A stretch of 64,000 nt of DNA from assembly GCF_009363615.1 (NCBI RefSeq), contig NZ_CP045384.1:804501-868500 (forward strand), written 5' to 3'. The position numbers and the translations under genes were made by a program. Numbering within the stretch: position 1 is the stretch's first letter; every line of letters begins with the position of its first letter. Below, piece after piece: positions 1 to 64,000 of this stretch. Origin of the DNA: Ruegeria sp. THAF33. GTDB lineage: Bacteria > Pseudomonadota > Alphaproteobacteria > Rhodobacterales > Rhodobacteraceae. Below the pieces are notes generated by a model. The model was not told where the DNA came from and did not search any database. It saw only the letters and a program-made list of their open reading frames with translations.

Positions 1-282
1 GCATTGGTCAAGCAATACCAGCGTTTGTTCGAACTGGAAGATGTTGAACTGGCCTTTACGGATGATGCCTTGAAAGCAATCGCAAAAAAGGCCATCGAGC
101 GCAAAACCGGTGCGCGCGGCCTGCGGTCTATTCTCGAGGATATTCTGCTGGACACCATGTTCGAACTGCCGGGCATGAAAAATGTCAGCGAGGTTGTGGT
201 GAACGAAGAGGCGGTGATGTCCGACGCACAGCCGCTGTTCATCTATGCCGATGCGGCCAAGGAATCGGCCTCGGCGGGCTGA
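1..282 (+). CDS. clpX: ATP-dependent Clp protease ATP-binding subunit ClpX, C-terminal part
   Basis: This is the 3' end of clpX; the frame is open at base 1, so the gene begins outside the window. ClpX is the hexameric AAA+ unfoldase that feeds substrates to ClpP. The visible 93 residues are the small C-terminal AAA+ subdomain: the [15 protein letters not shown] segment carries the sensor-2 arginine region, followed by the LLDTMFELP stretch typical of ClpX. The tail after the PLFIY motif is short and Ala/Ser-rich. The Walker motifs and the zinc-binding domain lie upstream and cannot be checked. Identity is secure from the near-canonical C-terminal segment. Confidence 0.95.
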
Positions 283-327
283 GGCCGGGCTATTTGCCGC
301 GACGGTGGGACTTCACTTGAACCGGTT

Positions 328-390
328 CAGGGGGCTCTGCCCCCGCTGCCCTTCGGGCATCTCCCCCGGGATATTATTAGCCAGATGAAG
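328..390. repeat. Rhodobacteraceae-type GC-rich dispersed repeat, two hairpins
   Basis: Between clpX and the RidA-family gene lies a compact element with two perfect hairpins: GGGGGC/GCCCCC (330-335 and 339-344) and TGCCC/GGGCA (347-351 and 355-359), followed by a CTCCCCCGGGATATTA segment. From memory, very similar sequences recur at many intergenic sites in Rhodobacteraceae genomes. Only this one copy was noticed in the window. It may also end clpX transcription, although no T-run follows. Confidence 0.6.
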
Positions 391-477
391 CTGTGGATCC
401 GTCGCTCGCACATGAGTGTCGGTGCAGTTATGCGGCGGAAGCTTAAGCAAGTTTTCGAACAACAAAGGTGACGGATT

Positions 478-840
478 ATGGCAGTGAAGCGCGTTTCTTC
501 GGGCGGTGAGTTCGAAGCCAAAGTCGGGTACTGCCGTGCGGTGGTCGCGGGCGGATGGGTTCATGTCGCCGGGACCGTCGGGCAGGGCGAGGACGTGGTG
601 GCGCAATGCCGGTCTGCGCTGGACATCATCGGCAAGGCGCTGGCTGAGGCGGGCGCAGGCTTTGACGATGTGGTTCGGGTCACATACATGCTGCCCGATC
701 GCAGTGAGTTTGCGCCGTGCTGGCCGATCCTGGCCGAAACTTTTGGCACCAATCCTCCGGCAGCGACAATGATTGAATGCGGTTTGATTGATCCGAAATA
801 CAGGATCGAGATCGAAGTGACCGCCTTTCTGCCGGAGTGA
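478..840 (+). CDS. RidA/YjgF/YER057c-family protein
   Basis: A 120-residue protein of the RidA family. These are trimeric proteins, the best known of which hydrolyse reactive 2-aminoacrylate imines released by PLP enzymes. The whole length fits one RidA domain, ending in the family's EIEVTAFLP strand. The start is the ATG at 478, preceded by AAAGGTGA. In canonical RidA a catalytic Arg sits in the 'PAR-T' segment before the last strand. Here the matching segment reads [11 protein letters not shown] with no Arg, so deaminase activity cannot be assumed and the protein may belong to one of the Rid subgroups without that residue. It is a lone gene between clpX and the NDUFA12 gene. Confidence 0.85.
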
Positions 841-919
841 CGCAGGTGGTATCAGGGGCACTGGACCTTGGCGGGCCTTTGGTCCATACCTTTCTTCGAC
901 GAAATGCCGGAGGCACCCG

Positions 920-1303
920 ATGGGAATCCTGAACAGTCTTTTGCGAGCCGTTACCTGGTGGAATGGGTCAACTTTGAACACTCAGATCTACACTGCACGC
1001 AAGGGCGTGAAAGTGGGCGAAGACAATGAAGGCAACGTGTTCTATCGCAATGCCGATGACAGCAAGCGTTGGGTTATCTTCAATGGCGAGGCCGAAGCCA
1101 GCCGGGTTGATCCTGAATGGCATGGTTGGTTGCATCGCACTTGGGACGAACCTCCGACAGATAAACCGCTGCCGCATAAATCCTGGGAAAAACCACATCA
1201 GGAAAACCTGACTGGCACCGCGCTGGCCTATGCTCCTGCCGGATCTCTGCGTCGAGCGGAACCGGTTGAACGTAAGGACTATGAGGCCTGGAGCCCGGAA
1301 TAA
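920..1303 (+). CDS. NADH:ubiquinone oxidoreductase 17.2 kDa subunit family (NDUFA12/B17.2)
   Basis: A 127-residue homologue of the mitochondrial complex I supernumerary subunit NDUFA12, which alphaproteobacteria also carry; it sits on the peripheral arm of respiratory complex I at the cytoplasmic face. Hallmarks are the early WWNGSTLNT segment, GNVFYRN, the RRWV-like KRWVIFNGE, and the central [16 protein letters not shown] block that defines the family. The ATG at 920 has a GGAGG ribosome site about seven bases upstream. It precedes mlaD by 11 bp, a neighbourhood I recall as conserved in Rhodobacterales, so the two are probably cotranscribed. There is no signal peptide, in keeping with a cytoplasmic location. 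Confidence 0.92.
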
Positions 1304-1314
1304 ACGAGGCGATA

Positions 1315-1767
1315 ATGTCGACCCATAACTGGACCGAAGTTCTTGTCGGCGGCGTCGTTTTGGCCGGTGCTGTGGCATTTGGTGTCTATGCCAGCCAATC
1401 AACGGGCTTGTCGCAAGGGGCTGCTGGATACGAACTGGGCGCGTCTTTCAGATCTCTTGAGGGTGTGGGTGTCGGCACGGATGTGCGCCTTGCCGGCGTC
1501 AAGATAGGAACCGTGACGGGCGTCACCCTGAACCCTGAAACCTATCGCGCTGACACGACTTTCACGATTGCGGACGGAATTCTGGTGCCGGACGACAGTG
1601 CCATTGTCATTTCCTCAGAAGGTTTGCTGGGGGGCAATTTCGTCGAGGTGATGCCCGGTGGGTCGCCATTCTACTTTGAACCCGGCGACGAGATCGAGGA
1701 TACGCAGGGCGCGGTCAGCCTGATTTCTCTTCTGGTCAAGTTCGTAGCCGGAGACGGCAGCGAATGA
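1315..1767 (+). CDS. mlaD: MlaD-type MCE-domain lipid transport protein
   Basis: A 150-residue protein with one N-terminal transmembrane helix (about residues 8-28, LVGGVVLAGAVAFGVYA) and a single MCE domain (about 38-120) containing the FRSLEGVGVGTDVRLAGVKIG core. MlaD forms the hexameric periplasmic ring of the MlaFEDB complex, which moves phospholipids between the inner and outer membranes. The length fits MlaD. The other mla genes are not in the window, so this is a detached family member, as is usual in Rhodobacterales. Its last four bases overlap the start of the DUF2155 gene (ATGA), which implies translational coupling. Confidence 0.9.
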   Translation: MSTHNWTEVLVGGVVLAGAVAFGVYASQSTGLSQGAAGYELGASFRSLEGVGVGTDVRLAGVKIGTVTGVTLNPETYRADTTFTIADGILVPDDSAIVISSEGLLGGNFVEVMPGGSPFYFEPGDEIEDTQGAVSLISLLVKFVAGDGSE

Positions 1768-2132
1768 TACGCGCCGCGTTTCTTGCCTTGTTTCTGGCCG
1801 CCACTGGTGCGGCCGCGCAGCAGAAAGTTCAATCTGGACCCGGGGCAATGTTGCGGGGCCTGGACAAGGTGAACGGCCAGACCGTCGATGTTGAATTGAA
1901 AACCGGCGAGACGGTAGCGGTATTTGGGCTGGATGTTGCCTTGGGAGATTGCCGTTTTCCCGTTGACAATCCAACGGGTGACGCGTTCGCCTATCTGACC
2001 ATCTGGGAGAGCGGAAAGGCCGATCAGCTGTTTGACGGTTGGATGATCGCAACCTCCCCCGCGTTGAACGCGCTGGATCACGCGCGTTATGACGTTTGGG
2101 TCATACGGTGTATCACACCTGCCGCCGACTGA
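1764..2132 (+). CDS. DUF2155 domain-containing exported protein
   Basis: A 122-residue protein with a clear Sec signal peptide (residues 1-18, ending GAAA before QQ). The mature part matches DUF2155: a conserved glycine-rich LRGLDKVNGQTVDVEL strand, a single Cys in VALGDCRF and another in VIRCITP, and the FDGWMIATSPALNALDHARYD signature. The function of the family is unknown; the protein should be periplasmic. It overlaps mlaD by four bases and so probably belongs with the NDUFA12-mlaD transcript. Its last 46 bases overlap the 3' end of aat on the other strand, which makes a tail-to-tail antisense overlap. Confidence 0.88.
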   Translation: MIRAAFLALFLAATGAAAQQKVQSGPGAMLRGLDKVNGQTVDVELKTGETVAVFGLDVALGDCRFPVDNPTGDAFAYLTIWESGKADQLFDGWMIATSPALNALDHARYDVWVIRCITPAAD

Positions 2133-2719
2133 TTCAGCGGTGCCGAGAAATCGGCGCTGTGGTTCAAGGCCTCTTCCAGCGCTTTCTTGTAGGCGCCGCG
2201 CGGAATTTCGATTGCGCCCAAAGAGGCCAGGTGCGCGGTCAGAAACTGCGTGTCAAACAGACGGAAGCCGGTTTGCCGCAGGCGGTCCACAAGATAGGCG
2301 AGGGCGATTTTCGAGGCGTCTTTGCGTCTTGAAAACATGCTTTCGCCGAAAAATGCTGCGCCCAGGGTCACGCCATAGACGCCGCCCACCAGGTTGTTGT
2401 TTTCCCATACTTCCAGTGAATGCGCATGCCCGGTTTGGTGCAACTGACGGTACAGGTCATGAAGTTCGGCGTTGATCCAGGTATCTGCCCTGTCGGCACA
2501 CCCGTCGACGACGCCGGAAAAGTCCTGGTCGATCGAGATATCGAACCCGCAGTTTCGGATACGGCGCGCCAGGCTTCGAGAAACGTGGAAACCGTCCAAT
2601 GGAAAGACGCCGCGAAACTTGGGATCGACCCAAAACAGCTCGGGGTCATCGCGATGCTCGGCCATCGGAAAGATACCGATGGAATAGCCATGCAACAAAA
2701 GTTCGGGAGACAGGCTCAT
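2087..2719 (-). CDS. aat: Leucyl/phenylalanyl-tRNA--protein transferase
   Basis: Aat transfers Leu or Phe from charged tRNA to proteins with N-terminal Arg or Lys, marking them for ClpS/ClpAP (N-degron pathway). The sequence is typical: GIFPMAEHRDDPELFWVDP at the N-terminus, then TWINAELHDLY, HAHSLEVW, and the VGGVYGVTLGAAFFGESMF core. The start at 2719 (MSLSPELLLHGY, 210 residues) is chosen because the family usually begins there. A second ATG at 2746 has a better ribosome site (GGAGGG) but lies in the loop of a strong hairpin. The gene is the last of an accB-accC-aat series on the minus strand. Its 3' end overlaps the DUF2155 gene. Confidence 0.93.
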   Translation of the reverse strand: MSLSPELLLHGYSIGIFPMAEHRDDPELFWVDPKFRGVFPLDGFHVSRSLARRIRNCGFDISIDQDFSGVVDGCADRADTWINAELHDLYRQLHQTGHAHSLEVWENNNLVGGVYGVTLGAAFFGESMFSRRKDASKIALAYLVDRLRQTGFRLFDTQFLTAHLASLGAIEIPRGAYKKALEEALNHSADFSAPLNQSAAGVIHRMTQTS

Positions 2720-2734
2720 GTCAGGTATGAGGCA

Positions 2735-2758
2735 ACCGGAGGGCATAGGCCCTCCGGT
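2735..2758 (-). terminator. Intercistronic hairpin between accC and aat
   Basis: A perfect 10-bp inverted repeat, ACCGGAGGGC / GCCCTCCGGT, with an ATAG loop, directly after the accC stop codon and before aat. There is no T-run on the minus strand, so it is better read as an mRNA 3'-end stabiliser or attenuator than a full terminator. The alternative aat ATG (2746-2744) lies in the loop and its GGAGGG site in the stem. Confidence 0.55.
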
Positions 2759-2767
2759 CCTTGGTGA

Positions 2768-4117
2768 CTATTGTTCCATGTTCTCCGCAAGCCAGCGCTC
2801 CAGCCAGTGGATGTTGTAGTCGCCGCTGCGCAGATCGGGTTCCTGCAAGAGTGCGTGGAACAGAGGGACCGTGGTATCGATACCGTCGACAATCAATTCC
2901 CCCAGCGCGCGTTCCAGTCGGGCCAGCGCTTCGGCCCGGTCACGGCCCTGCACGATCAGCTTGGCGATCAGAGAGTCATAATAGGGTGGAATCGAATACC
3001 CGTCATACAGAGCCGAGTCCATTCGAACGCCAAGGCCCCCCGGCGCGTGGTACGCGGTGATCTTGCCGGGGCAGGGCGAGAAATTTGGCAGCTTTTCGGC
3101 GTTGATCCGAACCTCGATGGCGTGGCCGTTGATTTCCAGATCGTCCTGATCGAACGACATCGGTTCACCCGCTGCGACAAGGATTTGTTCGCGCACCAGA
3201 TCGACGCCAAAGATACCTTCGGTGACCGGATGTTCCACCTGAAGGCGGGTGTTCATTTCGATGAAATAGAACTCGCCATTTTCGTAGAGGAACTCGATGG
3301 TGCCGGCACCGATATAGTTGATTTTCGCGACCGCATCCGCGCAGATCTTGCCGATCCTGGCGCGTTCTTCGGGTGTGATGCAGGGGCCGGGGGCCTCTTC
3401 GAACACCTTCTGGTGGCGCCGCTGAAGCGAACAATCCCGTTCGCCCAGATGAACAGCCTTGCCTTTACCGTCGCCAAACACCTGAATTTCGATATGGCGC
3501 GGCGTGGTCAGGTATTTCTCGATATAGACTTCGTCATTGCCAAAAGCGGCCTTGCCCTCGGCCCGCGCAGTCATGAAGGCGCTTTCCATTTCGTCAGCGT
3601 TCATCGCAACTTTCATGCCGCGACCACCGCCGCCTGCGGTAGCCTTGATGATGACCGGATAGCCGAATTCCTCACCGATCTTCTTGGCCGTCGCAAGATC
3701 AGGCACGCCGCCGTCTGATCCCGGCACGCAAGGCACGCCCAGAGCCTTCATCGTGTCCTTGGCCGTAATCTTGTCGCCCATGACGCGGATGTGTTCCGCG
3801 GTGGGGCCGATGAACGTGATGCCGTGATCTTCGACGATCTGCACGAACTCGGCATTCTCGGACAGGAAGCCATAGCCGGGGTGGATCGCCTGCGCACCGG
3901 TGATTTCACAGGCCGAAATGATCGCGGGCACGGACAGGTAGCTTTGGGGGCTGGGCGGGGGGCCGATGCAGACCGATTCGTCCGCCATGCGCACATGCAT
4001 TGCGTCGCTATCCGCGGTGGAGTGGACGGCTACCGTCTTAATCCCCATCTCGCGGGCGGCGCGGATGACGCGCAGGGCGATCTCGCCTCGGTTGGCAATC
4101 AGGATCTTGTCGAACAT
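2768..4117 (-). CDS. accC: Acetyl-CoA carboxylase biotin carboxylase subunit
   Basis: AccC carboxylates biotin on AccB with ATP and bicarbonate, the first half-reaction of acetyl-CoA carboxylase in fatty acid synthesis. The 449 residues match the usual length and start [16 protein letters not shown]. The N-terminal domain is followed by the ATP-grasp glycine-rich loop GGGGRGMKV (162-170), the HIEIQVFGD and [12 protein letters not shown] segments, and the [14 protein letters not shown] catalytic motif. The gene lies 9 bp after accB on the minus strand, forming the standard accBC operon. Nothing in the sequence is unusual. Confidence 0.97.
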
Positions 4118-4126
4118 GGGCCCGCC

Positions 4127-4627
4127 TTACTCGATGATGACCAGAGGTGTGCCGAACTCCACAGCGTCGCCATCGCCGACCAGAACACGTTTGATCGTGC
4201 CCGACTTGGGCGCGTGGATGTGGTTCATGGTCTTCATCGCTTCGACGATCAGCAGCGTGTCGCCTTCGGACACGGAAGCGCCGACCGAGATAAATGCGGG
4301 CGCGCCGGGCTCGGGCTGCATGTAGACGGTTCCAACCATGGGTGAGGTCACCGCGCCAGGGTGGCTGGCCGGATCTTCCTGAGCGGCAGGGGCTTCGGCC
4401 ACGGCAGGCGCAGCCGCAGCAGCAGCGGCAGGAGCTGGTGCTGCCGCAGGGACGGCAACCTGAACTGGTGCGGCTGCGGCCTGTGTCATGCGGCTTACGC
4501 GCACGTTCAGGCTGTCCTCCTCGCCATATTCGCGCTTGACCTGCAATTCGGTCAGGTCATTGTCACGCAGCAACTCGGCCAGAGCCTTGATGAATGCCAC
4601 ATCCGCTTCGTGTTTGGTGTCTGTCAT
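4127..4627 (-). CDS. accB: Biotin carboxyl carrier protein of acetyl-CoA carboxylase
   Basis: AccB carries the biotin that shuttles CO2 between AccC and the carboxyltransferase. The 166 residues comprise an N-terminal segment (1-48), an Ala/Pro-rich flexible linker (about 50-85) and a C-terminal biotinyl domain. The biotinylated lysine is Lys132 in the [10 protein letters not shown] motif, and the protein ends in the usual GTPLVIIE strand. It is the first gene of the accBC pair. About 150 bp of non-coding sequence separate it from the PAS-LuxR gene upstream, which should hold the promoter. Confidence 0.96.
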
Positions 4628-4778
4628 GAGTGTCCTCGACGGTTCCCCTTTGGCCCGTCTGTTTCTTGCGGGCTCTGATCAAATTACGCAGGGTTATAGG
4701 CTAAGCGGCGGTGCATGAAAAGCGCCGACTCGCACCATCACAGGCGGGAATCCCGTATAATTTAAAGGGGCGGACAGA

Positions 4779-5315
4779 TTACAGAGGCATCCCTGACAAT
4801 TTGGCGACAAGCTCGGACAGTTTGCGGGCGCCGAATTTCTCAAGCAGGCGGGCGCGATAGGCTTCGATTGTGCGGTAACTCAGGCCCAGTTCGGCGCCGA
4901 TTTCTTTGGCGGACAGGCCGCGGCAGGACAGGATCGCCACTTCGCGTTCTCGAACGGTCAATTCGACAAGGGGACGTTCTTCCGAGATGTCGGAAAAGCT
5001 CCAGATTCCATGGCGGAACGGGTCATCGGGCGTCAAAGAGCGGCCACGGGCGCGGCACCAGAACAGATCGCCATTGCGCCGCCGCATGACGCGCTCATCC
5101 GTATAGTACCCGGTGTCTCGCATCACTTGCAGGCTGCGTTCCCCGATCCTCTCCCAATCCGCGACCGAAGGGTAGAGATGCAACAGCGGCATGTTGCGGT
5201 AATCGGCCTCTTCCCCGCCGAAAGTGCGGGCGAATTGCAGATTGCAGCGTCTGATGATCCGGTTTTCCAGTTCAACAAGCCCGATCGGTGCGTATTCAAA
5301 GGCGGGGTCACTCAT
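4779..5315 (-). CDS. PAS-domain LuxR-type transcriptional regulator
   Basis: A 178-residue protein with an N-terminal PAS-like sensory domain (about 1-105, including YAPIGLVELENRII and RRNGDLFWCRARG) and a C-terminal LuxR/GerE helix-turn-helix (about 115-178, LTVREREVAILSCRGLSAKEIG and YRTIEAYRARLLEKFG). Such regulators sense a small molecule or redox state and bind DNA; the ligand is unknown. The start at 5315 is preferred because the PAS domain begins there; an in-frame ATG at 5420 would add 35 residues of low-quality sequence. It is divergent from the ScfR-like gene at 5505 with about 190 bp between them, so both promoters sit in that gap. Confidence 0.82.
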   Translation of the reverse strand: MSDPAFEYAPIGLVELENRIIRRCNLQFARTFGGEEADYRNMPLLHLYPSVADWERIGERSLQVMRDTGYYTDERVMRRRNGDLFWCRARGRSLTPDDPFRHGIWSFSDISEERPLVELTVREREVAILSCRGLSAKEIGAELGLSYRTIEAYRARLLEKFGARKLSELVAKLSGMPL

Positions 5316-5504
5316 CCGCTTATCGTGCCGGGAAACCACGCGGAATTGAAGGGGAGATGCGGTTTCTTGTGGCCATTGATGCGCATTGGCGGCTGCCGCT
5401 TTTGTTAAGGTTGTAAACATGGTTTGAAAATATCTCGGTAAACCAGTGAAACACATGATATGTTCTGAAAAAAGAGGCTGAATCCTGGCCAGGAGAATAC
5501 GATC

Positions 5505-6797
5505 ATGCGTGATATGCTGACGGGAAGCCGTATTCGGGAAAGACGGCAGATTGCAGGGCTTCGGCAGGCGGAACTTGCCCGCCTTGCCGGGATATCCGCG
5601 TCTTACTTGAATCTGATCGAACATAACCGCCGCCGGATCGGTGGCAAATTGCTGGTGGATATTGCGTCTGCGCTTTCCGTCGAACCCTCTGTCCTGACAC
5701 AGGGGATCGAGGCAACCCTTGTGTCGGCCCTGCGGGAGGCGGCGGATGACGCCGTCGGGCAGCAGGCCGAAGTGGACGGGCTGGAGGAATTTGCCGGGCG
5801 CTTTCCCGGATGGGCCGGAGTTCTTGCGCAGATGCACCGCCGGGTTGTTTCGCTTGAGCGGAATGTCGAGATCTTGTCGGACCGGCTGACTCATGACCCG
5901 CATCTTGCGGCATCTATGCACGAAGTGCTGTCGACGGCGGCGGCGATTCGGTCAACAGCGGCAATTCTTGCAGACACAGAGGACATCGAAGCAGAGTGGC
6001 GGGAACGGTTTCACAAAAACCTGCACCAGGATGCAGAGCGGCTGGCCGGGAGTTCAAAGGCACTTGTAACCTTTCTGGACGAAAGCGACTCGTCAATTGA
6101 TCCGCGCGGTGTTCCGCTTGAAGAGGTCGAAGCGTTCTTCGAAACCCGCAGGTACAGTTTTCCGGAATTGGAACAGGGCGAGGACGTGGATGCCGTTGAT
6201 CTGAGCAGTCTCAACACGTCGGCGGCCCGAACTGTGGCGCGTGAAGTTTTGAAGATGTATCGCGATGATGCAATCGCTTTGCCGCTGGATGCGCTTCGAT
6301 CGAGCCTGCAAAAAGGCGACACGGATCCCATCGCGTTGGCTTATCGCTTTTCCGTGGACGTCGCCACCGTTCTGCGTCGATTGGCGTTCATACCCGATGA
6401 CGTGTTGCCGCAGCCGGTTGGCATGGTGCTGTGCGATGCATCCGGCAGCATATTGTTCATCAAGCCGATTCCGGGCTTTGCTTTGGCGCGGCATGGTGAG
6501 GTTTGCCCGCTGTGGCCGTTGTTCACGGCTTTGAGCCGCCCACTTGTTCCGGTGCGCAAGCAGGTTGTCCAGATGGGGCGGACCCCGGCTGAATTCGAAT
6601 GCTTCGCCTATGCTTGGCCTTATGCGGTATTGGGGTATGATCAGGATCCCGTTTATCGCTCGGTTATGCTGGTCCGTTCGGGCAACGAGGCGGCAGGTGA
6701 CGCTCCGGTCACGCAAGTCGGGCCAAACTGCCGCGTCTGTCCCAGCAATGCTTGCAAGGCCCGCCGTGAACCGTCGATTTTGAGCGAAGGCTTTTGA
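5505..6797 (+). CDS. ScfR-like XRE-family transcriptional regulator with DUF2083-type C-terminus
   Basis: A 430-residue regulator. Residues 8-65 form an XRE helix-turn-helix (RIRERRQIAGLRQAELARLA, then ISASYLNLIEHNRRRIGG), close to the DNA-binding domain of the short-chain acyl-CoA regulators (PccR, RamB, MccR). The C-terminal third resembles DUF2083, with the ECFAYAWPYAVLGY stretch and a Cys-rich tail, CRVCPSNACKARREPS, that may bind metal. I cannot see the HEIGH-type IrrE/DUF955 motif that full ScfR proteins carry between these parts; instead there is a helical region (about 70-160). The ligand is unknown. An AGGAGA site precedes the ATG at 5505. The response-regulator gene follows after 78 bp. 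Confidence 0.78.
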   Translation: MRDMLTGSRIRERRQIAGLRQAELARLAGISASYLNLIEHNRRRIGGKLLVDIASALSVEPSVLTQGIEATLVSALREAADDAVGQQAEVDGLEEFAGRFPGWAGVLAQMHRRVVSLERNVEILSDRLTHDPHLAASMHEVLSTAAAIRSTAAILADTEDIEAEWRERFHKNLHQDAERLAGSSKALVTFLDESDSSIDPRGVPLEEVEAFFETRRYSFPELEQGEDVDAVDLSSLNTSAARTVAREVLKMYRDDAIALPLDALRSSLQKGDTDPIALAYRFSVDVATVLRRLAFIPDDVLPQPVGMVLCDASGSILFIKPIPGFALARHGEVCPLWPLFTALSRPLVPVRKQVVQMGRTPAEFECFAYAWPYAVLGYDQDPVYRSVMLVRSGNEAAGDAPVTQVGPNCRVCPSNACKARREPSILSEGF

Positions 6798-6875
6798 CAC
6801 TTTCCCGACAGAAGGCTTAATCTGGTGGGGACCGATCTGAGGATGGAGGAACGGTCTTGGGGAGGAACTGAAAAT

Positions 6876-7256
6876 ATGAGCCGTAAGGTTCTGTTGATCG
6901 AGGACGAGCCGAACATTGCCGAGGCAATCCGGTTTCTGCTGACCCGCGAGGGATGGCAGGTGGACACGCATGGCGATGGCACGGATGCGGTTCAGGTGAT
7001 TCAGAGGGCACAACCCGATCTGGTCATTCTGGACGTCATGCTGCCGGGCAAGAGCGGCATGGATATCCTGCGGGACATCCGAGAGATGGAAGAGCTGGCA
7101 GGTTTGCCGGTTTTGATGCTGACGGCGCGCGGTCAGTCGCGCGACAGGGAAATGGCGGAAAACGCTGGTGTCAGCCGTTTCATGACCAAACCGTTTTCCA
7201 ATGCCGAAGTTCTGACGGCCGTGCGCGATCTTCACGCGCAGGCGACGCGAATATGA
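6876..7256 (+). CDS. Single-domain response regulator
   Basis: A 126-residue protein made only of a CheY-like receiver domain. The acidic pair Glu9/Asp10, phospho-acceptor Asp53 (ILDVMLPGKSG), switch Thr83 (MLTARG) and Lys105 (FMTKPFSN) are all present, so phosphorylation is expected. There is no DNA-binding domain. The ATG at 6876 is favoured by a GGAGGA ribosome site 10 bases upstream and by the standard MSRKVLLIEDE start. Its stop overlaps the start of the next gene (ATGA), and the transporter/kinase follows, so it is the likely phosphorylation partner of that kinase. The downstream output is not evident; it may act by protein contact. Confidence 0.92.
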   Translation: MSRKVLLIEDEPNIAEAIRFLLTREGWQVDTHGDGTDAVQVIQRAQPDLVILDVMLPGKSGMDILRDIREMEELAGLPVLMLTARGQSRDREMAENAGVSRFMTKPFSNAEVLTAVRDLHAQATRI

Positions 7257-7561
7257 TGTCTGGCGAGGGCAAAAAGGGCGCACCACAGGGCGCACGCCCC
7301 TCGCTTTTTCTCGAACGTCAAAGCTATCGCCGACGTAGGCTGGCGGATGCGGCGCGGCTGCTGCCGTTCTTGGGGGCGGCGCTGCTGGCGCTTCCGTTGT
7401 TGTGGCCCGATCAGCCCGGCAAGGGCGAGGCTGTCCCCTTGTCTTCGGCAATGTATTACATCTTTATCTGCTGGGGTGCTCTGATCCTGGTAGGGCTGGT
7501 TTTTGGAATTGCCGCGCGCCGTTTGGGCGTGCGCGAGGATCAAGACGCGGACGCTGAGTGA
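7253..7561 (+). CDS. Small two-helix membrane protein in the kinase operon
   Basis: A 102-residue protein I do not recognise as a named family. A basic N-terminus rich in Arg (QSYRRRRLADAARL) is followed by two hydrophobic segments (about 37-50 and 66-86) separated by a short loop, then an acidic tail. It overlaps the response regulator by four bases and the transporter/kinase by one (TGATG), so all three are translationally coupled. By position and topology it could act as a small subunit of the SLC5-like transporter domain, as the DUF4212 proteins do for acetate-type symporters, but no sequence match to DUF4212 was evident. Confidence 0.7.
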   Translation: MMSGEGKKGAPQGARPSLFLERQSYRRRRLADAARLLPFLGAALLALPLLWPDQPGKGEAVPLSSAMYYIFICWGALILVGLVFGIAARRLGVREDQDADAE

Positions 7562-10239
7562 TGGCAACCATTAACACGCTGATCCTGGTCTGCCTTGGCT
7601 ATGTCATCTTCTTGTTCGCCGTGGCTTTCGCTGCTGACCGGATGGCTGCGGCAGGGCGGGGCAAGTGGCTGCGCTCGCCCCTGATCTATACCTTGTCGCT
7701 GTCGATCTATTGCACGGCGTGGACGTTCTATGGTGCGGTGGGCAATGCCGCGCGGTCCGGGTTGGAGTTTGTAACGATTTACCTTGGCCCAACCCTGGTG
7801 ATGGTCAGTTGGTGGTGGGGACTGCGCAAACTGGTGAGGGTCGGGCGCAGTCAGCGGGTGACCTCGATCGCGGACCTGTTGTCATCGCGCTATGGCAAGT
7901 CGAACACGCTTGCCGTGTGTGTGACCGTTCTTGCCGTGCTTGGCGGGACACCCTACATCGCGCTCCAGTTGCAATCGATCACCCTGTCCTTTTCGATTTT
8001 CGCCGAAGCCGATCCATCGGGTCTGTATCGCGAAGGGTCCAGCGTATTCTGGATGGCAGCGGGGCTTGCCGTGTTCGCAATTCTATTCGGCACGCGCAAT
8101 CTGGACGTGAACGAGCGTCACCACGGTGTGGTCACCGCCATCGCCGTGGAGGCCGTTGTCAAACTGTTTGCTCTTATCGCCGTGGGCGTTTTCGTGGTGT
8201 GGGGCATTGCCGGTGGCATTGGCCCGATGATGGAGAGGATAGATGCCTCGGAAATCGGACAGTGGAACGTCGACGCCGGGCGCTGGACGACTTTCATATT
8301 CCTATCCGCCGCGGCCTTTATCTGCCTGCCGCGCATGTTTCAGGTGATGGTGGTCGAAAACGATGACGAAAGCCATCTGCGAACCGCCGCCTGGGCGTTT
8401 CCGCTCTATCTGCTTTTGATGAGCCTTTTTGTCGTGCCAATTGCCGTCGTTGGTCTGGATCTGTTGCCAGAGGGGGCCAATCCCGATCTGTTCGTGCTGA
8501 CGGTGCCGCTGTCGCAGGGCAATGACTGGTTGGCCATGCTGTCCTTTATCGGCGGGTTTTCGTCCGCAACGTCGATGGTCATCGTCAGCGCAATGGCCTT
8601 GTCGACGATGGTTTCGAATCATGTGGTCATGCCCATTTGGTTGAACACGCATGAGGGTACGGGCTCGGTCTCGGGCGATGTGCGCAGCATCGTTCTGGTT
8701 GCGCGCCGCGTGTCCATCGCCGTGATCATGGCGTTGGGATACTTTTATTATCGGTTGTCCGGTGGGGGTGCGGCACTGGCCTCGATCGGATTGATTGCCT
8801 TTGCCGGAATTTCACAGATTCTGCCAGCTTTGGTCGGGGGATTGTTCTGGCGCGGAGCAACCCGGACAGGGGCGCTGGTCGGGTTGAGCGTAGGTTTCGC
8901 ACTTTGGATATATACGCTGTTGTTGCCAGGTATGGGCGCGCCGTGGATGCCGGAAGCCGTCATGCAGAATGGGCTGTTCGGCCTTGCCTGGTTGCGTCCT
9001 CATGCCCTGTTCGGGATCGAAGGGATCGATCCGATGGTCCATACCGTGATGTGGTCCCTGTCCCTGAACACCATTGCCTTTTGCATAGCGTCCCTTCTGA
9101 GTTTTCCCAGCCCTCTGGAGCGTTTGCAGGGGGCGCAGTTCGTCAATGTTTTCGATCACTCGGTTTCACCCGGTGGCTGGTCCGGCTCGGTGGCGCAAAG
9201 CGAAGACCTGATGATCATGACACAGCGTATTCTGGGCGCCGCCCCGGCGCAGGAGTTCTTTCAGGCAGAGGCTGAAAAACAGGGCGGCCGGTCGCATATG
9301 CCAGAACCGACCCCGGGTTTCCTGAACCGGCTGGAGCGAGAGTTGAGCGGGTCGGTCGGCACCGCCACGGCGCATGCGATGATTGCGCAAATCGTCGGTG
9401 GGTCTTCAGTTTCCGTAGAAGATCTGCTGGCGGTGGCGGATGAATCGGCCCAGCTTTTGGAGTATTCGGGGAAGTTGGAAGAGAAGTCGTCGGAATTGTC
9501 CCGTACGGCGCGCCAATTGCGCGAAGCAAACACCAAACTGACGCAGATTTCCGAGCAAAAAGACAGCTTCCTCAGCCAGGTCAGTCACGAGTTGCGCACG
9601 CCGATGACCTCGATCCGAGCGTTTTCCGAGATCATGCGGGATACAGAGGGCCTGAGCCGAGAGGAGCAGACCCGCTATGCCGCAATCATTCACGATGAGG
9701 CCTTGCGCCTGACCCGGCTTCTCGACGATCTGCTGGACTTAAGCGTGCTGGAAAACGGGCAGGTCAATCTGAACCTCAGCGATGACAGTTTGCGTTCGGT
9801 TCTGGACCGGGCGGTGTCCAGCGCACTGGCCGGAGCAGAGCGGAAAATCATGGTCCGGCGGACTCTTACGGCAGAGCGAATGCGCCTGTATACGGATCTG
9901 GACCGGTTGGGGCAGGTGTTCATCAATCTGATCTCGAACGCGCAGAAATACTGTGACGCGGAAGAACCGGTATTGGTCATTTCAGCCCACGACGTCGGCG
10001 GCAGGGTCATCATAGATTTCATCGACAACGGCAGCGGCATTCCACCGGGCGCGCGTTCGATGGTGTTCGAAAAATTTGCCCGTGTCGGGGTCGACAAGGC
10101 GGGGGGCGCAGGTCTGGGCCTGGCCATTTGCCGTGAGATCATGCAGCGGTTGGGCGGTGAGATCACCTATTTGCCTGGGCAGGGCGGTGCGGCGTTCCGG
10201 GTCAGCTTGCCTTTGGCTTTCCAGCAGGCCGCGCAATGA
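7561..10239 (+). CDS. SLC5-type transporter/sensor histidine kinase fusion
   Basis: An 892-residue membrane protein. Residues 1 to about 520 form a sodium:solute symporter (SLC5-like) domain with some 12-13 helices, recognisable from SLSIYCTAWTFYGAVG and the GGTPYIALQLQSI region. A linker (about 560-660) with a coiled coil leads to the HisKA domain, phospho-acceptor His676 in SHELRTP, then an HATPase domain with N-box ISNAQKY, DNGSGIP and GLGLAICREI. The layout resembles CbrA/CrbS, which couple sensing or uptake of a nutrient (histidine, acetate) to gene control. The ligand here is unknown. ATG 7561 is preferred to GTG 7558. It is the third gene of a coupled unit with the single-domain response regulator. 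Confidence 0.88.
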   Translation: MATINTLILVCLGYVIFLFAVAFAADRMAAAGRGKWLRSPLIYTLSLSIYCTAWTFYGAVGNAARSGLEFVTIYLGPTLVMVSWWWGLRKLVRVGRSQRVTSIADLLSSRYGKSNTLAVCVTVLAVLGGTPYIALQLQSITLSFSIFAEADPSGLYREGSSVFWMAAGLAVFAILFGTRNLDVNERHHGVVTAIAVEAVVKLFALIAVGVFVVWGIAGGIGPMMERIDASEIGQWNVDAGRWTTFIFLSAAAFICLPRMFQVMVVENDDESHLRTAAWAFPLYLLLMSLFVVPIAVVGLDLLPEGANPDLFVLTVPLSQGNDWLAMLSFIGGFSSATSMVIVSAMALSTMVSNHVVMPIWLNTHEGTGSVSGDVRSIVLVARRVSIAVIMALGYFYYRLSGGGAALASIGLIAFAGISQILPALVGGLFWRGATRTGALVGLSVGFALWIYTLLLPGMGAPWMPEAVMQNGLFGLAWLRPHALFGIEGIDPMVHTVMWSLSLNTIAFCIASLLSFPSPLERLQGAQFVNVFDHSVSPGGWSGSVAQSEDLMIMTQRILGAAPAQEFFQAEAEKQGGRSHMPEPTPGFLNRLERELSGSVGTATAHAMIAQIVGGSSVSVEDLLAVADESAQLLEYSGKLEEKSSELSRTARQLREANTKLTQISEQKDSFLSQVSHELRTPMTSIRAFSEIMRDTEGLSREEQTRYAAIIHDEALRLTRLLDDLLDLSVLENGQVNLNLSDDSLRSVLDRAVSSALAGAERKIMVRRTLTAERMRLYTDLDRLGQVFINLISNAQKYCDAEEPVLVISAHDVGGRVIIDFIDNGSGIPPGARSMVFEKFARVGVDKAGGAGLGLAICREIMQRLGGEITYLPGQGGAAFRVSLPLAFQQAAQ

Positions 10240-10317
10240 CACGGCCATAAAGAACTTCGTAACGCTCGGCAGGGTAAACCAATAGCCAGTTATTGAAGCA
10301 ACTGGTGATCGGGCGCC

Positions 10318-11421
10318 ATGTCACAAACCGTCAGCGCCGCTTTGGCGCGCAAACTGTCTGTTGGACGAAAAGATCTGGGCGATCGCCCGCGTTCGGTTCT
10401 GCGGGCGCTGCGCTTGGGGTTTGCGCGGGCGGCAAGTGATCGATTGAACCTTCCCTTGGCTGTCATCGGGGCAAAACAGGCCAGCCGCACGCAGGATGAC
10501 ATGGTGGAATCAGTCGCTCAGGATTGGCTTATGCTGGTGTTTGACGGGCCGGAGGCGCGCGCAGGGATTTGCCTGAGCCCGCATGTGGTGTCCGCCATTG
10601 TGCAAACCCAGACCATCGGTGAAGTACTGCCCGGTGATCCCGACCCAAGGGCCTTTACGGATACGGACGCCGCCATGGTGGTGCCATTTATCGAAACCGC
10701 TCTGACCTTGACCGCCGGCTCAATAGACGCTGCGGCCGAGCAGGTCTGCCTGACGGGATACGAGTTCGCGGCACGTACGAAAGATTCGCGCGGCTTGTCG
10801 TTGGCCATGACTGAAGATGAATACCGCGTCTTCGATCTGACGGTTGATCTGGCCGGCGGGGCGCAGCAGGGACAGATCTCGATCTTTCTTCCAGAGCATC
10901 CTGCCACGCCGGAAAAGGCAGAGGAGGTCACGGACCCGGCCGGTCCCCGGCTTGAGCAGGCATCGGGTGTTGTTCGCGCGGAACTGAACGCCGTCTTGTG
11001 CCGGATGTCGCTGCCACTGTCCGATCTGTCAGAAATTCAACCTGGATGTGTTTTGCCGTTGCGCGGGGCGCGCCTGGACAGAACTGAGATTTTGACCATC
11101 GACCGAAAGCCAGCGGGCATTGGCCGCCTTGGTCAATGTGGCGGGTTGCGCGCCGTTCGGTTGAACGAACATTCGACCCCGCCCGCCTTGTCGGGGGACG
11201 ACGCGCAGGAGTTCATCGAAAGCCGAGGGAGAATGCAGCCGCACGATGACCTGGTCGAACCGGTTTCCGGCGCGGTGGATGTCATGCCTCCGGCAATAGA
11301 GGACGCGGGTTTGGACCTGACGGACAACGATCTGTCACTGAACGATTCCGAACGCATGGTCGCAGAGATTTCGCAACTGGCTGGCCTTGACGCGGCCGAC
11401 ACGAATCCCGGCGCGGAATAG
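10318..11421 (+). CDS. FliM/FliN-family (SpoA domain) protein
   Basis: A 367-residue protein. The N-terminal part (about 1-190) resembles the FliM middle region and is full of short hydrophobic strands. The segment about 215-285 (RAELNAVLCRMSLPLSDLSEIQPGCVLPL, then GQCGGLRAVRL) looks like a SpoA/FliN C-terminal domain, as in the flagellar C-ring. The last 80 residues are acidic and look disordered. No other flagellar gene is in the window, so a role in motility is inferred from fold only. It starts 78 bp after the kinase gene and ends 3 bp from the convergent DUF442 gene. The stretch quoted here is split by a variable loop. Confidence 0.7.
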   Translation: MSQTVSAALARKLSVGRKDLGDRPRSVLRALRLGFARAASDRLNLPLAVIGAKQASRTQDDMVESVAQDWLMLVFDGPEARAGICLSPHVVSAIVQTQTIGEVLPGDPDPRAFTDTDAAMVVPFIETALTLTAGSIDAAAEQVCLTGYEFAARTKDSRGLSLAMTEDEYRVFDLTVDLAGGAQQGQISIFLPEHPATPEKAEEVTDPAGPRLEQASGVVRAELNAVLCRMSLPLSDLSEIQPGCVLPLRGARLDRTEILTIDRKPAGIGRLGQCGGLRAVRLNEHSTPPALSGDDAQEFIESRGRMQPHDDLVEPVSGAVDVMPPAIEDAGLDLTDNDLSLNDSERMVAEISQLAGLDAADTNPGAE

Positions 11422-11424
11422 GGG

Positions 11425-11856
11425 CTAGTCTGCCTTGCTGCGGAAGTGTTCCAGGGCAGGGCGCAGGTTTTCCAGTTGATACCCGGCATTTGTCGTGGCG
11501 GCCAGAATGTCGTCCGTGCTCATGCGGTCGCATTGACCAAGGGCCCAGACCACCGAACATCGAGTGCCCGAGGCGCAATAAGCCAGAACCGGGCCATCGC
11601 AGCTTTCTGCCAGGTCACGCTGCTGCTTTGCAATCTCGGGCGTCATGGTCTGGTGGGTCAGCTCCAACACCTCGTATTCCATGCCAGCCGCACGGACGGC
11701 TTCACCGATCGCGTCGGATTGCATGATCGCTGGAACCTCAACATCGGGCCGGTTGCAGATCACCTTGACGAAGCCTGCCTCGGCAATTGCCGGGACGTCT
11801 TCTACCGTGATCTGCGGTGAGACAGCATAGCGGGGCGTGATCGGTCGAATCTCCAT
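11425..11856 (-). CDS. TIGR01244/DUF442 sulfur transferase (Blh N-domain type)
   Basis: A 143-residue protein of the DUF442 family, a dual-specificity-phosphatase-like fold whose P-loop Cys carries sulfane sulfur. The loop is visible as YCASGTRCS, with the reactive Cys followed by Arg in CxxGxR spacing. In Rhizobium and Xylella this domain is fused to a metallo-beta-lactamase as the Blh protein of the BigR regulon. Here it is a separate gene, 9 bp after two YeeE/YedE genes and in the same minus-strand operon as a separate persulfide dioxygenase-like gene. Together they look like an unfused version of the bigR operon for sulfide detoxification. Confidence 0.87.
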   Translation of the reverse strand: MEIRPITPRYAVSPQITVEDVPAIAEAGFVKVICNRPDVEVPAIMQSDAIGEAVRAAGMEYEVLELTHQTMTPEIAKQQRDLAESCDGPVLAYCASGTRCSVVWALGQCDRMSTDDILAATTNAGYQLENLRPALEHFRSKAD

Positions 11857-11865
11857 GCCAAATCC

Positions 11866-12297
11866 TTAGGCCGCGTTTGCGGCTCTGTCCAGTTGCGCCC
11901 CCAGCGTTGGCGCGATGAACATGCCTGCAACCATCGCGATCAGGAAGACCAAGCCACCCAAACCACCATATGTCAGCGAGGCCATCGCCGGTCCCGGGCA
12001 AAGCCCGGCCAAGCCCCAGCCCATTCCGAACAGGACGGAACCAATGATGAGCCTGCGATCAACCTCGGACCTCGGAGGAGGTGGAAAATCGCCTCCGGTC
12101 AAGGCCTTGCGCCCAGAGGTCAGCCTCCAGGCCACAAGCATCGGCAGGATGGCGCCGCCCATCACAAAGGCCAGGGTCGGGTCCCAGTTTCCGAAAACAT
12201 CCAACCAGCCCTGAACCTTGGTCGTGTCCGTCATGCCCGAAATCAACAATCCGGCACCGAACAGCGATCCTGCGAGCAAAGCAATCAAAAGGCGCAT
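11866..12297 (-). CDS. YeeE/YedE (DUF6691-type) membrane protein, second half-transporter
   Basis: A 143-residue inner-membrane protein with about four helices, of the YeeE/YedE superfamily that imports thiosulfate or other sulfur species. Recognisable parts are the SLFGAGLLISGMTDTTKVQGW start, WDPTLAFVMGGAI, and the conserved Cys motif GLCPGPAMASL. It is the short C-terminal-type half of a pair; the first ATG consistent with homologues (MRLLIAL) is at 12297 and overlaps the stop of the preceding half by one base. The pair lies between the persulfide dioxygenase-like gene and the DUF442 gene, implying movement of a sulfur compound for that pathway. Confidence 0.86.
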   Translation of the reverse strand: MRLLIALLAGSLFGAGLLISGMTDTTKVQGWLDVFGNWDPTLAFVMGGAILPMLVAWRLTSGRKALTGGDFPPPPRSEVDRRLIIGSVLFGMGWGLAGLCPGPAMASLTYGGLGGLVFLIAMVAGMFIAPTLGAQLDRAANAA

Positions 12298-12725
12298 CAG
12301 ATCAACCCCCAAACATGGCGCAGCAGAACGAGGGTCATTCCGCCGGCAAGGATATAGAATACGGTGGCCACGATGCCGCGCAGAGAAAATCGCGAGATGC
12401 CACAGACCCCGTGACCCGACGTGCAGCCATTAGCGATACGCGTTCCCACACCGACCAGAAGCCCGGCCACAACAACAAGGCCCAGATTGCTGGTGAGATG
12501 CGTTTGGGCCTCGGGGGCGATCAGTGGCCGCAGCAGAAGCGGCATACCGATCAACCCGGCGATGAAGGCCAGGCGTTCGGCTTTGGTGTCGCGGGCCTCA
12601 CCGTCGACAAGGCCACCCAAAATGCCGCTTGCCCCCATGATCCTGCCATTTCCAAGCAGGTAAACGGCTCCGCCCAGGCCAATCAGCAGGCCACCGCACA
12701 ACCCCCAGATCCACTCGATGTTCAT
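12297..12725 (-). CDS. YeeE/YedE family membrane protein, first half-transporter
   Basis: A 142-residue YeeE/YedE half-transporter with about four transmembrane helices. The family signature is the NGCTSGHGVCGISRFSLRG segment, whose Cys residues are thought to relay the sulfur substrate in the thiosulfate channel YeeE. The early GNGRIMGASGILGG segment is also typical. It is coupled to the next gene by a TGATG overlap, and follows the persulfide dioxygenase-like gene by about 35 bp. In the bigR-type operons of other alphaproteobacteria the same two halves accompany blh; the transported species has not been settled to my knowledge. Confidence 0.87.
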   Translation of the reverse strand: MNIEWIWGLCGGLLIGLGGAVYLLGNGRIMGASGILGGLVDGEARDTKAERLAFIAGLIGMPLLLRPLIAPEAQTHLTSNLGLVVVAGLLVGVGTRIANGCTSGHGVCGISRFSLRGIVATVFYILAGGMTLVLLRHVWGLI

Positions 12726-12760
12726 GTGGGTTTATCCTTTTTTGATTGACTTGACTTGCG

Positions 12761-13624
12761 TCAGATTTTGTTCACCGGCAGCTTCAGGAATACATCGCCT
12801 TGCTCATCAGCAGGCGGCATTTGCCCCGCCCGCATGTTGACCTGCAAAGAGGGCAGGATCAGGCGCGGCATGGCAAGGGTGGCGTCCCTTGCGTCGCGCA
12901 TTTCCACGAATTCTTCGATGCTCCGCCCTTGTCCGATATGGACGTTCAGCGCTTTCTGTTCGCCTACCGTCGTTTCCCAGGCATATTCATCGCGGCCCGG
13001 CGCTTTGTAGTCATGTCCGACAAAGATGCGCGTTTCGTCCGGCAGCGACAGGATTTTCTGGATCGATTCAAACAATGTGGCTGAGGAGCCTCCGGGAAAA
13101 TCGCAGCGGGCCGTGCCGAAATCCGGCATGAACAGCGTGTCGCCTACAAAGGCGGCGTCGCCTATTACATAGGTCAAGCAGGCCGGGGTATGGCCCGGGG
13201 TATGAAGAACATCGCCGCGCATCTGCCCAATGTGAAAACTGTCCCCCTCCGAGAACAAGGCGTCGAACTGGCTACCATCGCGCTGGAACTCGGTTCCTTC
13301 ATTGAAGACTTTGCCGAACGTGTCCTGCACTGTGACGATCTGAGCGCCAATTCCGATTTTGCCACCCAGTTCCTGTTGCAGGTAGGGGGCCGCAGACAGG
13401 TGATCGGCGTGAACGTGGCTTTCCAGAATCCACTCAACCTTTAGGTCGTGCGCGCGCACAAAGTCGATGATTGCGTCAGCCGATTTTGTCTCTGTGCGCC
13501 CCGAAGCATGATCGAAATCCAGAACACTGTCGATGATGGCGCAGGCACGCCCTTGCGGTTCATGAACAACGTAGGACACCGTGAAGGTTTGATCGTCAAA
13601 AAACGCTTTCACTGCGGGTGTCAT
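12761..13624 (-). CDS. Metallo-beta-lactamase fold persulfide dioxygenase-like enzyme
   Basis: A 287-residue MBL-fold enzyme like ETHE1 and the C-terminal half of Blh, which oxidise glutathione persulfide to sulfite with a mononuclear iron. The metal site is ESHVHADHLSAA (His70, His72, Asp74, His75), then HTPGHTPACL, GDTLFMPDFGTARCDFPGG and FVGHDYK. The start at 13624 (MTPAVKAFF) is favoured by GGAGGAAATC just upstream; a further ATG upstream has no support. It is the first gene of the four-gene sulfide operon. Its promoter is in the 240-bp gap shared with the divergent 71-residue gene, where an AT-rich stretch (ATCATATATGTAAAATGG) precedes the start. Confidence 0.9.
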   Translation of the reverse strand: MTPAVKAFFDDQTFTVSYVVHEPQGRACAIIDSVLDFDHASGRTETKSADAIIDFVRAHDLKVEWILESHVHADHLSAAPYLQQELGGKIGIGAQIVTVQDTFGKVFNEGTEFQRDGSQFDALFSEGDSFHIGQMRGDVLHTPGHTPACLTYVIGDAAFVGDTLFMPDFGTARCDFPGGSSATLFESIQKILSLPDETRIFVGHDYKAPGRDEYAWETTVGEQKALNVHIGQGRSIEEFVEMRDARDATLAMPRLILPSLQVNMRAGQMPPADEQGDVFLKLPVNKI

Positions 13625-13867
13625 GATTTCCTCCGTATCGGTTGTCGTTATCATATATGTAAAATGGAATGTGATGCAACATCGAACCTGTGTTTGATGC
13701 GCGTCAAGGCATTCACGATTAAATCAGCTTAAACTTTAGCCCATCCGCGCCGGATTGCCGAAAACGCGAATGTGTTGGGCAATATCCCGCACAATTTCAG
13801 GTTAATATCAGCGGGTCTTATTCCTGTTACCTATATCTGGGATACTGGCGACACTTGGGAGGGTATT

Positions 13868-14083
13868 ATGACATCGACAAGTCTTTATTCCGAAGCAGAA
13901 CGGCTTGAACAAGAGCTCAGAAATGCGTGCCTTGATACGCGTTTGGCGCTTCAGCCGAGTGTGAGCAAGGTTGTCGACCGTATGCGACAGCAGGGGATGC
14001 AGGTGCCGTCCCGCCTGCGGCGTCTGGATGCAGCCCTGTGCGAAGACGCTATGGAAGCGCAGTTCGACAACTTGCCGATTTGA
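13868..14083 (+). CDS. Small hypothetical protein, 71 residues
   Basis: A short gene with a strong ribosome site (GGGAGGG four bases before the ATG). The 71-residue product is hydrophilic and probably helical, with a heptad-like start (SEAERLEQELRNA) and the segment VSKVVDRMRQQGMQVPSRLRRLDAAL. I do not recognise the family and no catalytic motif is visible. It is divergent from the persulfide dioxygenase-like operon and ends 9 bp from the convergent small membrane protein gene. Confidence 0.7.
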   Translation: MTSTSLYSEAERLEQELRNACLDTRLALQPSVSKVVDRMRQQGMQVPSRLRRLDAALCEDAMEAQFDNLPI

Positions 14084-14092
14084 AACAAGTGG

Positions 14093-14311
14093 TCATCCAA
14101 AGGATATCCCGAGGATGACCAGCATCAATCCAAGGACGGACAGGAACAAAGACGCCAGGTTCCAGGGCAAAACGCCCTGAACGGTCGCGCGCAGTTCGTC
14201 GTCTGACAGACCCGCCTTGCGCGCTTTCATCACGCGAAGAATACACCAGATCAGGCCGGCGAGGCCGGTCATAGAAAGGGCTGCGCCGCCCCAAGTGATG
14301 AATTCGAACAT
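14093..14311 (-). CDS. Small two-helix membrane protein, 72 residues
   Basis: A 72-residue protein with two hydrophobic helices (about residues 8-27 and 49-70) joined by a charged loop (RVMKARKAGLSDDELRATVQ). I recall similar short uncharacterised proteins in Roseobacter genomes; the SDDELR loop followed by an amphipathic stretch is typical of them. The function is unknown. It is convergent with the 71-residue gene. The ATG at 14311 is the only reasonable start. Confidence 0.7.
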   Translation of the reverse strand: MFEFITWGGAALSMTGLAGLIWCILRVMKARKAGLSDDELRATVQGVLPWNLASLFLSVLGLMLVILGISFG

Positions 14312-14471
14312 GGTGCCCTACATCTCTTCGTGAACTACCCCCGCGCTTACCGGATCGGATCACGCCGTACAAGTGTGCTCGGGGATTGGGTGGGATTGGG
14401 TGCTTGCGACCCGGGCGGCGGCATTGTATCCGGCTTCCTGCATCAGATTTCAGCCCTTGGGACGGACGCGT

Positions 14472-14640
14472 ATGGAAGGCATATTCAAAGATCAGGCTGC
14501 CCCCAACTGTCGCGTGACTGCCGATGAGCGGTGCCAGTTCATCGAACGGTTTGAGGGGCTGGATACGGTGAATACAAGCCGGTGGAACAACGGAAAAAAG
14601 CCATGGCTGCGGCTCGGGCACGTCGTTGCTTCTGCCTCTC
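14472..14640 (+). pseudogene. Decayed gapR (DUF2312) copy
   Basis: A broken second copy of gapR just upstream of the intact gene. One frame from about 14511 reads CRVTADERCQFIERFEGLDT, matching the GapR N-terminal helix (VTSGELRQFVERIERLELE in the intact copy). At about 14570 the frame shifts and the next frame continues EQRKKAMAAARARRCF, which matches the EQQKEVMAEAKARGYD segment seen in typical GapR proteins. The rest of the DNA-binding helix is lost. The match is read by eye from two frames in the right order and spacing. It lies about 100 bp upstream of the intact gapR, so it is probably the relic of a tandem duplication or of a transferred copy. Confidence 0.62.
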
Positions 14641-14739
14641 GAGAACTGTTTTGTGTGTAGCAACCAAAGCTTGAGGCGAATACAGGTGGTATGAACTGTA
14701 TTCTCTTAGCGGTGATGATCCAGAATTGGGAAGAATTGG

Positions 14740-15003
14740 ATGAGCATGTCGGAAGAAGCAGAAGCAAGTTACAAGGTCACCTCTGGGGAGTTGCGCCAAT
14801 TTGTTGAGCGTATCGAGCGCTTGGAGTTGGAAAAGAAAGACATCGCGGATCAAATAAAGGAAGTGTACGCAGAGAGTAAATCGCGCGGCTACGACGTGAA
14901 GGCTCTTCGCAGCATCATTTCTCTCAGAAAAAGAGATAAGGATGATATTGCCGAGCAAGAGGCTGTCATCGAGATGTACAAAGAAGCCTTGGGCATGAAC
15001 TAA
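14740..15003 (+). CDS. gapR: GapR-type nucleoid-associated protein (DUF2312)
   Basis: An 87-residue helical DNA-binding protein of the alphaproteobacterial GapR family. GapR binds overtwisted AT-rich DNA ahead of replication and transcription forks and helps type II topoisomerases. The sequence has the VTSGELRQFVERIERLELEKKD helix, the conserved SRGYDVKALRSIISLRKRDK block and the DDIAEQEAVIEMYKEALG end. ATG 14740 is used; an ATG at 14746 is equally possible. It differs from the most common GapR sequences at several otherwise conserved places, so it may be a second paralogue of the genome. Confidence 0.9.
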   Translation: MSMSEEAEASYKVTSGELRQFVERIERLELEKKDIADQIKEVYAESKSRGYDVKALRSIISLRKRDKDDIAEQEAVIEMYKEALGMN

Positions 15004-15582
15004 GGCCGGTTCTTGGCAAAAGCGCTAATTCATTCGGGCTGACGAAAGCTTCAGCCCGAACAGCGTGTCACTGGCCAAGACTGCAACATGTACAGCCAGA
15101 CAGGGCAGAGATTTCAAAAATCGCAGACTTGGCTGGCTGTCCGGTGATAACTTTTGCCTCAGTTGCCTTGTGGGTTTGCAGGGTCCTTGTTGACGACCAG
15201 ATCTGTTTTACACAGGCAGATATTCAATGTGTCAGAAAGCCGAAGCTGCGGTTGCTGAAGACCTTGTTGCCTTTTTTGATAGTTTATCCGAGGCAAGATC
15301 TGCCTCGTGATTGCCTGAAGGCTTGCGGCTCAAAGGCTGGGTTCTTTTGGCATTAAAGATCGTTGAAGATTCCTGTTCCGCCTTTTGCGGAGTGACGCAT
15401 GCGATTGGGCTGTGCAGAATTCTCGACCGACCCTGCGGCATTGCGGGTGCGAGCGCTGCAAACCATCCTTTAGATCAACCAAAAGGCCGGTCATGCATCA
15501 AACAACAAAGCCTGACCATTCAAGTGGAGCTGATCAGCGCGACCGACACCTTTTTGGCATAAGGCATGGTGGTGTTAAGAAC
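15004..15582. other. Non-coding stretch between gapR and soxT
   Basis: About 580 bp with no gene I can support. Open frames here (for example 15129-15356 on the plus strand) have no ribosome site, no recognisable motif and odd composition. It may be decayed sequence. soxT ends at its right edge, transcribed toward it, but I saw no clear terminator. Confidence 0.5.
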
Positions 15583-16644
15583 TCAGCGCTCGGTAATGAA
15601 GGACAGCCCGGACACGAGTTGTCTCAGTCCCAGCGCCGCGCCCGCAAAGATCGCGGCGAATGTCACGGGCGCGCTGTATGCCAGAAGTGAGAAGGCAGAC
15701 ATGCCTTGTCCGACGCTGCAACCGACTGCGATGATCGCTCCGGGGCCCATGATCGCCGCGCCCAGCATCTGCCGTTTCAGTTCGCGCGGATCTTCGCAGG
15801 CTTCCCAGCGAAAATGACCCTTTGACCAGGACCCCAAAAACGCGCCGATCAGAACGCCCGAGACTGATCCGACGGCAAAAGACAAAGTGTTTCCGGACGC
15901 TGTCATCAAGTAGAATATCGTGTCACCCAAGGGTGCCGCGAAGGTATGCGTTTGCACCGGCTCACCGTCAAAGCCGTGGGTTGCTACCCAATTCGTGCCA
16001 AGCCAGCCCGAAACGATCGCCAGTCCAACCACAGATCCCCAGAACACCTGCGCTGGCGTACGGCGGAACTGCGGGTTCGCCAAAGCGAAGACCACCAAAA
16101 CGACACCGACGGCAGTACCGACGAGCCACGCCGGAACAGAGGTCAACCGTTCAGCTAGAAAGCTGACGCTTTGGGGCGCGCTGATATCCATTTCTACTGG
16201 AAACAGCCAAACCCGCAGATATGCCAGGGGGCCGGACATTACGACATACGCCGAAAGGCCCATGATCAGGACGATGACGAAGGATCGAAGGTCGCCACCT
16301 CCCAGCCTTGCCAGCGCCCCATAGCCGCAGTTCCCGCTGATGGCCATTCCATAACCGAACATGAGGCCGCCCACGATCGAACCGATCGGGTTCCAGGTCT
16401 GGGCAAGGTAGCGTGTTCCTACAGGGTCAAGCCACCCGAACGCCATGGCGCCATGGCTTCCAACAATGGCGACGCCAATCGCAACCGCCCACATGCGAAG
16501 TCGCCGATCATCGCCTGCGTAAAGGAAGTCTTCGATTGCACCCAACGTGCAAAAGCGACCGATGCGCGCAGCCAGCCCCAAAGCGATGCCCCCAATCAAA
16601 CCGATCAGAGCAACAGCATTTGCGTCTCCCAATGCTTCGAACAT
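15583..16644 (-). CDS. soxT: SoxT, YeeE/YedE-family sulfur compound transporter
   Basis: A 353-residue membrane protein with about nine helices, of the full-length YeeE/YedE type. Conserved parts are the start (ALIGLIGGIALGLAARIGRFCTLGA), the GNCGYGALARLGGGDLRS block and AVGCSVGQGMSAFS, all with the Cys residues of the substrate path. In Paracoccus pantotrophus the order soxT-R-S precedes soxVW, as here. SoxT proteins are implicated in thiosulfate import and in signalling to the SoxR repressor in Hyphomicrobium. GGGAGGAG precedes the ATG. The gene is the last of the soxS-soxR-soxT minus-strand unit, 41 bp after soxR. Confidence 0.87.
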   Translation of the reverse strand: MFEALGDANAVALIGLIGGIALGLAARIGRFCTLGAIEDFLYAGDDRRLRMWAVAIGVAIVGSHGAMAFGWLDPVGTRYLAQTWNPIGSIVGGLMFGYGMAISGNCGYGALARLGGGDLRSFVIVLIMGLSAYVVMSGPLAYLRVWLFPVEMDISAPQSVSFLAERLTSVPAWLVGTAVGVVLVVFALANPQFRRTPAQVFWGSVVGLAIVSGWLGTNWVATHGFDGEPVQTHTFAAPLGDTIFYLMTASGNTLSFAVGSVSGVLIGAFLGSWSKGHFRWEACEDPRELKRQMLGAAIMGPGAIIAVGCSVGQGMSAFSLLAYSAPVTFAAIFAGAALGLRQLVSGLSFITER

Positions 16645-16685
16645 TGCCAGTCTCCTCCCAAAGCTGGCGGCGTCTTGACCGGCTT

Positions 16686-17033
16686 CTACGTCTCCCGGCA
16701 GAAAAGATCGTAAACGACTTCCAGTATTTGCGTCGAACGATCATCAGCCAATCTGTAATAAATTGTCTTACCCTCGCGCCGTGTTTTGACCAAGCCTTCA
16801 AAGCGCAGTCGGGATAATTGTTGGGATACGGCGGCCTGTCTCGCCGACAGCATCTCTTCCATCTGGGTGACGGACTTTTCACCCGATGACAGATAGCACA
16901 AGATCATCAGACGCCCCTCGTGGCTGATGGCCTTCAGGAAGTTTGATGCCGTCTGGGCATTCTCCATCATTCGGTCCAGATCTTCCGCACACATGTCCTT
17001 TGTGAACACCGGCAGTTTCGATGGTTTGTCCAA
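16686..17033 (-). CDS. soxR: SoxR, ArsR-family sulfur-responsive repressor
   Basis: A 115-residue winged-helix repressor of the ArsR family, with the recognition region QAAVSQQLSRLRFEGLV and the wing RREGKTIYYRLAD. Cys46 (in ILCYL) and Cys112 (in LFCRET) are 66 residues apart, exactly the spacing of the redox Cys pairs of BigR (42/108) and SqrR (41/107), which form a polysulfide bridge. It should repress the sox genes and release them when sulfane sulfur accumulates. The start is a TTG at 17033 with GAGG upstream; an internal ATG at 16994 would shorten it by 13 residues. It lies between soxS and soxT. Confidence 0.88.
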   Translation of the reverse strand: MDKPSKLPVFTKDMCAEDLDRMMENAQTASNFLKAISHEGRLMILCYLSSGEKSVTQMEEMLSARQAAVSQQLSRLRFEGLVKTRREGKTIYYRLADDRSTQILEVVYDLFCRET

Positions 17034-17094
17034 AAGGATCGCCTCGCTTTCTCAGCTTCACGCATTCAAAACAGTTTATGTAATTTGCCGCCGA

Positions 17095-17469
17095 TTAGCC
17101 AGAGGTCTCAACCTGTACCCCTGCGTCACGCAGCATCACGCCCAACAACCCCCAGAAAAAGTCTTCGCCGGGGTAGCCTTCGATCCGGCCGACTTCTTGG
17201 CCGTTGTCCAGCAAAACAAAGGTCGGAGTGTAGTAGAGAGGTCGTTTTAGGGTGATCCCATCCGGCAGGGATTCATGGATGTCGACACGCTGAAGCGGGG
17301 CGGCAACTCCTTCTTGTGTTTTCGGGTAGATCCCCGAGATTTCGGAATCCCATCGGGCACACCACATGCACCCATCTTCTTCGGCCATCAGAAGCGTCAT
17401 TTCAGCCCGTAAAGCCAGGGGCGAAACAAGCAACGTGACCGCAAGCACAAGCAGGAAAAAGTGGCGCAT
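17095..17469 (-). CDS. soxS: SoxS, periplasmic thioredoxin-like protein
   Basis: A 124-residue exported thioredoxin-like protein: signal peptide 1-22 (FFLLVLAVTLLVSPLALRA), then the redox pair Cys34-x-x-Cys37 in DGCMWCARW and the thioredoxin-fold strands PLYYTPTFVLLDNGQEVGRIEGY. In Paracoccus SoxS reduces or protects the SoxY cysteine and is needed for full Sox activity. It is the first gene of the soxSRT minus-strand unit, divergent from soxVW, and the 80-bp gap between them holds a degenerate copy of the candidate SoxR operator. Confidence 0.9.
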   Translation of the reverse strand: MRHFFLLVLAVTLLVSPLALRAEMTLLMAEEDGCMWCARWDSEISGIYPKTQEGVAAPLQRVDIHESLPDGITLKRPLYYTPTFVLLDNGQEVGRIEGYPGEDFFWGLLGVMLRDAGVQVETSG

Positions 17470-17503
17470 CTCAAGCTCCGATTGACCGCAGCGTCATATC
17501 TTT

Positions 17504-17519
17504 ATTACTTTGAATGTAT
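17504..17519. promoter_or_regulatory. Candidate SoxR operator, soxS-soxV gap (degenerate)
   Basis: ATTACTTTGAATGTAT matches 11 of the 14 fixed positions of ATTCATT-nn-AATGAAT, the perfect repeat found before soxX. It lies between divergent soxS and soxV. In Pseudaminobacter salicylatoxidans and Paracoccus, SoxR is known to bind in the soxS-soxV and soxW-soxX gaps. Confidence 0.5.
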
Positions 17520-17549
17520 GAATGATAGCGTGCCAGGACGGGTTTGACC

Positions 17550-18290
17550 ATGCTCGACATCACATTTGCAGGGGCTTTGGTCGCAGGGCTGTTGTCATTT
17601 CTGTCCCCGTGCATCCTGCCGATTGTCCCGTTTTACCTCAGTTACCTGGCGGGTGTCGGGATGGAGCAGATTTCTGCCAGTTCAGTCATTTCTGGGAACG
17701 TTCGCCGCAGGGCAACGCTTTCTGCAATCGCTTTTGCAGCAGGGATCATAACGATTTTTATGGCGCTTGGAGCCACGGCTTCGATATTCGGTCAAATGAT
17801 CCGCGAATACTTCGATATCCTTCGATGGATTGCCGCGGCCATCATCATGGCGATGGGCTTGCATTTCCTGGGGCTGATTCGCATCGGGTTTCTGTATCGC
17901 CAGTTTCGGGCAGACGTCGGTGAAACATCAAACCTGAGCCTGATTGGTGCGTATGTTCTGGGACTGGCATTTGCTTTTGGCTGGACGCCCTGTGTCGGGC
18001 CCGTGCTTGCTGCAATCCTGTTTACGGCGGCCGGAACCGAGACGGCTTGGCGCGGTGCGATGCTTCTATTCGTTTACGGGGCGGGAATGACTGCCCCCTT
18101 TGTTCTGGCGGCCTTTTTGGTGCGCCCCTTCATGCAGTGGATGGCGCGGTTCAGAAAGCATTTGCCCCTGATCGAGAAGGCTATGGGCTGTCTGTTGATT
18201 CTGTTCGGCGCTTTGATCGCAACCAACTCGATCAATCGCGTGGCCCAATGGATGCTGGACCATATGCCCTGGCTTGCGGCCATCGGATAA
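17550..18290 (+). CDS. soxV: SoxV, CcdA-type thiol-electron transporter
   Basis: A 246-residue membrane protein of the CcdA/DsbD-beta family with six or so helices. It carries reducing equivalents from cytoplasmic thioredoxin to the periplasm, where SoxW receives them. The two redox Cys are Cys21 (LSPCILPIVPFYLSYLAG) and Cys148 (WTPCVGPVLAAIL), each followed by Pro-rich helices as the family requires. The ATG at 17550 is preferred over a TTG six bases earlier because AGGA lies at the right distance. soxW follows after 14 bp, so the pair forms an operon. Confidence 0.92.
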   Translation: MLDITFAGALVAGLLSFLSPCILPIVPFYLSYLAGVGMEQISASSVISGNVRRRATLSAIAFAAGIITIFMALGATASIFGQMIREYFDILRWIAAAIIMAMGLHFLGLIRIGFLYRQFRADVGETSNLSLIGAYVLGLAFAFGWTPCVGPVLAAILFTAAGTETAWRGAMLLFVYGAGMTAPFVLAAFLVRPFMQWMARFRKHLPLIEKAMGCLLILFGALIATNSINRVAQWMLDHMPWLAAIG

Positions 18291-18304
18291 TACGGGAGGA
18301 AAAC

Positions 18305-18883
18305 ATGAAGCGAACAATGTCAGTTTTGATGGCGTGCTTGGTGGGCGTGGCGGTTTCCGCCGCCGAGCTTGGCGACGACGGGTTGCACAAAACACTATGG
18401 ATGCGCGACACGTTCAAAGACCTTCGCGAGGATCTTGAAGAGGCGTCAGATGAAGGCAAACGCCTGGTTTTGTTTATCGAGCAACAGGGCTGCATCTATT
18501 GCAAGAAAATGCACGAAGAGGTTTTCCCCCAGCCCGACCTGGCGGCGTACATCGAAGATAACTTCTTTGTCGTCCAACTGGATCTGCACGGAAGCACCAC
18601 GGCCACCGACTTTGACGGGGAAGAGAGCGAGCAACGAGCGCTGATGCGCAAATGGGGGATTCTGTTTACGCCGACCCTTGTATTTCTGCCGGAAGAGGTT
18701 CCCGAGGACGCCACCGCCATTGATGCAGCGGTTGCAGTCATGCCGGGGGCGTTTTCGAAAGGAACAACTTTGGATCTGTTCACCTGGGTCTTCGAAAAGC
18801 GGTACGAACTTGAAAATGGTGAAGATTTTCAGCGCTACCACGCACGGCGCATTCAGGAGCGAAACAATGTTTCGCAAGACTGA
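18305..18883 (+). CDS. soxW: SoxW, periplasmic thioredoxin
   Basis: A 192-residue exported thioredoxin with a signal peptide (1-20, MSVLMACLVGVAVSAA) and the active site Cys63-x-x-Cys66 in QQGCIYCKKMHEEVF. It accepts electrons from SoxV and keeps Sox proteins such as SoxY reduced in the periplasm. The cis-Pro is in LFTPTLVFLP. A GGAGG site precedes the ATG at 18305 (TACGGGAGGAAAACATG). It is the second gene of soxVW and is followed by 130 bp of regulatory sequence before soxX. Confidence 0.9.
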   Translation: MKRTMSVLMACLVGVAVSAAELGDDGLHKTLWMRDTFKDLREDLEEASDEGKRLVLFIEQQGCIYCKKMHEEVFPQPDLAAYIEDNFFVVQLDLHGSTTATDFDGEESEQRALMRKWGILFTPTLVFLPEEVPEDATAIDAAVAVMPGAFSKGTTLDLFTWVFEKRYELENGEDFQRYHARRIQERNNVSQD

Positions 18884-18904
18884 GGTCGGGGGATATAAAT
18901 AAAA

Positions 18905-18924
18905 AAATTCATTGTAATGAATTT
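18905..18924. promoter_or_regulatory. Candidate SoxR operator, soxW-soxX gap (perfect)
   Basis: A perfect 20-bp inverted repeat, AAATTCATT-GT-AATGAATTT, in the 131-bp gap between soxW and soxX, about 90 bp before the soxX start. Its core, ATTCATTnnAATGAAT, recurs with few changes before soxG (32347) and, weaker, before soxV. It is the best candidate for the SoxR site controlling the soxXYZABCDEF genes. Confidence 0.75.
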
Positions 18925-19014
18925 AATGTTGCGACAGACCGCCCTCGTCGACTACGGTACACAAATGCTTTGGGTCGCAAAGCGCCGTCGGCGTGTTAGC
19001 AAATGGGAGGGATC

Positions 19015-19491
19015 ATGAAGCCGAGACTCTTAACATTGGTCTGCGCAATGACAGGGGGTGCCGCGTTTGCTGCGGATACCGACCCGAAAAACGTAACCTA
19101 TGGTGAATATGGTGCCGTAGAGGTCTCGTTGACCGGCGCGGCCGGTGACGCGGCAAATGGCGCGCTGATCGTTGGCGACAAGTCAAAAGGCAATTGCGTG
19201 GCGTGCCATGCGGTCTCGGCTTTGGCCGATATTCCGTTCCATGGCGAGGTTGGCCCGGCGCTGGATGGTGCCGGTGATCGTTGGTCCGAGGCCGAGCTTC
19301 GCGGATTGGTTGCAAACGCGAAAATGACGTTCGAAGGCACGGTGATGCCGGCATTCTACAAGGATGACGGCTATATCCGACCGGGCGACGCCTATACCGG
19401 CAAAGCCCCGACCGAGCCTCTGACGTCGATCCTGACAGCGCAGGAAATCGAAGACGTGGTCGCGTTTCTTGCAACCCTGAAAGAGGAATAG
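19015..19491 (+). CDS. soxX: SoxX, monohaem c-type cytochrome of SoxAX
   Basis: A 158-residue exported cytochrome with a signal peptide (1-20) and one haem motif, CVACH (Cys61-Cys64-His65), a probable distal Met in GTVMPAFY, and the cytochrome c C-terminal helix (LTAQEIEDVVAFLATL). SoxX pairs with SoxA to join thiosulfate oxidatively to the Cys of SoxY. ATG 19015 is chosen over ATG 19003 because GGGAGG lies five bases upstream. It starts the soxXYZA unit, 47 bp ahead of soxY. Confidence 0.95.
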   Translation: MKPRLLTLVCAMTGGAAFAADTDPKNVTYGEYGAVEVSLTGAAGDAANGALIVGDKSKGNCVACHAVSALADIPFHGEVGPALDGAGDRWSEAELRGLVANAKMTFEGTVMPAFYKDDGYIRPGDAYTGKAPTEPLTSILTAQEIEDVVAFLATLKEE

Positions 19492-19538
19492 TCGCGCTTG
19501 TCCAGCGTGATTTTTCGAAGACTCAAAGGAGATTGAAA

Positions 19539-19955
19539 ATGGAACTCTCTCGCCGCGAAACTCTGGCCCTTGGGCTGGGCGCCGCGTTCCTGACAATGAT
19601 GCCGTTTCGTGCAAATGCGGCCGCTGAGGATGCGATTGCCGCGTTTACCGGTGGGGCGGATGTGGCCGACGGCGGTGTTACACTGACGGCACCTGAAATC
19701 GCCGAAAACGGAAACACCGTACCGATCGAAGTAAGCGCCCCAGGTGCAGCATCGATTCTGATCGTTGCAGCAGGCAACCCCGAACCGGGCGTCGCAACGT
19801 TCAACTTTGGCCCACTGGCCGCTGAACAGGCCGCTTCAACCCGTATCCGCCTTGCCGGAACGCAGGATGTCATTGCCGTGGCGAAGATGGCAGATGGCAG
19901 CTTTGCCAAGGCATCCGCGACCGTAAAAGTGACAATCGGCGGCTGCGGCGGCTGA
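19539..19955 (+). CDS. soxY: SoxY, thiosulfate carrier protein
   Basis: A 138-residue carrier with a twin-arginine signal (SRRETLALGLGAAFL). Its C-terminal Cys, in the family's GGCGG tail, is the swinging arm that holds the sulfur substrate while SoxAX, SoxB and SoxCD act on it. The mature domain has an Ig-like fold. ATG 19539 is preferred to the TTG at 19533 because AAGGAG lies at the right distance. soxZ follows by 36 bp, and the two proteins form the SoxYZ heterodimer exported together by Tat. Confidence 0.96.
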   Translation: MELSRRETLALGLGAAFLTMMPFRANAAAEDAIAAFTGGADVADGGVTLTAPEIAENGNTVPIEVSAPGAASILIVAAGNPEPGVATFNFGPLAAEQAASTRIRLAGTQDVIAVAKMADGSFAKASATVKVTIGGCGG

Positions 19956-19991
19956 TAGCCACGCGCGCCTCGAAGAACAGGAGACTAACCA

Positions 19992-20321
19992 ATGGCATCC
20001 GGTGTGAAACCCCGCGTCAAGGTTCCCAAGAAAGCCGCAGCTGGCGAAACCGTCACGATCAAGACATTGATCAGCCACAAGATGGAAAGCGGACAGCGCA
20101 AGGACAAAGAAGGCAACGTCATACCTCGGTCGATCATCAACCGTTTCACCTGTGAGTTTAACGGCGAAATGGTGATCGATGTGACGATGGAGCCGGCAAT
20201 CTCAACCAACCCGTATTTCCAGTTTGAGGCAACCGTGCCCGAGGCAGGTGAGTTCGTGTTTACCTGGTACGATGACGACGGCTCTGTATACGACGAGAAG
20301 AAATCGATCGAGATCGCCTGA
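19992..20321 (+). CDS. soxZ: SoxZ, SoxY partner protein
   Basis: A 109-residue Ig-like protein without its own signal peptide, as usual, because it is carried to the periplasm with SoxY. The start (MASGVKPRVKVPKKAAAGE) and the ISHKMESGQRKD segment are typical, as is the EFVFTWYDDDGS end region. Together with SoxY it presents the sulfur-bearing Cys to the other Sox enzymes. It is flanked tightly by soxY and soxA (70 bp), the latter with its own strong ribosome site. Confidence 0.96.
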   Translation: MASGVKPRVKVPKKAAAGETVTIKTLISHKMESGQRKDKEGNVIPRSIINRFTCEFNGEMVIDVTMEPAISTNPYFQFEATVPEAGEFVFTWYDDDGSVYDEKKSIEIA

Positions 20322-20391
20322 CGGCTCGACCACTAAGGCAGATCAGCGCCGGGCATGACGTTTGGCGCTGGTCCACCAAGGGAGGAACGTA

Positions 20392-21237
20392 ATGAATACA
20401 AAGGCATTAACGGCGATCGCAGCAGTTCTGGTTTTCCCAGTGGCAGCAATGGCCGGACCTGACGAAGACAATCTTGTGATCAATGACGAGCTGGACATGA
20501 CCTCGGTCACCGAAGCGCCGGCGCATTTGGAAAACCTGGACACGATCTATTCCGGTTGGCATTTCCGTACGGATGAAACCCAGGCCCTTCAGATTGATGA
20601 TTTCGACAATCCGGCGATGATCTTCGTCGACAAGGCTGCCGACCTTTTTGAGACGGTCGATGGGGCTGCCGGCAAAAGCTGTGCCTCGTGCCACGACGGG
20701 GTGGAAAGCTTCAAGGGATTGCAGGCTTCCATGCCGAAGGTTGATGCCGAAACCGGCAAGCTGGTGGTCATGGAAGATCTGATCAACGCGTGCCGGACCG
20801 AGCACATGGAGGCCGATGCCTGGAAATGGTCCGGTGGCGATATGCAGGGCATGGTCGCTTTGATCGGACTACAGTCACGCGGGATGCCCATGAACGTTGC
20901 CATCGACGGTGATGCCGCCCCGTATTGGGAACAGGGCAAGGAAATGTACTATACGCGCTATGGCCAGTTGGAGCTGAGCTGTGCCAACTGTCATGAAGAC
21001 AATTGGGGCAATATGATCCGGGCAGATCACCTGAGCCAGGGAATGATCAACGGGTTCCCGACGTATCGCTTGAAACAGGCCAAGCTGATTTCGCGACACA
21101 ATCGTTTCCGCGGTTGTATTCGTGATACGCGGGCGGAAACCTTTGCCGAAGGTTCAGACGAATTCCGTGCGCTGGAGCTTTATGTTGCCTCGCGTGGCAA
21201 CGGGCTTTCAGTCGAAACCCCGGCCGTGCGCCAATAA
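20392..21237 (+). CDS. soxA: SoxA, dihaem c-type cytochrome of SoxAX
   Basis: A 281-residue exported cytochrome with a signal peptide (1-21). Two haem-binding sites are present, CASCH (97-101) and CANCH (197-201), and the catalytic Cys242 in RFRGCIRDTRAE, whose persulfide form is a haem ligand. SoxAX conjugates thiosulfate to SoxY. Having two haems places it in the dihaem SoxA group of Paracoccus. ATG 20392 with GGAGG upstream is chosen over an upstream start. A strong terminator follows within 7 bp of the stop, so transcription of soxXYZA can end here. Confidence 0.96.
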   Translation: MNTKALTAIAAVLVFPVAAMAGPDEDNLVINDELDMTSVTEAPAHLENLDTIYSGWHFRTDETQALQIDDFDNPAMIFVDKAADLFETVDGAAGKSCASCHDGVESFKGLQASMPKVDAETGKLVVMEDLINACRTEHMEADAWKWSGGDMQGMVALIGLQSRGMPMNVAIDGDAAPYWEQGKEMYYTRYGQLELSCANCHEDNWGNMIRADHLSQGMINGFPTYRLKQAKLISRHNRFRGCIRDTRAETFAEGSDEFRALELYVASRGNGLSVETPAVRQ

Positions 21238-21243
21238 CGAACG

Positions 21244-21275
21244 ACCCGCGTGGGCGATGTCCGACGCGGGTTTTT
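21244..21275 (+). terminator. Rho-independent terminator after soxA
   Basis: A perfect 8-bp stem, ACCCGCGT / ACGCGGGT, with a 12-base loop, followed at once by TTTTT, seven bases after the soxA stop. It splits soxXYZA from soxBCDEF, or attenuates read-through and gives more SoxXYZA than SoxBCD. Confidence 0.8.
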
Positions 21276-21291
21276 CAAGAGCATAACATTC

Positions 21292-21307
21292 ACACATTAA
21301 TATGTGT
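21292..21307. promoter_or_regulatory. Inverted repeat upstream of soxB
   Basis: ACACAT-TAAT-ATGTGT, 17 bp upstream of the soxB start and directly after the soxA terminator. It has some resemblance (9 of 14) to the ATTCATTnnAATGAAT repeat and is in the right place for an operator of an internal soxB promoter. It could also be bound by another regulator. Confidence 0.45.
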
Positions 21308-21324
21308 AACAGGAAAGCCGAAAG

Positions 21325-23022
21325 ATGATTTCTCGACGTGACTTCTTGCAGGTTTCAATGGCGGCATCGGCTCTGTACGGAGCGTCCGGGTTTGGCAATT
21401 GGGCCAGGCTTTCCGCGCAGCAAAGTCTGACGCAGGATCAGCTGCTGGAGTTTGAGACCTTTGGCAATATCAGCCTGATCCATGTCACTGACATCCACGC
21501 GCAACTCAAACCGATTTACTTCCGTGAACCCGAGATAAACCTGGGTATCGGCGAGGCGAAAGGGCAGATGCCGCACGTCACGGGGGCCGCATTCCGCAAG
21601 GCCTACGGGATCGAGGATGGCAGCCCGTCCGCCTATGCGCTGACATACGACGACTTTGCGGCCCTGGCAAAGACCTACGGTCGGGTCGGTGGTTTGGACC
21701 GGGTCTCGACGGTGATCAATGCCATCCGTGCGGACCGGCCCGATGCCCTGCTTTTGGATGGCGGTGATACCTGGCACGGGTCTTACACCTGTTACCAGAC
21801 GGCTGGTCAGGACATGGTCAATGTCATGAACGCGCTGAAACCTGATGCAATGACCTTTCATTGGGAGTTCACGCTGGGCAGCGACAGAGTTAACGAAATC
21901 GTCGAAGGGCTGCCCTTTGCCGCTTTGGGTCAGAACATTTTTGATGCCGAATGGGATGAACCTGCGGAATTGTTCAAGCCCTACAAGTTCTTTGACCGAG
22001 GCGGTGCAAAGGTTGCCGTGATCGGGCAGGCGTTCCCTTACATGCCAATTGCGAATCCGGGTTGGATGTTCCCTGAATACTCTTTCGGCATTCGGGATGA
22101 GAACATGCAGGCAATGGTCGACGAGGTTCGCGATGCCGGTGCCGATGTCGTCGTCGCCCTCAGCCATAACGGCTTTGACGTGGACAAGAAAATGGCCGGC
22201 CGGGTGCAGGGGATCGACGTGATCCTCAGTGGCCACACCCACGATGCGCTGCCCGAGCCGGTTCTGGTGGGCAAAACGCATATCATCGCGTCAGGCTCGA
22301 ACGGCAAATTCGTCAGCCGCGTGGATCTGGATGTGCGGGATGGGCAGTTGATGGGGTTGAAGCACAAGCTGATCCCGATCTTCTCTGATGTTATCGCTCC
22401 GGATCCTGCGATCACCGCCCTGATAGATGAGCAGCGCGCGCCCTATGAGGAGACGCTCAGCGAAGTGATCGGCAGAACGGACTCGTTGCTCTATCGTCGC
22501 GGCAATTTCAACGGAACCTGGGATGACCTGATCTGTGATGCCCTGCTTAAGGAGCGGGAGGCAGACATTGCCATGTCCCCCGGTGTTCGTTGGGGGCCGT
22601 CGATCCTGCCGGGGCAGGAGATCACGCGCGAGGACATCTGGAACGTCACTTCGATGTCATATCCGAATGCCTATCGCACGGAAATGACGGGTGAGTTCAT
22701 CCATGTGATCCTCGAGGATGTTGGCGACAACCTGTTCAACCCTGATCCCTACTACCAGCAGGGCGGCGACATGGTCCGTGTCGGTGGGCTGGGCTACCGC
22801 ATCGACGTGACCAAGCCGCAAGGGCAGCGGATCAGCGAGATGACTCTGCTGAAGACAGGTGAAGCGATTGATCCGTCGAAAACCTATGTCGTGGCCGGCT
22901 GGGCCAGCGTCAACGAAGGCACCGAGGGTCCGCCGATCTGGGATGTCGTCGAAAACCACATTCGCAACCTTGGAACCGTAACGGTGCAAGAGAACACCAG
23001 CGTCGATGTCGTCGGCGCCTAA
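21325..23022 (+). CDS. soxB: SoxB, thiosulfohydrolase
   Basis: A 565-residue periplasmic dimanganese enzyme of the 5'-nucleotidase family that releases sulfate from the SoxY-bound S-sulfocysteine. A Tat signal (SRRDFLQ) fits export folded. Metal-site blocks are HVTDIHAQL, DGGDTWHGS, FHWEFTLG (the usual NHE becomes HWE), LSHNGFD and SGHTHDALPEP, with the C-terminal nucleotidase domain containing GNFNGTWDDLICDALL. The length is as expected for SoxB. AGGAAAG precedes the ATG, 17 bp after the inverted repeat. It leads soxBCDEF. Confidence 0.95.
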   Translation: MISRRDFLQVSMAASALYGASGFGNWARLSAQQSLTQDQLLEFETFGNISLIHVTDIHAQLKPIYFREPEINLGIGEAKGQMPHVTGAAFRKAYGIEDGSPSAYALTYDDFAALAKTYGRVGGLDRVSTVINAIRADRPDALLLDGGDTWHGSYTCYQTAGQDMVNVMNALKPDAMTFHWEFTLGSDRVNEIVEGLPFAALGQNIFDAEWDEPAELFKPYKFFDRGGAKVAVIGQAFPYMPIANPGWMFPEYSFGIRDENMQAMVDEVRDAGADVVVALSHNGFDVDKKMAGRVQGIDVILSGHTHDALPEPVLVGKTHIIASGSNGKFVSRVDLDVRDGQLMGLKHKLIPIFSDVIAPDPAITALIDEQRAPYEETLSEVIGRTDSLLYRRGNFNGTWDDLICDALLKEREADIAMSPGVRWGPSILPGQEITREDIWNVTSMSYPNAYRTEMTGEFIHVILEDVGDNLFNPDPYYQQGGDMVRVGGLGYRIDVTKPQGQRISEMTLLKTGEAIDPSKTYVVAGWASVNEGTEGPPIWDVVENHIRNLGTVTVQENTSVDVVGA

Positions 23023-23046
23023 GAAACAGATGGAGACCTAAGAGAT

Positions 23047-24309
23047 ATGGATGACGCGTTCAAACCGTCCCGCCGGGCCTTCCTGAAAGGTAGTGCCGCG
23101 GTCGCCGCGGGGTCAGTTGCAGGTGCGGCAGTGGCAGAAACGCCCGACCCCCTGATAACAGAGCTTCAGGATTGGGCATCGTACACGGGTGCAGGCGTTG
23201 ACGAGACACCTTATGGCATGCCGATCAGCTATGAATCCCATGTCGTGCGCCGCAATGTGGAATGGCTGACCGCCTCTCCGATTTCGTCGATCAACTTCAC
23301 GCCGATCCACGCGCTTGATGGTACAATCACACCCCAGGGCTGCGCCTTTGAACGGCACCACTCGGGCGCGATTGAACTGCGCAAGGAAGACTATCGCCTG
23401 ATGATCAACGGGCTGGTCGATCGCCCGCTGGTCTTTACGTATGACGACATCGAGCGGTTCCCGCGTGAAAACCACGTGTATTTCTGCGAATGCGCCGCGA
23501 ATACCGGGATGGAGTGGGCAGGCGCGCAGCTCAACGGCGTGCAATTCACCCATGGTATGATCCACAACATGGAATATACCGGTGTTCCGCTGCGCACGCT
23601 GTTGCAGGAAGCTGGTGCCGATATCTCGCCCGACAAATGGGTCTATGTCGAGGGCGCGGACGCGTCGTCCAATGGCCGCTCCATTCCGATGGAAAAAGCG
23701 CTGGATGATGTGTTGGTGGCCTTCAAGGCAAATGGCGAGGCTCTGCGGATGGAACATGGCTATCCTGTGCGCCTGGTCGTGCCAGGCTGGGAAGGCAACA
23801 TGTGGGTCAAATGGCTGCGCCGGATCGAGGTCGTCGACAGGGCGGTCGAAAGCCGCGAAGAAACTTCGAAATACACCGATGTCTATGCCGATGGCACGGC
23901 CCAGAAATGGACTTGGGTGATGGATGCGAAATCCGTCATAACCTCGCCCAGCCCGCAAATGCCGATCAAACATGGGCCCGGGCCGCTGGTGATTTCAGGG
24001 CTTGCATGGTCAGGCCACGGACAGATTACCCGTGTCGATGTATCCAAGGACGGCGGCATCACGTGGGAGACGGCACGCCTTGGCAAGCAGGGCGACACCA
24101 AGGCTTTGACACGTTTCTATCTCGACACGAATTGGGACGGGGCACCCATGCTCCTACAGGCCCGAGCAATGGATGAGACCGGCTATGTACAGCCAACCAA
24201 AGACCAGCTGCGCGAAAAGCGCGGCGAGAACTCGGTCTATCACAATAACTGTATCCAGACGTGGTACGTAAGCGCAGAGGGGATCGCCGAGAATGTCGAA
24301 GTCTCTTAG
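23047..24309 (+). CDS. soxC: SoxC, molybdenum subunit of sulfane dehydrogenase
   Basis: A 420-residue sulfite-oxidase-fold molybdoenzyme that, with SoxD, oxidises the sulfane sulfur on SoxY in a six-electron step. It has a Tat signal (SRRAFLKGS), the Moco domain (about 90-280) with a conserved Cys in VYFCECAANTGMEWAG as the molybdenum ligand, and the dimerisation domain (about 300-420). Its presence means that the host oxidises thiosulfate fully to sulfate without sulfur globules. It overlaps soxD by 17 bases. Confidence 0.96.
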   Translation: MDDAFKPSRRAFLKGSAAVAAGSVAGAAVAETPDPLITELQDWASYTGAGVDETPYGMPISYESHVVRRNVEWLTASPISSINFTPIHALDGTITPQGCAFERHHSGAIELRKEDYRLMINGLVDRPLVFTYDDIERFPRENHVYFCECAANTGMEWAGAQLNGVQFTHGMIHNMEYTGVPLRTLLQEAGADISPDKWVYVEGADASSNGRSIPMEKALDDVLVAFKANGEALRMEHGYPVRLVVPGWEGNMWVKWLRRIEVVDRAVESREETSKYTDVYADGTAQKWTWVMDAKSVITSPSPQMPIKHGPGPLVISGLAWSGHGQITRVDVSKDGGITWETARLGKQGDTKALTRFYLDTNWDGAPMLLQARAMDETGYVQPTKDQLREKRGENSVYHNNCIQTWYVSAEGIAENVEVS

Positions 24310-25618
24310 TCATGTTTTCCTGCCCGTATTCGGCGGCACGGCGTTGGTGCTTGCGGGGGCGTTGGTGTTCGCCAACCGAAACTTCGGCCAATCGAAGATC
24401 GAAACTTTGGAAACCCGGATTGGTCAGGTTGAGGCCCACGCTGCAGCCGCACAGGAAAAAGCGAAGACAGAAGCCGAACGAGCAGCCCAGCTTGAGCTCA
24501 AACTCCAGGAAATTCAGGCCGCCGCAGCGGAACGGGTTGCGAATGGCGCGAACCTGACCGCACCTGCGCCCAGCCGCGAGGGCACCTATGGGCTTGGACG
24601 GCCTGCGCTGGAGGAAGAGATCGCGGCCTGGGACGTTGACGTTTTGCCGGACGGGCGGGGCTTGCCTGTCGGATCGGGCGACGTTTGGACCGGGGAAGAA
24701 GTATTTGCCGACCGCTGCGCGTCATGTCACGGAGAGTTCGCGGAAGGTGTGGACAACTGGCCCGTTCTTGCCGGTGGGTTCGATACGCTTGCAAACGAAG
24801 ATCCCGTCAAGACCGTCGGGTCATACTGGCCGCATTTGTCTACTGCCTGGGATTACATTTCCCGATCCATGCCATTTGGCGAGGCGGGCACTTTGACCGC
24901 GGATGAGACCTATGCGATTGTTGCCTACATCCTGTATTCAAATGATTTGGTGGATGACGATTTCGAACTGAGCAACGAAAACTTCGCCGAATTCGAGATG
25001 TACAACAAGGACGGTTTTGTCGTCGATACACGACCCGAGACCGAGTACGCCGAATGGCGCAAAGAGCCTTGCATGGAAAACTGCAAGGCAGAGTCCGCTG
25101 TCACGATGCGTTCCGTTTTTCTGGTCGAGACGCCGCCCGAAGGTGGGTCGAACTCGGTGATGAATGATGCCACCGTTGAGGGGTTGCCGACATTCACTGC
25201 GGACGGCCCGTCGTTCATTCCGGCAGCGGCACCCAAGCCCGAGGAAGAAGCCGCTGCGGAGCCAGCCGTTCAAGAGGCCGAAGAGACCGACGAAGCAACG
25301 GAACTGGTTGCCGCCGGAGCGAAAGTCTTCAAGAAGTGTAAAGCCTGCCATCAGGTGGGTGAAGGTGCAAAGCACGGTACCGGGCCGGCGTTGAACGGAA
25401 TAGTCGGGGCCAATGCAGGATCGGTCGAGGGGTTCAAATACTCCAAGGCGATGAAAGCCGCATCCGAAGCCGGCCTTGTTTGGACGGATGAGGAAATGGC
25501 GGCCTTCCTGACGAAACCCAAGGATTACATGAAGGGCACGCGAATGTCTTTTGCGGGGCTCAGGAAGCCAGACGACGTTGAGGCCGTGATTGTCTACCTC
25601 AAATCGTTCGGAAGCTGA
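24293..25618 (+). CDS. soxD: SoxD, dihaem c-type cytochrome subunit of sulfane dehydrogenase
   Basis: A 441-residue cytochrome partner of SoxC. The N-terminal hydrophobic segment (8-27) exports or anchors it; then comes a predicted coiled coil (about 33-85, rich in Glu/Lys/Ala), a cytochrome domain with haem motif CASCH (142-146), an acidic Ala/Glu/Pro linker (about 305-335) and a second class I cytochrome c domain with CKACH (349-353). It is longer than the Paracoccus protein as I remember it (about 380), mainly through the coiled coil and linker. It overlaps soxC, so the two are made in step. Confidence 0.94.
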   Translation: MSKSLSHVFLPVFGGTALVLAGALVFANRNFGQSKIETLETRIGQVEAHAAAAQEKAKTEAERAAQLELKLQEIQAAAAERVANGANLTAPAPSREGTYGLGRPALEEEIAAWDVDVLPDGRGLPVGSGDVWTGEEVFADRCASCHGEFAEGVDNWPVLAGGFDTLANEDPVKTVGSYWPHLSTAWDYISRSMPFGEAGTLTADETYAIVAYILYSNDLVDDDFELSNENFAEFEMYNKDGFVVDTRPETEYAEWRKEPCMENCKAESAVTMRSVFLVETPPEGGSNSVMNDATVEGLPTFTADGPSFIPAAAPKPEEEAAAEPAVQEAEETDEATELVAAGAKVFKKCKACHQVGEGAKHGTGPALNGIVGANAGSVEGFKYSKAMKAASEAGLVWTDEEMAAFLTKPKDYMKGTRMSFAGLRKPDDVEAVIVYLKSFGS

Positions 25619-25620
25619 TC

Positions 25621-26328
25621 GTGCGGTGGTCGGGCATAGTGGCGTGTGCGGCGGTTGTGGCGGCTTTCGCCACATCGACCTGCGCAACCGAAGACCTTGG
25701 TGATGCCGAGGCCGGGAAAACAGTGTTCGCCAAATGCAAAGGCTGCCATCAGGTTGGCGAAGGCGCGGAAAACAAAATCGGTCCGCATCTGAATGGTGTC
25801 TTTGGGCGCAAGGCCGCAGGTCTCGATGATTTCAATTATTCCAAAAGCCTTATGCGCGCGGGAAATTCGGGTTTGGAATGGCACGCTGACACCTTGTCAG
25901 CCTATATCGAAAATCCCCGTGCATTCGCCTCGGGCACAAGGATGAGCTTTCGCGGTCTGAAAGACCCGGAAGACCGGGCCAATGTGATTGCCTATTTGCG
26001 GGGGTTTTCAGACAACCCTCGGGACATTCCCGAAGCGGACCCAACCGCGAAAGGCACGGACCATTCCGTCGATCCAGCGATCCTGGCGATTCAGGGAGAT
26101 CCCGAATACGGCGCATATCTCAGCAGCGAATGCACGACGTGCCATCAGATCGAGGGAAGTGACGAGGGTATCCCGTCGATCGTGTATTGGCCCGACGAGG
26201 ATTTTGTCGTCGCCATGCACGCATACAAGGACAAAAAGCGGCCACACCCGGTTATGCAAATGATCGCCGGAAGGCTGAGCAATGACGAGATTGCGGCGTT
26301 GGCCGCATATTTCAATAACCCAGAGTAA
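25621..26328 (+). CDS. soxE: SoxE, dihaem c-type cytochrome
   Basis: A 235-residue periplasmic cytochrome with a signal peptide (1-22) and two haem motifs, CKGCH (39-43) and CTTCH (171-175). The first domain is very similar to the C-terminal domain of SoxD, which suggests duplication. SoxE and SoxF resemble the two subunits of flavocytochrome c sulfide dehydrogenase; SoxE would be the electron-accepting cytochrome. The GTG start lies three bases after the soxD stop. The SoxF gene follows after 24 bp. Confidence 0.88.
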   Translation: MRWSGIVACAAVVAAFATSTCATEDLGDAEAGKTVFAKCKGCHQVGEGAENKIGPHLNGVFGRKAAGLDDFNYSKSLMRAGNSGLEWHADTLSAYIENPRAFASGTRMSFRGLKDPEDRANVIAYLRGFSDNPRDIPEADPTAKGTDHSVDPAILAIQGDPEYGAYLSSECTTCHQIEGSDEGIPSIVYWPDEDFVVAMHAYKDKKRPHPVMQMIAGRLSNDEIAALAAYFNNPE

Positions 26329-26352
26329 TTGTGCCTAAGGGGAGGAAACGCG

Positions 26353-27615
26353 ATGACACTCAATAGACGTACATTTCTAGGAGCCGCCGGGGTGGCGGCA
26401 GCCGGATTATCTGCACCGATGGTTCTGGCTCAGGGCAGGCCCCGGGTCGTTGTCGTCGGCGGCGGTGCAGGCGGCGCTACGGCTGCCCGTTATATTGCGA
26501 AGGACAGCAAAGGTGAGATCGACGTGACGCTGATCGAGCCGTCGCGGACTTACTACACCTGCTTCTTCTCGAACCTGTATCTTGGAGGGTTCCAGGAACT
26601 TTCGGATATCGCGCACAGCTATGGAACGCTTGCTGCCGATTATGGGATAAACGTGGTCCACGATTGGGCCATCGGTGTTGACCGCGATGCCAAGACTGTA
26701 TCCTTGGCCGGGGGTGGCTCGGTCCCGTATGACAAGCTGATCCTCAGCCCGGGTATCGATTTTGTTGACGGGGCTGTTGAAGGCTGGGACGTCTCGGCGC
26801 AAAACAAGATGCCGCATGCGTACAAGGCCGGCTCGCAGACAGAGCTTCTGAAAGCTCAGATCATGGCGATGCCCGAAGGCGGTACTTTTGCGATGGTTGC
26901 ACCACCGAACCCGTACCGCTGCCCGCCCGGACCCTATGAGAGGGTCTCGATGGTTGCGCATGTTCTGAAAGCAAACAATCCCACCGCGAAAATCATCGTG
27001 GCGGATCCGAAGCCGAAGTTTTCGAAGATGGCATTGTTCCAGGAAGGCTGGGCAAACCATTACGAAGGCATGGTCGACTGGATTGGTGAAGACTTCGGTG
27101 GTGGAAATGTCTCGGTAAACCCGGACGCGATGACGGTGACCATCGACGGAGAAGAGACCAAAGTCGACGTCTGCAACGTGATCCCGGCGATGAAAGCCGG
27201 ACGCATTGTCGAAATGGCCGGAGTGACCGAAGGCAACTGGGCGCCGGTGAACGCCGCGGACATGTCCTCCAAGGCGGATCCGGACATCTATGTCCTGGGC
27301 GATGCCAGCCAGCAGGGTGACATGCCGAAATCGGGTTTCTCGGCCAACAGTCAGGCGAAAGTGTGCGCGAATGCCGTGCGAGGCGCGTTGACCGGATCCA
27401 AGGTGTTCCCGGCCAAGTTCTCCAACACCTGCTGGTCGCTGATCGACACGGATGATGGCGTGAAGGTTGGCGCAACCTACGAGGCGACGCCGGAAAAAAT
27501 CGCCAAGGTGGACGGCTTCATCAGCCAGACCGGCGAAGATGCCGATCTGAGAAAAGCAACGTATGAAGAGTCGCTGGGTTGGTATGCCGGTATCACCTCG
27601 GACATGTTTGGATAG
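26353..27615 (+). CDS. soxF: SoxF, FAD-dependent sulfide dehydrogenase-like flavoprotein
   Basis: A 420-residue periplasmic flavoprotein with a Tat signal (NRRTFLGAAGVAAAG) and the FAD-binding glycine motif GGGAGGATAARY (36-47). It matches FccB, which oxidises sulfide; in Paracoccus SoxF stimulates the Sox system, probably by reactivating SoxYZ. Cysteines in YYTCFFSNL and NPYRCPPGPYER fit the redox-active disulfide of FccB. The ATG at 26353 has GGAGG eight bases before it. A stable hairpin lies just after the stop. Confidence 0.93.
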   Translation: MTLNRRTFLGAAGVAAAGLSAPMVLAQGRPRVVVVGGGAGGATAARYIAKDSKGEIDVTLIEPSRTYYTCFFSNLYLGGFQELSDIAHSYGTLAADYGINVVHDWAIGVDRDAKTVSLAGGGSVPYDKLILSPGIDFVDGAVEGWDVSAQNKMPHAYKAGSQTELLKAQIMAMPEGGTFAMVAPPNPYRCPPGPYERVSMVAHVLKANNPTAKIIVADPKPKFSKMALFQEGWANHYEGMVDWIGEDFGGGNVSVNPDAMTVTIDGEETKVDVCNVIPAMKAGRIVEMAGVTEGNWAPVNAADMSSKADPDIYVLGDASQQGDMPKSGFSANSQAKVCANAVRGALTGSKVFPAKFSNTCWSLIDTDDGVKVGATYEATPEKIAKVDGFISQTGEDADLRKATYEESLGWYAGITSDMFG

Positions 27616-27621
27616 AAGTTC

Positions 27622-27653
27622 TCGGGGGTTTTGACACGCGTCAAAGCCCCCGA
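27622..27653 (+). terminator. Strong hairpin after soxF
   Basis: Arms TCGGGGGTTTTGAC and GTCAAAGCCCCCGA pair over 14 positions (one G-T) around an ACGC loop, six bases after the soxF stop. No T-run follows, so it is more likely an RNA-stabilising or attenuating element between soxF and the DUF302 gene than a full terminator. Confidence 0.6.
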
Positions 27654-27696
27654 AGCTCAATCTGAGAAACTGCGGCTCAGGAGGAGGATCAAGATC

Positions 27697-28131
27697 ATGA
27701 AACACTTAATCATCACGGCCGCGTTTTTTGCGGTCTCTGCCAGTCAAGGGCTTGCCGAGGATATCATCACGACCCCCTTTGACGGAAGTTTTGATGATGC
27801 CACCTTCGCGGTCGAATCCGCCATTGTCGGGCAGGGGTTGGTCATCGACTATGTGAGCCACGTTGGCGAAATGTTGAACCGAACGGGCGCTGATGTCGGC
27901 AGCGACAAACAGATATTCGCGGCGGCGGACATCTTTATTTTTTGCTCGGCAAAGATTTCGCGAGAGGTGATGGAAGCTGATCCGATGAATATCGGATATT
28001 GCCCATACGGGATTTTCGTGGCCGAGGACGATGACGGGGTGAAGGTCGGATACCGAAGCTATCCGGATGGCCCAATGCAAAAGGTCCAGACCCTGTTGTC
28101 TGGAATCGTTGAAGAGGCCGTTGGGGATTGA
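27697..28131 (+). CDS. Exported DUF302 protein
   Basis: A 144-residue protein with a signal peptide (1-20, [16 protein letters not shown]) and a DUF302 domain: the pattern [21 protein letters not shown], a central [14 protein letters not shown] and [11 protein letters not shown]. The family's function is unknown; members are often beside sulfur or copper genes. GGAGGAGGATC precedes the ATG at 27697. It ends two bases before hemA, so it is cotranscribed with it and, through the weak hairpin, with soxF. Confidence 0.82.
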
Positions 28132-28132
28132 A

Positions 28133-29356
28133 ATGAACTACCGGCAGTATTTTCGAGATCAACTAGATCAACTGAAACAGGAAGGAAACTACCGGATTTT
28201 TGCTGACCTCGAACGTCAGTGCGGCGCGTTTCCTAAGGCGCGCAGTTACGCAGGGGGTGGTCCCGAAAAAGTCACTGTCTGGTGCTCGAACGACTATCTT
28301 GGAATGGGACAGCATCCCAAGGTTCTTGCGGCCATGCACGAGGCGATCGACAAATGCGGTGCAGGTGCCGGTGGGACGCGGAATATCTCGGGGACCACGC
28401 ACGAACATGTGCTGTTGGAGCAGGAACTTGCGGACCTTCACGGCAAGCACGCGGCATTGCTGTTCACGTCTGGTTACGTATCCAATTGGGCCGCCTTGGG
28501 AACCTTGGCGTCCCGCATTCCTGGCATCACGGTTCTGTCCGACGAATTGAACCATGCCTCGATGATCGAGGGGATTCGTCACAGCCGTTGTCAAAAGCGG
28601 ATCTGGAAGCACAACGATCTTGAGGACCTTGAAAGACATCTTGCGGACCTGCCTGCAAATGCGCCCAAGCTGATCGCGTTTGAAAGCGTCTATTCCATGG
28701 ATGGCGATATTGCACCGATTGCCGAGATCTGTGATCTGGCGGACCAATATGGCGCGATGACCTATCTGGATGAGGTTCACGCGGTCGGGCTGTACGGTCC
28801 GCGCGGCGGTGGCATCGCCGAGCGCGAGGGCCTGATGGACCGCCTGACCGTGATTGAAGGGACTTTGGGCAAGGCGTTCGGCGTGGTCGGTGGGTACATC
28901 GCGGCGTCGAAAGAGCTTGTCGACTTTGTCCGATCCTTTGCCAGCGGATTTATTTTCACCACTGCTTTGCCTCCGGCCGTGGCGGCAGGAGCTGCGGCTT
29001 CGGTGAAGCACCTGAAGCAAAGCAATGCAGAGCGGCAACAGCACAATAAGCGCGTGCGCGAAGTCCGGGACAGGCTGGACGATCTGGGTATTCCCCATAC
29101 ACCGAACCCAAGCCACATCATTCCGGTCATGGTCGGCGATCCGGTCAAGTGTCGATTCATTTCGGATGTGCTGATGCGTGACTATGGGATCTACATCCAG
29201 CCCATCAACTATCCAACTGTTCCCAAAGGAACGGAACGTCTGCGGATTACGCCGTCGCCGGTGCACACCTGTGAAGACGTGGACCGGCTGGTATCTGCAT
29301 TGGGCGAGTTGTGGACGCAATGCCAATTGGCGCGCAGGCCAATGGCTGCGCAATGA
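28133..29356 (+). CDS. hemA: 5-aminolevulinate synthase
   Basis: A 407-residue PLP enzyme that condenses glycine and succinyl-CoA to 5-aminolevulinate, the first step of haem synthesis in alphaproteobacteria. The motifs are clear: [14 protein letters not shown], the glycine-rich [16 protein letters not shown], the [15 protein letters not shown] aspartate motif and the PLP lysine Lys247 in GTLGKAFG. The 407 residues match the family. It lies two bases after the DUF302 gene, in the sox transcription direction, beside genes for four c-type cytochromes (seven haems in all), which suggests that haem supply is tied to thiosulfate oxidation. Confidence 0.95.
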
Positions 29357-29414
29357 CGCTGACGAATTGACCAAAGACAAAGACACACACGCAACGTAGT
29401 GAGAGTTTCTGTCC

Positions 29415-30473
29415 ATGGAGAGGCTCATCGATTTGCTGGGAGACCCGGGCACCCTGGCGTTTGCCGGAGTGCTGGTCGGTATCTTGTTCGGCGTTACGGC
29501 TCAGAAGTCCCATTTTTGTTTGCGCGCATCGACGGTGGAAGTCGCCGAAGGTAAGTTTGGCCCCCGCTTGGCGGTTTGGCTGATCGCCTTTACCGCGGCA
29601 CTGACGCTGGTACAGGCGCTTGTCTCGCTTGAATTGCTGGACCTTTCCGAGGCACGCGCGATCGCGTCAACCGGCAGCCTTAGCGGTGCGATTATTGGTG
29701 GGGCGATGTTTGGCATCGGCATGGTTCTTGCGCGTGGATGTGCCTCTCGCCTGCTGGTGTTGGCATCATGCGGCAATCTGCGAGCACTTGTGACAGGATT
29801 GATTTTGACCTTGGTGGCTCAGGCCGCCTACACAGGCGTTCTCAGCCCCGCCCGTGAAGCGATTTCCGGTCTGTGGACCATCTCGGGAGGCGCAGAGCGC
29901 GATCTTGCAGAAATAATGGGGTTCCCCCCATCGGTCTATTCGGCCGTTGCCGCAATTGGATTTGTCCTGTCGATCGTGTTTGCCCTTCACAGGAAAGTCG
30001 CGCCTGCAAAGATCGTGACAGCCGCCGGAGTTGGCGGGGCAGTGGCGCTTGGATGGTTCATGACGTTTTCCATCGCGCTGGCATCCTTTGAGGTCGTCCC
30101 CGTGTCTTCGGTGACGTTTACCGGCCCGGCCACAGACACGCTGATGGCGTTGGTTGCAGAGCGAAATGTGGTGCTGTCTTTCGGTATCGGTCTTGTGCCG
30201 GGCGTGGCCATTGGCGCAGCAGGATCTGCCATCATTTCCGGTGAGTGGAGGATCGAGCGTTTTGGCTCGGACACTCCGATGGAACGGTACCTCGTCGGAG
30301 CTGTCTTCACGGGGTTCGGGGCGATGCTGGCCGGAGGTTGCGCCGTGGGCGCCGGACTTTCAGGCGGGTCCGCCCTGTCATTGACAGCCTGGTTTGCCGT
30401 TTTCTTCATGTGGGTTGGGGCGATAGGCACGCACAGGTTTTTGATGCGGCTGCCGGTATTGCAGCATTCCTGA
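29415..30473 (+). CDS. YeeE/YedE-family sulfur transporter, second copy in the sox locus
   Basis: A 352-residue membrane protein with about nine helices and the YeeE/YedE signature. The N-terminal GILFGVTAQKSHFCLRAS, the central GMVLARGCASRLLVLASCGNLRALV and the late FGAMLAGGCAVGAGLSGG contain the substrate-path Cys residues. It is a paralogue of SoxT in general design, though clearly different in sequence. It starts about 60 bp after hemA and probably ends the plus-strand sox transcript; its stop is one base from that of convergent soxH. It may import thiosulfate or another sulfur oxyanion. Confidence 0.85.
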   Translation: MERLIDLLGDPGTLAFAGVLVGILFGVTAQKSHFCLRASTVEVAEGKFGPRLAVWLIAFTAALTLVQALVSLELLDLSEARAIASTGSLSGAIIGGAMFGIGMVLARGCASRLLVLASCGNLRALVTGLILTLVAQAAYTGVLSPAREAISGLWTISGGAERDLAEIMGFPPSVYSAVAAIGFVLSIVFALHRKVAPAKIVTAAGVGGAVALGWFMTFSIALASFEVVPVSSVTFTGPATDTLMALVAERNVVLSFGIGLVPGVAIGAAGSAIISGEWRIERFGSDTPMERYLVGAVFTGFGAMLAGGCAVGAGLSGGSALSLTAWFAVFFMWVGAIGTHRFLMRLPVLQHS

Positions 30474-30474
30474 C

Positions 30475-31419
30475 TTACTCGAACTCCATCTGTTCGAAAA
30501 CGCGCCCGGCGTTCTTGGTTGCCAGCTCCTCGAACGCGTCCAGGTGGGCATAGGGGGACTGATCGACATAATAGGCTTCGGTCAGATCGCCGCCTGCATC
30601 CATATGTTCTTGAATTCTGGTTCGCAGATACACCAGGTAATCGCGCGTATAGCGGCGCACCTGATCCATATTCGTGGGATGACCGTGCCCGGGTATGACA
30701 TATGTGGCATTCAAAGCCTCGAACTCGTTGTCCCAGGTTTCCAGCCAATCCGCGGTATAGGTATCCTGAAAGATCGGCAGCATGCGCTCGTGGAACGCCA
30801 TGTCACCCGCGATGACAAGGCTTTGGTTCGGCAACCAGATCGAGATATCGCCGGGGCTGTGGGCCGGTCCGAGGTATTTGGCCTCGATCCGGAAGTCGCC
30901 CATCTCAATCACGTATTCATCATCGAATGTCTCGGTTGGGCCTGCCAGAAACGTTCCCTCTGCCTTGTCCTGATTGTATCGTTTCATTCCCTCCAGAATC
31001 TGAGGGCCATATTCCTCGAACTCGGCAGCTGCATCCGAATGGGCGACGATTGGAACCCCGATTTCCGACCAGTAGGCATTGCCAAGCATCGCGTGCCCCT
31101 GACCGTTCTCGTTGAAGACAAGCGTGACCGGCTGATCCGTAATCGCCTGAATTTCCTTGTGAAGCGCTTGGGCAAGGACATAGGCGGCACCGCCGTTGAC
31201 AACGACCACGCCCTCACCTGTTACGATGAAGCTCAGGTTGTTGTTGTGACCAGAGTTTTCGTAGGTCGGCGGAGCGGTTGCGCCAATGGCGGAATAGACG
31301 CCAGGGATGAATTCGACCGGCTTGGAATACAGAACGCTTTGCGGATACTGGTCTGCAATATCCTCGCTTGCCCAAGCTGGTGTGACTAAAGCAACCGCAA
31401 TCCCGAATGATCGTATCAT
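30475..31419 (-). CDS. soxH: SoxH-like MBL-fold protein with degenerate metal motif
   Basis: A 314-residue periplasmic protein, with a signal peptide (1-18), of the metallo-beta-lactamase fold; length and place fit SoxH of Paracoccus (about 317), but the name is by position. The usual HxHxDH metal motif is replaced by NENGQGH (103-109), so three or four metal ligands are missing, while AHSPGD, GDMAFH and GHGHP remain. Any activity would then need fewer metals or a different site. The start is at 31419, overlapping the soxG stop by four bases (ATGA). The end is one base from the convergent YeeE/YedE gene. Confidence 0.72.
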   Translation of the reverse strand: MIRSFGIAVALVTPAWASEDIADQYPQSVLYSKPVEFIPGVYSAIGATAPPTYENSGHNNNLSFIVTGEGVVVVNGGAAYVLAQALHKEIQAITDQPVTLVFNENGQGHAMLGNAYWSEIGVPIVAHSDAAAEFEEYGPQILEGMKRYNQDKAEGTFLAGPTETFDDEYVIEMGDFRIEAKYLGPAHSPGDISIWLPNQSLVIAGDMAFHERMLPIFQDTYTADWLETWDNEFEALNATYVIPGHGHPTNMDQVRRYTRDYLVYLRTRIQEHMDAGGDLTEAYYVDQSPYAHLDAFEELATKNAGRVFEQMEFE

Positions 31420-32342
31420 GACGCCTCTCCAATGAATCTGTAGGCCGAGTCGGTCTTTTCGACGCGGCCAATTCCACCGTTCGGCAAGTGGAAGCCAATT
31501 ATTCTCTTTTTTTCTTCGGAAACCTGATCCAGCAGAGAGTAACGCGCAGCTGCGGCGACCTGGGGATCCTGATCCGTTCCACTGTGCCAATCGGGGTGCT
31601 CAAAGGCCACGTGCGGATTCCCCAGCGCGTCGCCGACGACCATCACGGACTCATTCCCATTTCGAAGCTCAAAAGCCATGTGACCGGGCGTGTGCCCAAA
31701 GCTTGCCCGTGCCGCAATGCCCGGAAGTATCTCTTGCCCATCCTCGAAGAACGCGACCTGATCTTCAATTGCTTCCAATCGCCGTTTTGCACCGGCCGCG
31801 AACGCGGTGCGATCTTCACCTATCGTGTCCACCGTTGAGGGGTTCCACCAATAATCCCATTCTTTGCGCCCAATGAGGTGCGTCGCATTTGGGAAAAGCA
31901 GGTCGTCGAAATCATCCAGAACACCCCAGATATGATCCGGGTGCGCGTGGGTGAAAACCACATGCGTGACACTTTCGGGCGACAGGCCGATTGCTTCAAA
32001 AGTTTCCATCAGTTTGCCCGATGTGGGCATGAAGTCCGGCCCCGCTCCAGCATCGAACAGCACGGTGTTTTCATCATCTCGATAAAGCGTGACGTTGCAC
32101 TCTGGCTCGTACTTGGTCGCGTCCGCTTGATTGCGGGTCAGAAATTGCTCGACCTCCTCTTTGGGCATGGCTCCGAAAACAACATCAGGTGGCAATGACA
32201 GGTATCCGTCTGACACGGTCGTAATTCGGGCTGAAGGACCGAGCCGCAGCTCTGCTTGCACGATCCTGGCTTGAGCTCCAAGTGCCGCAAGACACGTGGC
32301 ATTGAACAGGAAGCTGCGTCGGGACAAAGAAATTCCATTCAT
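31416..32342 (-). CDS. soxG: SoxG-like exported metallo-hydrolase
   Basis: A 308-residue MBL-fold hydrolase with a Tat-type signal (SRRSFLFNATCLAAL). The metal site THAHPDH (131-137) is intact, with GHTPGHMAFEL and VGDALGNPHV further on. Length and partnership with the next gene match SoxG of Paracoccus (about 303 residues); the name is by context. Its role in thiosulfate oxidation is not settled. The ATG at 32342 has no clear ribosome site and lies five bases from a candidate SoxR operator, so translation may be leaderless or weak. It forms a two-gene operon with soxH on the strand opposite soxA-F. Confidence 0.75.
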   Translation of the reverse strand: MNGISLSRRSFLFNATCLAALGAQARIVQAELRLGPSARITTVSDGYLSLPPDVVFGAMPKEEVEQFLTRNQADATKYEPECNVTLYRDDENTVLFDAGAGPDFMPTSGKLMETFEAIGLSPESVTHVVFTHAHPDHIWGVLDDFDDLLFPNATHLIGRKEWDYWWNPSTVDTIGEDRTAFAAGAKRRLEAIEDQVAFFEDGQEILPGIAARASFGHTPGHMAFELRNGNESVMVVGDALGNPHVAFEHPDWHSGTDQDPQVAAAARYSLLDQVSEEKKRIIGFHLPNGGIGRVEKTDSAYRFIGEAS

Positions 32343-32346
32343 ACGA

Positions 32347-32362
32347 AATCATTAAAATGAAT
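32347..32362. promoter_or_regulatory. Candidate SoxR operator upstream of soxG
   Basis: AATCATT-AA-AATGAAT matches the perfect soxW-soxX repeat ATTCATTnnAATGAAT at 13 of 14 fixed positions. It lies immediately before the soxG start codon, where a bound repressor would block the promoter or start. It ties soxGH to the same control as the main sox operon. Confidence 0.65.
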
Positions 32363-32728
32363 ATTTTTATTTGTAAACGATGGAAGTACCAACAATGGAT
32401 CATTCCACGACGCTGAAAAACCGGCCGGGTCTTCTTTGTGAATGGGCGAAGAACGGTTTTCAGCGGTGGTAAATGGAGACGACACCAAGGTCATGCGCAA
32501 AGTGAACGTGCAGCGCAATCCGCGCCATGATGGTTTGCCGAGGAAGAGATGATGTCGGAAAGGCGATTGTTACGTGACCTCGAAACAGGGGAGAGGCCCA
32601 GCCGCTGAACGACGGCGACGGCAGACGCAGCTTTCCACCGAAAAATCCCGGCCCATCTGCGTCAAAGCGCATTGTTCTCATCCCGCTGTGCTTGTAAGGA
32701 AATTGCACGGCCCCAGGGGCTGCGCCGT
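32363..32728. other. Non-coding stretch before tRNA-Leu
   Basis: About 365 bp containing the soxG promoter side and the tRNA promoter side. The first 40 bp are AT-rich. I see no supported gene; a minus-strand open frame that runs through it also crosses the tRNA and has no ribosome site. Confidence 0.45.
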
Positions 32729-32814
32729 GCGGGCGTGATGGAATGGTAGACATATCAGACTTAAAATCTGAAGGGCGTATGCCCGTGTGGGTTCGAGTCC
32801 CACCGCCCGCACCA
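32729..32814 (+). tRNA. tRNA-Leu (anticodon TAA)
   Basis: The acceptor stem GCGGGCG (32729-32735) pairs with CGCCCGC (32804-32810), followed by A and an encoded CCA. The anticodon stem TCAGA/TCTGA encloses the loop CTTAAAA, giving anticodon TAA (32762-32764) for Leu UUA/UUG. The long variable arm (GGGCGTATGCCC) is that of a class II tRNA, and the T-arm has GGTTCGAGTCC. Its 3' end is the probable attachment site of the downstream island. Confidence 0.96.
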
Positions 32815-32818
32815 AAAA
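32801..32818 (+). other. Putative left attachment site (attL) in the tRNA 3' end
   Basis: CACCGCCCGCACCAAAAA at the tRNA-Leu 3' end recurs in the same orientation at 45698-45715 with a single change (17/18). This is the usual form of an att duplication left by a tRNA-targeting integrase. Confidence 0.6.
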
Positions 32819-33163
32819 ACCGTATAAGCGTTTTTAAAAAAACAAATAAAAATATGGCACCTTTCGTGCCCCACATTCTGCCCCACACTTGGTGAGGTAT
32901 GCTTGCCAATCGGGCGGCCTTTTCTTCGATTAGACTTTCCAGTTCAGCAACCTTCGCCAGATTGACGCCTGTGCCCTGGTGAATCATCCATTTGCTGTCT
33001 TTCTCTGTGCACAAGAACGATTGATCCGATCGAAATGGCGTGTAGACCATTCACTAATTTTCCAGGGAGGACCCCACAGGCTCTGAAACTCGATCAGTCT
33101 GGAGCCTGGTCTTCGCTTGGCCTACAGTGTTGCTGGGCCTCTCCAACCGAAAAAGGAGCTCCT
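32819..33163. other. Non-coding stretch between tRNA-Leu and the phosphatase gene
   Basis: It contains the 14-mer CTGCCCCACACTTG (32878-32891), which recurs exactly at 45568-45581 upstream of the integrase remnant. This suggests that fragments of the same element flank the island on both sides. An open frame on the minus strand (from about 33050) runs through it but I cannot name it. The promoter of the phosphatase gene is at the right edge. Confidence 0.45.
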
Positions 33164-33955
33164 ATGTCCCGACTTTCAGAACGCACAGACTTTGCCACCG
33201 AAATCTGCAAGCAGGCTGGGGTAGTGGCCAAAAAGTTCTTTGCAGATCGGGTCAATCTTGTCGTTGATCAAAAAGGCGCTCAGGACTGGGTTAGCGAGGC
33301 GGACAGGAGCGTTGAGACTTTCATTCGTCAAAAGATCGCGGAAACTTGGCCCAAAGATGGCGTTTACGGTGAAGAACATGGCGCGGTAGCGGGAGAGAGT
33401 GGCTTTGACTGGGTTATTGATCCAATTGATGGAACCACGAATTTCGTGAACGGTATTCCAGCATGGACCATTGTTCTGGCTGGTGTCACCAACGGCCAAA
33501 CGGAGATTGGCGTGATCCATGATCCAAACGTGGATGAAACATTTGTCGCAACGCGCGGAGAAACAGCGACACTTAACGGATCACCGATACGCGTCGCTTC
33601 AGGAGTGCCGTTGCGCGACGGAACTGTGGCCGTAGGATACTCGAACCGGATTGAGAGCCGTCATGTTTTACCCGTGATCGAGGACCTGATCGAACACGGG
33701 GCGATGTTTCATAGAAATGCCAGCGGCGCGCTTTCGTTGGCTTACGTCGCTGCCGGACGCCTTCTGGGCTATGTCGAGGAACACATGAATGCTTGGGATT
33801 GTCTGGCTGGGCAATTGCTGGTCGCGGAAGCGGGCGGCGTTGTTGAGGATCAGAACGCCGATGCGATGATCCGAGACGGCGGGCGCGTGATCGCAGGCAC
33901 GCCAGATGTGTTCGAGACGTTGCGTGAGATCGCAGAGAAGGCTTGGAACGCTTAG
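33164..33955 (+). CDS. Inositol monophosphatase-family phosphatase
   Basis: A 263-residue Mg-dependent phosphatase of the inositol monophosphatase/CysQ superfamily. Metal ligands are visible in GEEHG, DPIDGTTNF (the family's central motif) and the WDCLAG motif near the end, and all expected acidic residues are present. The substrate is not predictable: inositol phosphate, 3'-phosphoadenosine nucleotide or a sugar phosphate. AAAGGAG precedes the ATG at 33164. It is the first gene after the tRNA, and converges, with only 3 bp between stops, on the histidine-phosphatase gene that ends the transporter operon; a shared role in phosphate-ester use is likely. Confidence 0.9.
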   Translation: MSRLSERTDFATEICKQAGVVAKKFFADRVNLVVDQKGAQDWVSEADRSVETFIRQKIAETWPKDGVYGEEHGAVAGESGFDWVIDPIDGTTNFVNGIPAWTIVLAGVTNGQTEIGVIHDPNVDETFVATRGETATLNGSPIRVASGVPLRDGTVAVGYSNRIESRHVLPVIEDLIEHGAMFHRNASGALSLAYVAAGRLLGYVEEHMNAWDCLAGQLLVAEAGGVVEDQNADAMIRDGGRVIAGTPDVFETLREIAEKAWNA

Positions 33956-33958
33956 CTC

Positions 33959-34525
33959 CTACGTCAAAGAGACCCAACATGAAACAGGCTCGAGCGTAGC
34001 TAAATCTGCCTGCCAGAAATGGCCTTGTGAGGGTTGGTCGTGCTTGCGGTCTATCGAACAATCCGAAAGTGCGCACCAAAGCAATGTGCCCACTGCCCCG
34101 TGTGTCGCGATTGCAAGATCCCCGGCATAATGCGTCTGGATTATCTCTGTTACTGCGCGATGAATGCGTCTCTGCGCCTCGACAGCTGTTTCCCAACCGC
34201 AATAGCTCGTATTCGGCTGCGCAAAGAAAGCATCGGCCGCGGCCTCGAAATCGTCCCGAGGCAAGTAACCGGTTGCGCTGCGGTCGTTCTCACCAAGGCC
34301 CAAGTTGCAATTCACGGGTAGCGCTCGTGGTGCAGCAAGAATCTCACCTGTTTCGCGGGCCTTCCGCTCGCCACTGGTCCATATCTGCGTCACGTTGGAC
34401 AAGACTTCACTGGATGCAAACTCAGTAGCGCGTTTGCGGCCCACAGCATTCAAGCCCCACTCAGTTATCGGGACGGCCGGATCGACAGAGACCTCGGGGT
34501 GCGAGATGATAATGAGTTTCGGCAT
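33959..34525 (-). CDS. Histidine phosphatase superfamily protein
   Basis: A 188-residue protein of the phosphoglycerate mutase-like (histidine phosphatase) family. The catalytic His is in IIISHPEV, where the usual RHG is replaced by SHP, and the second His in AIATHGAVGTL is kept; WTSGERKARETGE carries the phosphate-binding Arg. Loss of the first Arg may lower activity or alter specificity. The ATG follows directly on the stop of the transporter ATPase gene (TAAATG), so it is the last gene of that operon and a probable cytoplasmic phosphatase for the imported compound. Confidence 0.82.
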   Translation of the reverse strand: MPKLIIISHPEVSVDPAVPITEWGLNAVGRKRATEFASSEVLSNVTQIWTSGERKARETGEILAAPRALPVNCNLGLGENDRSATGYLPRDDFEAAADAFFAQPNTSYCGWETAVEAQRRIHRAVTEIIQTHYAGDLAIATHGAVGTLLWCALSDCSIDRKHDQPSQGHFWQADLATLEPVSCWVSLT

Positions 34526-35596
34526 TTAATCCGGCAAAAGAACGGGGCCTTTGTCAGCAAAGCCCATTTTGATTTCGGTGCCGGGATCAAGCGGCGCATC
34601 GACGTCATCGTGTACGGCAAAAACCTGACCGAATTCACCGGTCAGCGTGTATTCCATCCGAACGCCGACATAGGTCGCCTTGGCCACCGTGGCTGGGATG
34701 CCTTGGTGTGAACCGATGACCAAACGTGAGGGTCGCACGGCGATGGTCGCAGGTCCTTCGGACAAACCTCGACGTGGTAGCGTGTGGCGATACCCTTCTA
34801 TTTCTATCGTTGCCGCTTCGCCATTGATTTCGACGATTTGGCACTCCAAAAGGTTTGCCTCGCCTATGAAATCAGCGACAAATCGGTCGTTCGGGGCGTC
34901 GTAAAGCTGGCGGGGTGTGCCCATTTGGGCGATTGCTGCGTTACGCATGACAACAATCTCATCCGAGACCGCCAGCGCCTCCTCCTGATCGTGGGTCACG
35001 TAGACAACTGTCAAACCAAGATCTTGCTGGATTGCCCGAATATCCTCTCGCACCTGACGGCGAAGCTTGGCATCGAGGTTGGACAGCGGCTCGTCGAACA
35101 GCAGAACCTGCGGCTCAAGAACCAGCGCGCGGGCGACTGCAACACGCTGTTGTTGACCCCCTGACAGTTCAGAGGGAAGACGGCTGTCGAACCCCTGAAG
35201 CCCAACCAGTTCCAGCCCATTCAGAGCGCGGCTGCGGGCTTCATCCTTTGCAAAGCCCGAGAATGTGAGGCCATACATCACGTTTTCCAGCACGCTCATG
35301 TGAGGGAAAAGCGCGTATGACTGGAACACCATGGATACGTCACGGTCGGTTGCGGGCAATTTGGTCACGTCTCGATCTCCGATCAGGATCTTGCCCGAGC
35401 TTGCCATTTCCAACCCGGCAATCATGCGCAGAGTCGTTGTTTTCCCACAGCCTGACGGGCCAAGCAGTGTGACGAGCTTTCCCGCCTCGACGTTCAGGTT
35501 GATGTTGTCGACGGCAACGACATCCTTGCCGAACACTTTCGACACGTTCTCAAAGCGTACCGGGGCGGCCTTGGAACCGATTTTGGTGTCGGTCAT
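34526..35596 (-). CDS. ABC transporter ATPase (AfuC-like)
   Basis: A 356-residue importer ATPase of the Fe(III)/spermidine/phosphonate type: Walker A GPSGCGKTT (46-54), signature LSGGQQQRVAVARAL, Walker B VLLFDEPLSNLD, followed by a C-terminal TOBE-like domain (about 240-350). It overlaps the permease gene by four bases (ATGA). Family members are often annotated for iron, but the set here (binding protein, fused permease, phosphatases) resembles AfuABC, which carries sugar phosphates, and the 2-aminoethylphosphonate transporters. The substrate is therefore inferred to be a phosphorylated organic compound. Confidence 0.88.
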   Translation of the reverse strand: MTDTKIGSKAAPVRFENVSKVFGKDVVAVDNINLNVEAGKLVTLLGPSGCGKTTTLRMIAGLEMASSGKILIGDRDVTKLPATDRDVSMVFQSYALFPHMSVLENVMYGLTFSGFAKDEARSRALNGLELVGLQGFDSRLPSELSGGQQQRVAVARALVLEPQVLLFDEPLSNLDAKLRRQVREDIRAIQQDLGLTVVYVTHDQEEALAVSDEIVVMRNAAIAQMGTPRQLYDAPNDRFVADFIGEANLLECQIVEINGEAATIEIEGYRHTLPRRGLSEGPATIAVRPSRLVIGSHQGIPATVAKATYVGVRMEYTLTGEFGQVFAVHDDVDAPLDPGTEIKMGFADKGPVLLPD

Positions 35597-37809
35597 GGCG
35601 ATGTCTCCGTAGCGTGCTGCGTGCGTCGGCCAATCTGGACCCGACCGACGAGAAGTTGCAATAAGCCGACCGCCGCGAGCATCACGAAGATCAGCGTCGT
35701 CGAATAGGCGATCGCAAGGCCATAGTCGTTGTTCTCGACTCGACCGATGATGTAGCTGGTCGCCATGTCATATTCTGCGCTGACCAGAAAGATGACGGCC
35801 GAGATCGCCGTCATGGCGCGCACAAAGCTGTATACAAGCGCGGCAAGTATCGCAGGGCGCAACAGCGGCAGAATGATATTTCGGAACGTCTGCCACGAGT
35901 TTGCACCAAGGGTCAGCGAGGATTCATCAAGGCTGCGGTCAAGCTGCGACATGCTCGCGATCCCCGCACGAACGCCGACCGGCATATTGCGGAAGATGAA
36001 GCTGACAACGAGAATGACACCCGTACCCGTGATTTCAATTGGCGGAACGTTGAAGGCCAGGATGTAGCTGACGCCGATCACTGTCCCGGGGATAGCGAAG
36101 GACAGCATTGTTCCAAATTCGAAAGCGTTCTTGCCTGCAAAACTTTGTCTTGTCAGCAGATAGGCGGTCACCAGGCCAACGGCGGCAGTCAATGGCGCAG
36201 CAATGGCCGCGATGGTTATGGTGGTCCAGAAACTGTCCCAAGCTGCCCCGGTCCAGCGAATACCCTCTTCTTCGAAGCGGACCGAGAATGCAGTGATATA
36301 GTGTTTGATCGTCAGCGAGTTATCGACGCCCCACAGCTCGACAACACTGCCGTAAATGATCATCGCGTAGACAACAATTGTGAACAGCGCCCAACCCAGA
36401 GCGACGAGCAGTACCGGAACAGAAAGGCCAGTGGGCATCAGTGGATGAACGCCGGCATCCCCTTTGCCAGTGACGGTTGTATAGCTTTTCTTCCCCAGCC
36501 AGACACGCTGCGCGTAGAAGGCGGAAAGAGTGAAGAACAGAAGCACCATGGCCAGAACCGCGGCCCTGCCCTGATCGTACTGAGCGCCGACGATGGCAAA
36601 GAATATCTCGGTCGAAAGCACGTCGAAATTCCCGCCCAATACAAGCGGATTTCCGAAATCGGCCATGCTTTCGATGAAGCCCAGAAGAAATGCGTTCGCA
36701 AGACCAGGCCGCATCAGGGGCAAGGAAACCGTCTTGAATGTCTGCCATCTGCTGGCGCGGAGCGTTTGCGCCGCTTCTTCCATCGACGGAGAGACACCTT
36801 CAACCACACCGATCAGAACAAGAAACGCAATTGGCGTAAACGCGAGTGTCTGCGCGATCAGGATGCCCGGCATTCCGTAAAGCCAGCGTGTCGGTTGCGT
36901 GCCGAACAGTTCGGCAAAGAACCGGGTGACGGACCCGGACAGGCCAAAAAGCAGGATCAGCGCCAGGCCGATCACGAATGGCGGGGTGATTATTGGCAGA
37001 ACGGTCAGAGCGCGCAACGCGCGCTTGTAGCGGAAACCCGAACGCGTCACGACCAACGCGAAACATAGGCCGAGGATCGTTGTGATGAAGCCAACGAGGA
37101 TGGCAAGGAAAAGTGAGTTCCAGGCCGCACCGCATCGGGCACCATGAAAACACCCCAGGCCCCACAGTCGATCATCGAAAAACTTTGAGAAGAAAACTGC
37201 GATGGAATACGCGCCGTCTTCGGTGATGAAGGCAGCGAAAAGCATCTTCGCGATGGGGAAAAAGACAAACGCGGTGACAATTGTAATAACGCCTCCGATG
37301 GCGCTTACGACAAAGACGTCACCGTTAATGGCACCCCTTGCCGCGATCCCCTGAGTAAGCAGGAACAGAAAGCTCGAGGCACATATCATCGCGCCATAGC
37401 CCATGCCGAACTGACGGTCGCCAAGTTCGCCAAACATCGCCTCCAACCAATGAAAGTTGAAACCTCTGATGCCAATGCTGAACCCCTGAGCGATCAGCCA
37501 GCCAAAGCCAAGCGCCCCTGACAGGATCAAGATGCGGGCGTAAACTGGATCAGATTTGGTGCGCTTCAACACCAGAAGCGGCAGGGCCAGTGCGATCAAA
37601 AGCGGAGCGAGCCAAAGTTTTTCACCTTGCCCAATCAGAAACGCAGCGGGGGCGTAACCCTCATCGAATGGATAGCCGTCCAAAAGCCACTCGAACGACC
37701 AAAGGCCACCGTCGACCATGTACCAAGGTAACAGGCAGAATCCGACCCACCCGGCCGTGATCCAGAAGATCAGGACCGGATGGGTCGTTTTTGAAGTCTG
37801 GTCAGTCAT
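35593..37809 (-). CDS. Fused ABC transporter permease (AfuB-like)
   Basis: A 738-residue permease made of two fused halves, each with about six helices and its own inner-membrane EAA loop: EGVSPSMEEAAQTLRASRWQ in the first half and SLTLGANSWQTFRNIILP in the second. An extra block of hydrophobic helices (about 15-220) precedes the first half. AfuB of Actinobacillus and the 2-aminoethylphosphonate permeases have the same fused design. It starts right after the afuA-like stop (TAAATG) and overlaps the ATPase gene, so the three are strictly cotranslated. It probably forms a monomeric channel for the imported phosphate ester. Confidence 0.88.
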   Translation of the reverse strand: MTDQTSKTTHPVLIFWITAGWVGFCLLPWYMVDGGLWSFEWLLDGYPFDEGYAPAAFLIGQGEKLWLAPLLIALALPLLVLKRTKSDPVYARILILSGALGFGWLIAQGFSIGIRGFNFHWLEAMFGELGDRQFGMGYGAMICASSFLFLLTQGIAARGAINGDVFVVSAIGGVITIVTAFVFFPIAKMLFAAFITEDGAYSIAVFFSKFFDDRLWGLGCFHGARCGAAWNSLFLAILVGFITTILGLCFALVVTRSGFRYKRALRALTVLPIITPPFVIGLALILLFGLSGSVTRFFAELFGTQPTRWLYGMPGILIAQTLAFTPIAFLVLIGVVEGVSPSMEEAAQTLRASRWQTFKTVSLPLMRPGLANAFLLGFIESMADFGNPLVLGGNFDVLSTEIFFAIVGAQYDQGRAAVLAMVLLFFTLSAFYAQRVWLGKKSYTTVTGKGDAGVHPLMPTGLSVPVLLVALGWALFTIVVYAMIIYGSVVELWGVDNSLTIKHYITAFSVRFEEEGIRWTGAAWDSFWTTITIAAIAAPLTAAVGLVTAYLLTRQSFAGKNAFEFGTMLSFAIPGTVIGVSYILAFNVPPIEITGTGVILVVSFIFRNMPVGVRAGIASMSQLDRSLDESSLTLGANSWQTFRNIILPLLRPAILAALVYSFVRAMTAISAVIFLVSAEYDMATSYIIGRVENNDYGLAIAYSTTLIFVMLAAVGLLQLLVGRVQIGRRTQHATETSP

Positions 37810-38835
37810 TTACTGCGGCAGAGTCGAAACCTCTTCGTCCCATTTCTGCAACAGACGCTTCCGTTCGTCTGAGGAACCATACTTTTTGAAGTCATAATCA
37901 ATCAGCTTGATCTGACTCATGTCAGGCGCGCTCTCCGAAGTTTTCGCGTTCTTGTTCGACGGCACCTGAAACGCGTTGACCTGAAGAGCAAGATTCTGAG
38001 CTTCTGGAGACAGCGCCCAGTCATAGAACTTTTTCGCCTCTTCTTCGTTGCGCGCCCCTTTGACAATCGACATCGAGCCGATTTCGTATCCCGTGCCCTC
38101 GCATGGCGCGACGACCTTAATCGGGAATCCTGAAACGGCCTGCTTTACAGCATCATGCATGAAGACGATACCAATGGTGTTCTCACCACGACCGGCCGCC
38201 TTGATCGGCGCGGACCCGGACTTGGTATATTGGTTGATGTTCGAATGCAGACCCTTCATGAACTCAAAGCCTTCGTCCTCGCCAAAGATCTGAACCATCG
38301 ACGCCAGCGTGGTATAGGCCGTACCTGATGAGTTCGGATTCGCCATCTGAACGTGGCCCTTGTATTCGGGCTTCAGCAGGTCTTTCCAACAGGCCGGTTC
38401 GGGCAGGTTGTTTGCAGCGATAAGATCGGAATTGTAGCCGTAGCCAAGTGCGCCCGAATAGATGCCGATCGTTCTGTTGCCCGCGCTTTCTGCCTGGGAT
38501 ATCGCCCAATCATGAAGCTGGTCGCGCATGGGCGAAATGTATTCCATCGTCAGGCCCTCTTCAGCGGCCTGCAAGTGCGGATCACCCGTACCACCCCACC
38601 AAACGTCTCCTTTCGGGTTCGAGCTTTCGGCGCGTATTTGTGCAAAGGTTTCCCCTGATGACTTCCGGGTCATGTTGACGTCGATGCCCGTCGCATCTTC
38701 AAAGCTGCGCGCCATCAGTTGGCACCAGTCTTCTTGCGCCGAACAATAAAGTGTCAGCTTGTCGGCCTGTGCCGCCGACAGTGACGCTGCCAGGGCGATC
38801 ACCGATCCAACCGTGGTGGATATCAATTTCCTCAT
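37810..38835 (-). CDS. Periplasmic binding protein (AfuA-like)
   Basis: A 341-residue class F-type binding protein with a signal peptide (1-24, ending SAAQA). It resembles iron-binding FbpA, but lacks its paired Tyr ligands and has SSGETFAQIRAE and MHDAVKQAV segments typical of AfuA. A His-Asp pair (227-228) and Glu251, 24 residues on, have the spacing I recall for the sugar-phosphate site of AfuA (His205, Asp206, Glu229 there); that residue recall should be checked. It is the first transporter gene, after the Nudix gene (58-bp gap). A 2-aminoethylphosphonate ligand is the main alternative. Confidence 0.82.
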   Translation of the reverse strand: MRKLISTTVGSVIALAASLSAAQADKLTLYCSAQEDWCQLMARSFEDATGIDVNMTRKSSGETFAQIRAESSNPKGDVWWGGTGDPHLQAAEEGLTMEYISPMRDQLHDWAISQAESAGNRTIGIYSGALGYGYNSDLIAANNLPEPACWKDLLKPEYKGHVQMANPNSSGTAYTTLASMVQIFGEDEGFEFMKGLHSNINQYTKSGSAPIKAAGRGENTIGIVFMHDAVKQAVSGFPIKVVAPCEGTGYEIGSMSIVKGARNEEEAKKFYDWALSPEAQNLALQVNAFQVPSNKNAKTSESAPDMSQIKLIDYDFKKYGSSDERKRLLQKWDEEVSTLPQ

Positions 38836-38893
38836 TTTCTTCCTCCCTTTGAGCTTGATGCGTCCGGGTTTCCCGGTTCTTTCATGCCCTTCC

Positions 38894-39427
38894 TCATGCA
38901 GCCTGTCGAAGTTTCTTTATGACAGTTTTGACTTCTGGATTGTCTGTCAGATTGTTCAGTAAATCTGACAGGTCGCTTTCTTGAACCAACTTTGCGGCCT
39001 TTGCCGGTGAAAACCAGTGACGCGTGCGTTCACCTTTTTCCTTCCAGCTTCGCTTCAGCTTTTCGACGACCATCGGATAAAGGGTGACGCGGCAGCGAAC
39101 GCTGCTTCGCCCCTCGTATCGTTTGTCATAGAAAAAATGACCGATTGGCCGTTTCGATATGGTGCCGACGGCGCCAGCTTCTTCTTGCGCTTCGATTTCA
39201 GCAGCTTGCCATGGTTTTTTGCCGTCCATTAGCCATCCTTTCGGGATAACCCACCGGCCGGTATCCCGCGAAGTGACCATAAGAACGCGTAACTTGCCAG
39301 TCTTGTCCCAGCGCATCGGAAGCGCCGCAATCTGATCTGCCGTTTCGCTGTCGCCCATGCCGCCTCTCAATGCCACACGATCAAGAACCAAAAAGGAAGC
39401 TGTTTTGTTGGCAAGTTGGCCGGTCAA
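38894..39427 (-). CDS. Nudix hydrolase (DIPP-like)
   Basis: A 177-residue Nudix protein. The box region reads GWLMDGKKPWQAAEIEAQEEAG; the central Glu pair that binds Mg is present, but the usual R of REUxEE is replaced (IEAQEE), as in the diphosphoinositol-phosphate phosphohydrolase-like group common in alphaproteobacteria. Substrates of such enzymes include diphosphoinositol polyphosphates and dinucleotide polyphosphates. An internal ATG at 39358 would begin MGDSETADQ and give 154 residues. It is the first gene of the minus-strand unit Nudix-AfuABC-histidine phosphatase. Confidence 0.82.
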   Translation of the reverse strand: MTGQLANKTASFLVLDRVALRGGMGDSETADQIAALPMRWDKTGKLRVLMVTSRDTGRWVIPKGWLMDGKKPWQAAEIEAQEEAGAVGTISKRPIGHFFYDKRYEGRSSVRCRVTLYPMVVEKLKRSWKEKGERTRHWFSPAKAAKLVQESDLSDLLNNLTDNPEVKTVIKKLRQAA

Positions 39428-39531
39428 CGCTTTGCCTTGGCTCGTATTCTGAATTTGATCAGCCTGTGCATCTTTGCTTTGCGCTTCGAAATACTTGTGT
39501 TCGCTCGAATTCTCACAACCTTCCGAGGGTT

Positions 39532-39552
39532 ATGCAACAAAAAATATTGCAT
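39532..39552. promoter_or_regulatory. Inverted repeat in the Nudix-deoR divergent promoter region
   Basis: ATGCAA / TTGCAT arms with nine A/T-rich bases between them (39532-39537 and 39547-39552), in the 176-bp gap between the divergent Nudix and DeoR genes. It is a good position for a DeoR-family operator controlling both directions; binding is inferred from place only. Confidence 0.4.
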
Positions 39553-39603
39553 TATGACCGAAAGCCCACAAAAGTGGGTTTCGAAACCTAGTCGGGTCGT
39601 CGG

Positions 39604-40413
39604 ATGTCCAAAACTAAAACGCGCGGCAAAATGTCTGAAAAGAACCACAGCCGGGTAAAGAAATCCGACCGGCGCCAACAGATATTGCTGGAACTGAAGC
39701 TGCGCCCGCATGTTCGCATCAACGAACTGGCGCAGCGGTTCAACGTCTCCACCGAGACGGTACGCAGAGATTTTGATGCTCTGTCGAATGATGGCTTGAT
39801 CGCGCGGGCACACGGGGGGGCATCGGCCGCCGCGCAAGGGCACTATCCGGGTTTGGATGAAAGAACAAACGCACAGGTTGAGGAACGCGAACGGATAGGT
39901 GCCACAGCGGCAGAACTGATCCAGGGCGGCGAAACGGTCATGATCGATTCCGGCTCGACCACAATCGAAATGGCACGTGCGCTGGCTTATATTGGCACAT
40001 CTTGCACCGTAATCACCAATTCCATTCCCATAGCCATGACCCTTGGCCATGGGGCTGCACAAGTGCTGTTATGCCCGGGGGAATACTTGGCAACCGAGTC
40101 TGCAACGATCGGAACCGAGACGCTGGAGTTTCTGTCCCGCTTCAACGTCGACAGGTGCATGATCGGTTCCTCGGGGTTTTCGACCGAAGGCCCTTCAGAA
40201 ACGGTGCGCGGCTTTGCGGCAATTAAGAGAGCAATGCTGTCGCGCGCCGAGAAACGGCACCTTCTTGTTGATTCCGGGAAATTCGGCCGGAAAGGCCTGT
40301 CTCAAGTAGGGGGCCTTGACGACCTGGATTCAATAGTCACCGACAAAAAACCGACAGGAGAATTGCATAACGCCATTGAAAGCGCCCGAGTCGACGTTCT
40401 CGTCGCCGGGTAG
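39604..40413 (+). CDS. DeoR-family transcriptional regulator
   Basis: A 269-residue regulator. The N-terminal helix-turn-helix is RINELAQRFNVSTETVRRDF, followed by the DeoR signature LIARAHGGA; the rest is the DeoRC effector domain (about 95-255) with VMIDSGSTTIEMA, VITNSIPIA, and the SGKFGRKGL site that binds phosphorylated sugars. Effectors of DeoR proteins are typically phosphorylated sugars or similar intermediates, which fits a role in controlling the flanking uptake genes. It is divergent from the Nudix-AfuABC unit and directly upstream of phnD. A downstream ATG at 39631 is an alternative start. Confidence 0.88.
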   Translation: MSKTKTRGKMSEKNHSRVKKSDRRQQILLELKLRPHVRINELAQRFNVSTETVRRDFDALSNDGLIARAHGGASAAAQGHYPGLDERTNAQVEERERIGATAAELIQGGETVMIDSGSTTIEMARALAYIGTSCTVITNSIPIAMTLGHGAAQVLLCPGEYLATESATIGTETLEFLSRFNVDRCMIGSSGFSTEGPSETVRGFAAIKRAMLSRAEKRHLLVDSGKFGRKGLSQVGGLDDLDSIVTDKKPTGELHNAIESARVDVLVAG

Positions 40414-40471
40414 ATATGAAATGACTGATTAACGGCGGATAAAAAGCACCGCACTTGACTGGGAGGAAAAC

Positions 40472-41446
40472 ATGAAGATCGATATCAAACTATTGCTTGG
40501 GGCATCTGCAATCGCGCTCATGTCGATAAGTGGAACGGCGTCGGCGCAGGATTGTCCGCGCGGTGACTTGGACGAGCGTTTTTGTGATGCCGACGGGGAT
40601 TTGATCGCGGATATCCCCACGGATCCTTCCGAGCAGATAGATCCCGACACTTTGATTTTTGCCTATACGCCGGTTGAAGACCCCGCCGTATACAAAACCG
40701 CGTGGTCAGATTTTCTTGACCATTTGAAAGCGGAAACTGGCAAGGACGTCGTCTTTTTCCCTGTTCAAAACAACGCGGCCCAGATCGAGGCGATGCGTTC
40801 GGGCCGTTTGCACATTGCAGGCTTCAACACCGGTTCCAACCCACTGGCGGTAAACTGCGCCGGGTTCCGTCCGTTCACGATCATGGCTTCGAAGGACGGT
40901 AATTTTGGTTACGAGATGGAGATCATCACCTATCCGGGTTCGGGCATCGAAAAGGTCGAAGACATCAAGGGGAAGCAACTGGCTTTCACCTCACCTACAT
41001 CCAACTCGGGATTCAAAGCGCCCTCGGCGATCCTGAAAAGCGATTTTGATCTTCTGCCCGAACGCGATTTCGAACCTGTCTACTCGGGCAAGCACGACAA
41101 CTCGATCCTGGGTGTCGCCAACAAGGATTACCTGGCGGCATCGATCGCGAACTCGGTAAAATCCCGGATGATCTCGCGCGATGTGATCAAGGAAGATGAT
41201 GTCGTTACGATCTACAAGTCGCAGACCTTCCCGACCACAGGATTTGGGACCGTTTACAACCTGACGCCCGAGTTGCAGGAAAAAATCCGCAATGCGTTTT
41301 TCAATTTCGAATGGGAAGGCACGACACTGGAGGCGGAGTTCTCGAAATCGAACGAAGGCCAATTCCTCGAGATGACCTATCAGGAATTCTGGGACGTCAT
41401 TCGCAAAATTGACGCGGCAAATGGCGTCTCTTACGCCTGCCAGTAA
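40472..41446 (+). CDS. phnD: PhnD-type phosphate/phosphonate-ester binding protein
   Basis: A 324-residue periplasmic binding protein with a signal peptide (1-25) and a PhnD domain from about residue 58 (TLIFAYTPVEDPAVY) to the end; the binding-loop segment SPTSNSGFKAPSAIL is clear. Ahead of the domain is an unusual linker with a Cys pair (28 and 38) and a calcium-loop-like DADGDLIAD (39-47). Phosphonate, phosphite and phosphate-ester ligands are all possible. GGGAGGAAAAC precedes the ATG. It leads phnD-phnC-phnE-phnE-HAD and is 58 bp from the DeoR gene. Confidence 0.9.
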   Translation: MKIDIKLLLGASAIALMSISGTASAQDCPRGDLDERFCDADGDLIADIPTDPSEQIDPDTLIFAYTPVEDPAVYKTAWSDFLDHLKAETGKDVVFFPVQNNAAQIEAMRSGRLHIAGFNTGSNPLAVNCAGFRPFTIMASKDGNFGYEMEIITYPGSGIEKVEDIKGKQLAFTSPTSNSGFKAPSAILKSDFDLLPERDFEPVYSGKHDNSILGVANKDYLAASIANSVKSRMISRDVIKEDDVVTIYKSQTFPTTGFGTVYNLTPELQEKIRNAFFNFEWEGTTLEAEFSKSNEGQFLEMTYQEFWDVIRKIDAANGVSYACQ

Positions 41447-41506
41447 TTTTTGGCTCATCCGGCGGGCCTGAAAGGGCCCGCTGTTCACCCTAATCTGGGG
41501 CATTTC

Positions 41507-42301
41507 ATGCTGCGTCTTCAAAAGCTGACGAAAACATACAAGACCGGAGATCGGGCCCTGAAGGCGATCGATCTTGAGGTTCCCAAAGGACAGGTTCTGG
41601 CGTTGATCGGGCCCTCGGGCGCGGGCAAATCGACCATGATCCGCTGTGTCAACCGGTTGGTTGAACCGACAAGCGGCGGTGTCCTTCTGGATGACGTTGA
41701 CGTGACCAAACTCGGATCGGGCGCGCTGAGGAAAGCACGCCGCCAAATGGGCATGATCTTTCAGGAATATGCGTTGGTCGAACGCCTCACGGTGATGGAA
41801 AACGTATTGTCCGGCAGGCTGGGATACGTGGGATTCTGGCGCAGTTTCCTGCGGCGGTATCCGCAATCGGACGTGGACGAAGCCTTTCGCTTGCTTGATC
41901 GGGTGGGGCTGCTGCACATGGCGGACAAACGGGCGGATGAACTGTCGGGTGGTCAACGCCAAAGGGTGGGCATCTGCCGCGCCTTGATTCAAAACCCGAA
42001 ACTGTTGCTGGTCGATGAGCCAACCGCATCGCTGGACCCAAAGACCAGCCGTCAAATCATGCGGCTGATCACCGAGTTATGTCAGGAACGCGGATTGGCA
42101 GCCATCATCAATATCCATGATGTGGCGCTCGCTCAGATGTTTGTTCCCCGCGTCGTGGGGCTCCGATTTGGCGAAATCGTGTATGATGGGCTTCCCACCG
42201 GCCTCACCCCTGAGAAGCTGACCGAGATCTATGGGGAAGAGGACTGGGAAGCAACCATCGAAAAAGTGGACGAAGATGAAGATGTCGAGGCCGCAGAATG
42301 A
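41507..42301 (+). CDS. phnC: PhnC-type ABC transporter ATPase
   Basis: A 264-residue ATPase with Walker [10 protein letters not shown] (35-43), Q-loop [15 protein letters not shown], signature [15 protein letters not shown], and Walker [18 protein letters not shown]. The family motif [11 protein letters not shown] is characteristic of PhnC. The start ATG at 41507 ([12 protein letters not shown]) is chosen over an upstream start. The C-terminal tail is acidic. The last four bases overlap phnE (ATGA). It energises the two PhnE permeases. Confidence 0.92.
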
Positions 42302-43113
42302 GCCATCGAGAACTGGACGACATGCTGGGAAAAGGCTGGCGTAAGCCTGCCTTTGTCAAGAACCCAGTGCTCCGCTGGGCATTGCTCCTTGGATTTTTCG
42401 CCTACCTGATCGCAGCTTTTATGACCATCGAGGTCGATTGGGGTCGTGTCTATGAAGGGCTGGATCGCGGCTGGGCGTTTGTGCTTGCGTTCACCAGCCC
42501 AGACTTCATTTCACGGTGGTCAGATATTTGGAGCGGCCTTCTGGAAAGTATCGTGATGACCGTGGCCGCGTCGGTCGTGGGCATCCTGATATCGATCCCG
42601 ATCGGGCTGGGGGCTGCACGCAATATCGCGCCGTTGCCAATCTACATGATTTGCCGAGGCATTGTTGCGATAAGCCGGGCATTGCAAGAGATCATCGTTG
42701 CCATATTGCTTGTGGCGATCTTCGGCTTTGGCCCGTTGGCCGGATTTCTGACGCTTTCCTTCGCCACCATAGGGTTTCTTTCGAAACTTCTGGCCGAAGA
42801 TATCGAAGCCATGGACAAGGTTCAGGCAGAGGCGATCAAGGCCTCTGGAGCGCGTTGGCCACAATGGATCAACTATGGAGTTCAGCCGCAAGTGATGCCG
42901 CGACTTGTGGGCCTTTCCATGTATCGGATCGACATCAACTTCCGGGAAAGCGCGATCCTCGGGCTTGTGGGGGCTGGTGGAATTGGTGCGACTTTGAACA
43001 CCGCATTCGACCGCTATGAATACGACACCGCGGCGGCCATTCTCATTCTGATCATCGGCATCGTGATGGCTCTGGAATACCTTTCGGGAATTATTCGAGC
43101 GAGGGTTCAGTAA
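42298..43113 (+). CDS. phnE: PhnE-type permease, first copy
   Basis: A 271-residue permease with about six helices. A cytoplasmic N-terminal segment is followed by a first helix (about 24-44), and the family's signature [24 protein letters not shown] and the EAA-loop [18 protein letters not shown], ending in [16 protein letters not shown]. It overlaps phnC by four bases and phnE-2 by one (TAATG). PhnE proteins usually act as a heterodimer when there are two genes, as here. Confidence 0.91.
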
Positions 43114-43928
43114 TGCCGATACTTGAACGCGACGATGCGCAAATCTGGCGTCGCCGGACAACAGGTCAGAGCTTGGTTCGTTGGTTCGGCTGGCTGTTGG
43201 GCGTGGCGATCTTTGTTTACTGCTGGCAGTTGATCTCGGCATCGACCACTTGGTTCTTCGTCTGGGACGCGCCCCGCATCGCCAATGATATCTGGACCCG
43301 GGCAACGCCCCCCAAATGGGAGTACATCACCCAACTGGGCCGCCCGATTTGGGACACTCTGAACATTGCCACCCTGGGAACAATCATCGCCCTATGCATG
43401 GCAGTGCCCGTCGCCTTTTTGGCGGCCCGCAACACCACGCCATCGGCTTTGTTCATACGGCCGATTGCCCTGTTGGTCATTGTCTCGACTCGCTCTATCA
43501 ACTCGTTGATCTGGGCGCTTCTTCTGATCGCGATTATTGGTCCCGGAGTGTTCGCCGGTGTCATAGCAATCGCCATTCGTTCAATCGGGTTTTGCGCAAA
43601 GCTTCTTTACGAAGCGATTGAGGAGATTGATCACACGCAGGTCGAAGCAATAACGGCAACCGGTGCTTCACGCTGGCAGGTCATGGCTTATGGGATCGTA
43701 CCGCAAATCCTGCCCGCGTTTGCAGGCATTGCCGTTTTTCGATGGGATATCAACATCCGCGAATCCACGGTGCTCGGGCTGGTTGGTGCTGGTGGCATTG
43801 GGTTGCAATTGTCGGCTTCGCTCAACGTTCTGGCTTGGCCACAAGTCAGCCTGATCCTGATTGTCATTCTCGTCGCGGTTATGATCAGCGAATGGGTTTC
43901 GGCGAAAGTACGAGGGGCCATCATTTGA
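43113..43928 (+). CDS. phnE: PhnE-type permease, second copy
   Basis: A 271-residue paralogue of the preceding permease, with the same layout: helix at about 24-46, then the signature INSLIWALLLIAIIGPGVFAG, the EAA-loop EAITATGASRWQVMAYGIVP, and the [19 protein letters not shown] end. The two permeases share the [13 protein letters not shown] motif. Its stop overlaps the TTG start of the HAD gene by four bases (TTGA). Confidence 0.9.
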   Translation: MPILERDDAQIWRRRTTGQSLVRWFGWLLGVAIFVYCWQLISASTTWFFVWDAPRIANDIWTRATPPKWEYITQLGRPIWDTLNIATLGTIIALCMAVPVAFLAARNTTPSALFIRPIALLVIVSTRSINSLIWALLLIAIIGPGVFAGVIAIAIRSIGFCAKLLYEAIEEIDHTQVEAITATGASRWQVMAYGIVPQILPAFAGIAVFRWDINIRESTVLGLVGAGGIGLQLSASLNVLAWPQVSLILIVILVAVMISEWVSAKVRGAII

Positions 43929-44830
43929 CCGGTTTCTCTGTGCAAGAAGCTTTTGACGCCTACGAGGCTGTGCGACATCGCCTGCCGCAAACCAGATCAA
44001 CTGAATTGAACTATCGCCAGGCGGACACGCTGGAGGACATAGCTCATGAGTTTGACGTGTTCCTCCTCGATGCTTTCGGGGTTCTCAATATTGGCGATAC
44101 GGCAATCCCGGATACGCCAGATCGGGTCAGGTCGCTGACAGCCGCCGGCAAACGTGTTCTGGTCGTGTCGAATGCCGCCGGGTTTCCCCACGCAACTCTT
44201 ATGGAGAAGTACAACAGGCTTGGTTACGATTTCGCACCACAAGACGTGATCACCAGCCGGGCCACATTGTTGTCTGAGCTGAACGGCCAAAGTGATTTGC
44301 ATTGGGGATTGATGGCGGCCCCCAGTGCCGGCCTTCGCGATCTGGAGGGGCTGAAACTGTCCTATCTGGAGGATGACCCGAAGCCCTACGAAACCGTCGA
44401 CGGGTTCTTGTTGATCGGGTCAGCGGTTTGGACTGAAGCGCGACAAGCCATGTTGGAGGCCACTTTGCAAGAGCGTCCCCGCCCGGTATTGGTCGGCAAC
44501 CCTGACATTGTCGCTCCGCGCGAGTACGGTTTTTCCAAGGAACCCGGTCTTTACGCGCACCGGCTGGCAGACCGGACAGGCGTCGCCCCTCAGTTCTTTG
44601 GAAAGCCTTTCGCCAATATCTATGATCTTGCTTTCCAATGTCTCGGGCACATCGACAAGTCTCGGGTTCTGATGGTGGGCGACAGCCTGCACACCGACAT
44701 ACTGGGCGCACGAGAAGCAGGCATAGCTTCCGCCCTCATCTCGGGATACGGTTTCTTCGCAGGACATGACGTTGAAGCAGCGATCATAAAGGCAGGGATA
44801 GTCCCTAACTTTGTCGTAAGCCGGCCTTGA
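43925..44830 (+). CDS. HAD-superfamily class IIA hydrolase (TIGR01459-like)
   Basis: A 301-residue HAD protein of the NagD-like IIA group. The nucleophile Asp49 is in FLLDAFGVL, but the acid/base Asp two residues on is replaced by Phe (D-A-F instead of D-x-D), as in the TIGR01459 group where that place is often aromatic. Motif II Ser/Thr (VVSNAAGFP) and motif IV GDSLHTDILGA are present. A TTG start at 43925 is inferred because it overlaps the permease stop (TTGA) and is preceded by GAGGGG. Position after the transporter suggests that it dephosphorylates or binds the imported compound. Confidence 0.82.
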   Translation: MTGFSVQEAFDAYEAVRHRLPQTRSTELNYRQADTLEDIAHEFDVFLLDAFGVLNIGDTAIPDTPDRVRSLTAAGKRVLVVSNAAGFPHATLMEKYNRLGYDFAPQDVITSRATLLSELNGQSDLHWGLMAAPSAGLRDLEGLKLSYLEDDPKPYETVDGFLLIGSAVWTEARQAMLEATLQERPRPVLVGNPDIVAPREYGFSKEPGLYAHRLADRTGVAPQFFGKPFANIYDLAFQCLGHIDKSRVLMVGDSLHTDILGAREAGIASALISGYGFFAGHDVEAAIIKAGIVPNFVVSRP

Positions 44831-45187
44831 TTCCAGGGCGTTACCCTTAGATGCGTTTTCCTGTTAACGCTTACTCGTATGTCGGCTGACTCCGCGTGGC
44901 AAACATGCCGACCATATACATGCAATGCCACGTGTGAGCGGCGGCTTTGGAAAACTCCTCCGCAACCACAGAACTCTGAACTCATGTCTGGATTGGACTG
45001 TTATCACACATCCCAACAAACTGACGTATCGGCCGCTTTGACCGCAATTCGCAGCATATCTCAATCAGGTTCACGGCCTCAGTCCACAGCGGGTTTCAGA
45101 AACCGTGTACTTTTTCCATTAGCTTTTTATGGGTTCTTTCGGGACCGTTCACAAGTCGCCGTCTATCTCATCGAATCAAGTCCCTGA
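44831..45187. other. Non-coding stretch after the HAD gene
   Basis: About 360 bp without a supported gene. Short open frames (for example 44879-45187 on the plus strand) have no ribosome site and no motif. It probably includes decayed sequence from the element represented by the integrase remnant to its right. Confidence 0.45.
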
Positions 45188-45590
45188 ACCGGTGTACTGC
45201 GCGCACCGTCGCCGCGCAGCCGTTTCTTGAACCGATCAAACGCGATGAACGCCATGTCCTCAAATGTCGGGTCGTTCGGGTTGTTTTCTGCATCAAGACG
45301 CCGGAGCTCAAGTTCCGCAATCGGATCGTCGTCGCGTTCCGTATTAGAGGACCATTTTTTCGTTCTGTGCGCGCATCAAACAGGGACATGTCAGGGAAAG
45401 ATCCAATCCCCCATCCTGGCGCTTGCCGTTGTCTTAGAACCGATAGAACCAGCGACTGCCGTTCTGCGACTTCTTGAGAAAGAGCCCGCCACCGTATTGA
45501 ACAACGATACAAAGCGCGGCACTTATTACCTGCGCTGCTGATAGTCGGTTTACGTCTCTTGCTTTAACTGCCCCACACTTGCGGCGCGGT
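45188..45590 (-). pseudogene. Decayed P4-type tyrosine integrase, N-terminal part
   Basis: Read on the minus strand in three successive frames, the region resembles the arm-binding domain of P4-type integrases (DUF4102). The first frame gives KARDVNRLSAAQV, then GGGLFLKKSQNGSRWFYRF followed by a stop and DNGKRQD. A second frame gives GSFPDMSLFDARTERKNG, and a third gives DPTFEDMAFIAFDRFKKRLR. This order and the GGGL-F, YRF, G-S-P-SL-DAR landmarks match intact integrases. One in-frame stop and two frameshifts, plus loss of the catalytic C-terminal half, make it non-functional. It lies about 110 bp from the repeated tRNA end. Confidence 0.72.
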
Positions 45591-45697
45591 GCTTTCCCAA
45601 ATTCTGTTGCAGTGTCCTGCAGGTGACGGACTAATTTAATAGTAATATTAATGTTTTAGGGTCTATACGCTGCATGTTGTACAAGCCGCATCGTGCT

Positions 45698-45715
45698 CAC
45701 CGCCCGTACCAAAAA
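45698..45715 (+). other. Putative right attachment site (attR)
   Basis: CACCGCCCGTACCAAAAA, an almost exact copy (17/18) of the tRNA-Leu 3' end at 32801-32818, in the same orientation. Only the last part of the acceptor arm and CCA are copied; no T-arm is present, so it is not a tRNA. It lies just beyond the integrase remnant. Confidence 0.6.
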
Positions 45716-45804
45716 GAATAAGAAAAATGCCGTGACTTATGTGTGCGTGGCAGGACGCACGGGAGCTGCAAAGCCCCCCATAATACTCTGCTGTGCAACT
45801 ATGC

Positions 45805-46323
45805 TTAAACCGGAAACCCCAATTGTCGGATCAGTTTCCAAATGTCCCTGTTCGCGGCTGACAGCTGATCAACGACTGCTTCGATCTGGAGCAGCGCGTT
45901 GTCGTCCACGGTATCTTCGCGGCCCAGTTTTATGTCGGTTTTGCGGTCAGCGATCCGCATAAGGATCGTTTTCGGGTTTCCGCTTTCAGGGTCGAAGGAA
46001 TAGATGCAATGGTTGTACTTGTTGCGGATGCCAGAAAGCTTGGCCAGCCTTTGCGTATGTTCAAGGATCGGATCTCGGAGCTGGGCAGGGCGCCCTTCCA
46101 TTTTTGCAAGTCTTTCAACCAGATCTATTCGCGCGCGGGTGGTGTTCAAAGTCAAAAAGATGATTACGGCCACGTCCTTGGACGTTCCAGTCAGGCCGGC
46201 GATCAGGTGGATCAGCAGGCTTTCGGTATTTGTCCACATATAGTTCAGCCTGCCGACCAAAAGGATCAGGCGGTCGAACCGGGCTTCGAACGGATCAGTC
46301 AAGGGCGGTCTGCTGCGCCTCAT
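45805..46323 (-). CDS. Hypothetical helical protein paired with a LuxR regulator
   Basis: A 172-residue soluble, largely helical protein that I do not recognise by name. Notable parts are FDRLILLVGRLNYMWTNTES, FLTLNTTRARIDLVERLAKM and GIRNKYNHCIYSFDPES; the RNKYNHC-like motif in a helical bundle recalls HEPN-type folds, but a catalytic RxxxxH is not clear. The ATG at 46323 has GAGG nine bases upstream and overlaps the LuxR gene by 29 bases; a TTG at 46302 would also fit. It is coupled to the LuxR gene and may modulate it. Confidence 0.62.
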   Translation of the reverse strand: MRRSRPPLTDPFEARFDRLILLVGRLNYMWTNTESLLIHLIAGLTGTSKDVAVIIFLTLNTTRARIDLVERLAKMEGRPAQLRDPILEHTQRLAKLSGIRNKYNHCIYSFDPESGNPKTILMRIADRKTDIKLGREDTVDDNALLQIEAVVDQLSAANRDIWKLIRQLGFPV

Positions 46324-47047
46324 GAGGCGCAACCTCGAAATAGAAATGAGCAGCCGCAGTCCTGTTGCTGACGCCGATCTTTCCGACAACGTTATGCATG
46401 TGCAGCTTGACCGTGTGTTCCGTGATGCCCAGCTTGGCCGCAATCAATTTGTTGCTTTTGCCTTCTGAGACCAGTTGCAAAACCTGTTTTTCGCGGCGTG
46501 TCAGCTTGGAGTATTGTGCATGCCGATCCGCGCCGTTGGATGTAATGGCTTCCCGTTGCCGTGGTCTTTCAGGCGCGCGCTGACAGGGGGATGAGACACA
46601 GTCAGCCAGGAAGCTGGGAAGATACAGTTCCTCGTGCATCAGCAATCTGAGGATGGCGCGCCACGCATCCGGTGCCACGTTCATCGGTAGAAAGCCGACA
46701 TCTCCAAACTGCGCGCGGTTCCAGCCTTCGAACAGGTGCCGGGCCGATTCCTCTTTGCGATAGGCGAAGGCAAGACAGCCGGAACCTGCACTTTTGGAGT
46801 ATGCATCGGGGCGCGCCAACAGGTCTTCGATCAACATTTGATCCACGACGACGATCTTGCCGCTGTCCGGAACACTTGTACGCATCGCCTCGAGTGTTTC
46901 GAAGCGAAAAGCGCGGACACCAAATTCGGTTTGAACGCTTCTTAGGGTTTGATTTGAATAGAATAGTTCTTTCCCGAGGAAGACAATCGAAAAATCTTCT
47001 GAATAAAGACTCTGATTGCCAGATTCATTGTTCAAAGACTCACTCAT
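46295..47047 (-). CDS. LuxR/CsgD-like transcriptional regulator
   Basis: A 250-residue regulator. The C-terminal LuxR helix-turn-helix (about 178-240: LTRREKQVLQLVSEGKSNK and AAKLGITEHTVKLHMHNV) is complete. The N-terminal part (about 18-130) looks like a receiver-type fold without the phospho-acceptor context (VVVDQMLIEDLL in its place), as in CsgD and VpsT, which control biofilm matrix. It is divergent from the 760-residue protein gene, with 600 bp between them, and is the obvious candidate for its control. A GAGGGA site precedes the ATG. It carries an 18-bp perfect palindrome (46314-46331) near its 3' end. Confidence 0.85.
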   Translation of the reverse strand: MSESLNNESGNQSLYSEDFSIVFLGKELFYSNQTLRSVQTEFGVRAFRFETLEAMRTSVPDSGKIVVVDQMLIEDLLARPDAYSKSAGSGCLAFAYRKEESARHLFEGWNRAQFGDVGFLPMNVAPDAWRAILRLLMHEELYLPSFLADCVSSPCQRAPERPRQREAITSNGADRHAQYSKLTRREKQVLQLVSEGKSNKLIAAKLGITEHTVKLHMHNVVGKIGVSNRTAAAHFYFEVAPHEAQQTALD

Positions 47048-47647
47048 TATATTCCCTCACAAAACGGGGTTAACCGGAAATGGCTTTATCGAAATGGAAT
47101 TGCCGGTGTAAAAGTAGTTAACTAATCAAAGAATTACGTAAGATTTATTGTAGCTGAAAACGTGATTTTCTACAACCAGACGGTATAGTTCAAGTGCCCG
47201 AGATATAGAACTATTGTTTAGGTTTTCCGACTTGTCATTGTGTAACTGGCGGAAACAATTGCATTATTTTTTGTTGCTTTTCTTGTTTAGAACTTTTTGA
47301 TCCAGGCCGGGAATAGTTTCACGGTTTTTAAAAATAAACATAAAATACAATAACTTATCCATATCAGAACTTTCAGTTAGCTAGTCGCAAGCGTGCGTCG
47401 CTGCAAACATGGACAGGCTTTAATTTTGAAAGCGTCTGTCCCTGCCGCGCCCGTTCCTTGCGTATTTCAGCATCGATTGTGAACGGCCGCGAATTCGGCT
47501 TAGCCGGGAAAGGAGGTGGCCTCAGGAAAACAATCGTTGACCGCATTCAGCGTGCTTGAACGCTGTGCGGGTATTTCAGTTTCAATCACGCCCGTTGCCG
47601 CTTTGTAGATGAATGGCGGTCAGGCGTTCCAGTAATGGGAATTTGTT
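47048..47647. promoter_or_regulatory. Long divergent leader region between the LuxR gene and the acidic protein gene
   Basis: A 600-bp gap without an open frame. The left half is AT-rich. A hairpin lies at 47411-47441 (arms GGACAG+GCTTT and AAAGC+CTGTCC, with a GT bulge), about 210 bp before the acidic protein start, and an AAAGGAGG sequence occurs at about 47508 with no following start. It probably holds the promoters, LuxR sites and a long 5' leader. Confidence 0.5.
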
Positions 47648-49930
47648 ATGAGACGTAATGTAAACAATACAAACGTAACGACCGTTGACGAAATTGTAGT
47701 CGAAAACCTCGAAGCTCCGGTGGATGTTGAAATTCAGGTTGATGAGGCCCTTGTCGAAGCCGACGTGACTGCGCAGCAACAGCAGCAGGACCAAAATGTA
47801 GAAAACGCCAACGAGCAAGGCCAGGATCAGGGTCAGGACCAGGGTCAGGATCAAGACCAGGGTCAGGATCAGGACCAGGGTCAGGATCAGGACCAGGGTC
47901 AGGATCAGGACCAGACGCTTAATGCCGGCGACAACACCAACGACAACTCCAACAGCAACTCAATCAACATCGATTTTGGCGGCGGTGAGTGGATTCCGCG
48001 CGACGATGATCAGGTTGATCTGGACCTCGGCGACTCGGCGACAGTGGGTGACGTGATCACTGCTGGTCGCGATCTGACCTATGATCCAGGCGATGACATG
48101 AATCTGGATGTCTCGATGGATGGTGCCGGAACAGCGATGTCATCCGTGAACAGCCAGGTCGCCAGTCTGAGTGATGATGACACGTTGGACTCACCAAGCG
48201 TATCCAACAATGCCGACTTCTACCAGAACGGTGATGCCAATGGTGGTACTGCTACTGCGGCTGAAGGTATCAGCTCGGATGCCGGCGGTGGAAAATCGGG
48301 CGACGGTGGAACCAGTTACGGCGGCGCGGCCGATTCATCGACGCTGGGCAGCCACGCGTGGGCTGACGGCGGCGATACCGGCAGTGCCGATGCCGATTCC
48401 AGCGGCGGCCGGGGCGGATCGACCGGTGACGCAAGCAATGCCAGCAACGGTGTTGGTATGGCGGGCGCAGGATCCGACGGTGACAGTGCCGGAGGAGATG
48501 GCGGTGCCGCGGATGGTTCCGCGTCATCTGACAACGATGGCAGCACAAGTGCCGATGGCAGCGGAACCGGCGGAGCCGGCGGCAGCGCGGATTCGTTTGG
48601 TCTGGGCCTGGGCCTGGGTCTGTCCGGTTCGAATGCATCCGGTAACGCAAACGGCGGCGACAGCGACTCCGACTCGACCGGAACGGGTACCGGAACGGCA
48701 GATAACGCCGCGGACGCGTCCGGCGCAGACGGTGGCGACGGTAATGCTGCGGCAGATGGTTCGGCTTCGAACACCAGCGACAGCAACACCGATGCAAATG
48801 ATGCCACTGCGGGTGACAACACTGCGGATGGCTCTGCTGACAGCGGCGCGGACAGTTCGGCTGACGGCTCTGGCGGAACCGGAACCGGTGGTGACGGATC
48901 CGGCGGTGACGGCTCTGGCGGTGACGGCACCGGTGGCGACGGCACCGGCGGCGACGGCGAAGGTGGATTCGGCGCGATGGTCGAAGCTGCAATCATGGCT
49001 CTTCAGGAAGAGTTGGGCATGATTGACGCCGAAGCAGGCGAAGGCGGCGACGGAACCGGCGGTGACGGCACCGGTGGCGACGGCACGGCCGGCGACGGTT
49101 CGGGTGGCGACGGCTCGGGCGGCGACGGTTCGGGTGGGACCGCTGACGCGGATTCCGATGCTCAGGGTGTTGGCGATCAGTCGGCAAGCGGGCCGGACAT
49201 CGACCAGAGCCCAGGCGACGTGAACGGTGCGGCCAGCAACTCGCAGGACACCGACGGCAGCGGCGGTGACGGCGGGTCGAACGCAGCAGATGGCGCAGCA
49301 GATGCGGCCGGTACCGGAACATCGGCTGCCGACGGCGACGGCGGCGCGGGCGGCAGCACGACGCCGACATCATCATCTACCGGCAACGGAGCCGGGTCTG
49401 CCGACGCGGCCAATACCGCGGGTGGCGGCGGAGCTGCCGACATCTTCGGAGATGCCGACACAAACGGTGCGGCTGACAGCCTGGCCGAAGCAATTGCCGG
49501 ATACGGTGGCGAAGGCAGTTCCGACAATGATGCCACATCGACTGGCTCTGGCGATGCAGCTGGTGCGGCCGACTCGGGTAACGGTGGTGCCGGTGGCGCA
49601 TCCGCCGCGGACGGCGGAACCAGCGGGGCTTCGATGGGCACTGCAACGTCAGGCGATACCATGGGTGGCATGATCACCGGTGGTAACGGTGGCGGCGCCT
49701 ATTCAGGTGACGGTGGTGCCGGCGGCAATGGTGGTGCCTGGGGCGCGAACAATGGTGGCGATGGTATCGTAACCGGCGAGTCCTATGCATCGGCTGCGGC
49801 TGTCGTTGATACGTCTGCGTTCAACCAGTCGATCATCATGGGCGCCAACGTTCTGGGCAACACGGTCGATACGACCATGGTGGGTGGTTCGATGACCATG
49901 TCCCACGCCAGCGACGACACTGACGTTTAA
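47648..49930 (+). CDS. Large acidic low-complexity Gly/Asp/Ser/Ala-rich protein, predicted type I secretion substrate
   Basis: A 760-residue protein with no recognised domain. Residues 1-45 form an acidic amphipathic start; 57-89 is a Gln/Asp/Gly tract; 100-200 is Asn/Asp-rich; 200 to about 715 is dominated by Gly, Asp, Ser, Ala and Thr, with tandem GGDGS/GGDGT pentads near 415-440 and 465-495. A lone helix (GAMVEAAIMALQEELGMID, about 441-459) interrupts the tract. The end (NQSIIMGANVLGNTVDTTMV) resembles a repeat of the next protein. It has no Cys, one Lys, a handful of Arg and no signal peptide, all usual in type I substrates. No RTX nonapeptide is present. The transporter genes are 2 kb downstream. 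Confidence 0.75.
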   Translation: MRRNVNNTNVTTVDEIVVENLEAPVDVEIQVDEALVEADVTAQQQQQDQNVENANEQGQDQGQDQGQDQDQGQDQDQGQDQDQGQDQDQTLNAGDNTNDNSNSNSINIDFGGGEWIPRDDDQVDLDLGDSATVGDVITAGRDLTYDPGDDMNLDVSMDGAGTAMSSVNSQVASLSDDDTLDSPSVSNNADFYQNGDANGGTATAAEGISSDAGGGKSGDGGTSYGGAADSSTLGSHAWADGGDTGSADADSSGGRGGSTGDASNASNGVGMAGAGSDGDSAGGDGGAADGSASSDNDGSTSADGSGTGGAGGSADSFGLGLGLGLSGSNASGNANGGDSDSDSTGTGTGTADNAADASGADGGDGNAAADGSASNTSDSNTDANDATAGDNTADGSADSGADSSADGSGGTGTGGDGSGGDGSGGDGTGGDGTGGDGEGGFGAMVEAAIMALQEELGMIDAEAGEGGDGTGGDGTGGDGTAGDGSGGDGSGGDGSGGTADADSDAQGVGDQSASGPDIDQSPGDVNGAASNSQDTDGSGGDGGSNAADGAADAAGTGTSAADGDGGAGGSTTPTSSSTGNGAGSADAANTAGGGGAADIFGDADTNGAADSLAEAIAGYGGEGSSDNDATSTGSGDAAGAADSGNGGAGGASAADGGTSGASMGTATSGDTMGGMITGGNGGGAYSGDGGAGGNGGAWGANNGGDGIVTGESYASAAAVVDTSAFNQSIIMGANVLGNTVDTTMVGGSMTMSHASDDTDV
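47817..47914 (+). repeat. 18-bp tandem repeat coding for Gln-Asp-Gly
   Basis: Four copies of an 18-bp unit (GGTCAGGATCAGGACCAG) at 47843-47914, the first with one change, preceded by shorter degenerate copies from 47817. It codes for GQDQDQ repeats in the acidic protein. The in-frame unit means slippage would change the protein length without breaking it. Confidence 0.85.
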
Positions 49931-49978
49931 GTCAAAAGGCGGGGCTCGCATTTTCGGGCCTTGCTACCTTTCAAAAAT

Positions 49979-50005
49979 GCCGGGGCCGCAAAACGCGGCC
50001 CCGGC
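49979..50005 (+). terminator. Strong hairpin between the acidic protein and the repeat protein genes
   Basis: An 11-bp perfect stem, GCCGGGGCCGC / GCGGCCCCGGC, with loop AAAAC, 49 bp after the acidic protein stop. No T-run follows. It could stabilise the upstream message and thin out read-through, giving much more of the first protein than of the downstream transporter. Confidence 0.65.
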
Positions 50006-50061
50006 CCAACTGAACCCAAAGCGGTAATTACGAGCCGCCGCGGGCAAAAAGGATAACCGAC

Positions 50062-52002
50062 ATGGCACTTGACGGTATTACGGAAACGATAGCGCATTTT
50101 GTTGGAACTTTTGAGCTTACGATAGAACAAGCCCGCCTGCGGGATCAGTACGAGGAGTTCAGCGCCCTGAGGCGGAAAGCTGAAATAGACGGGCTTGACG
50201 AGCCAACCTCGATCAACATCAAAGCTGATCTGGATGTCCCGGCGGGCGAATACAAAGCCCTGCCGTTCAACTTTCTTCCCTCTCAGCCGGAGCTGCCGTT
50301 GCCAAAAGCTCCTGTCGGGCCGGTGCACGAGGCGGTCATCATCCTCAACGGTGACAGCGCGGAGTCCGCGCGATTTGTTCCAGACAGCATATCCGGCCCG
50401 TCTTCCGCACCTGAACTGATCATTCTTCGACCGGATACGGTGCCATTGGGGTCGGCAATGACGTTCACCGTGCAAAAGGTGGTCATGCGCGACAACGACA
50501 CGGTGGGGGAAGGGGACTTTCGTGATACCGAGGCGCTGATCGCCCAAGGCGAAGAGATGCTGGACATGGCGCTGTCGCTTCATGCCGTGGCAGCCCCTTC
50601 GCTTTCGCTCGCGGATTACAAGTCGACCGAAATGCTCGAGGCGCTGGCCCAACAGATGACGGCCCCGGCAAACGCGAATATCGACGGGGTCACGGTACAT
50701 CAGTTTCATGGCGATGATGCGTTGGGGGTGATCGTGAACGGCAAGTACGTTGACGACGCTCCGGTATGGACAGACATCCTGCCTGCGTTCCATCAACCGG
50801 AGGAAGCCGGAGAGGATGAGGCCGAGTCCATGCTTCCGGCCGAGTGGGAACAGTCGAAAGATCCTGACTTTGATGACGGACACCTGGTCGTGACCGGAGG
50901 AAACCTTGCGATCAATGCCGTTTCGGCATCTGTGGGTTGGGTTGATGCCCCCTATATCGCCGTCGGAGGACAGGCGATCAGCCTGACCGCCATCAGCCAG
51001 GTTGCGCTTGTTTCAGATTGGGATGTGGGGGCGCCGGGAACGGGCAGCGGCACCAACGTGATTCAGTCCTCGAAGATTGAAGTCGAAGGCCGAGATGCCC
51101 CCTGGCTGGACAATGGCGCCGGAACAACCGGACAACCTGAGTTCATTGTTGTGGATTGGGTCCACGGTGATCTGGTTGTGGCAAACTTCGTCAAACAAGT
51201 TATCGACGGCACGGATATCGACAACATACAGACCGAGATTTCGGCCGCATCGACATTGTACGCGTTGGGCGACAACGAAATGTTCAATGTCACCGACATC
51301 GTGCAGCTGGGCAGTTTTTACGACCTGATCATGATCGACGGGAATATGATTTCCGTGGACATGTTGTACCAGACCAACGTCCTGATGGATGACGATATCA
51401 TCAGCGGCGGTATGCCCGGCGCAATGGCCGGAGATGATGACAACGTGATCATGAATGACGCGTCGGTCAAAACGATAGGCGAAGATACACATCAGGGTCT
51501 GCAACAGAACCTGTCTGACGCCATGGCGCTTGATCAAACGGACATGGATGCGTTGGAGAACGCGCTGCTCAACGATCCCCTGTTCGCAGGGATGGAACAG
51601 ATGCGCGTGCTCAAGATCGACGGAGACTTGTTGCAGGTGAACATCGTTGAACAGGTCACCATGATGCTGGATCAGGATCAAATTGACCTGTCCGGTCCCA
51701 GTGCCGCCGATACCGAGGTCGTCGCAGGCAGCAACGCCCTGTTGAACTCCGTCAATCTGACCAAAATGGGCGTGGATTCGACGATAATGGCCGCTGACGG
51801 ATCTTACTCCGACCTGCTGCTTCATCAGGCCAGCCTGATCGACGTGCCAGACAACCAGGAAATCACAGATATGACCAACGAGGCGATCGCCGCAATCATG
51901 GCGGACATGTCTGTGCCGCAACCGGATGCGGCCCTGGCACTGCACGCACAATCCACTGACACAACGACACCAGATGACGGCCTGCAATCCATGCTGGCCT
52001 GA
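50062..52002 (+). CDS. Large acidic protein with internal repeats, next to type I secretion genes
   Basis: A 646-residue protein with no family I can name. An N-terminal region (1-280) of mixed structure is followed by four related repeats of 45-60 residues (about 298-343, 362-417, 420-475, 514-571) and a partial fifth (580-595). Each has a hydrophobic strand with I-D/G-G-, then a Gln, then an Asp-rich loop such as DDDII, DTDID or DQDQI, and ends with an Asn-rich strand (NVIMN, NALLN). There is no Cys and no signal peptide. AAAGGA precedes the ATG. It lies between the Gly-rich protein and the transporter and may be a second secreted protein or a partner in export. Confidence 0.72.
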   Translation: MALDGITETIAHFVGTFELTIEQARLRDQYEEFSALRRKAEIDGLDEPTSINIKADLDVPAGEYKALPFNFLPSQPELPLPKAPVGPVHEAVIILNGDSAESARFVPDSISGPSSAPELIILRPDTVPLGSAMTFTVQKVVMRDNDTVGEGDFRDTEALIAQGEEMLDMALSLHAVAAPSLSLADYKSTEMLEALAQQMTAPANANIDGVTVHQFHGDDALGVIVNGKYVDDAPVWTDILPAFHQPEEAGEDEAESMLPAEWEQSKDPDFDDGHLVVTGGNLAINAVSASVGWVDAPYIAVGGQAISLTAISQVALVSDWDVGAPGTGSGTNVIQSSKIEVEGRDAPWLDNGAGTTGQPEFIVVDWVHGDLVVANFVKQVIDGTDIDNIQTEISAASTLYALGDNEMFNVTDIVQLGSFYDLIMIDGNMISVDMLYQTNVLMDDDIISGGMPGAMAGDDDNVIMNDASVKTIGEDTHQGLQQNLSDAMALDQTDMDALENALLNDPLFAGMEQMRVLKIDGDLLQVNIVEQVTMMLDQDQIDLSGPSAADTEVVAGSNALLNSVNLTKMGVDSTIMAADGSYSDLLLHQASLIDVPDNQEITDMTNEAIAAIMADMSVPQPDAALALHAQSTDTTTPDDGLQSMLA

Positions 52003-52042
52003 CCCCCCCCAAGTTTTTATCGAGTGACCAGAAGGTTTGTAT

Positions 52043-54259
52043 ATGTCGATTGTTTTTTCGTCGCGCCGTCCACTCTTATCCAGTCCCCTGGACAGGCAGG
52101 GCGGTTTGGGCCCGAAGCGCCAGCGCGCAGACGGTGGGACAGATCCAGCGACACAACGGGTCAAAGCCCGTTTGCACCTGACGCAGGAGATGCGCGTGTC
52201 TGAGTCAGATCCAGATTCGACAGTTGAAAGCGAAGCGCCACAGCAATCCGAAGACCAAAAACACTCACGCGAACAACGGCGCGCTGATCCTCCCCATCAG
52301 CGTGCGCAGCCGCAACCCGCGCAAGATGAAGACCCGGCGGGTGGCGGCAATGGGGTGGCCGATGCCGACGGCCCGGATCCGGCATCCGCCGGGGACTCGA
52401 CTGCGCGCAAGACCCCCTCTGCACGCGCATCCGGTGAGAACGGCATAGGCACCACGATCGAGGCCAAGGCAAACCAGCCACTGTTGCAAACGAATTCCGG
52501 CGGCGGTGATGGGAACGGGCCACCCCAAACCTTCCACAAACGCACCCCGCCCGAAGACTTCCAGCGCACGTTGCGCGTTTCGATGCGGGCGATCCGGCGC
52601 AATCTTGCGTTTGTTCTGGTCCTGACCTGCGCCACCAACATCCTGATTCTGGCGATCCCGATCTATCTGTTCCAGATCAGTGACCGGGTTCTGACCAGCC
52701 GGTCGCTGGATACGCTGATCATGCTGACGGCCATCGTTGCAGGGGCGGTGATCTTCCAGTCTGCCTTTGATGCGGTGCGGCGGTTCATGCTCATGCGGAC
52801 CGGGGTCGAAGTGGCGGCCCGGCTGGGCGCACCGGTTCTGAGCGCGGCGGCCCATGCGTCGCTGCATGGAAACGGGCGCGAGTATCAGACATTGGGCGAT
52901 CTGCAACAGCTTCGTGGTTTTCTGGTCTCGGGCACGCTGCTTTCATTTCTGGACGTGCCGTTTGCACCGCTGTTCATTCTGATGATCTTCCTGGTGCATC
53001 CGCAACTGGGCATGATCGTGGTGGTTACTGCGTTGATTCTTATGACGATTGCACTGATCAACCAGAAAACGACTGCCAAGCCGTTTGCCGAGGCCAACAA
53101 GGCACAGTCCATGGCGAACCTGCATCTGGATTCGATGTCTCGCAACAGTCAGATCATTAATGCTCTGGCAATGATACCCGAGGCCGTGCGGATCTGGGGG
53201 CGGGATACTGCCCAATCCCTGACTTGGCAGGTGCGGGCGCAGGACCGCAACGTGATCTTCGCTGCAATCTCGCGCGCCGTTCGCCTTTTGACGCAGATCG
53301 GAATTCTGGGTTGGGGCGCGTTTCTGGCGCTGCAAGGAGAGATCACAGGCGGTATGGTGATTGCGGCCTCGATCATTGCCGGGCGTGCCTTTGCGCCGAT
53401 TGAAGGTTCGATTGAAGGATGGAACAGCTATCTGCTGACGCGCGGAGCCTACGGCCGGATCAAGGCGCTGCTGTCGACCTCGGCCCTACAATACGAAAAA
53501 CTGCGCTTGCCACGGCCCGAAGGTCGTCTGGATGTCGAACGTCTGCTTTATGTACCGGGCGGAACCAAACGCGTGGTTCTGAACGGCATCACGTTCTCGC
53601 TGGTTCCAGGTGAAACTTTGGCCATCATCGGCAATTCGGGTGCCGGGAAAACCACGCTTGGGAAGACTCTGGTGGGATCCATTCTGCCCACATCGGGCAG
53701 CGTCAGGCTTGACCTGATGGACATCCGAAACTGGGACCCGCGCCAGTTTGGCGAAAGCATCGGCTACCTGCCGCAGGATGTTCAGCTGTTCCCGGGCACG
53801 ATCAAGGACAATATCGGCCGGATGCGGGCGGATGCCACTGACGAACAGATCCACGATGCCGCCGTTCTGGCCGATGTTCATAACATGATTGCAACATTGC
53901 CGCAGGGATATGAAACCGTGGTGGCCGCTGATGGTTCGCCTTTGTCCGGTGGTCAGAAGCAGCGTATCGCACTGGCACGGGCGTTCTTCGGCAACCCCAG
54001 AATGGTTGTGCTGGATGAACCGAATTCAAATCTCGACGTCGCGGGCGACAAGGCGCTGGCATGTGCAATCGAACAGGCGCGGCAAAGCAAGATCACCGTT
54101 GTCGTCATTACGCAGAAGCCAACGTTGTTGAATGTTGTCGACAAGATCATGCTGCTGACGGACGGGCGTGTGGCCCTGTTCGGTCAGCGTGATCAGGTTC
54201 TTCAGCAGATCAACGGGCCGCGCAAGCAGACTGGAATTGAAGGCCAGCAGGGGGGCTGA
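52043..54259 (+). CDS. Type I secretion ATPase/permease with long N-terminal extension
   Basis: A 738-residue ABC exporter of the PrtD/HlyB type. Residues 1 to about 180 are an unusual hydrophilic extension rich in Pro, Gln, Asp, Ser and Gly, with no C39 peptidase or CLD motif. The transmembrane domain (about 190-480) has six helices, and the nucleotide-binding domain has Walker A GNSGAGKTT (530-538), signature LSGGQKQRIALARAF and Walker B MVVLDEPNSNLD. ATG 52043 follows GAAGG; an internal ATG at residue 50 is possible but the extension would remain. The HlyD partner follows after two bases. TolC is not in the window. Confidence 0.9.
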   Translation: MSIVFSSRRPLLSSPLDRQGGLGPKRQRADGGTDPATQRVKARLHLTQEMRVSESDPDSTVESEAPQQSEDQKHSREQRRADPPHQRAQPQPAQDEDPAGGGNGVADADGPDPASAGDSTARKTPSARASGENGIGTTIEAKANQPLLQTNSGGGDGNGPPQTFHKRTPPEDFQRTLRVSMRAIRRNLAFVLVLTCATNILILAIPIYLFQISDRVLTSRSLDTLIMLTAIVAGAVIFQSAFDAVRRFMLMRTGVEVAARLGAPVLSAAAHASLHGNGREYQTLGDLQQLRGFLVSGTLLSFLDVPFAPLFILMIFLVHPQLGMIVVVTALILMTIALINQKTTAKPFAEANKAQSMANLHLDSMSRNSQIINALAMIPEAVRIWGRDTAQSLTWQVRAQDRNVIFAAISRAVRLLTQIGILGWGAFLALQGEITGGMVIAASIIAGRAFAPIEGSIEGWNSYLLTRGAYGRIKALLSTSALQYEKLRLPRPEGRLDVERLLYVPGGTKRVVLNGITFSLVPGETLAIIGNSGAGKTTLGKTLVGSILPTSGSVRLDLMDIRNWDPRQFGESIGYLPQDVQLFPGTIKDNIGRMRADATDEQIHDAAVLADVHNMIATLPQGYETVVAADGSPLSGGQKQRIALARAFFGNPRMVVLDEPNSNLDVAGDKALACAIEQARQSKITVVVITQKPTLLNVVDKIMLLTDGRVALFGQRDQVLQQINGPRKQTGIEGQQGG

Positions 54260-54261
54260 CC

Positions 54262-55614
54262 ATGAATGACCTCGTACCTGTGAACAACTCAGCCAATGAA
54301 CCAGAAGTCTGGTATGCCGAGGTTCCGCGCTCGATCAACAGGTTGATAGTGATCGGGGTGGTCTTGCTTGTCGTTTGCTTCGGTGGTTTCGGGGTCTGGT
54401 CCTTCAGCGCCCCGCTGGCCGCAGCGGTCATCGCGCAAGGCAGCTTTGTGGCCACGGGCCGCAACAAAATTGTCCAACATCTTGAAGGCGGCATCATCGA
54501 AGACATCAAGGTTGTGGAAGGTCAGGCGGTTCAGGCAGGTCAAGTGTTGATGACCCTGGACCAGACCTCGGCCCAAGCCAATGAGCGTGAATTGCATATT
54601 CGCAAGTTGCGCCTTCAGGCCATGACCGAGCGGTTGCTGGCCGAGTACGGGGAACGCGACCGCCTCGTGTTTTCGCAGGCGCTTGTCGAAGCATCCGAAG
54701 ATCCTGAAATAATGGCCATTCTGGATGGTCAAAAGCTCAGCTTTGATGTGTCGCGCAAGACGCTGCTGAATGACTTGGCTTTGCTGGAGCGCAATATGGA
54801 AGCGCTGAAAATCCGATCCAGCGGATTTGAGGCGCAACTGGACAGCATGGCCCGGCGCGCCGAGATATTGCAGGAGGAATTTGAGGCCAAAAGCCAACTG
54901 TTCGAAAAGGGCCTTGTCCGCAAAGGGGAGTTGAACACGATCCGTCGTGTGCAAGCCGAAGCCGAAGGTCAGCAGGCCCGGTTGCAGGCGGAAGCCGCTG
55001 AAATCAACCAGATGCTGCTGAAATATGACGAACAGATCGCGCGTACGCGGTCCGCCTATCGTGAGGCCGCACTGGATGAACTGGGCGTGATCGAAGCCGA
55101 TCTGGAAAGCGTGCGTGAAAAATCCCGACAGGCGCGCAGCGTTCTTGACCGAGCCGTTGTACGCGCGCCGGTAACCGGAACGGTGGTGCGATTGCATTAT
55201 CACACGCCGGGCGGTGTGATTGAGACCGGGGAACCGATAGCCGAAATCCTGCCCGCAGATGCGCCCCTGATCATCGAGGCACAGATTCCGCGTACCGAGA
55301 TTGACAGTGTCGTCACGGGGCAGACCGCCACAGTCCGCCTGATCGCGTTGAACCAACGCACGACGCCTGTTTTGTATGGCGAGGTTTTCTATATCTCGGC
55401 CGATGCGCTGCTTGAGGATTCGACCGGTGTTCCGCAGGAAGTCTATCTGGCACGAGTCTCACTGACCCCGGATGAGTTGCAGCGCGTGCGCGGCTTTGTT
55501 CCGACACCGGGGATGCCCGCAGAAATCATGATCCAGACCGAGGAGCGCACCTTTGCGGCCTATATCGCCAAACCGGTATCAGACAGCATGTCGCGCGCGT
55601 TTCGCGAGCAGTAA
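54262..55614 (+). CDS. HlyD-family membrane fusion (adaptor) protein
   Basis: A 450-residue type I secretion adaptor. A short cytoplasmic N-terminus is followed by one transmembrane helix (about 30-50), a lipoyl-type half-motif (GRNKIVQHLEGGIIEDI, ending in VVEGQAVQAGQVL), long alpha-helical hairpins (about 100-290) and the C-terminal beta-barrel with the APVTGTVVRLHYHTPGGVI motif. It spans the periplasm to link the ATPase with a TolC-type channel. It lies two bases after the ATPase gene. The usual TolC gene is missing, so a general one must serve. Confidence 0.93.
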   Translation: MNDLVPVNNSANEPEVWYAEVPRSINRLIVIGVVLLVVCFGGFGVWSFSAPLAAAVIAQGSFVATGRNKIVQHLEGGIIEDIKVVEGQAVQAGQVLMTLDQTSAQANERELHIRKLRLQAMTERLLAEYGERDRLVFSQALVEASEDPEIMAILDGQKLSFDVSRKTLLNDLALLERNMEALKIRSSGFEAQLDSMARRAEILQEEFEAKSQLFEKGLVRKGELNTIRRVQAEAEGQQARLQAEAAEINQMLLKYDEQIARTRSAYREAALDELGVIEADLESVREKSRQARSVLDRAVVRAPVTGTVVRLHYHTPGGVIETGEPIAEILPADAPLIIEAQIPRTEIDSVVTGQTATVRLIALNQRTTPVLYGEVFYISADALLEDSTGVPQEVYLARVSLTPDELQRVRGFVPTPGMPAEIMIQTEERTFAAYIAKPVSDSMSRAFREQ

Positions 55615-55693
55615 CACGCGCGTTTCCTTCCATGTCTACACCTTCCAAAATTCGCATGTTAACCTCTGCGCGGTGACGTAAAGGAGAACTCAC

Positions 55694-56071
55694 ATGCCGG
55701 TGACGGTGAAAGAGATGATGGAGGCGGCCAACGCGGTGGTCGAGCGTATCGATACGGCCAAGGCAAAGGCGATGACCGAACAGGGGGCGCTGCTGTTGGA
55801 CATTCGCGATGCGAATGAGCTGGAAAACACGGGCCGCGCCGTCGGAGCGCATCATATACCCCGCGGCATGCTGGAGTTTCGGGCAGATGATGCATTGCAA
55901 TCACATGACCCTGAACTGTGCAAGGATCGCCCCATCGTGTTGTACTGCGCATCAGGCGGGCGCGCGGCTTTGGCCGGAAAACTCCTGAAGGATATGGGAT
56001 ACCAGAGGGTGTACAATCTTGGTGGATTGACGGACTGGGTGAATGGGGGCGGTGAAATCGCCAAATCCTAG
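55694..56071 (+). CDS. Rhodanese-like domain protein
   Basis: A 125-residue single rhodanese domain. The active-site loop is YCASGGRAALAG, with the catalytic Cys that carries sulfane sulfur, and the WVNGGGE end is typical. The LLDIRDANELENTGRAVGAHHIPRG segment is the family's CH2A motif. Such proteins move sulfur in the cytoplasm; the role here is unknown, but it could link with the sulfur metabolism seen elsewhere in the window. AAAGGAGAA precedes the ATG. Confidence 0.9.
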   Translation: MPVTVKEMMEAANAVVERIDTAKAKAMTEQGALLLDIRDANELENTGRAVGAHHIPRGMLEFRADDALQSHDPELCKDRPIVLYCASGGRAALAGKLLKDMGYQRVYNLGGLTDWVNGGGEIAKS

Positions 56072-56164
56072 CTTCGGAACCGTCTGAAACTGACACAAAT
56101 CAAAGTACAACACATTCGAATCGTGAAATATTTGGCCGGAAGCCATAAAAAGGAAAGCCCGGCC

Positions 56165-56350
56165 ATGTTTCGCCTTGCCGCTATGCTGTATTCACTGATT
56201 GCAACTGCTCTGTCTGGTTCGGCCGTAATCGCCGTGCTGTCGGCCGGAATGGTGTCCGTCAGCGCAATTGTGGGCGCCGCGGCCGCGGGGGCCGTAATCG
56301 CAGCTCCGGCATCCTGGATGGTGGCCAGGCGGCTGTATCAAGGCGCTTGA
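56165..56350 (+). CDS. Small two-helix membrane protein, 61 residues
   Basis: A 61-residue protein with two hydrophobic segments (about 3-25 and 28-48), rich in Ala, Val and Ser, and a basic end (ARRLYQ). I recall similar small CTP-synthetase-neighbour-type membrane proteins in Rhodobacteraceae but cannot name it. The ATG at 56165 has AAAAGGA upstream; an upstream ATG at 56123 is less likely. Its stop abuts that of the convergent alpha/beta hydrolase. Confidence 0.7.
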   Translation: MFRLAAMLYSLIATALSGSAVIAVLSAGMVSVSAIVGAAAAGAVIAAPASWMVARRLYQGA

Positions 56351-57109
56351 TCAGGCGTTCAGGAAGGTCCTGACGGCAGCTTCGAACTCGCGCGGTTTTT
56401 CGGCGTGCAGCCAGTGCCCGGCGCCGGGGATCTTGGCAAATCGCGCGCTGGGAAACAGTGCGCGGATTTTGGCCCGATGTTCCGGCAAGACGTAATCTGA
56501 CTCGCCCCCCGACAGGAACAGCGCGGGGCCTTGCCACTGGGCGTCCAACTCGGGAAAGCCCATGATATTTGGCATCTGGTCCGCCAACACATCCAGGTTC
56601 AGCAGCCAACGCTTTCCCTTGATGTCCAGCGATTGGGTGAAGAAGCTCTGCAATGCTTTTTCAACGCCTTGCTCGGCCAATTGCTGCTCGGCATCCGAGC
56701 GGCGTGCAATGCGCGAGAAATCCACGGCACGCATGGCCTCGATAAATTGAATTTGGCTGTGCGTGTATTTCACCGGCGCAATATCTGCGACCACCAGTTT
56801 GTTCACCAGCGCGCCGTGTTGCAGCGCAAGTGTCATCGCGGCCTTGCCGCCCATTGAATGCCCAAGTACGTCTGCCGTCCCGCCGGTCCGTTCGATGACC
56901 TCGGCGATATCCTGCGCCAGATGGGGATAGTCGTGACAAGCGTCCCATGCGCTGTAGGCGTGGTTACGCATATCGACGGCCACAACCTGCCGCTGGTCTG
57001 ATAGCCGTCTGGCAATCACGCCCCAGTTTCGGGCCGATCCATACAGGCCGTGGGCAATGACAAGGGGCGGTCGGGCGGTCGGTTCGCCATGTATGATGGT
57101 GTTCAGCAT
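56351..57109 (-). CDS. Alpha/beta-fold hydrolase (YbfF-like)
   Basis: A 252-residue alpha/beta hydrolase. The oxyanion region is HGLYGSARNWG; the nucleophile elbow GHSMGGK has the catalytic Ser; the acid is likely Asp near SGGESDYV and the His is in GAGHWLHAEKP. The general design matches YbfF-type esterases, with NWG and MRNHAYSAW segments. The substrate is not predictable. The ATG at 57109 (MLNTIIHGEP) is chosen over a longer start. It is divergent from the 124-residue gene with about 90 bp between. Confidence 0.88.
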   Translation of the reverse strand: MLNTIIHGEPTARPPLVIAHGLYGSARNWGVIARRLSDQRQVVAVDMRNHAYSAWDACHDYPHLAQDIAEVIERTGGTADVLGHSMGGKAAMTLALQHGALVNKLVVADIAPVKYTHSQIQFIEAMRAVDFSRIARRSDAEQQLAEQGVEKALQSFFTQSLDIKGKRWLLNLDVLADQMPNIMGFPELDAQWQGPALFLSGGESDYVLPEHRAKIRALFPSARFAKIPGAGHWLHAEKPREFEAAVRTFLNA

Positions 57110-57200
57110 GTACCGCGTGATACAAGTCACAGCCGGAAACGACCAGCCCCATTGTAGGTCATAGACGCTGCCGCTAGATTGCCTCGGCAGGAGGCCACCA

Positions 57201-57575
57201 ATGCCGCAGGACCCAGACATTCAGACCCGGATCGCCGAAACGGTTGTGTTGCTGCGCGCAAAGCTCGGGGTGCGCGACAAGACGCTCGAGGCATCAATCC
57301 GCAAGGCCAAGCGCCGACTGCCGCGGCGCGTCTACAAGCAGGCCTTGATTCTGGCCCGGGCCGAGGCGATGGCCTCTCATCCCAAACTGAGGCTGGTTCT
57401 GGACAACCCCAAGCTGATCAAGGCGTCCGACGTGGTGCAGGAACATCTGGGGTCCATCAATCTTGCGGATCGCAGATGGGGTTGGTTCCTTGGCCTGCTG
57501 GGGGGGCTGGCCTTCAACATGCTGGCACTGACGACGCTTCTGTTGGTTTTTCTGTGGTGGCGCGGCTTGATCTGA
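57201..57575 (+). CDS. Hypothetical protein with one C-terminal membrane helix
   Basis: A 124-residue protein with AGGAGG ten bases before the ATG. It has a basic helical N-terminal part (RDKTLEASIRKAKRRLPRRVYKQALILARAEA) and one or two hydrophobic segments at the end (about 95-120). I recall it as a conserved uncharacterised Rhodobacteraceae protein; no motif shows its function. It is divergent from the alpha/beta hydrolase gene. Confidence 0.75.
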   Translation: MPQDPDIQTRIAETVVLLRAKLGVRDKTLEASIRKAKRRLPRRVYKQALILARAEAMASHPKLRLVLDNPKLIKASDVVQEHLGSINLADRRWGWFLGLLGGLAFNMLALTTLLLVFLWWRGLI

Positions 57576-57800
57576 GCTTGGATTCTGGACAACGCGCCAA
57601 GGTCTGAACATGGCGCAAACCCCTGTGTGCGGTAACATCGAAGGCACGGATTCGGTGTGAACAGCTGCGCGAAAAGCTGGTCGGGGCGGAAAAAGCGCGT
57701 ATTGACCAGAATGGCCTTGGCGACCTTTGGGCCCGAGACCTTGCCAAAACACCGGATATGCGCTGTGCGAGATCCAGAACGTTTTCAGGGATCTGACGCA

Positions 57801-57825
57801 AAAAAACGGCGCCTCATGGCGCCGT
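57801..57825 (-). terminator. Rho-independent terminator of glyA
   Basis: On the minus strand, ACGGCGCC / GGCGCCGT with a four-base loop is followed by six T (57806-57801), 23 bp beyond the glyA stop. It is a textbook terminator. Confidence 0.88.
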
Positions 57826-57847
57826 TCCGTGTTGGAGGATGGACCAG

Positions 57848-59143
57848 TTACAGGTTCGGATAGATCGGGAATTTGGCGCAGAGGTCTGCGACTTCGGCCT
57901 TGACCTTGGCCTCGACGGCGCCGTTGCCGTCTTCGCCATTGGCGGCCAGGCCGTCGACCACTTCGATGATCCAGTCGGCGATCTGGCGGAATTCGACCTC
58001 GCCGAAGCCGCGGGTGGTGCCGGCGGGCGACCCCAGACGGATGCCCGATGTGATGGTCGGCTTTTCGGGGTCAAACGGCACGCCGTTCTTGTTGCAGGTG
58101 ATATGCGCGCGACCCAAGGCTTTCTCGGTGGCGTTGCCCTTGACGCCTTTGGGGCGCAGGTCGACCAGCACCACATGGGTGTCGGTGCCGTGGGTCACCG
58201 TGTCCAGACCGCCCTTGATCAGCTGATCCGACAGTGCCTGGGCGTTGGTGATCACCTGCTTGACATAGTCCTTGAACTCGGGCCGCAGCGCCTCGCCAAA
58301 GGCCACGGCCTTGGCCGCGATCACATGCATCAGCGGGCCGCCTTGAATGCCGGGGAAGATGGCCGAGTTCACTTTCTTGGCGATATCTTCATCATTGGTC
58401 AGGATCATGCCGCCGCGCGGGCCGCGCAGGGTCTTGTGCGTGGTGGTGGTGGCCACATGCGCATGCGGGAACGGGCTGGGATGCTCGCCCGCCGCGACCA
58501 GACCGGCGAAATGCGCCATGTCCACGTGCAGATAGGCACCGACCATGTCGGCGATCTGACGCATGCGGGCAAAGTCGATCTGGCGCGGGATGGCCGAACC
58601 GCCGGCGATGATCAGCTTGGGCTGGTGTTCCTTCGCCAGCGCTTCGACCTGATCGTAATCCAGCATGTTGTCCTGCTGGCGCACGCCGTATTGCACCGCG
58701 TTGAACCACTTGCCCGACTGGTTCGGACGGGCGCCGTGGGTCAGGTGACCGCCGGCATCCAGGCTCATGCCCAGAATGGTGTCGCCGGGCTTGATCAGCG
58801 CCTGAAACACGCCCTGGTTGGCCTGAGAGCCGGAATTGGGCTGCACGTTGGCGAATTCACAGCCGAACAGCTGCTTGGCGCGGTCGATGGCCAGGTTTTC
58901 GGCGATGTCGACGAACTGGCAGCCGCCATAATAGCGGCGGCCGGGATAGCCTTCGGCGTATTTGTTGGTCATCACCGAGCCCTGCGCCTCCATCACGGCG
59001 GCAGAGACGATGTTCTCGGACGCGATCAGCTCGATCTCGTCGCGCTGACGACCCAGTTCCGACGTGATCGAGCCAAAAAGCTCGGGATCACGATCAGAAA
59101 GGGACTGGGTGAAAAATCCGGTATCACGAAGATTGGCGTTCAT
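57848..59143 (-). CDS. glyA: Serine hydroxymethyltransferase
   Basis: A 431-residue PLP enzyme that converts serine and tetrahydrofolate to glycine and 5,10-methylene-tetrahydrofolate. The PLP lysine is in [15 protein letters not shown]; other motifs are [31 protein letters not shown] and QPNSGSQAN. The length matches bacterial GlyA, and no key residue is missing. It is monocistronic, between a good terminator and a 170-bp gap shared with divergent nadK. Confidence 0.97.
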
Positions 59144-59311
59144 GGGCGCTCCACATGGCTGGATAAAAATCTTGCGGATTTCCTATCGGAAACGCCACAT
59201 TTGCAAAAGGCTTAAAGCGACGATTTGGCCCGCTGCGGCGTCAAGACTGGCCTATCGGGGAAAGGTATGTTTGTTTCGGAACCAAATGTGCAGCACCGGA
59301 AACCGGAAAAC

Positions 59312-60073
59312 ATGAAAAAAAGAATCGCCTTTCTTGCCAGTGAGGTCAAAGTGGCGCAAACGGCCCGGGATGCTCTGGTGTCCAAACACGGTAATGCGGC
59401 GCCCCGCGACGCAGATGTTGTGGTTGCTCTTGGGGGGGATGGCTTCATGTTGCATACCCTGCACAACATGCAGCATCTTGATACACCGGTATATGGGATG
59501 AACCGTGGCACAATCGGGTTCCTGATGAACGAGTATCACGAAGACGACCTGATGGCCCGCCTGGAGGATGCCGAGGAAGAGGTCATCAATCCGCTGGCGA
59601 TGCGGGCGATGGATCAGTCCGGAAAGCTGCACGAGGCGTTGGCGATCAACGAAGTGTCATTGTTGCGGGCAGGCCCGCAGGCCGCGCGGCTGAAGATCAG
59701 CGTTGATGGCCGCGAGCGAATGGATGAACTTGTATGCGATGGAGCGCTGCTGTCCACAGCGGCGGGGTCCACGGCGTATAACTACTCGGCACACGGGCCT
59801 ATTCTGCCGATTGGTTCGGACGTTCTCGCGTTGACCCCAATCGCCGCATTCCGCCCCCGCCGATGGCGTGGTGCCTTGTTGCCAAAAATCGCAAAGGTAC
59901 GGTTCGATGTGCTGGATGCGGACAAGCGACCCGTTATCGTTGCCGCTGATTCCGTAGCTTTCCCAGACATTGACTGGGTCGAAATCCGGTCCGAGCCTAC
60001 GATTTCACATCGCATTCTTTTCGACCCCGGGCACGGTTTGGAAGAACGACTGATTTCCGAGCAATTCACATAA
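59312..60073 (+). CDS. nadK: NAD kinase
   Basis: A 253-residue NAD kinase that makes NADP from NAD and ATP or polyphosphate. The diagnostic GGDG motif lies in VVALGGDGFML, followed by GMNRGTIGFLMNE and the NE/D region INEVSLLR and TAAGSTAYNYSAHGPI. The ATG at 59312 (MKKRIAFLAS) is chosen because NadK proteins begin there. The downstream gap of 240 bp carries a probable small RNA. Length matches the short bacterial NadK type. Confidence 0.95.
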   Translation: MKKRIAFLASEVKVAQTARDALVSKHGNAAPRDADVVVALGGDGFMLHTLHNMQHLDTPVYGMNRGTIGFLMNEYHEDDLMARLEDAEEEVINPLAMRAMDQSGKLHEALAINEVSLLRAGPQAARLKISVDGRERMDELVCDGALLSTAAGSTAYNYSAHGPILPIGSDVLALTPIAAFRPRRWRGALLPKIAKVRFDVLDADKRPVIVAADSVAFPDIDWVEIRSEPTISHRILFDPGHGLEERLISEQFT

Positions 60074-60149
60074 ATTTGCGTCTCTGCGAGGATTTTTTGA
60101 AACTGTGTGAAGCAGTTCACAGGGAATCTTTTGGCAATTGGCTAATGTG

Positions 60150-60322
60150 AAACTGCCCGGAGAACACGCCAAGGTGGGAGTGAGTGGCCACCTGAACGGC
60201 GTATTCGAATGATTGCGCAGATTTTGCGCTGGCGAGGGTGGGTGGTGCTACGCTCGTCATCAGAAATCCGGGCTTATTTTAGCAGTCGGGCCCCGGGTAC
60301 AATGTCCCGGGGTCTATTTTTT
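60150..60322 (+). ncRNA. Candidate structured small RNA with terminator
   Basis: The 240-bp gap after nadK contains three hairpins in a row: ACGCCAAGGTGG paired with CCACCT..GGCGT (60166-60202), GCGCA/TGCGC (60215-60229), and CCCCGGG/CCCGGGG (60291-60312) followed by TATTTTTT. The last is a Rho-independent terminator on the plus strand, reaching into the amidase 3' end. The series fits a small RNA of about 150-170 bases, or a long structured nadK 3' end. I do not recognise the family; the 5' end is not fixed. Confidence 0.5.
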
Positions 60323-61765
60323 GCAGCCGCCCAGCAACTCTGACTTTTCCCAAAGCGGCAGGCACATTTGCCCCACGCGTGCCTCGATTGCCGCGGCCGC
60401 ATCCACCGCCAGATCTTCGCGCCAACGCTGTGCCGCAATCTGAACATTGATCGGCTGGGGGCCCTTAGGCAATTCAGCCAGCCGGGCCGGGACACATGCC
60501 GCAGGCAGGCCCAGAAAGTTCATCGCATAGGAATAAACGGCGCACCCCAGAACCTCATGCACTCCATCGGCGCCTTCGGTGTCCCGGTCAGGTTTGAAGA
60601 ACGGTTGTGGCAGGAAAGGCGACAGCACCAAAGGGTAATCCTGCATAAACAGGGACCATTCCCGCGCATAGTGGCTTCGCTTGGCCAGCATCTGAACCAT
60701 CTCGGTTTCGACAATAGGCGGGAATTCCTGGAAATAGACCGCAAAGATATTCTGAATGGTTTTCGAACCGGCCGCTTCGATATCTGACTGCATGAGCGTG
60801 AGCACTTCGCCCATCAGGGTACGGTAACCGATCCGACCGCATTCAAATACATCAGGCGGTTCAATCTCTTGCACCACATAACCCGCATCGGTCAGCGCAT
60901 CCCGTGCCGTGTCGAGCGCTTTTTCCACCTCGGGGTGCAGGCCATAGCCGAATGTGCTCTTGGTGAAGGCCACCCTGACGGGCGCGTCGGGATCAGGACC
61001 ACGCCAGGGCATCGGCACGTGAAACGGGTCACGCGCGTCGGCGGTGATCAGGCTGGGCATGGACAGATGCAGGTCAGCGGCCGACCGGGTAATCAGGCCC
61101 TGAACTGACATCGACTGCGCCAGCAAACCGCGTTCGACCTTCTGGCTTGGGTTCCATGCCGGGACACGCCCCAGCCCGGGTTTCACTGTCACGGCTCCGT
61201 TGGCCGCCGCGGGAAAGCGCAGGCTGCCGCCGATATCGTTGCCGTGGGCCAGCGCGCCGATTCCGGCCATGACCGCAGCGCCAGCCCCACCGGAAGAGCC
61301 GCCGGGCGAGATATGCCGCCCCCAGGGGTTGTGCGTACGGCCATACAGCGGATTGTCCGTGTCGGCGCGGAAAGAGAACTCGGGCGTGTTGGTTCGCCCG
61401 ACAACAACAGCCCCGGCCTTTAGCAGATTGCTCACAACCGGGGCGTCATCCGGTGCAATCACATCCTTCAATGCGACGACACCGTTGGTTGTGGCATGGC
61501 CTTTTTGGTCAATGTTCACCTTGATCGTGACCGGCACGCCATGCAGCGGACCCGTGGGTTTGCCGCCAGCCCGCGCATTGTCCAGCGCTTCGGCACGTTC
61601 CAACGCTTGCTCGCGCAGGTCTTCCACAACCGCATTCAAATCCGGGTTGACCTCATCCATTCGCTCGATCGAGGCCCGAACCGCCTCGGTCGCACTCAGG
61701 TCGCCGCGTCTTGTCAGGGTGGTCAGGTCTGTGGCGCTGAGACGCCAGATATCGGTCTGTGTCAT
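60314..61765 (-). CDS. Amidase (amidase-signature family)
   Basis: A 483-residue enzyme of the amidase-signature family. The catalytic triad is visible as Lys in VPVTIKVN, the cis-Ser in SPGGSSGGAGAA and the nucleophile Ser in NDIGGSLRFPA. It is like the GatA fold, but GatA belongs with GatB/C and no such genes are here; the target amide is unknown. The usual start, with MTQTDIWRLSA, gives the family length. It is followed by its own T-rich region, overlapping the RNA terminator on the other strand. Confidence 0.9.
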   Translation of the reverse strand: MTQTDIWRLSATDLTTLTRRGDLSATEAVRASIERMDEVNPDLNAVVEDLREQALERAEALDNARAGGKPTGPLHGVPVTIKVNIDQKGHATTNGVVALKDVIAPDDAPVVSNLLKAGAVVVGRTNTPEFSFRADTDNPLYGRTHNPWGRHISPGGSSGGAGAAVMAGIGALAHGNDIGGSLRFPAAANGAVTVKPGLGRVPAWNPSQKVERGLLAQSMSVQGLITRSAADLHLSMPSLITADARDPFHVPMPWRGPDPDAPVRVAFTKSTFGYGLHPEVEKALDTARDALTDAGYVVQEIEPPDVFECGRIGYRTLMGEVLTLMQSDIEAAGSKTIQNIFAVYFQEFPPIVETEMVQMLAKRSHYAREWSLFMQDYPLVLSPFLPQPFFKPDRDTEGADGVHEVLGCAVYSYAMNFLGLPAACVPARLAELPKGPQPINVQIAAQRWREDLAVDAAAAIEARVGQMCLPLWEKSELLGGCKK

Positions 61766-61823
61766 GGGTCCTCACTGTCTTAACGTGACAGTAGAGGGGC
61801 TGCTTCCGGTTGCAAGAGAAGAC

Positions 61824-61849
61824 AAAAAAATGGGCGGGTAATGCCGCCC
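61824..61849 (-). terminator. Rho-independent terminator of prpE
   Basis: On the minus strand GGGCGG / CCGCCC with a six-base loop is followed by A and seven T (61830-61824), just beyond the prpE stop. Confidence 0.82.
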
Positions 61850-61855
61850 CCCGGA

Positions 61856-63745
61856 TTACTTGGCGTAACCGATTGTCTGCAAGGCCTCTTTGATCTCGTC
61901 CAGAATGGCTGGATCATCGATCGTTGCAGGCATTTTGTAATCCTGACCGTCTGCAATCGACACCATCGTACCCCGCAGGATTTTACCCGAACGTGTCTTG
62001 GGCAACCTGTCGACGACGACGGCCAGTTTGAAGGCCGCCACCGGGCCGATCTTTTCCCGCACCATCTTGACGACTTCCTGAACCACGTCGCCATGATCCC
62101 GATCAGCACCGGCATTCAGGCACAGGAACCCAACGGGCATCTGACCCTTTAGCTGATCCGATACACCGATCACCGCGCATTCGGCCACATCCGGGTGAGC
62201 GGCAAGCACTTCTTCCATCCCCCCGGTCGACAGACGGTGACCCGCGACGTTGATGACATCATCGGTGCGGGCCATGATGTAAAGATATCCGTCCTCGTCG
62301 ATCATGCCGGCATCGCCGGTTTCATAATACCCGGGGAAATGTTCAAGATAGGATTTCCTGAACCGTTCCTCGGCGTTCCACAAGGTCGGCAGGGTGCCCG
62401 GAGGCAATGGCAGTTTGACCGCGATGGCCCCCAGTTCGCCGGCTTTCATCGGGTGGCCGCCTTCGTCGAGAATTTGCACGTCATAGCCGGGCATCGGTTT
62501 CGCGGGCGAACCCAGCTTGATCGGAAGCTCTTCGATGCCCAGCGGATTTCCGGCGATGGCCCATCCGGTTTCTGTCTGCCACCAATGGTCGATCACCGGA
62601 ACCTTCAGCGCATCCTGCGCCCAGATGATGGTGTCGGGGTCAGCCCGTTCCCCCGCAAGATACAGTGCCCGCAGATGAGACAGATCATACTTGGCGATCA
62701 ATTCGCCTTTGGGGTCTTCTCGTTTCACGGCACGGATCGCCGTAGGGGCGGTGAAGAAGCTTTTCACCTTATGTTCAGAGATCACGCGCCAGAAGGTTCC
62801 CGCATCAGGGGTGCCGACTGGTTTGCCTTCGAACACAATCGTCGTGTTGCCGTGGATCAGGGGGGCATAGCAGATATAGGAATGTCCGACGACCCAACCC
62901 ACATCGGACGCCGCCCAGAATACATCACCGGGATCAACGTCATAGATGTTCTTCATGGTCCAGTTCAGTGCCACCAGATGCCCGGCAGTGGGGCGCACGA
63001 CGCCCTTGGGCGCCCCCGTGGTGCCCGAAGTGTACAGGATGTACGCCGGATCGTTTCCGTCGACGGGAACACATTCCGCCGGTTCGACACCGTACTGGAA
63101 CCCGTGCCAGTTGTAGTCACGCCCTTCGATCAACTGCGCAACTTCCTGTTCGCGCTGAAAGATGACGCAGAAATCCGGCTTGTGCTCGGCAAGTTCGATG
63201 GCGCCGTCCAGAAGCGGCTTGTAGTGCACGACCCGGCCAGGTTCCATACCACAGGACGCCGCAATGACGGCTTTGGGTTTGGCGTCGTCGATACGGACTG
63301 CCAGTTCGTTGCTGGCAAATCCGCCGAACACAACGGAATGCACAGCGCCCAGACGTGCGCAGGCCAGCATCGCCTCAAGCGCCTCGGGGATCATCGGCAT
63401 GTAGATGATGACGCGGTCACCTTTCTCAATACCTTTTGCCCGCAGCGCACCGGCCAGATTGGCCACGCGGTTGCGCAGCTCGACATATGAAATCTCGCGC
63501 TTGGTATGGGTGATCGGGCTGTCATAGATGATGGCGGTCTGCTCGCCGCGCCCGTTTTCCACGTGGCGATCCACGGCGTTCCAGCAGGTATTGACCCGTG
63601 CGTCGCTGAACCATTCATACAAAGGCGCGTTGTCGTCGAACAGAGCTTTGCTGGGTTCCTTGACCCAATCGATCCCCTTGGCGGCGTCCATCCAGAACGC
63701 TTCGGGGTTTTTCTTCCAACTGTTATAAACGTCCTGATACGCCAT
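61856..63745 (-). CDS. prpE: Propionyl-CoA synthetase
   Basis: A 629-residue AMP-forming acyl-CoA synthetase. Motifs are YTSGTTGAPKGVV (AMP loop), WWQTETGWAI, the YYETGDAGMIDEDGYL and hinge region, and KTRSGKILRGTM with the acetylatable catalytic Lys. The start (MAYQDVYNSWKKNPEAFWMDAAKGIDW) is typical of PrpE rather than Acs. It activates propionate for the methylmalonyl-CoA or related pathway. Its upstream region has a cluster of TTTGCAAA-like sites, which suggests control by an ScfR-type regulator. It ends in its own terminator. Confidence 0.93.
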   Translation of the reverse strand: MAYQDVYNSWKKNPEAFWMDAAKGIDWVKEPSKALFDDNAPLYEWFSDARVNTCWNAVDRHVENGRGEQTAIIYDSPITHTKREISYVELRNRVANLAGALRAKGIEKGDRVIIYMPMIPEALEAMLACARLGAVHSVVFGGFASNELAVRIDDAKPKAVIAASCGMEPGRVVHYKPLLDGAIELAEHKPDFCVIFQREQEVAQLIEGRDYNWHGFQYGVEPAECVPVDGNDPAYILYTSGTTGAPKGVVRPTAGHLVALNWTMKNIYDVDPGDVFWAASDVGWVVGHSYICYAPLIHGNTTIVFEGKPVGTPDAGTFWRVISEHKVKSFFTAPTAIRAVKREDPKGELIAKYDLSHLRALYLAGERADPDTIIWAQDALKVPVIDHWWQTETGWAIAGNPLGIEELPIKLGSPAKPMPGYDVQILDEGGHPMKAGELGAIAVKLPLPPGTLPTLWNAEERFRKSYLEHFPGYYETGDAGMIDEDGYLYIMARTDDVINVAGHRLSTGGMEEVLAAHPDVAECAVIGVSDQLKGQMPVGFLCLNAGADRDHGDVVQEVVKMVREKIGPVAAFKLAVVVDRLPKTRSGKILRGTMVSIADGQDYKMPATIDDPAILDEIKEALQTIGYAK

Positions 63746-63832
63746 CTCGTCCTCCTCACAACGACTTGGTCTTTGTGTTAGGACCCAGAAAACTATCGGG
63801 CAAGCGCGTCAAATGACGACGCGTCAGTTTAT

Positions 63833-63955
63833 CGCAAAATATTTGCAGTAATTCGCGCAACAGCTTGCAAATTTTTGCAAACTTCTTTTCCAGCATTGGA
63901 TTTTCTGCGCCAAATAGGCCATTTTGCAAACTTGCAAATTCAACCGTGCAAAAGA
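63833..63955. promoter_or_regulatory. Cluster of TTTGCAAA-like operator sites upstream of prpE
   Basis: CTTGCAAA-TT-TTTGCAAA (63864-63881), TTTGCAAA-CTTGCAAA (63923-63938), GCAAAATATTTGC (63834-63846) and a single GTGCAAAA (63947-63954) lie 90-210 bp before the prpE start. PccR, the propionyl-CoA regulator of Rhodobacter sphaeroides (ScfR family), binds pairs of TTTGCAAA. Spacing here is two and zero bases, not the four bases I recall for PccR. Confidence 0.6.
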
Positions 63956-64000
63956 TCACGTCCGAGGCGACTCGGCGCAATGCCAATTCGCCCTTCTTCC

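Follow-up and report, generated by a model that had tools for sequence, protein, structure and literature searches.

Large cargoes of type I secretion systems are mostly regarded as RTX proteins. In curli, a further arrangement for a secreted protein, csgD is divergent from csgBA, the intergenic leader is long, and a partner protein is encoded beside the major one.

According to PMC2953401, the three most detected proteins of the R. pomeroyi exoproteome are RTX-type and are not members of the module described below. HasA is a non-RTX cargo, carried by an exporter class without a C39-like domain, as an excerpt of PMC8277102 describes it. By analogy, the closest precedent for the present module appears to be BapA of Paracoccus denitrificans, which the excerpted text of PMC5588039 presents as an acidic Asp-Ala protein that biofilm formation requires and whose gene adjoins its own type I genes.

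Gene layout

The window is the whole stretch of DNA analysed, 64,000 nucleotides from Ruegeria sp. THAF33 (GCF_009363615.1, NZ_CP045384.1, positions 804,501 to 868,500 of the forward strand), and all coordinates refer to it. It holds a module of six genes, namely a partner gene, a LuxR gene, GD, rep, a PrtD-type ABC gene and a HlyD-type adaptor gene, together with the following features.

45805..46323, minus strand: partner gene, 165 or 172 aa (start TTG at 46302 or ATG at 46323), overlapping the LuxR gene
46295..47047, minus strand: LuxR-family regulator with a GerE HTH (PF00196, E 3.4e-20) and an N-terminal part that has no family assignment, divergent from the cargo operon
47417..47643, plus strand: structured leader RNA upstream of GD, with a consensus of six helices and 32 pairs
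47589..47628, plus strand: 3' leader hairpin (CCGC, loop TTTGTAGATGAATG, GCGG), found across genera just 5' of the GD start
47648..49930, plus strand: GD, 760 aa, rich in Gly, Asp, Ala and Ser, the proposed major exported cargo
49703..49927, plus strand: GD C-terminal domain (GESYASAAAVVDTSAFNQSIIMGANVLGNTVDTTMVGG...DDTDV), about 75 residues, candidate secretion and/or assembly signal
49931..50061, plus strand: GD-rep intergenic region, three predicted hairpins, two with 11-bp stems, z -4.16
50062..52002, plus strand: rep, 646 aa, five units ending in Q-x5-D-x-D, proposed second cargo, nucleator, anchor or carrier
52037..54259, plus strand: PrtD-type type I ABC exporter (TIGR01842, 691.7 bits, cut-off 510.15), its N-terminal 180 aa or so of low complexity and its start codon uncertain
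54262..55614, plus strand: HlyD-type periplasmic adaptor (TIGR01843, 364.8 bits, cut-off 208.65)

A sequence-only reading of this DNA had described much of this arrangement, and its observation is confirmed. All of its genes lie at these positions in the Ruegeria genome. The partner gene that it took to be coupled does overlap the LuxR gene, its 600-bp leader corresponds to the distance separating the starts of LuxR and GD and is now found to contain a structured RNA, and HlyD begins two bases past the ABC stop, as it had noted. The 760-residue Gly/Asp-rich protein has no Cys, as claimed, and the 646-residue protein is indeed a repeat protein, with repeats far above chance. The regulator had been called LuxR/CsgD-like. 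It is a LuxR-family protein and is CsgD-like in its HTH domain, but CsgD identity is rejected, since the CsgD model NF007505 gives 50.8 bits against a cut-off of 250, and in the HTH only.

The module resembles BapA/BapBCD, as described in excerpts of PMC5588039, in being alphaproteobacterial and in having a large acidic low-complexity protein directly upstream of the genes for a type I exporter; a likeness by description is that repeats are flanked by divergent N- and C-termini. Unlike GD, with its 24% Gly, BapA has a body of 891 Asp-Ala repeats, and its cluster holds an outer-membrane gene, while the same excerpts mention no second repeat protein, LuxR pair or RNA leader. The analogy with curli would lie in a LuxR-type regulator transcribed divergently from the operon for a secreted protein, a long leader, and a partner beside the major protein. 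In contrast to curli, the module has a type I exporter in place of CsgG and no match to a curlin family. Membership of curli is rejected on the lack of a Pfam family in GD or rep, on isolated weak matches among 40 rep members, and on the CsgD model, which falls far below its cut-off.

Distribution

Neighbouring genes were examined at 143 loci, which comprise 62 from the genus and family genomes, other than the family genome G103 (which also has rep), and 81 from a second set, the best 80 of 194 relatives. Within the second set 32 loci repeat the first set and 49 are new. Because some genomes were sampled by both collections, the 143 loci represent 111 distinct rep sequences, and counts given below over 142, 143, 139 or 137 loci include duplicates. 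GD copies in the second set were found with the hmmsearch filters and null2 correction switched off, as the default filters miss known copies.

Gene order is conserved. It is kept at all 30 other loci of the genus, and partner, LuxR, GD and rep are present in 32/32 family loci of other genera, 30 of which have ABC and HlyD too; the remaining two are at contig ends. All six genes occur in 71 of the 81 second-set loci (41 of these 71 being new relative to the first set), and in eight of the ten incomplete loci the contig stops where the absent genes are expected. One locus, L201, is truncated on its upstream side; its partner gene is downstream, and no LuxR gene is recognised there, nor in G613 (L206). 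Homologues remote from the exporter genes, which would have refuted the sequence-only reading, were looked for over the 143 loci; ABC and HlyD were absent beside rep at only four (L093, L098, L162 and L173), each of them at a contig end.

GD and rep also co-occur. Separate searches with profiles of the GD C-terminus and of rep each pick out 34 of 394 Rhodobacteraceae genomes, and these are the same 34; of 385 genomes of the class, both find the same two. Since rep is absent from 6 of the 37 same-genus genomes (own genome included), the module is dispensable.

The module is widely kept in the Roseobacter group and other alphaproteobacteria, with two non-RTX candidate cargoes outside curated families, and no earlier or other description of it was found in the open-access literature. 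We consider it probable that the module is a dedicated type I system with non-RTX cargo, through which an abundant, matrix-like GD and its partner rep would both be exported.

Exporter genes

The assignment to type I secretion follows from an ABC exporter and a HlyD adaptor that both score above curated cut-offs. The ABC protein has 5l22 as its best match among solved structures, and its closest homologue elsewhere in the same genome is 35% identical. An exporter of LssB or HlyB type is rejected, with 363 bits for LssB (cut-off 693) and 263 for HlyB (cut-off 726). The cluster contains no outer-membrane component; a TolC-type channel is encoded in trans (G000:C1:935309, 253.7 bits, cut-off 225.15).

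With PrtD/HasD-type exporters lacking a C39-like domain, the module shares an ABC protein above the TIGR01842 cut-off. It differs from them in a cargo outside Pfam and NCBIfam and in the extra N-terminal stretch of the ABC protein.

The rep protein

The units of rep end in Q-x5-D-x-D, a feature that is new. In the window copy Q stands at residues 138, 313, 379, 437 and 531, which gives five motifs, and the mean is 4.76 per rep over 143 loci versus 0.24 in shuffled sequences. The window copy also has four [GSD]-x-N-x3-N motifs, no Cys and a pI of 4.05. Among the 143 loci, rep is Cys-free in 123, with a median pI of 4.05. By comparison, 9 of 139 ABC proteins are Cys-free, with a pI of 9.67.

One alternative is that GD is the sole cargo and rep an accessory of the exporter, for instance a chaperone in the cytoplasm or periplasm, or a plug that binds and retains GD. 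The composition of rep is more ordinary than that of GD, its units are regular and its N-terminus strongly conserved, and at mapped loci its gene is flanked by GD and the exporter genes, all of which suits an accessory. On the other hand, rep is a second component that is always paired with GD, equally acidic and nearly as Cys-poor, and the spread of intact copies from about 640 to 1250 aa would be unusual for a chaperone. A role as accessory has some credibility but is unlikely, and export of rep as a second cargo remains the preferred reading.

The GD protein

The window copy of GD is 24% Gly and 15% Asp with a single Lys and a pI of 4.05. No signal peptide is seen by eye. That GD is a real gene is shown by comparison with the L034 copy: the two proteins are 86% identical, and 342 of the 460 nucleotide differences are changes of the third codon position. 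GD is Cys-free in 136 of 142 copies, with a median pI of 4.05. Its length ranges from 343 to 1632 aa among family loci, through large changes in a low-complexity body, and its C-terminus is nearly fixed.

GD resembles RTX proteins in being rich in Gly and Asp, acidic, Cys-poor and adjacent to type I genes. However, of the RTX nonapeptide GG-x-G-x-D-x-U, the strict motif, GG-x-G-[ND]-D-x-hydrophobic, occurs in 0/63 GD proteins, and a loose form occurs once in 9/63 and never twice; the count in rep is 0/143. An RTX identity of the cargo is ruled out by these counts and by the lack of a match to a Pfam RTX family. Neither GD nor rep in the window matches a family in Pfam or NCBIfam. The sequence-only reading had proposed a dedicated exporter with a substrate that is not RTX, and both the conserved exporter neighbourhood and the non-RTX nature of the Gly/Asp-rich candidate cargo hold. 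It could name neither large protein, which still applies as far as families go; rep does carry an NCBI name, "type I secretion protein", which was already known and is itself only an annotation. As a whole, its interpretation is partly supported and its inference largely right, with the surface or matrix role still a proposal.

The conserved domain at the C-terminus, some 75 residues long, is new. An alignment of the window with 39 of the 63 GD C-termini (A2) has 13 invariant columns in its 40 sequences. An HMM of this domain reaches at least 5 bits in 25/143 rep proteins versus 1/715 shuffled and 2/143 reversed sequences, which is only a hint, because rep copies are mutually related. A common origin for the GD C-terminus and the units of rep is rejected on a profile-profile comparison that lacks significance (probability 1.9%, E 0.025).

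GD might instead be secreted as a polyelectrolyte that assembles into no structure, such as a buffer for Ca2+ or other metals or a surface hydration layer, with rep as its surface anchor. This would fit the net acidic charge of about 0.15 per residue and the very few Lys and Arg in the window copy, the D-x-D that occurs five times in rep, and the many host genera among the best 80 of 194 relatives that we take to be marine. The nearly fixed C-terminal domain suggests more than charge. The idea is unlikely compared with an assembled, matrix-like GD.

A database search with the GD C-terminus returned one match, an AAA-domain protein. The window's own GD was absent from the results, which we take to be an effect of filtering, itself unproven.

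Strong hairpins in the gap between GD and rep are another new feature. A stem of at least 8 bp is present at 131 of 139 loci, and the plus strand of the gap has no terminator-like T tract.

The leader RNA

Upstream of GD lies a covarying structured RNA, also new, whose last hairpin stands just 5' of the GD start in many genera. In an alignment of the window with 25 of the 30 other leaders (A4; L031, L036, L051, L052 and L060 set aside as near-duplicates or divergent), 95.4% of cells are paired in the consensus, versus 30.7-48.4% when the partners are slid. Both sides change in 18 of the 32 pairs. The full leader is single-copy in its own genome, as is the 3' hairpin at strong scores. Rfam gives no match above the gathering cut-off in 44800-52100 and, below it, just two weak minus-strand matches in the leader, and the class is absent from Rfam.

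The strict hairpin pattern is found in 28 of 31 leaders (all but L052, L059 and L060) and in none of 32 loci of other genera. A model of the full leader (R1) matches over its whole length with E <0.001 in one locus of another genus, L090, other matches being weaker or partial. The hairpin model (R2) reaches further. A search of 90 of the 113 loci L090-L121 and L126-L206 returned 83 matches, 70 of which are tabulated; the other 13 are weak (E >4), and one of them, L157, seems also to be upstream of GD. Of the tabulated matches 63 lie just upstream of GD and seven elsewhere. Upstream matches at E <=0.01 number 46, of which 36 are outside the training set by locus id; five of these are from the same genomes as training rows, so that 31 remain. 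A further alignment (A7) holds 34 hand-picked sequences from the 53 upstream R2 matches outside training by id, four of the 34 being from genomes of training rows.

The leader RNA may control the GD gene. The element could also act as DNA, its hairpins being palindromes that serve as operators for LuxR, and it does lie within the divergent region adjoining the LuxR gene. Against this, conserved G-U pairs on the plus strand (GU in 24/26 and UG in 25/26) would be C-A mismatches on the opposite strand, an asymmetric loop is conserved, and the position of the element is tied to the GD start codon. Action as an operator is quite improbable, and action as RNA is the reading kept here.

A model for the module

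In the proposed mechanism, the ABC protein, HlyD and an outer-membrane channel encoded elsewhere would export both acidic, Cys-poor proteins. The low-complexity body of GD would stay unfolded, its C-terminal domain would be the likely recognition signal, and rep, as a five-unit repeat protein, would leave through the same channel. Outside the cell, GD would form an abundant, length-variable material, such as a matrix, gel or fibre. The scarcer rep would nucleate, anchor or cross-link it, possibly with Ca2+ at the D-x-D sites. The divergent LuxR protein would switch the operon on, the structured leader would add a layer of control, on the translation of GD or on the stability of the mRNA, and the hairpins past GD would favour a stoichiometry of many GD per exporter.

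If GD is indeed an exported matrix, it would be an unstudied surface material of the Roseobacter group and other alphaproteobacteria. The 75-residue domain and the 40-nt hairpin would then offer short, specific handles for testing what marks a non-RTX substrate for export and how its dose is set.

Bacteriocins and toxins are among the loads of type I exporters as well, and GD or rep could be an antibacterial or other effector of an antagonism system rather than matrix, which is very improbable given that GD, rep and partner match no toxin, enzyme or immunity family with any consistency, that no immunity gene is recognised among the six conserved genes, and that the GD body is of low complexity with large length changes. 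A type I mutant phenotype in R. pomeroyi is interpreted in an excerpt of PMC10041152 as a cost of toxin export, which favours antagonism, though the gene concerned is tolC, outside this module.

The regulator pair

HEPN domains carry the motif R-x4-6-H. The partner has this motif as an invariant RN-x3-H in 137/137 copies (RNKYNH in the window), and by motif only it may be called HEPN-like. The window protein has no family match in Pfam or NCBIfam. Among 29 members, matches in Pfam, PADLOC and PDB are weak, scattered and nowhere consistent; Csx1 is matched in one of the 29 (E 0.0019). Full membership of the HEPN family is not claimed.

A bolder form of the model joins these parts. A two-protein extracellular polymer would leave through the type I exporter, with GD as the polymer, rep as its nucleator or anchor, and a G-x-N-x3-N assembly motif shared by both. 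The new class of RNA leader would gate production and would be bound or cut by the HEPN-like partner co-encoded with LuxR. This full combination is speculative and on balance unlikely.

The regulator pair is not divergent everywhere. Both genes are placed after HlyD in L181 and L185, and in L201 the partner alone is found there.

Genes of the module

The locus is a conserved non-RTX type I secretion module plus an RNA element; chance and artefact are excluded. Inspection of the window bears out the gene positions proposed from the sequence alone:

45805-46323 (-), partner protein with an RN-x3-H motif, overlapping the next gene
46295-47047 (-), LuxR regulator
47648-49930 (+), GD, Gly/Asp-rich protein, 760 aa
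50062-52002 (+), rep, five-unit repeat protein, 646 aa
52037-54259 (+), ABC, PrtD-type exporter
54262-55614 (+), HlyD, adaptor

The proposed exporter ATPase and adaptor are also correct, ABC lying above the cut-off of the PrtD-type type I model and HlyD above that of the HlyD type I model. A TolC-type channel gene is present in the genome, outside the cluster. NCBI annotation names rep a "type I secretion protein". GD, rep and the partner protein of the window match no Pfam or NCBIfam family, and a Pfam search of 40 rep relatives gave scattered weak matches only. The GD genes of the window and of a related locus, L034, differ at 460 nucleotides, 342 of them third codon positions; by this excess GD is judged to be a translated, selected gene.

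Distribution

Within the genus, rep is found in 31 of 37 genomes (own counted), and the order partner-LuxR-GD-rep-ABC-HlyD is retained in all 30 other loci, with rep split in one. The rep coding sequence of Ruegeria sp. ANG-R (L054 / L144) falls into two frames, of 272 and 524 aa in L054, reflecting a broken gene or an assembly error.

In the wider family, the rep profile is positive in 34 of the 394 genomes searched, or 33 of 393 genera, and a GD C-terminal profile, searched separately, finds the identical 34. Thirty-two of these were mapped, with the own genome set aside and G103 left out. Partner, LuxR, GD and rep are present in all 32 loci and ABC and HlyD in 30, the other two stopping at contig ends. 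The conserved exporter neighbourhood for which the sequence-only reading proposed a search exists.

Beyond the family, rep occurs in none of 24 genomes taken from other families of the class. Both profiles, run on class genomes, match the own genome and one of another family, G613, and nothing else. A second set comprised 81 loci, the best 80 of 194 relatives plus G613, of which 49 were new. Six genes are complete in 71, and 8 of the remaining 10 are cut by contig ends. L201 and G613 have no recognised LuxR gene in this set; two other loci, L181 and L185, carry the regulator pair downstream of HlyD. Hosts among the matches listed include Roseovarius, Litoreibacter, Octadecabacter, Paracoccus, Phaeobacter, Sulfitobacter and Mesorhizobium prunaredense, the last assigned to Hyphomicrobiales. 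Once duplicates are removed, the 143 loci yield 111 different rep sequences.

The large proteins

GD ranges from 343 to 1632 aa across family loci. Its Gly/Asp/Gln-rich body is variable and its C-terminus almost invariant, with the consensus AFNQSIVMGANVLGNSVD.T.VGG (13 invariant columns, 40 aligned sequences). The G613 copies (282-286 aa) are without the long Gly/Asp body. Two tandem GD genes stand upstream of rep in L104 and L199 (Rhodobacteraceae bacterium Alg231_04) and also in G613 (L206 8996-11002).

The units of rep are spaced exactly Q-x5-D-x-D, five in the window copy. The mean is 4.76 per protein, compared with 0.24 in shuffles, and at least three occur in each of the 143 loci and in all 111 distinct copies. 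Motifs of the form [GSD]-x-N-x3-N are likewise enriched (mean 3.5, shuffles 0.32). The GD C-terminus looks like one rep unit, a resemblance with weak statistical support.

The median pI is 4.05 for both proteins, and most copies are Cys-free (GD 136 of 142, rep 123 of 143, duplicate loci included); the exporter is unlike both in acidity and Cys content. RTX repeats in GD are ruled out by motif counts, in agreement with the earlier proposal of a non-RTX substrate.

Structured RNA

The 600-bp gap between the LuxR and GD starts contains a conserved structured RNA (about 47417-47643). In 26 Ruegeria sequences, 95.4% of cells are paired, compared with 30.7-48.4% for slid partners, a percentage biased upward because the structure derives from the same alignment. 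The stronger point is that both sides change at 18 of 32 pairs (shuffle mean 8.6). Conserved G-U pairs indicate the sense strand. Searched against the own genome, the full model occurs once; no Rfam match exceeds the cut-off. This RNA could be studied in its own right.

The last leader hairpin extends across genera. It lies directly upstream of GD in 63 of 90 loci searched (58 of 81 distinct); for 46 of these 63, the distance from the match to the next in-frame start is 19-27 nt. At E <=0.01 there are 46 matches upstream of GD, including 31 from genomes outside training, and one elsewhere. Among 34 copies, four from training genomes, 98.0% of cells are paired, with changes on both sides at each of the six pairs; of 500 shuffles, 14 gave six of six and none reached the covariation score.

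All 137 partner copies examined contain RN-x3-H, the motif known from HEPN proteins. Many HEPN proteins act on RNA. Profile and PDB searches gave no firm support for HEPN membership. That the partner may bind RNA, the structured leader being in the same module, is an attractive guess only.

The GD-rep gap of the window also folds better than its shuffles (z -4.16). A stem of at least 8 bp occurs in this gap in 131 of 139 loci, the comparison being simple shuffles rather than other gaps. In Rhodobacter puf mRNA, according to passages of PMC7509114 and PMC6238624, hairpins influence cleavage and segment stability. If the GD-rep hairpins act similarly, GD would outnumber the exporter.

Probable export

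Most likely, the ABC-HlyD pair and a TolC-type channel encoded elsewhere would export GD and rep, with GD most likely the bulk exported material. BapA of Paracoccus denitrificans offers the closest parallel: according to passages of PMC5588039, it is an acidic, low-complexity protein that adjoins its own type I genes and is needed for biofilm. The system is a variation on known type I secretion, to which the RNA element is an addition. The function of the module is undescribed within the open-access literature searched.

A low-complexity Gly/Pro/acidic stretch of about 180 aa (52037-52585) precedes the ABC membrane domain and is alignable in most genus loci. Another homologue of the ABC exporter, sharing 29% identity, is encoded at G000:C2:649027 in the own genome, with a TolC-like gene (G000:C2:647405) about 0.5 kb before it. 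Beside the module, the frame at 43113-43928 is presumably a membrane permease resembling a phosphonate-type transporter, and the next (about 43742-44830) presumably HAD-like.
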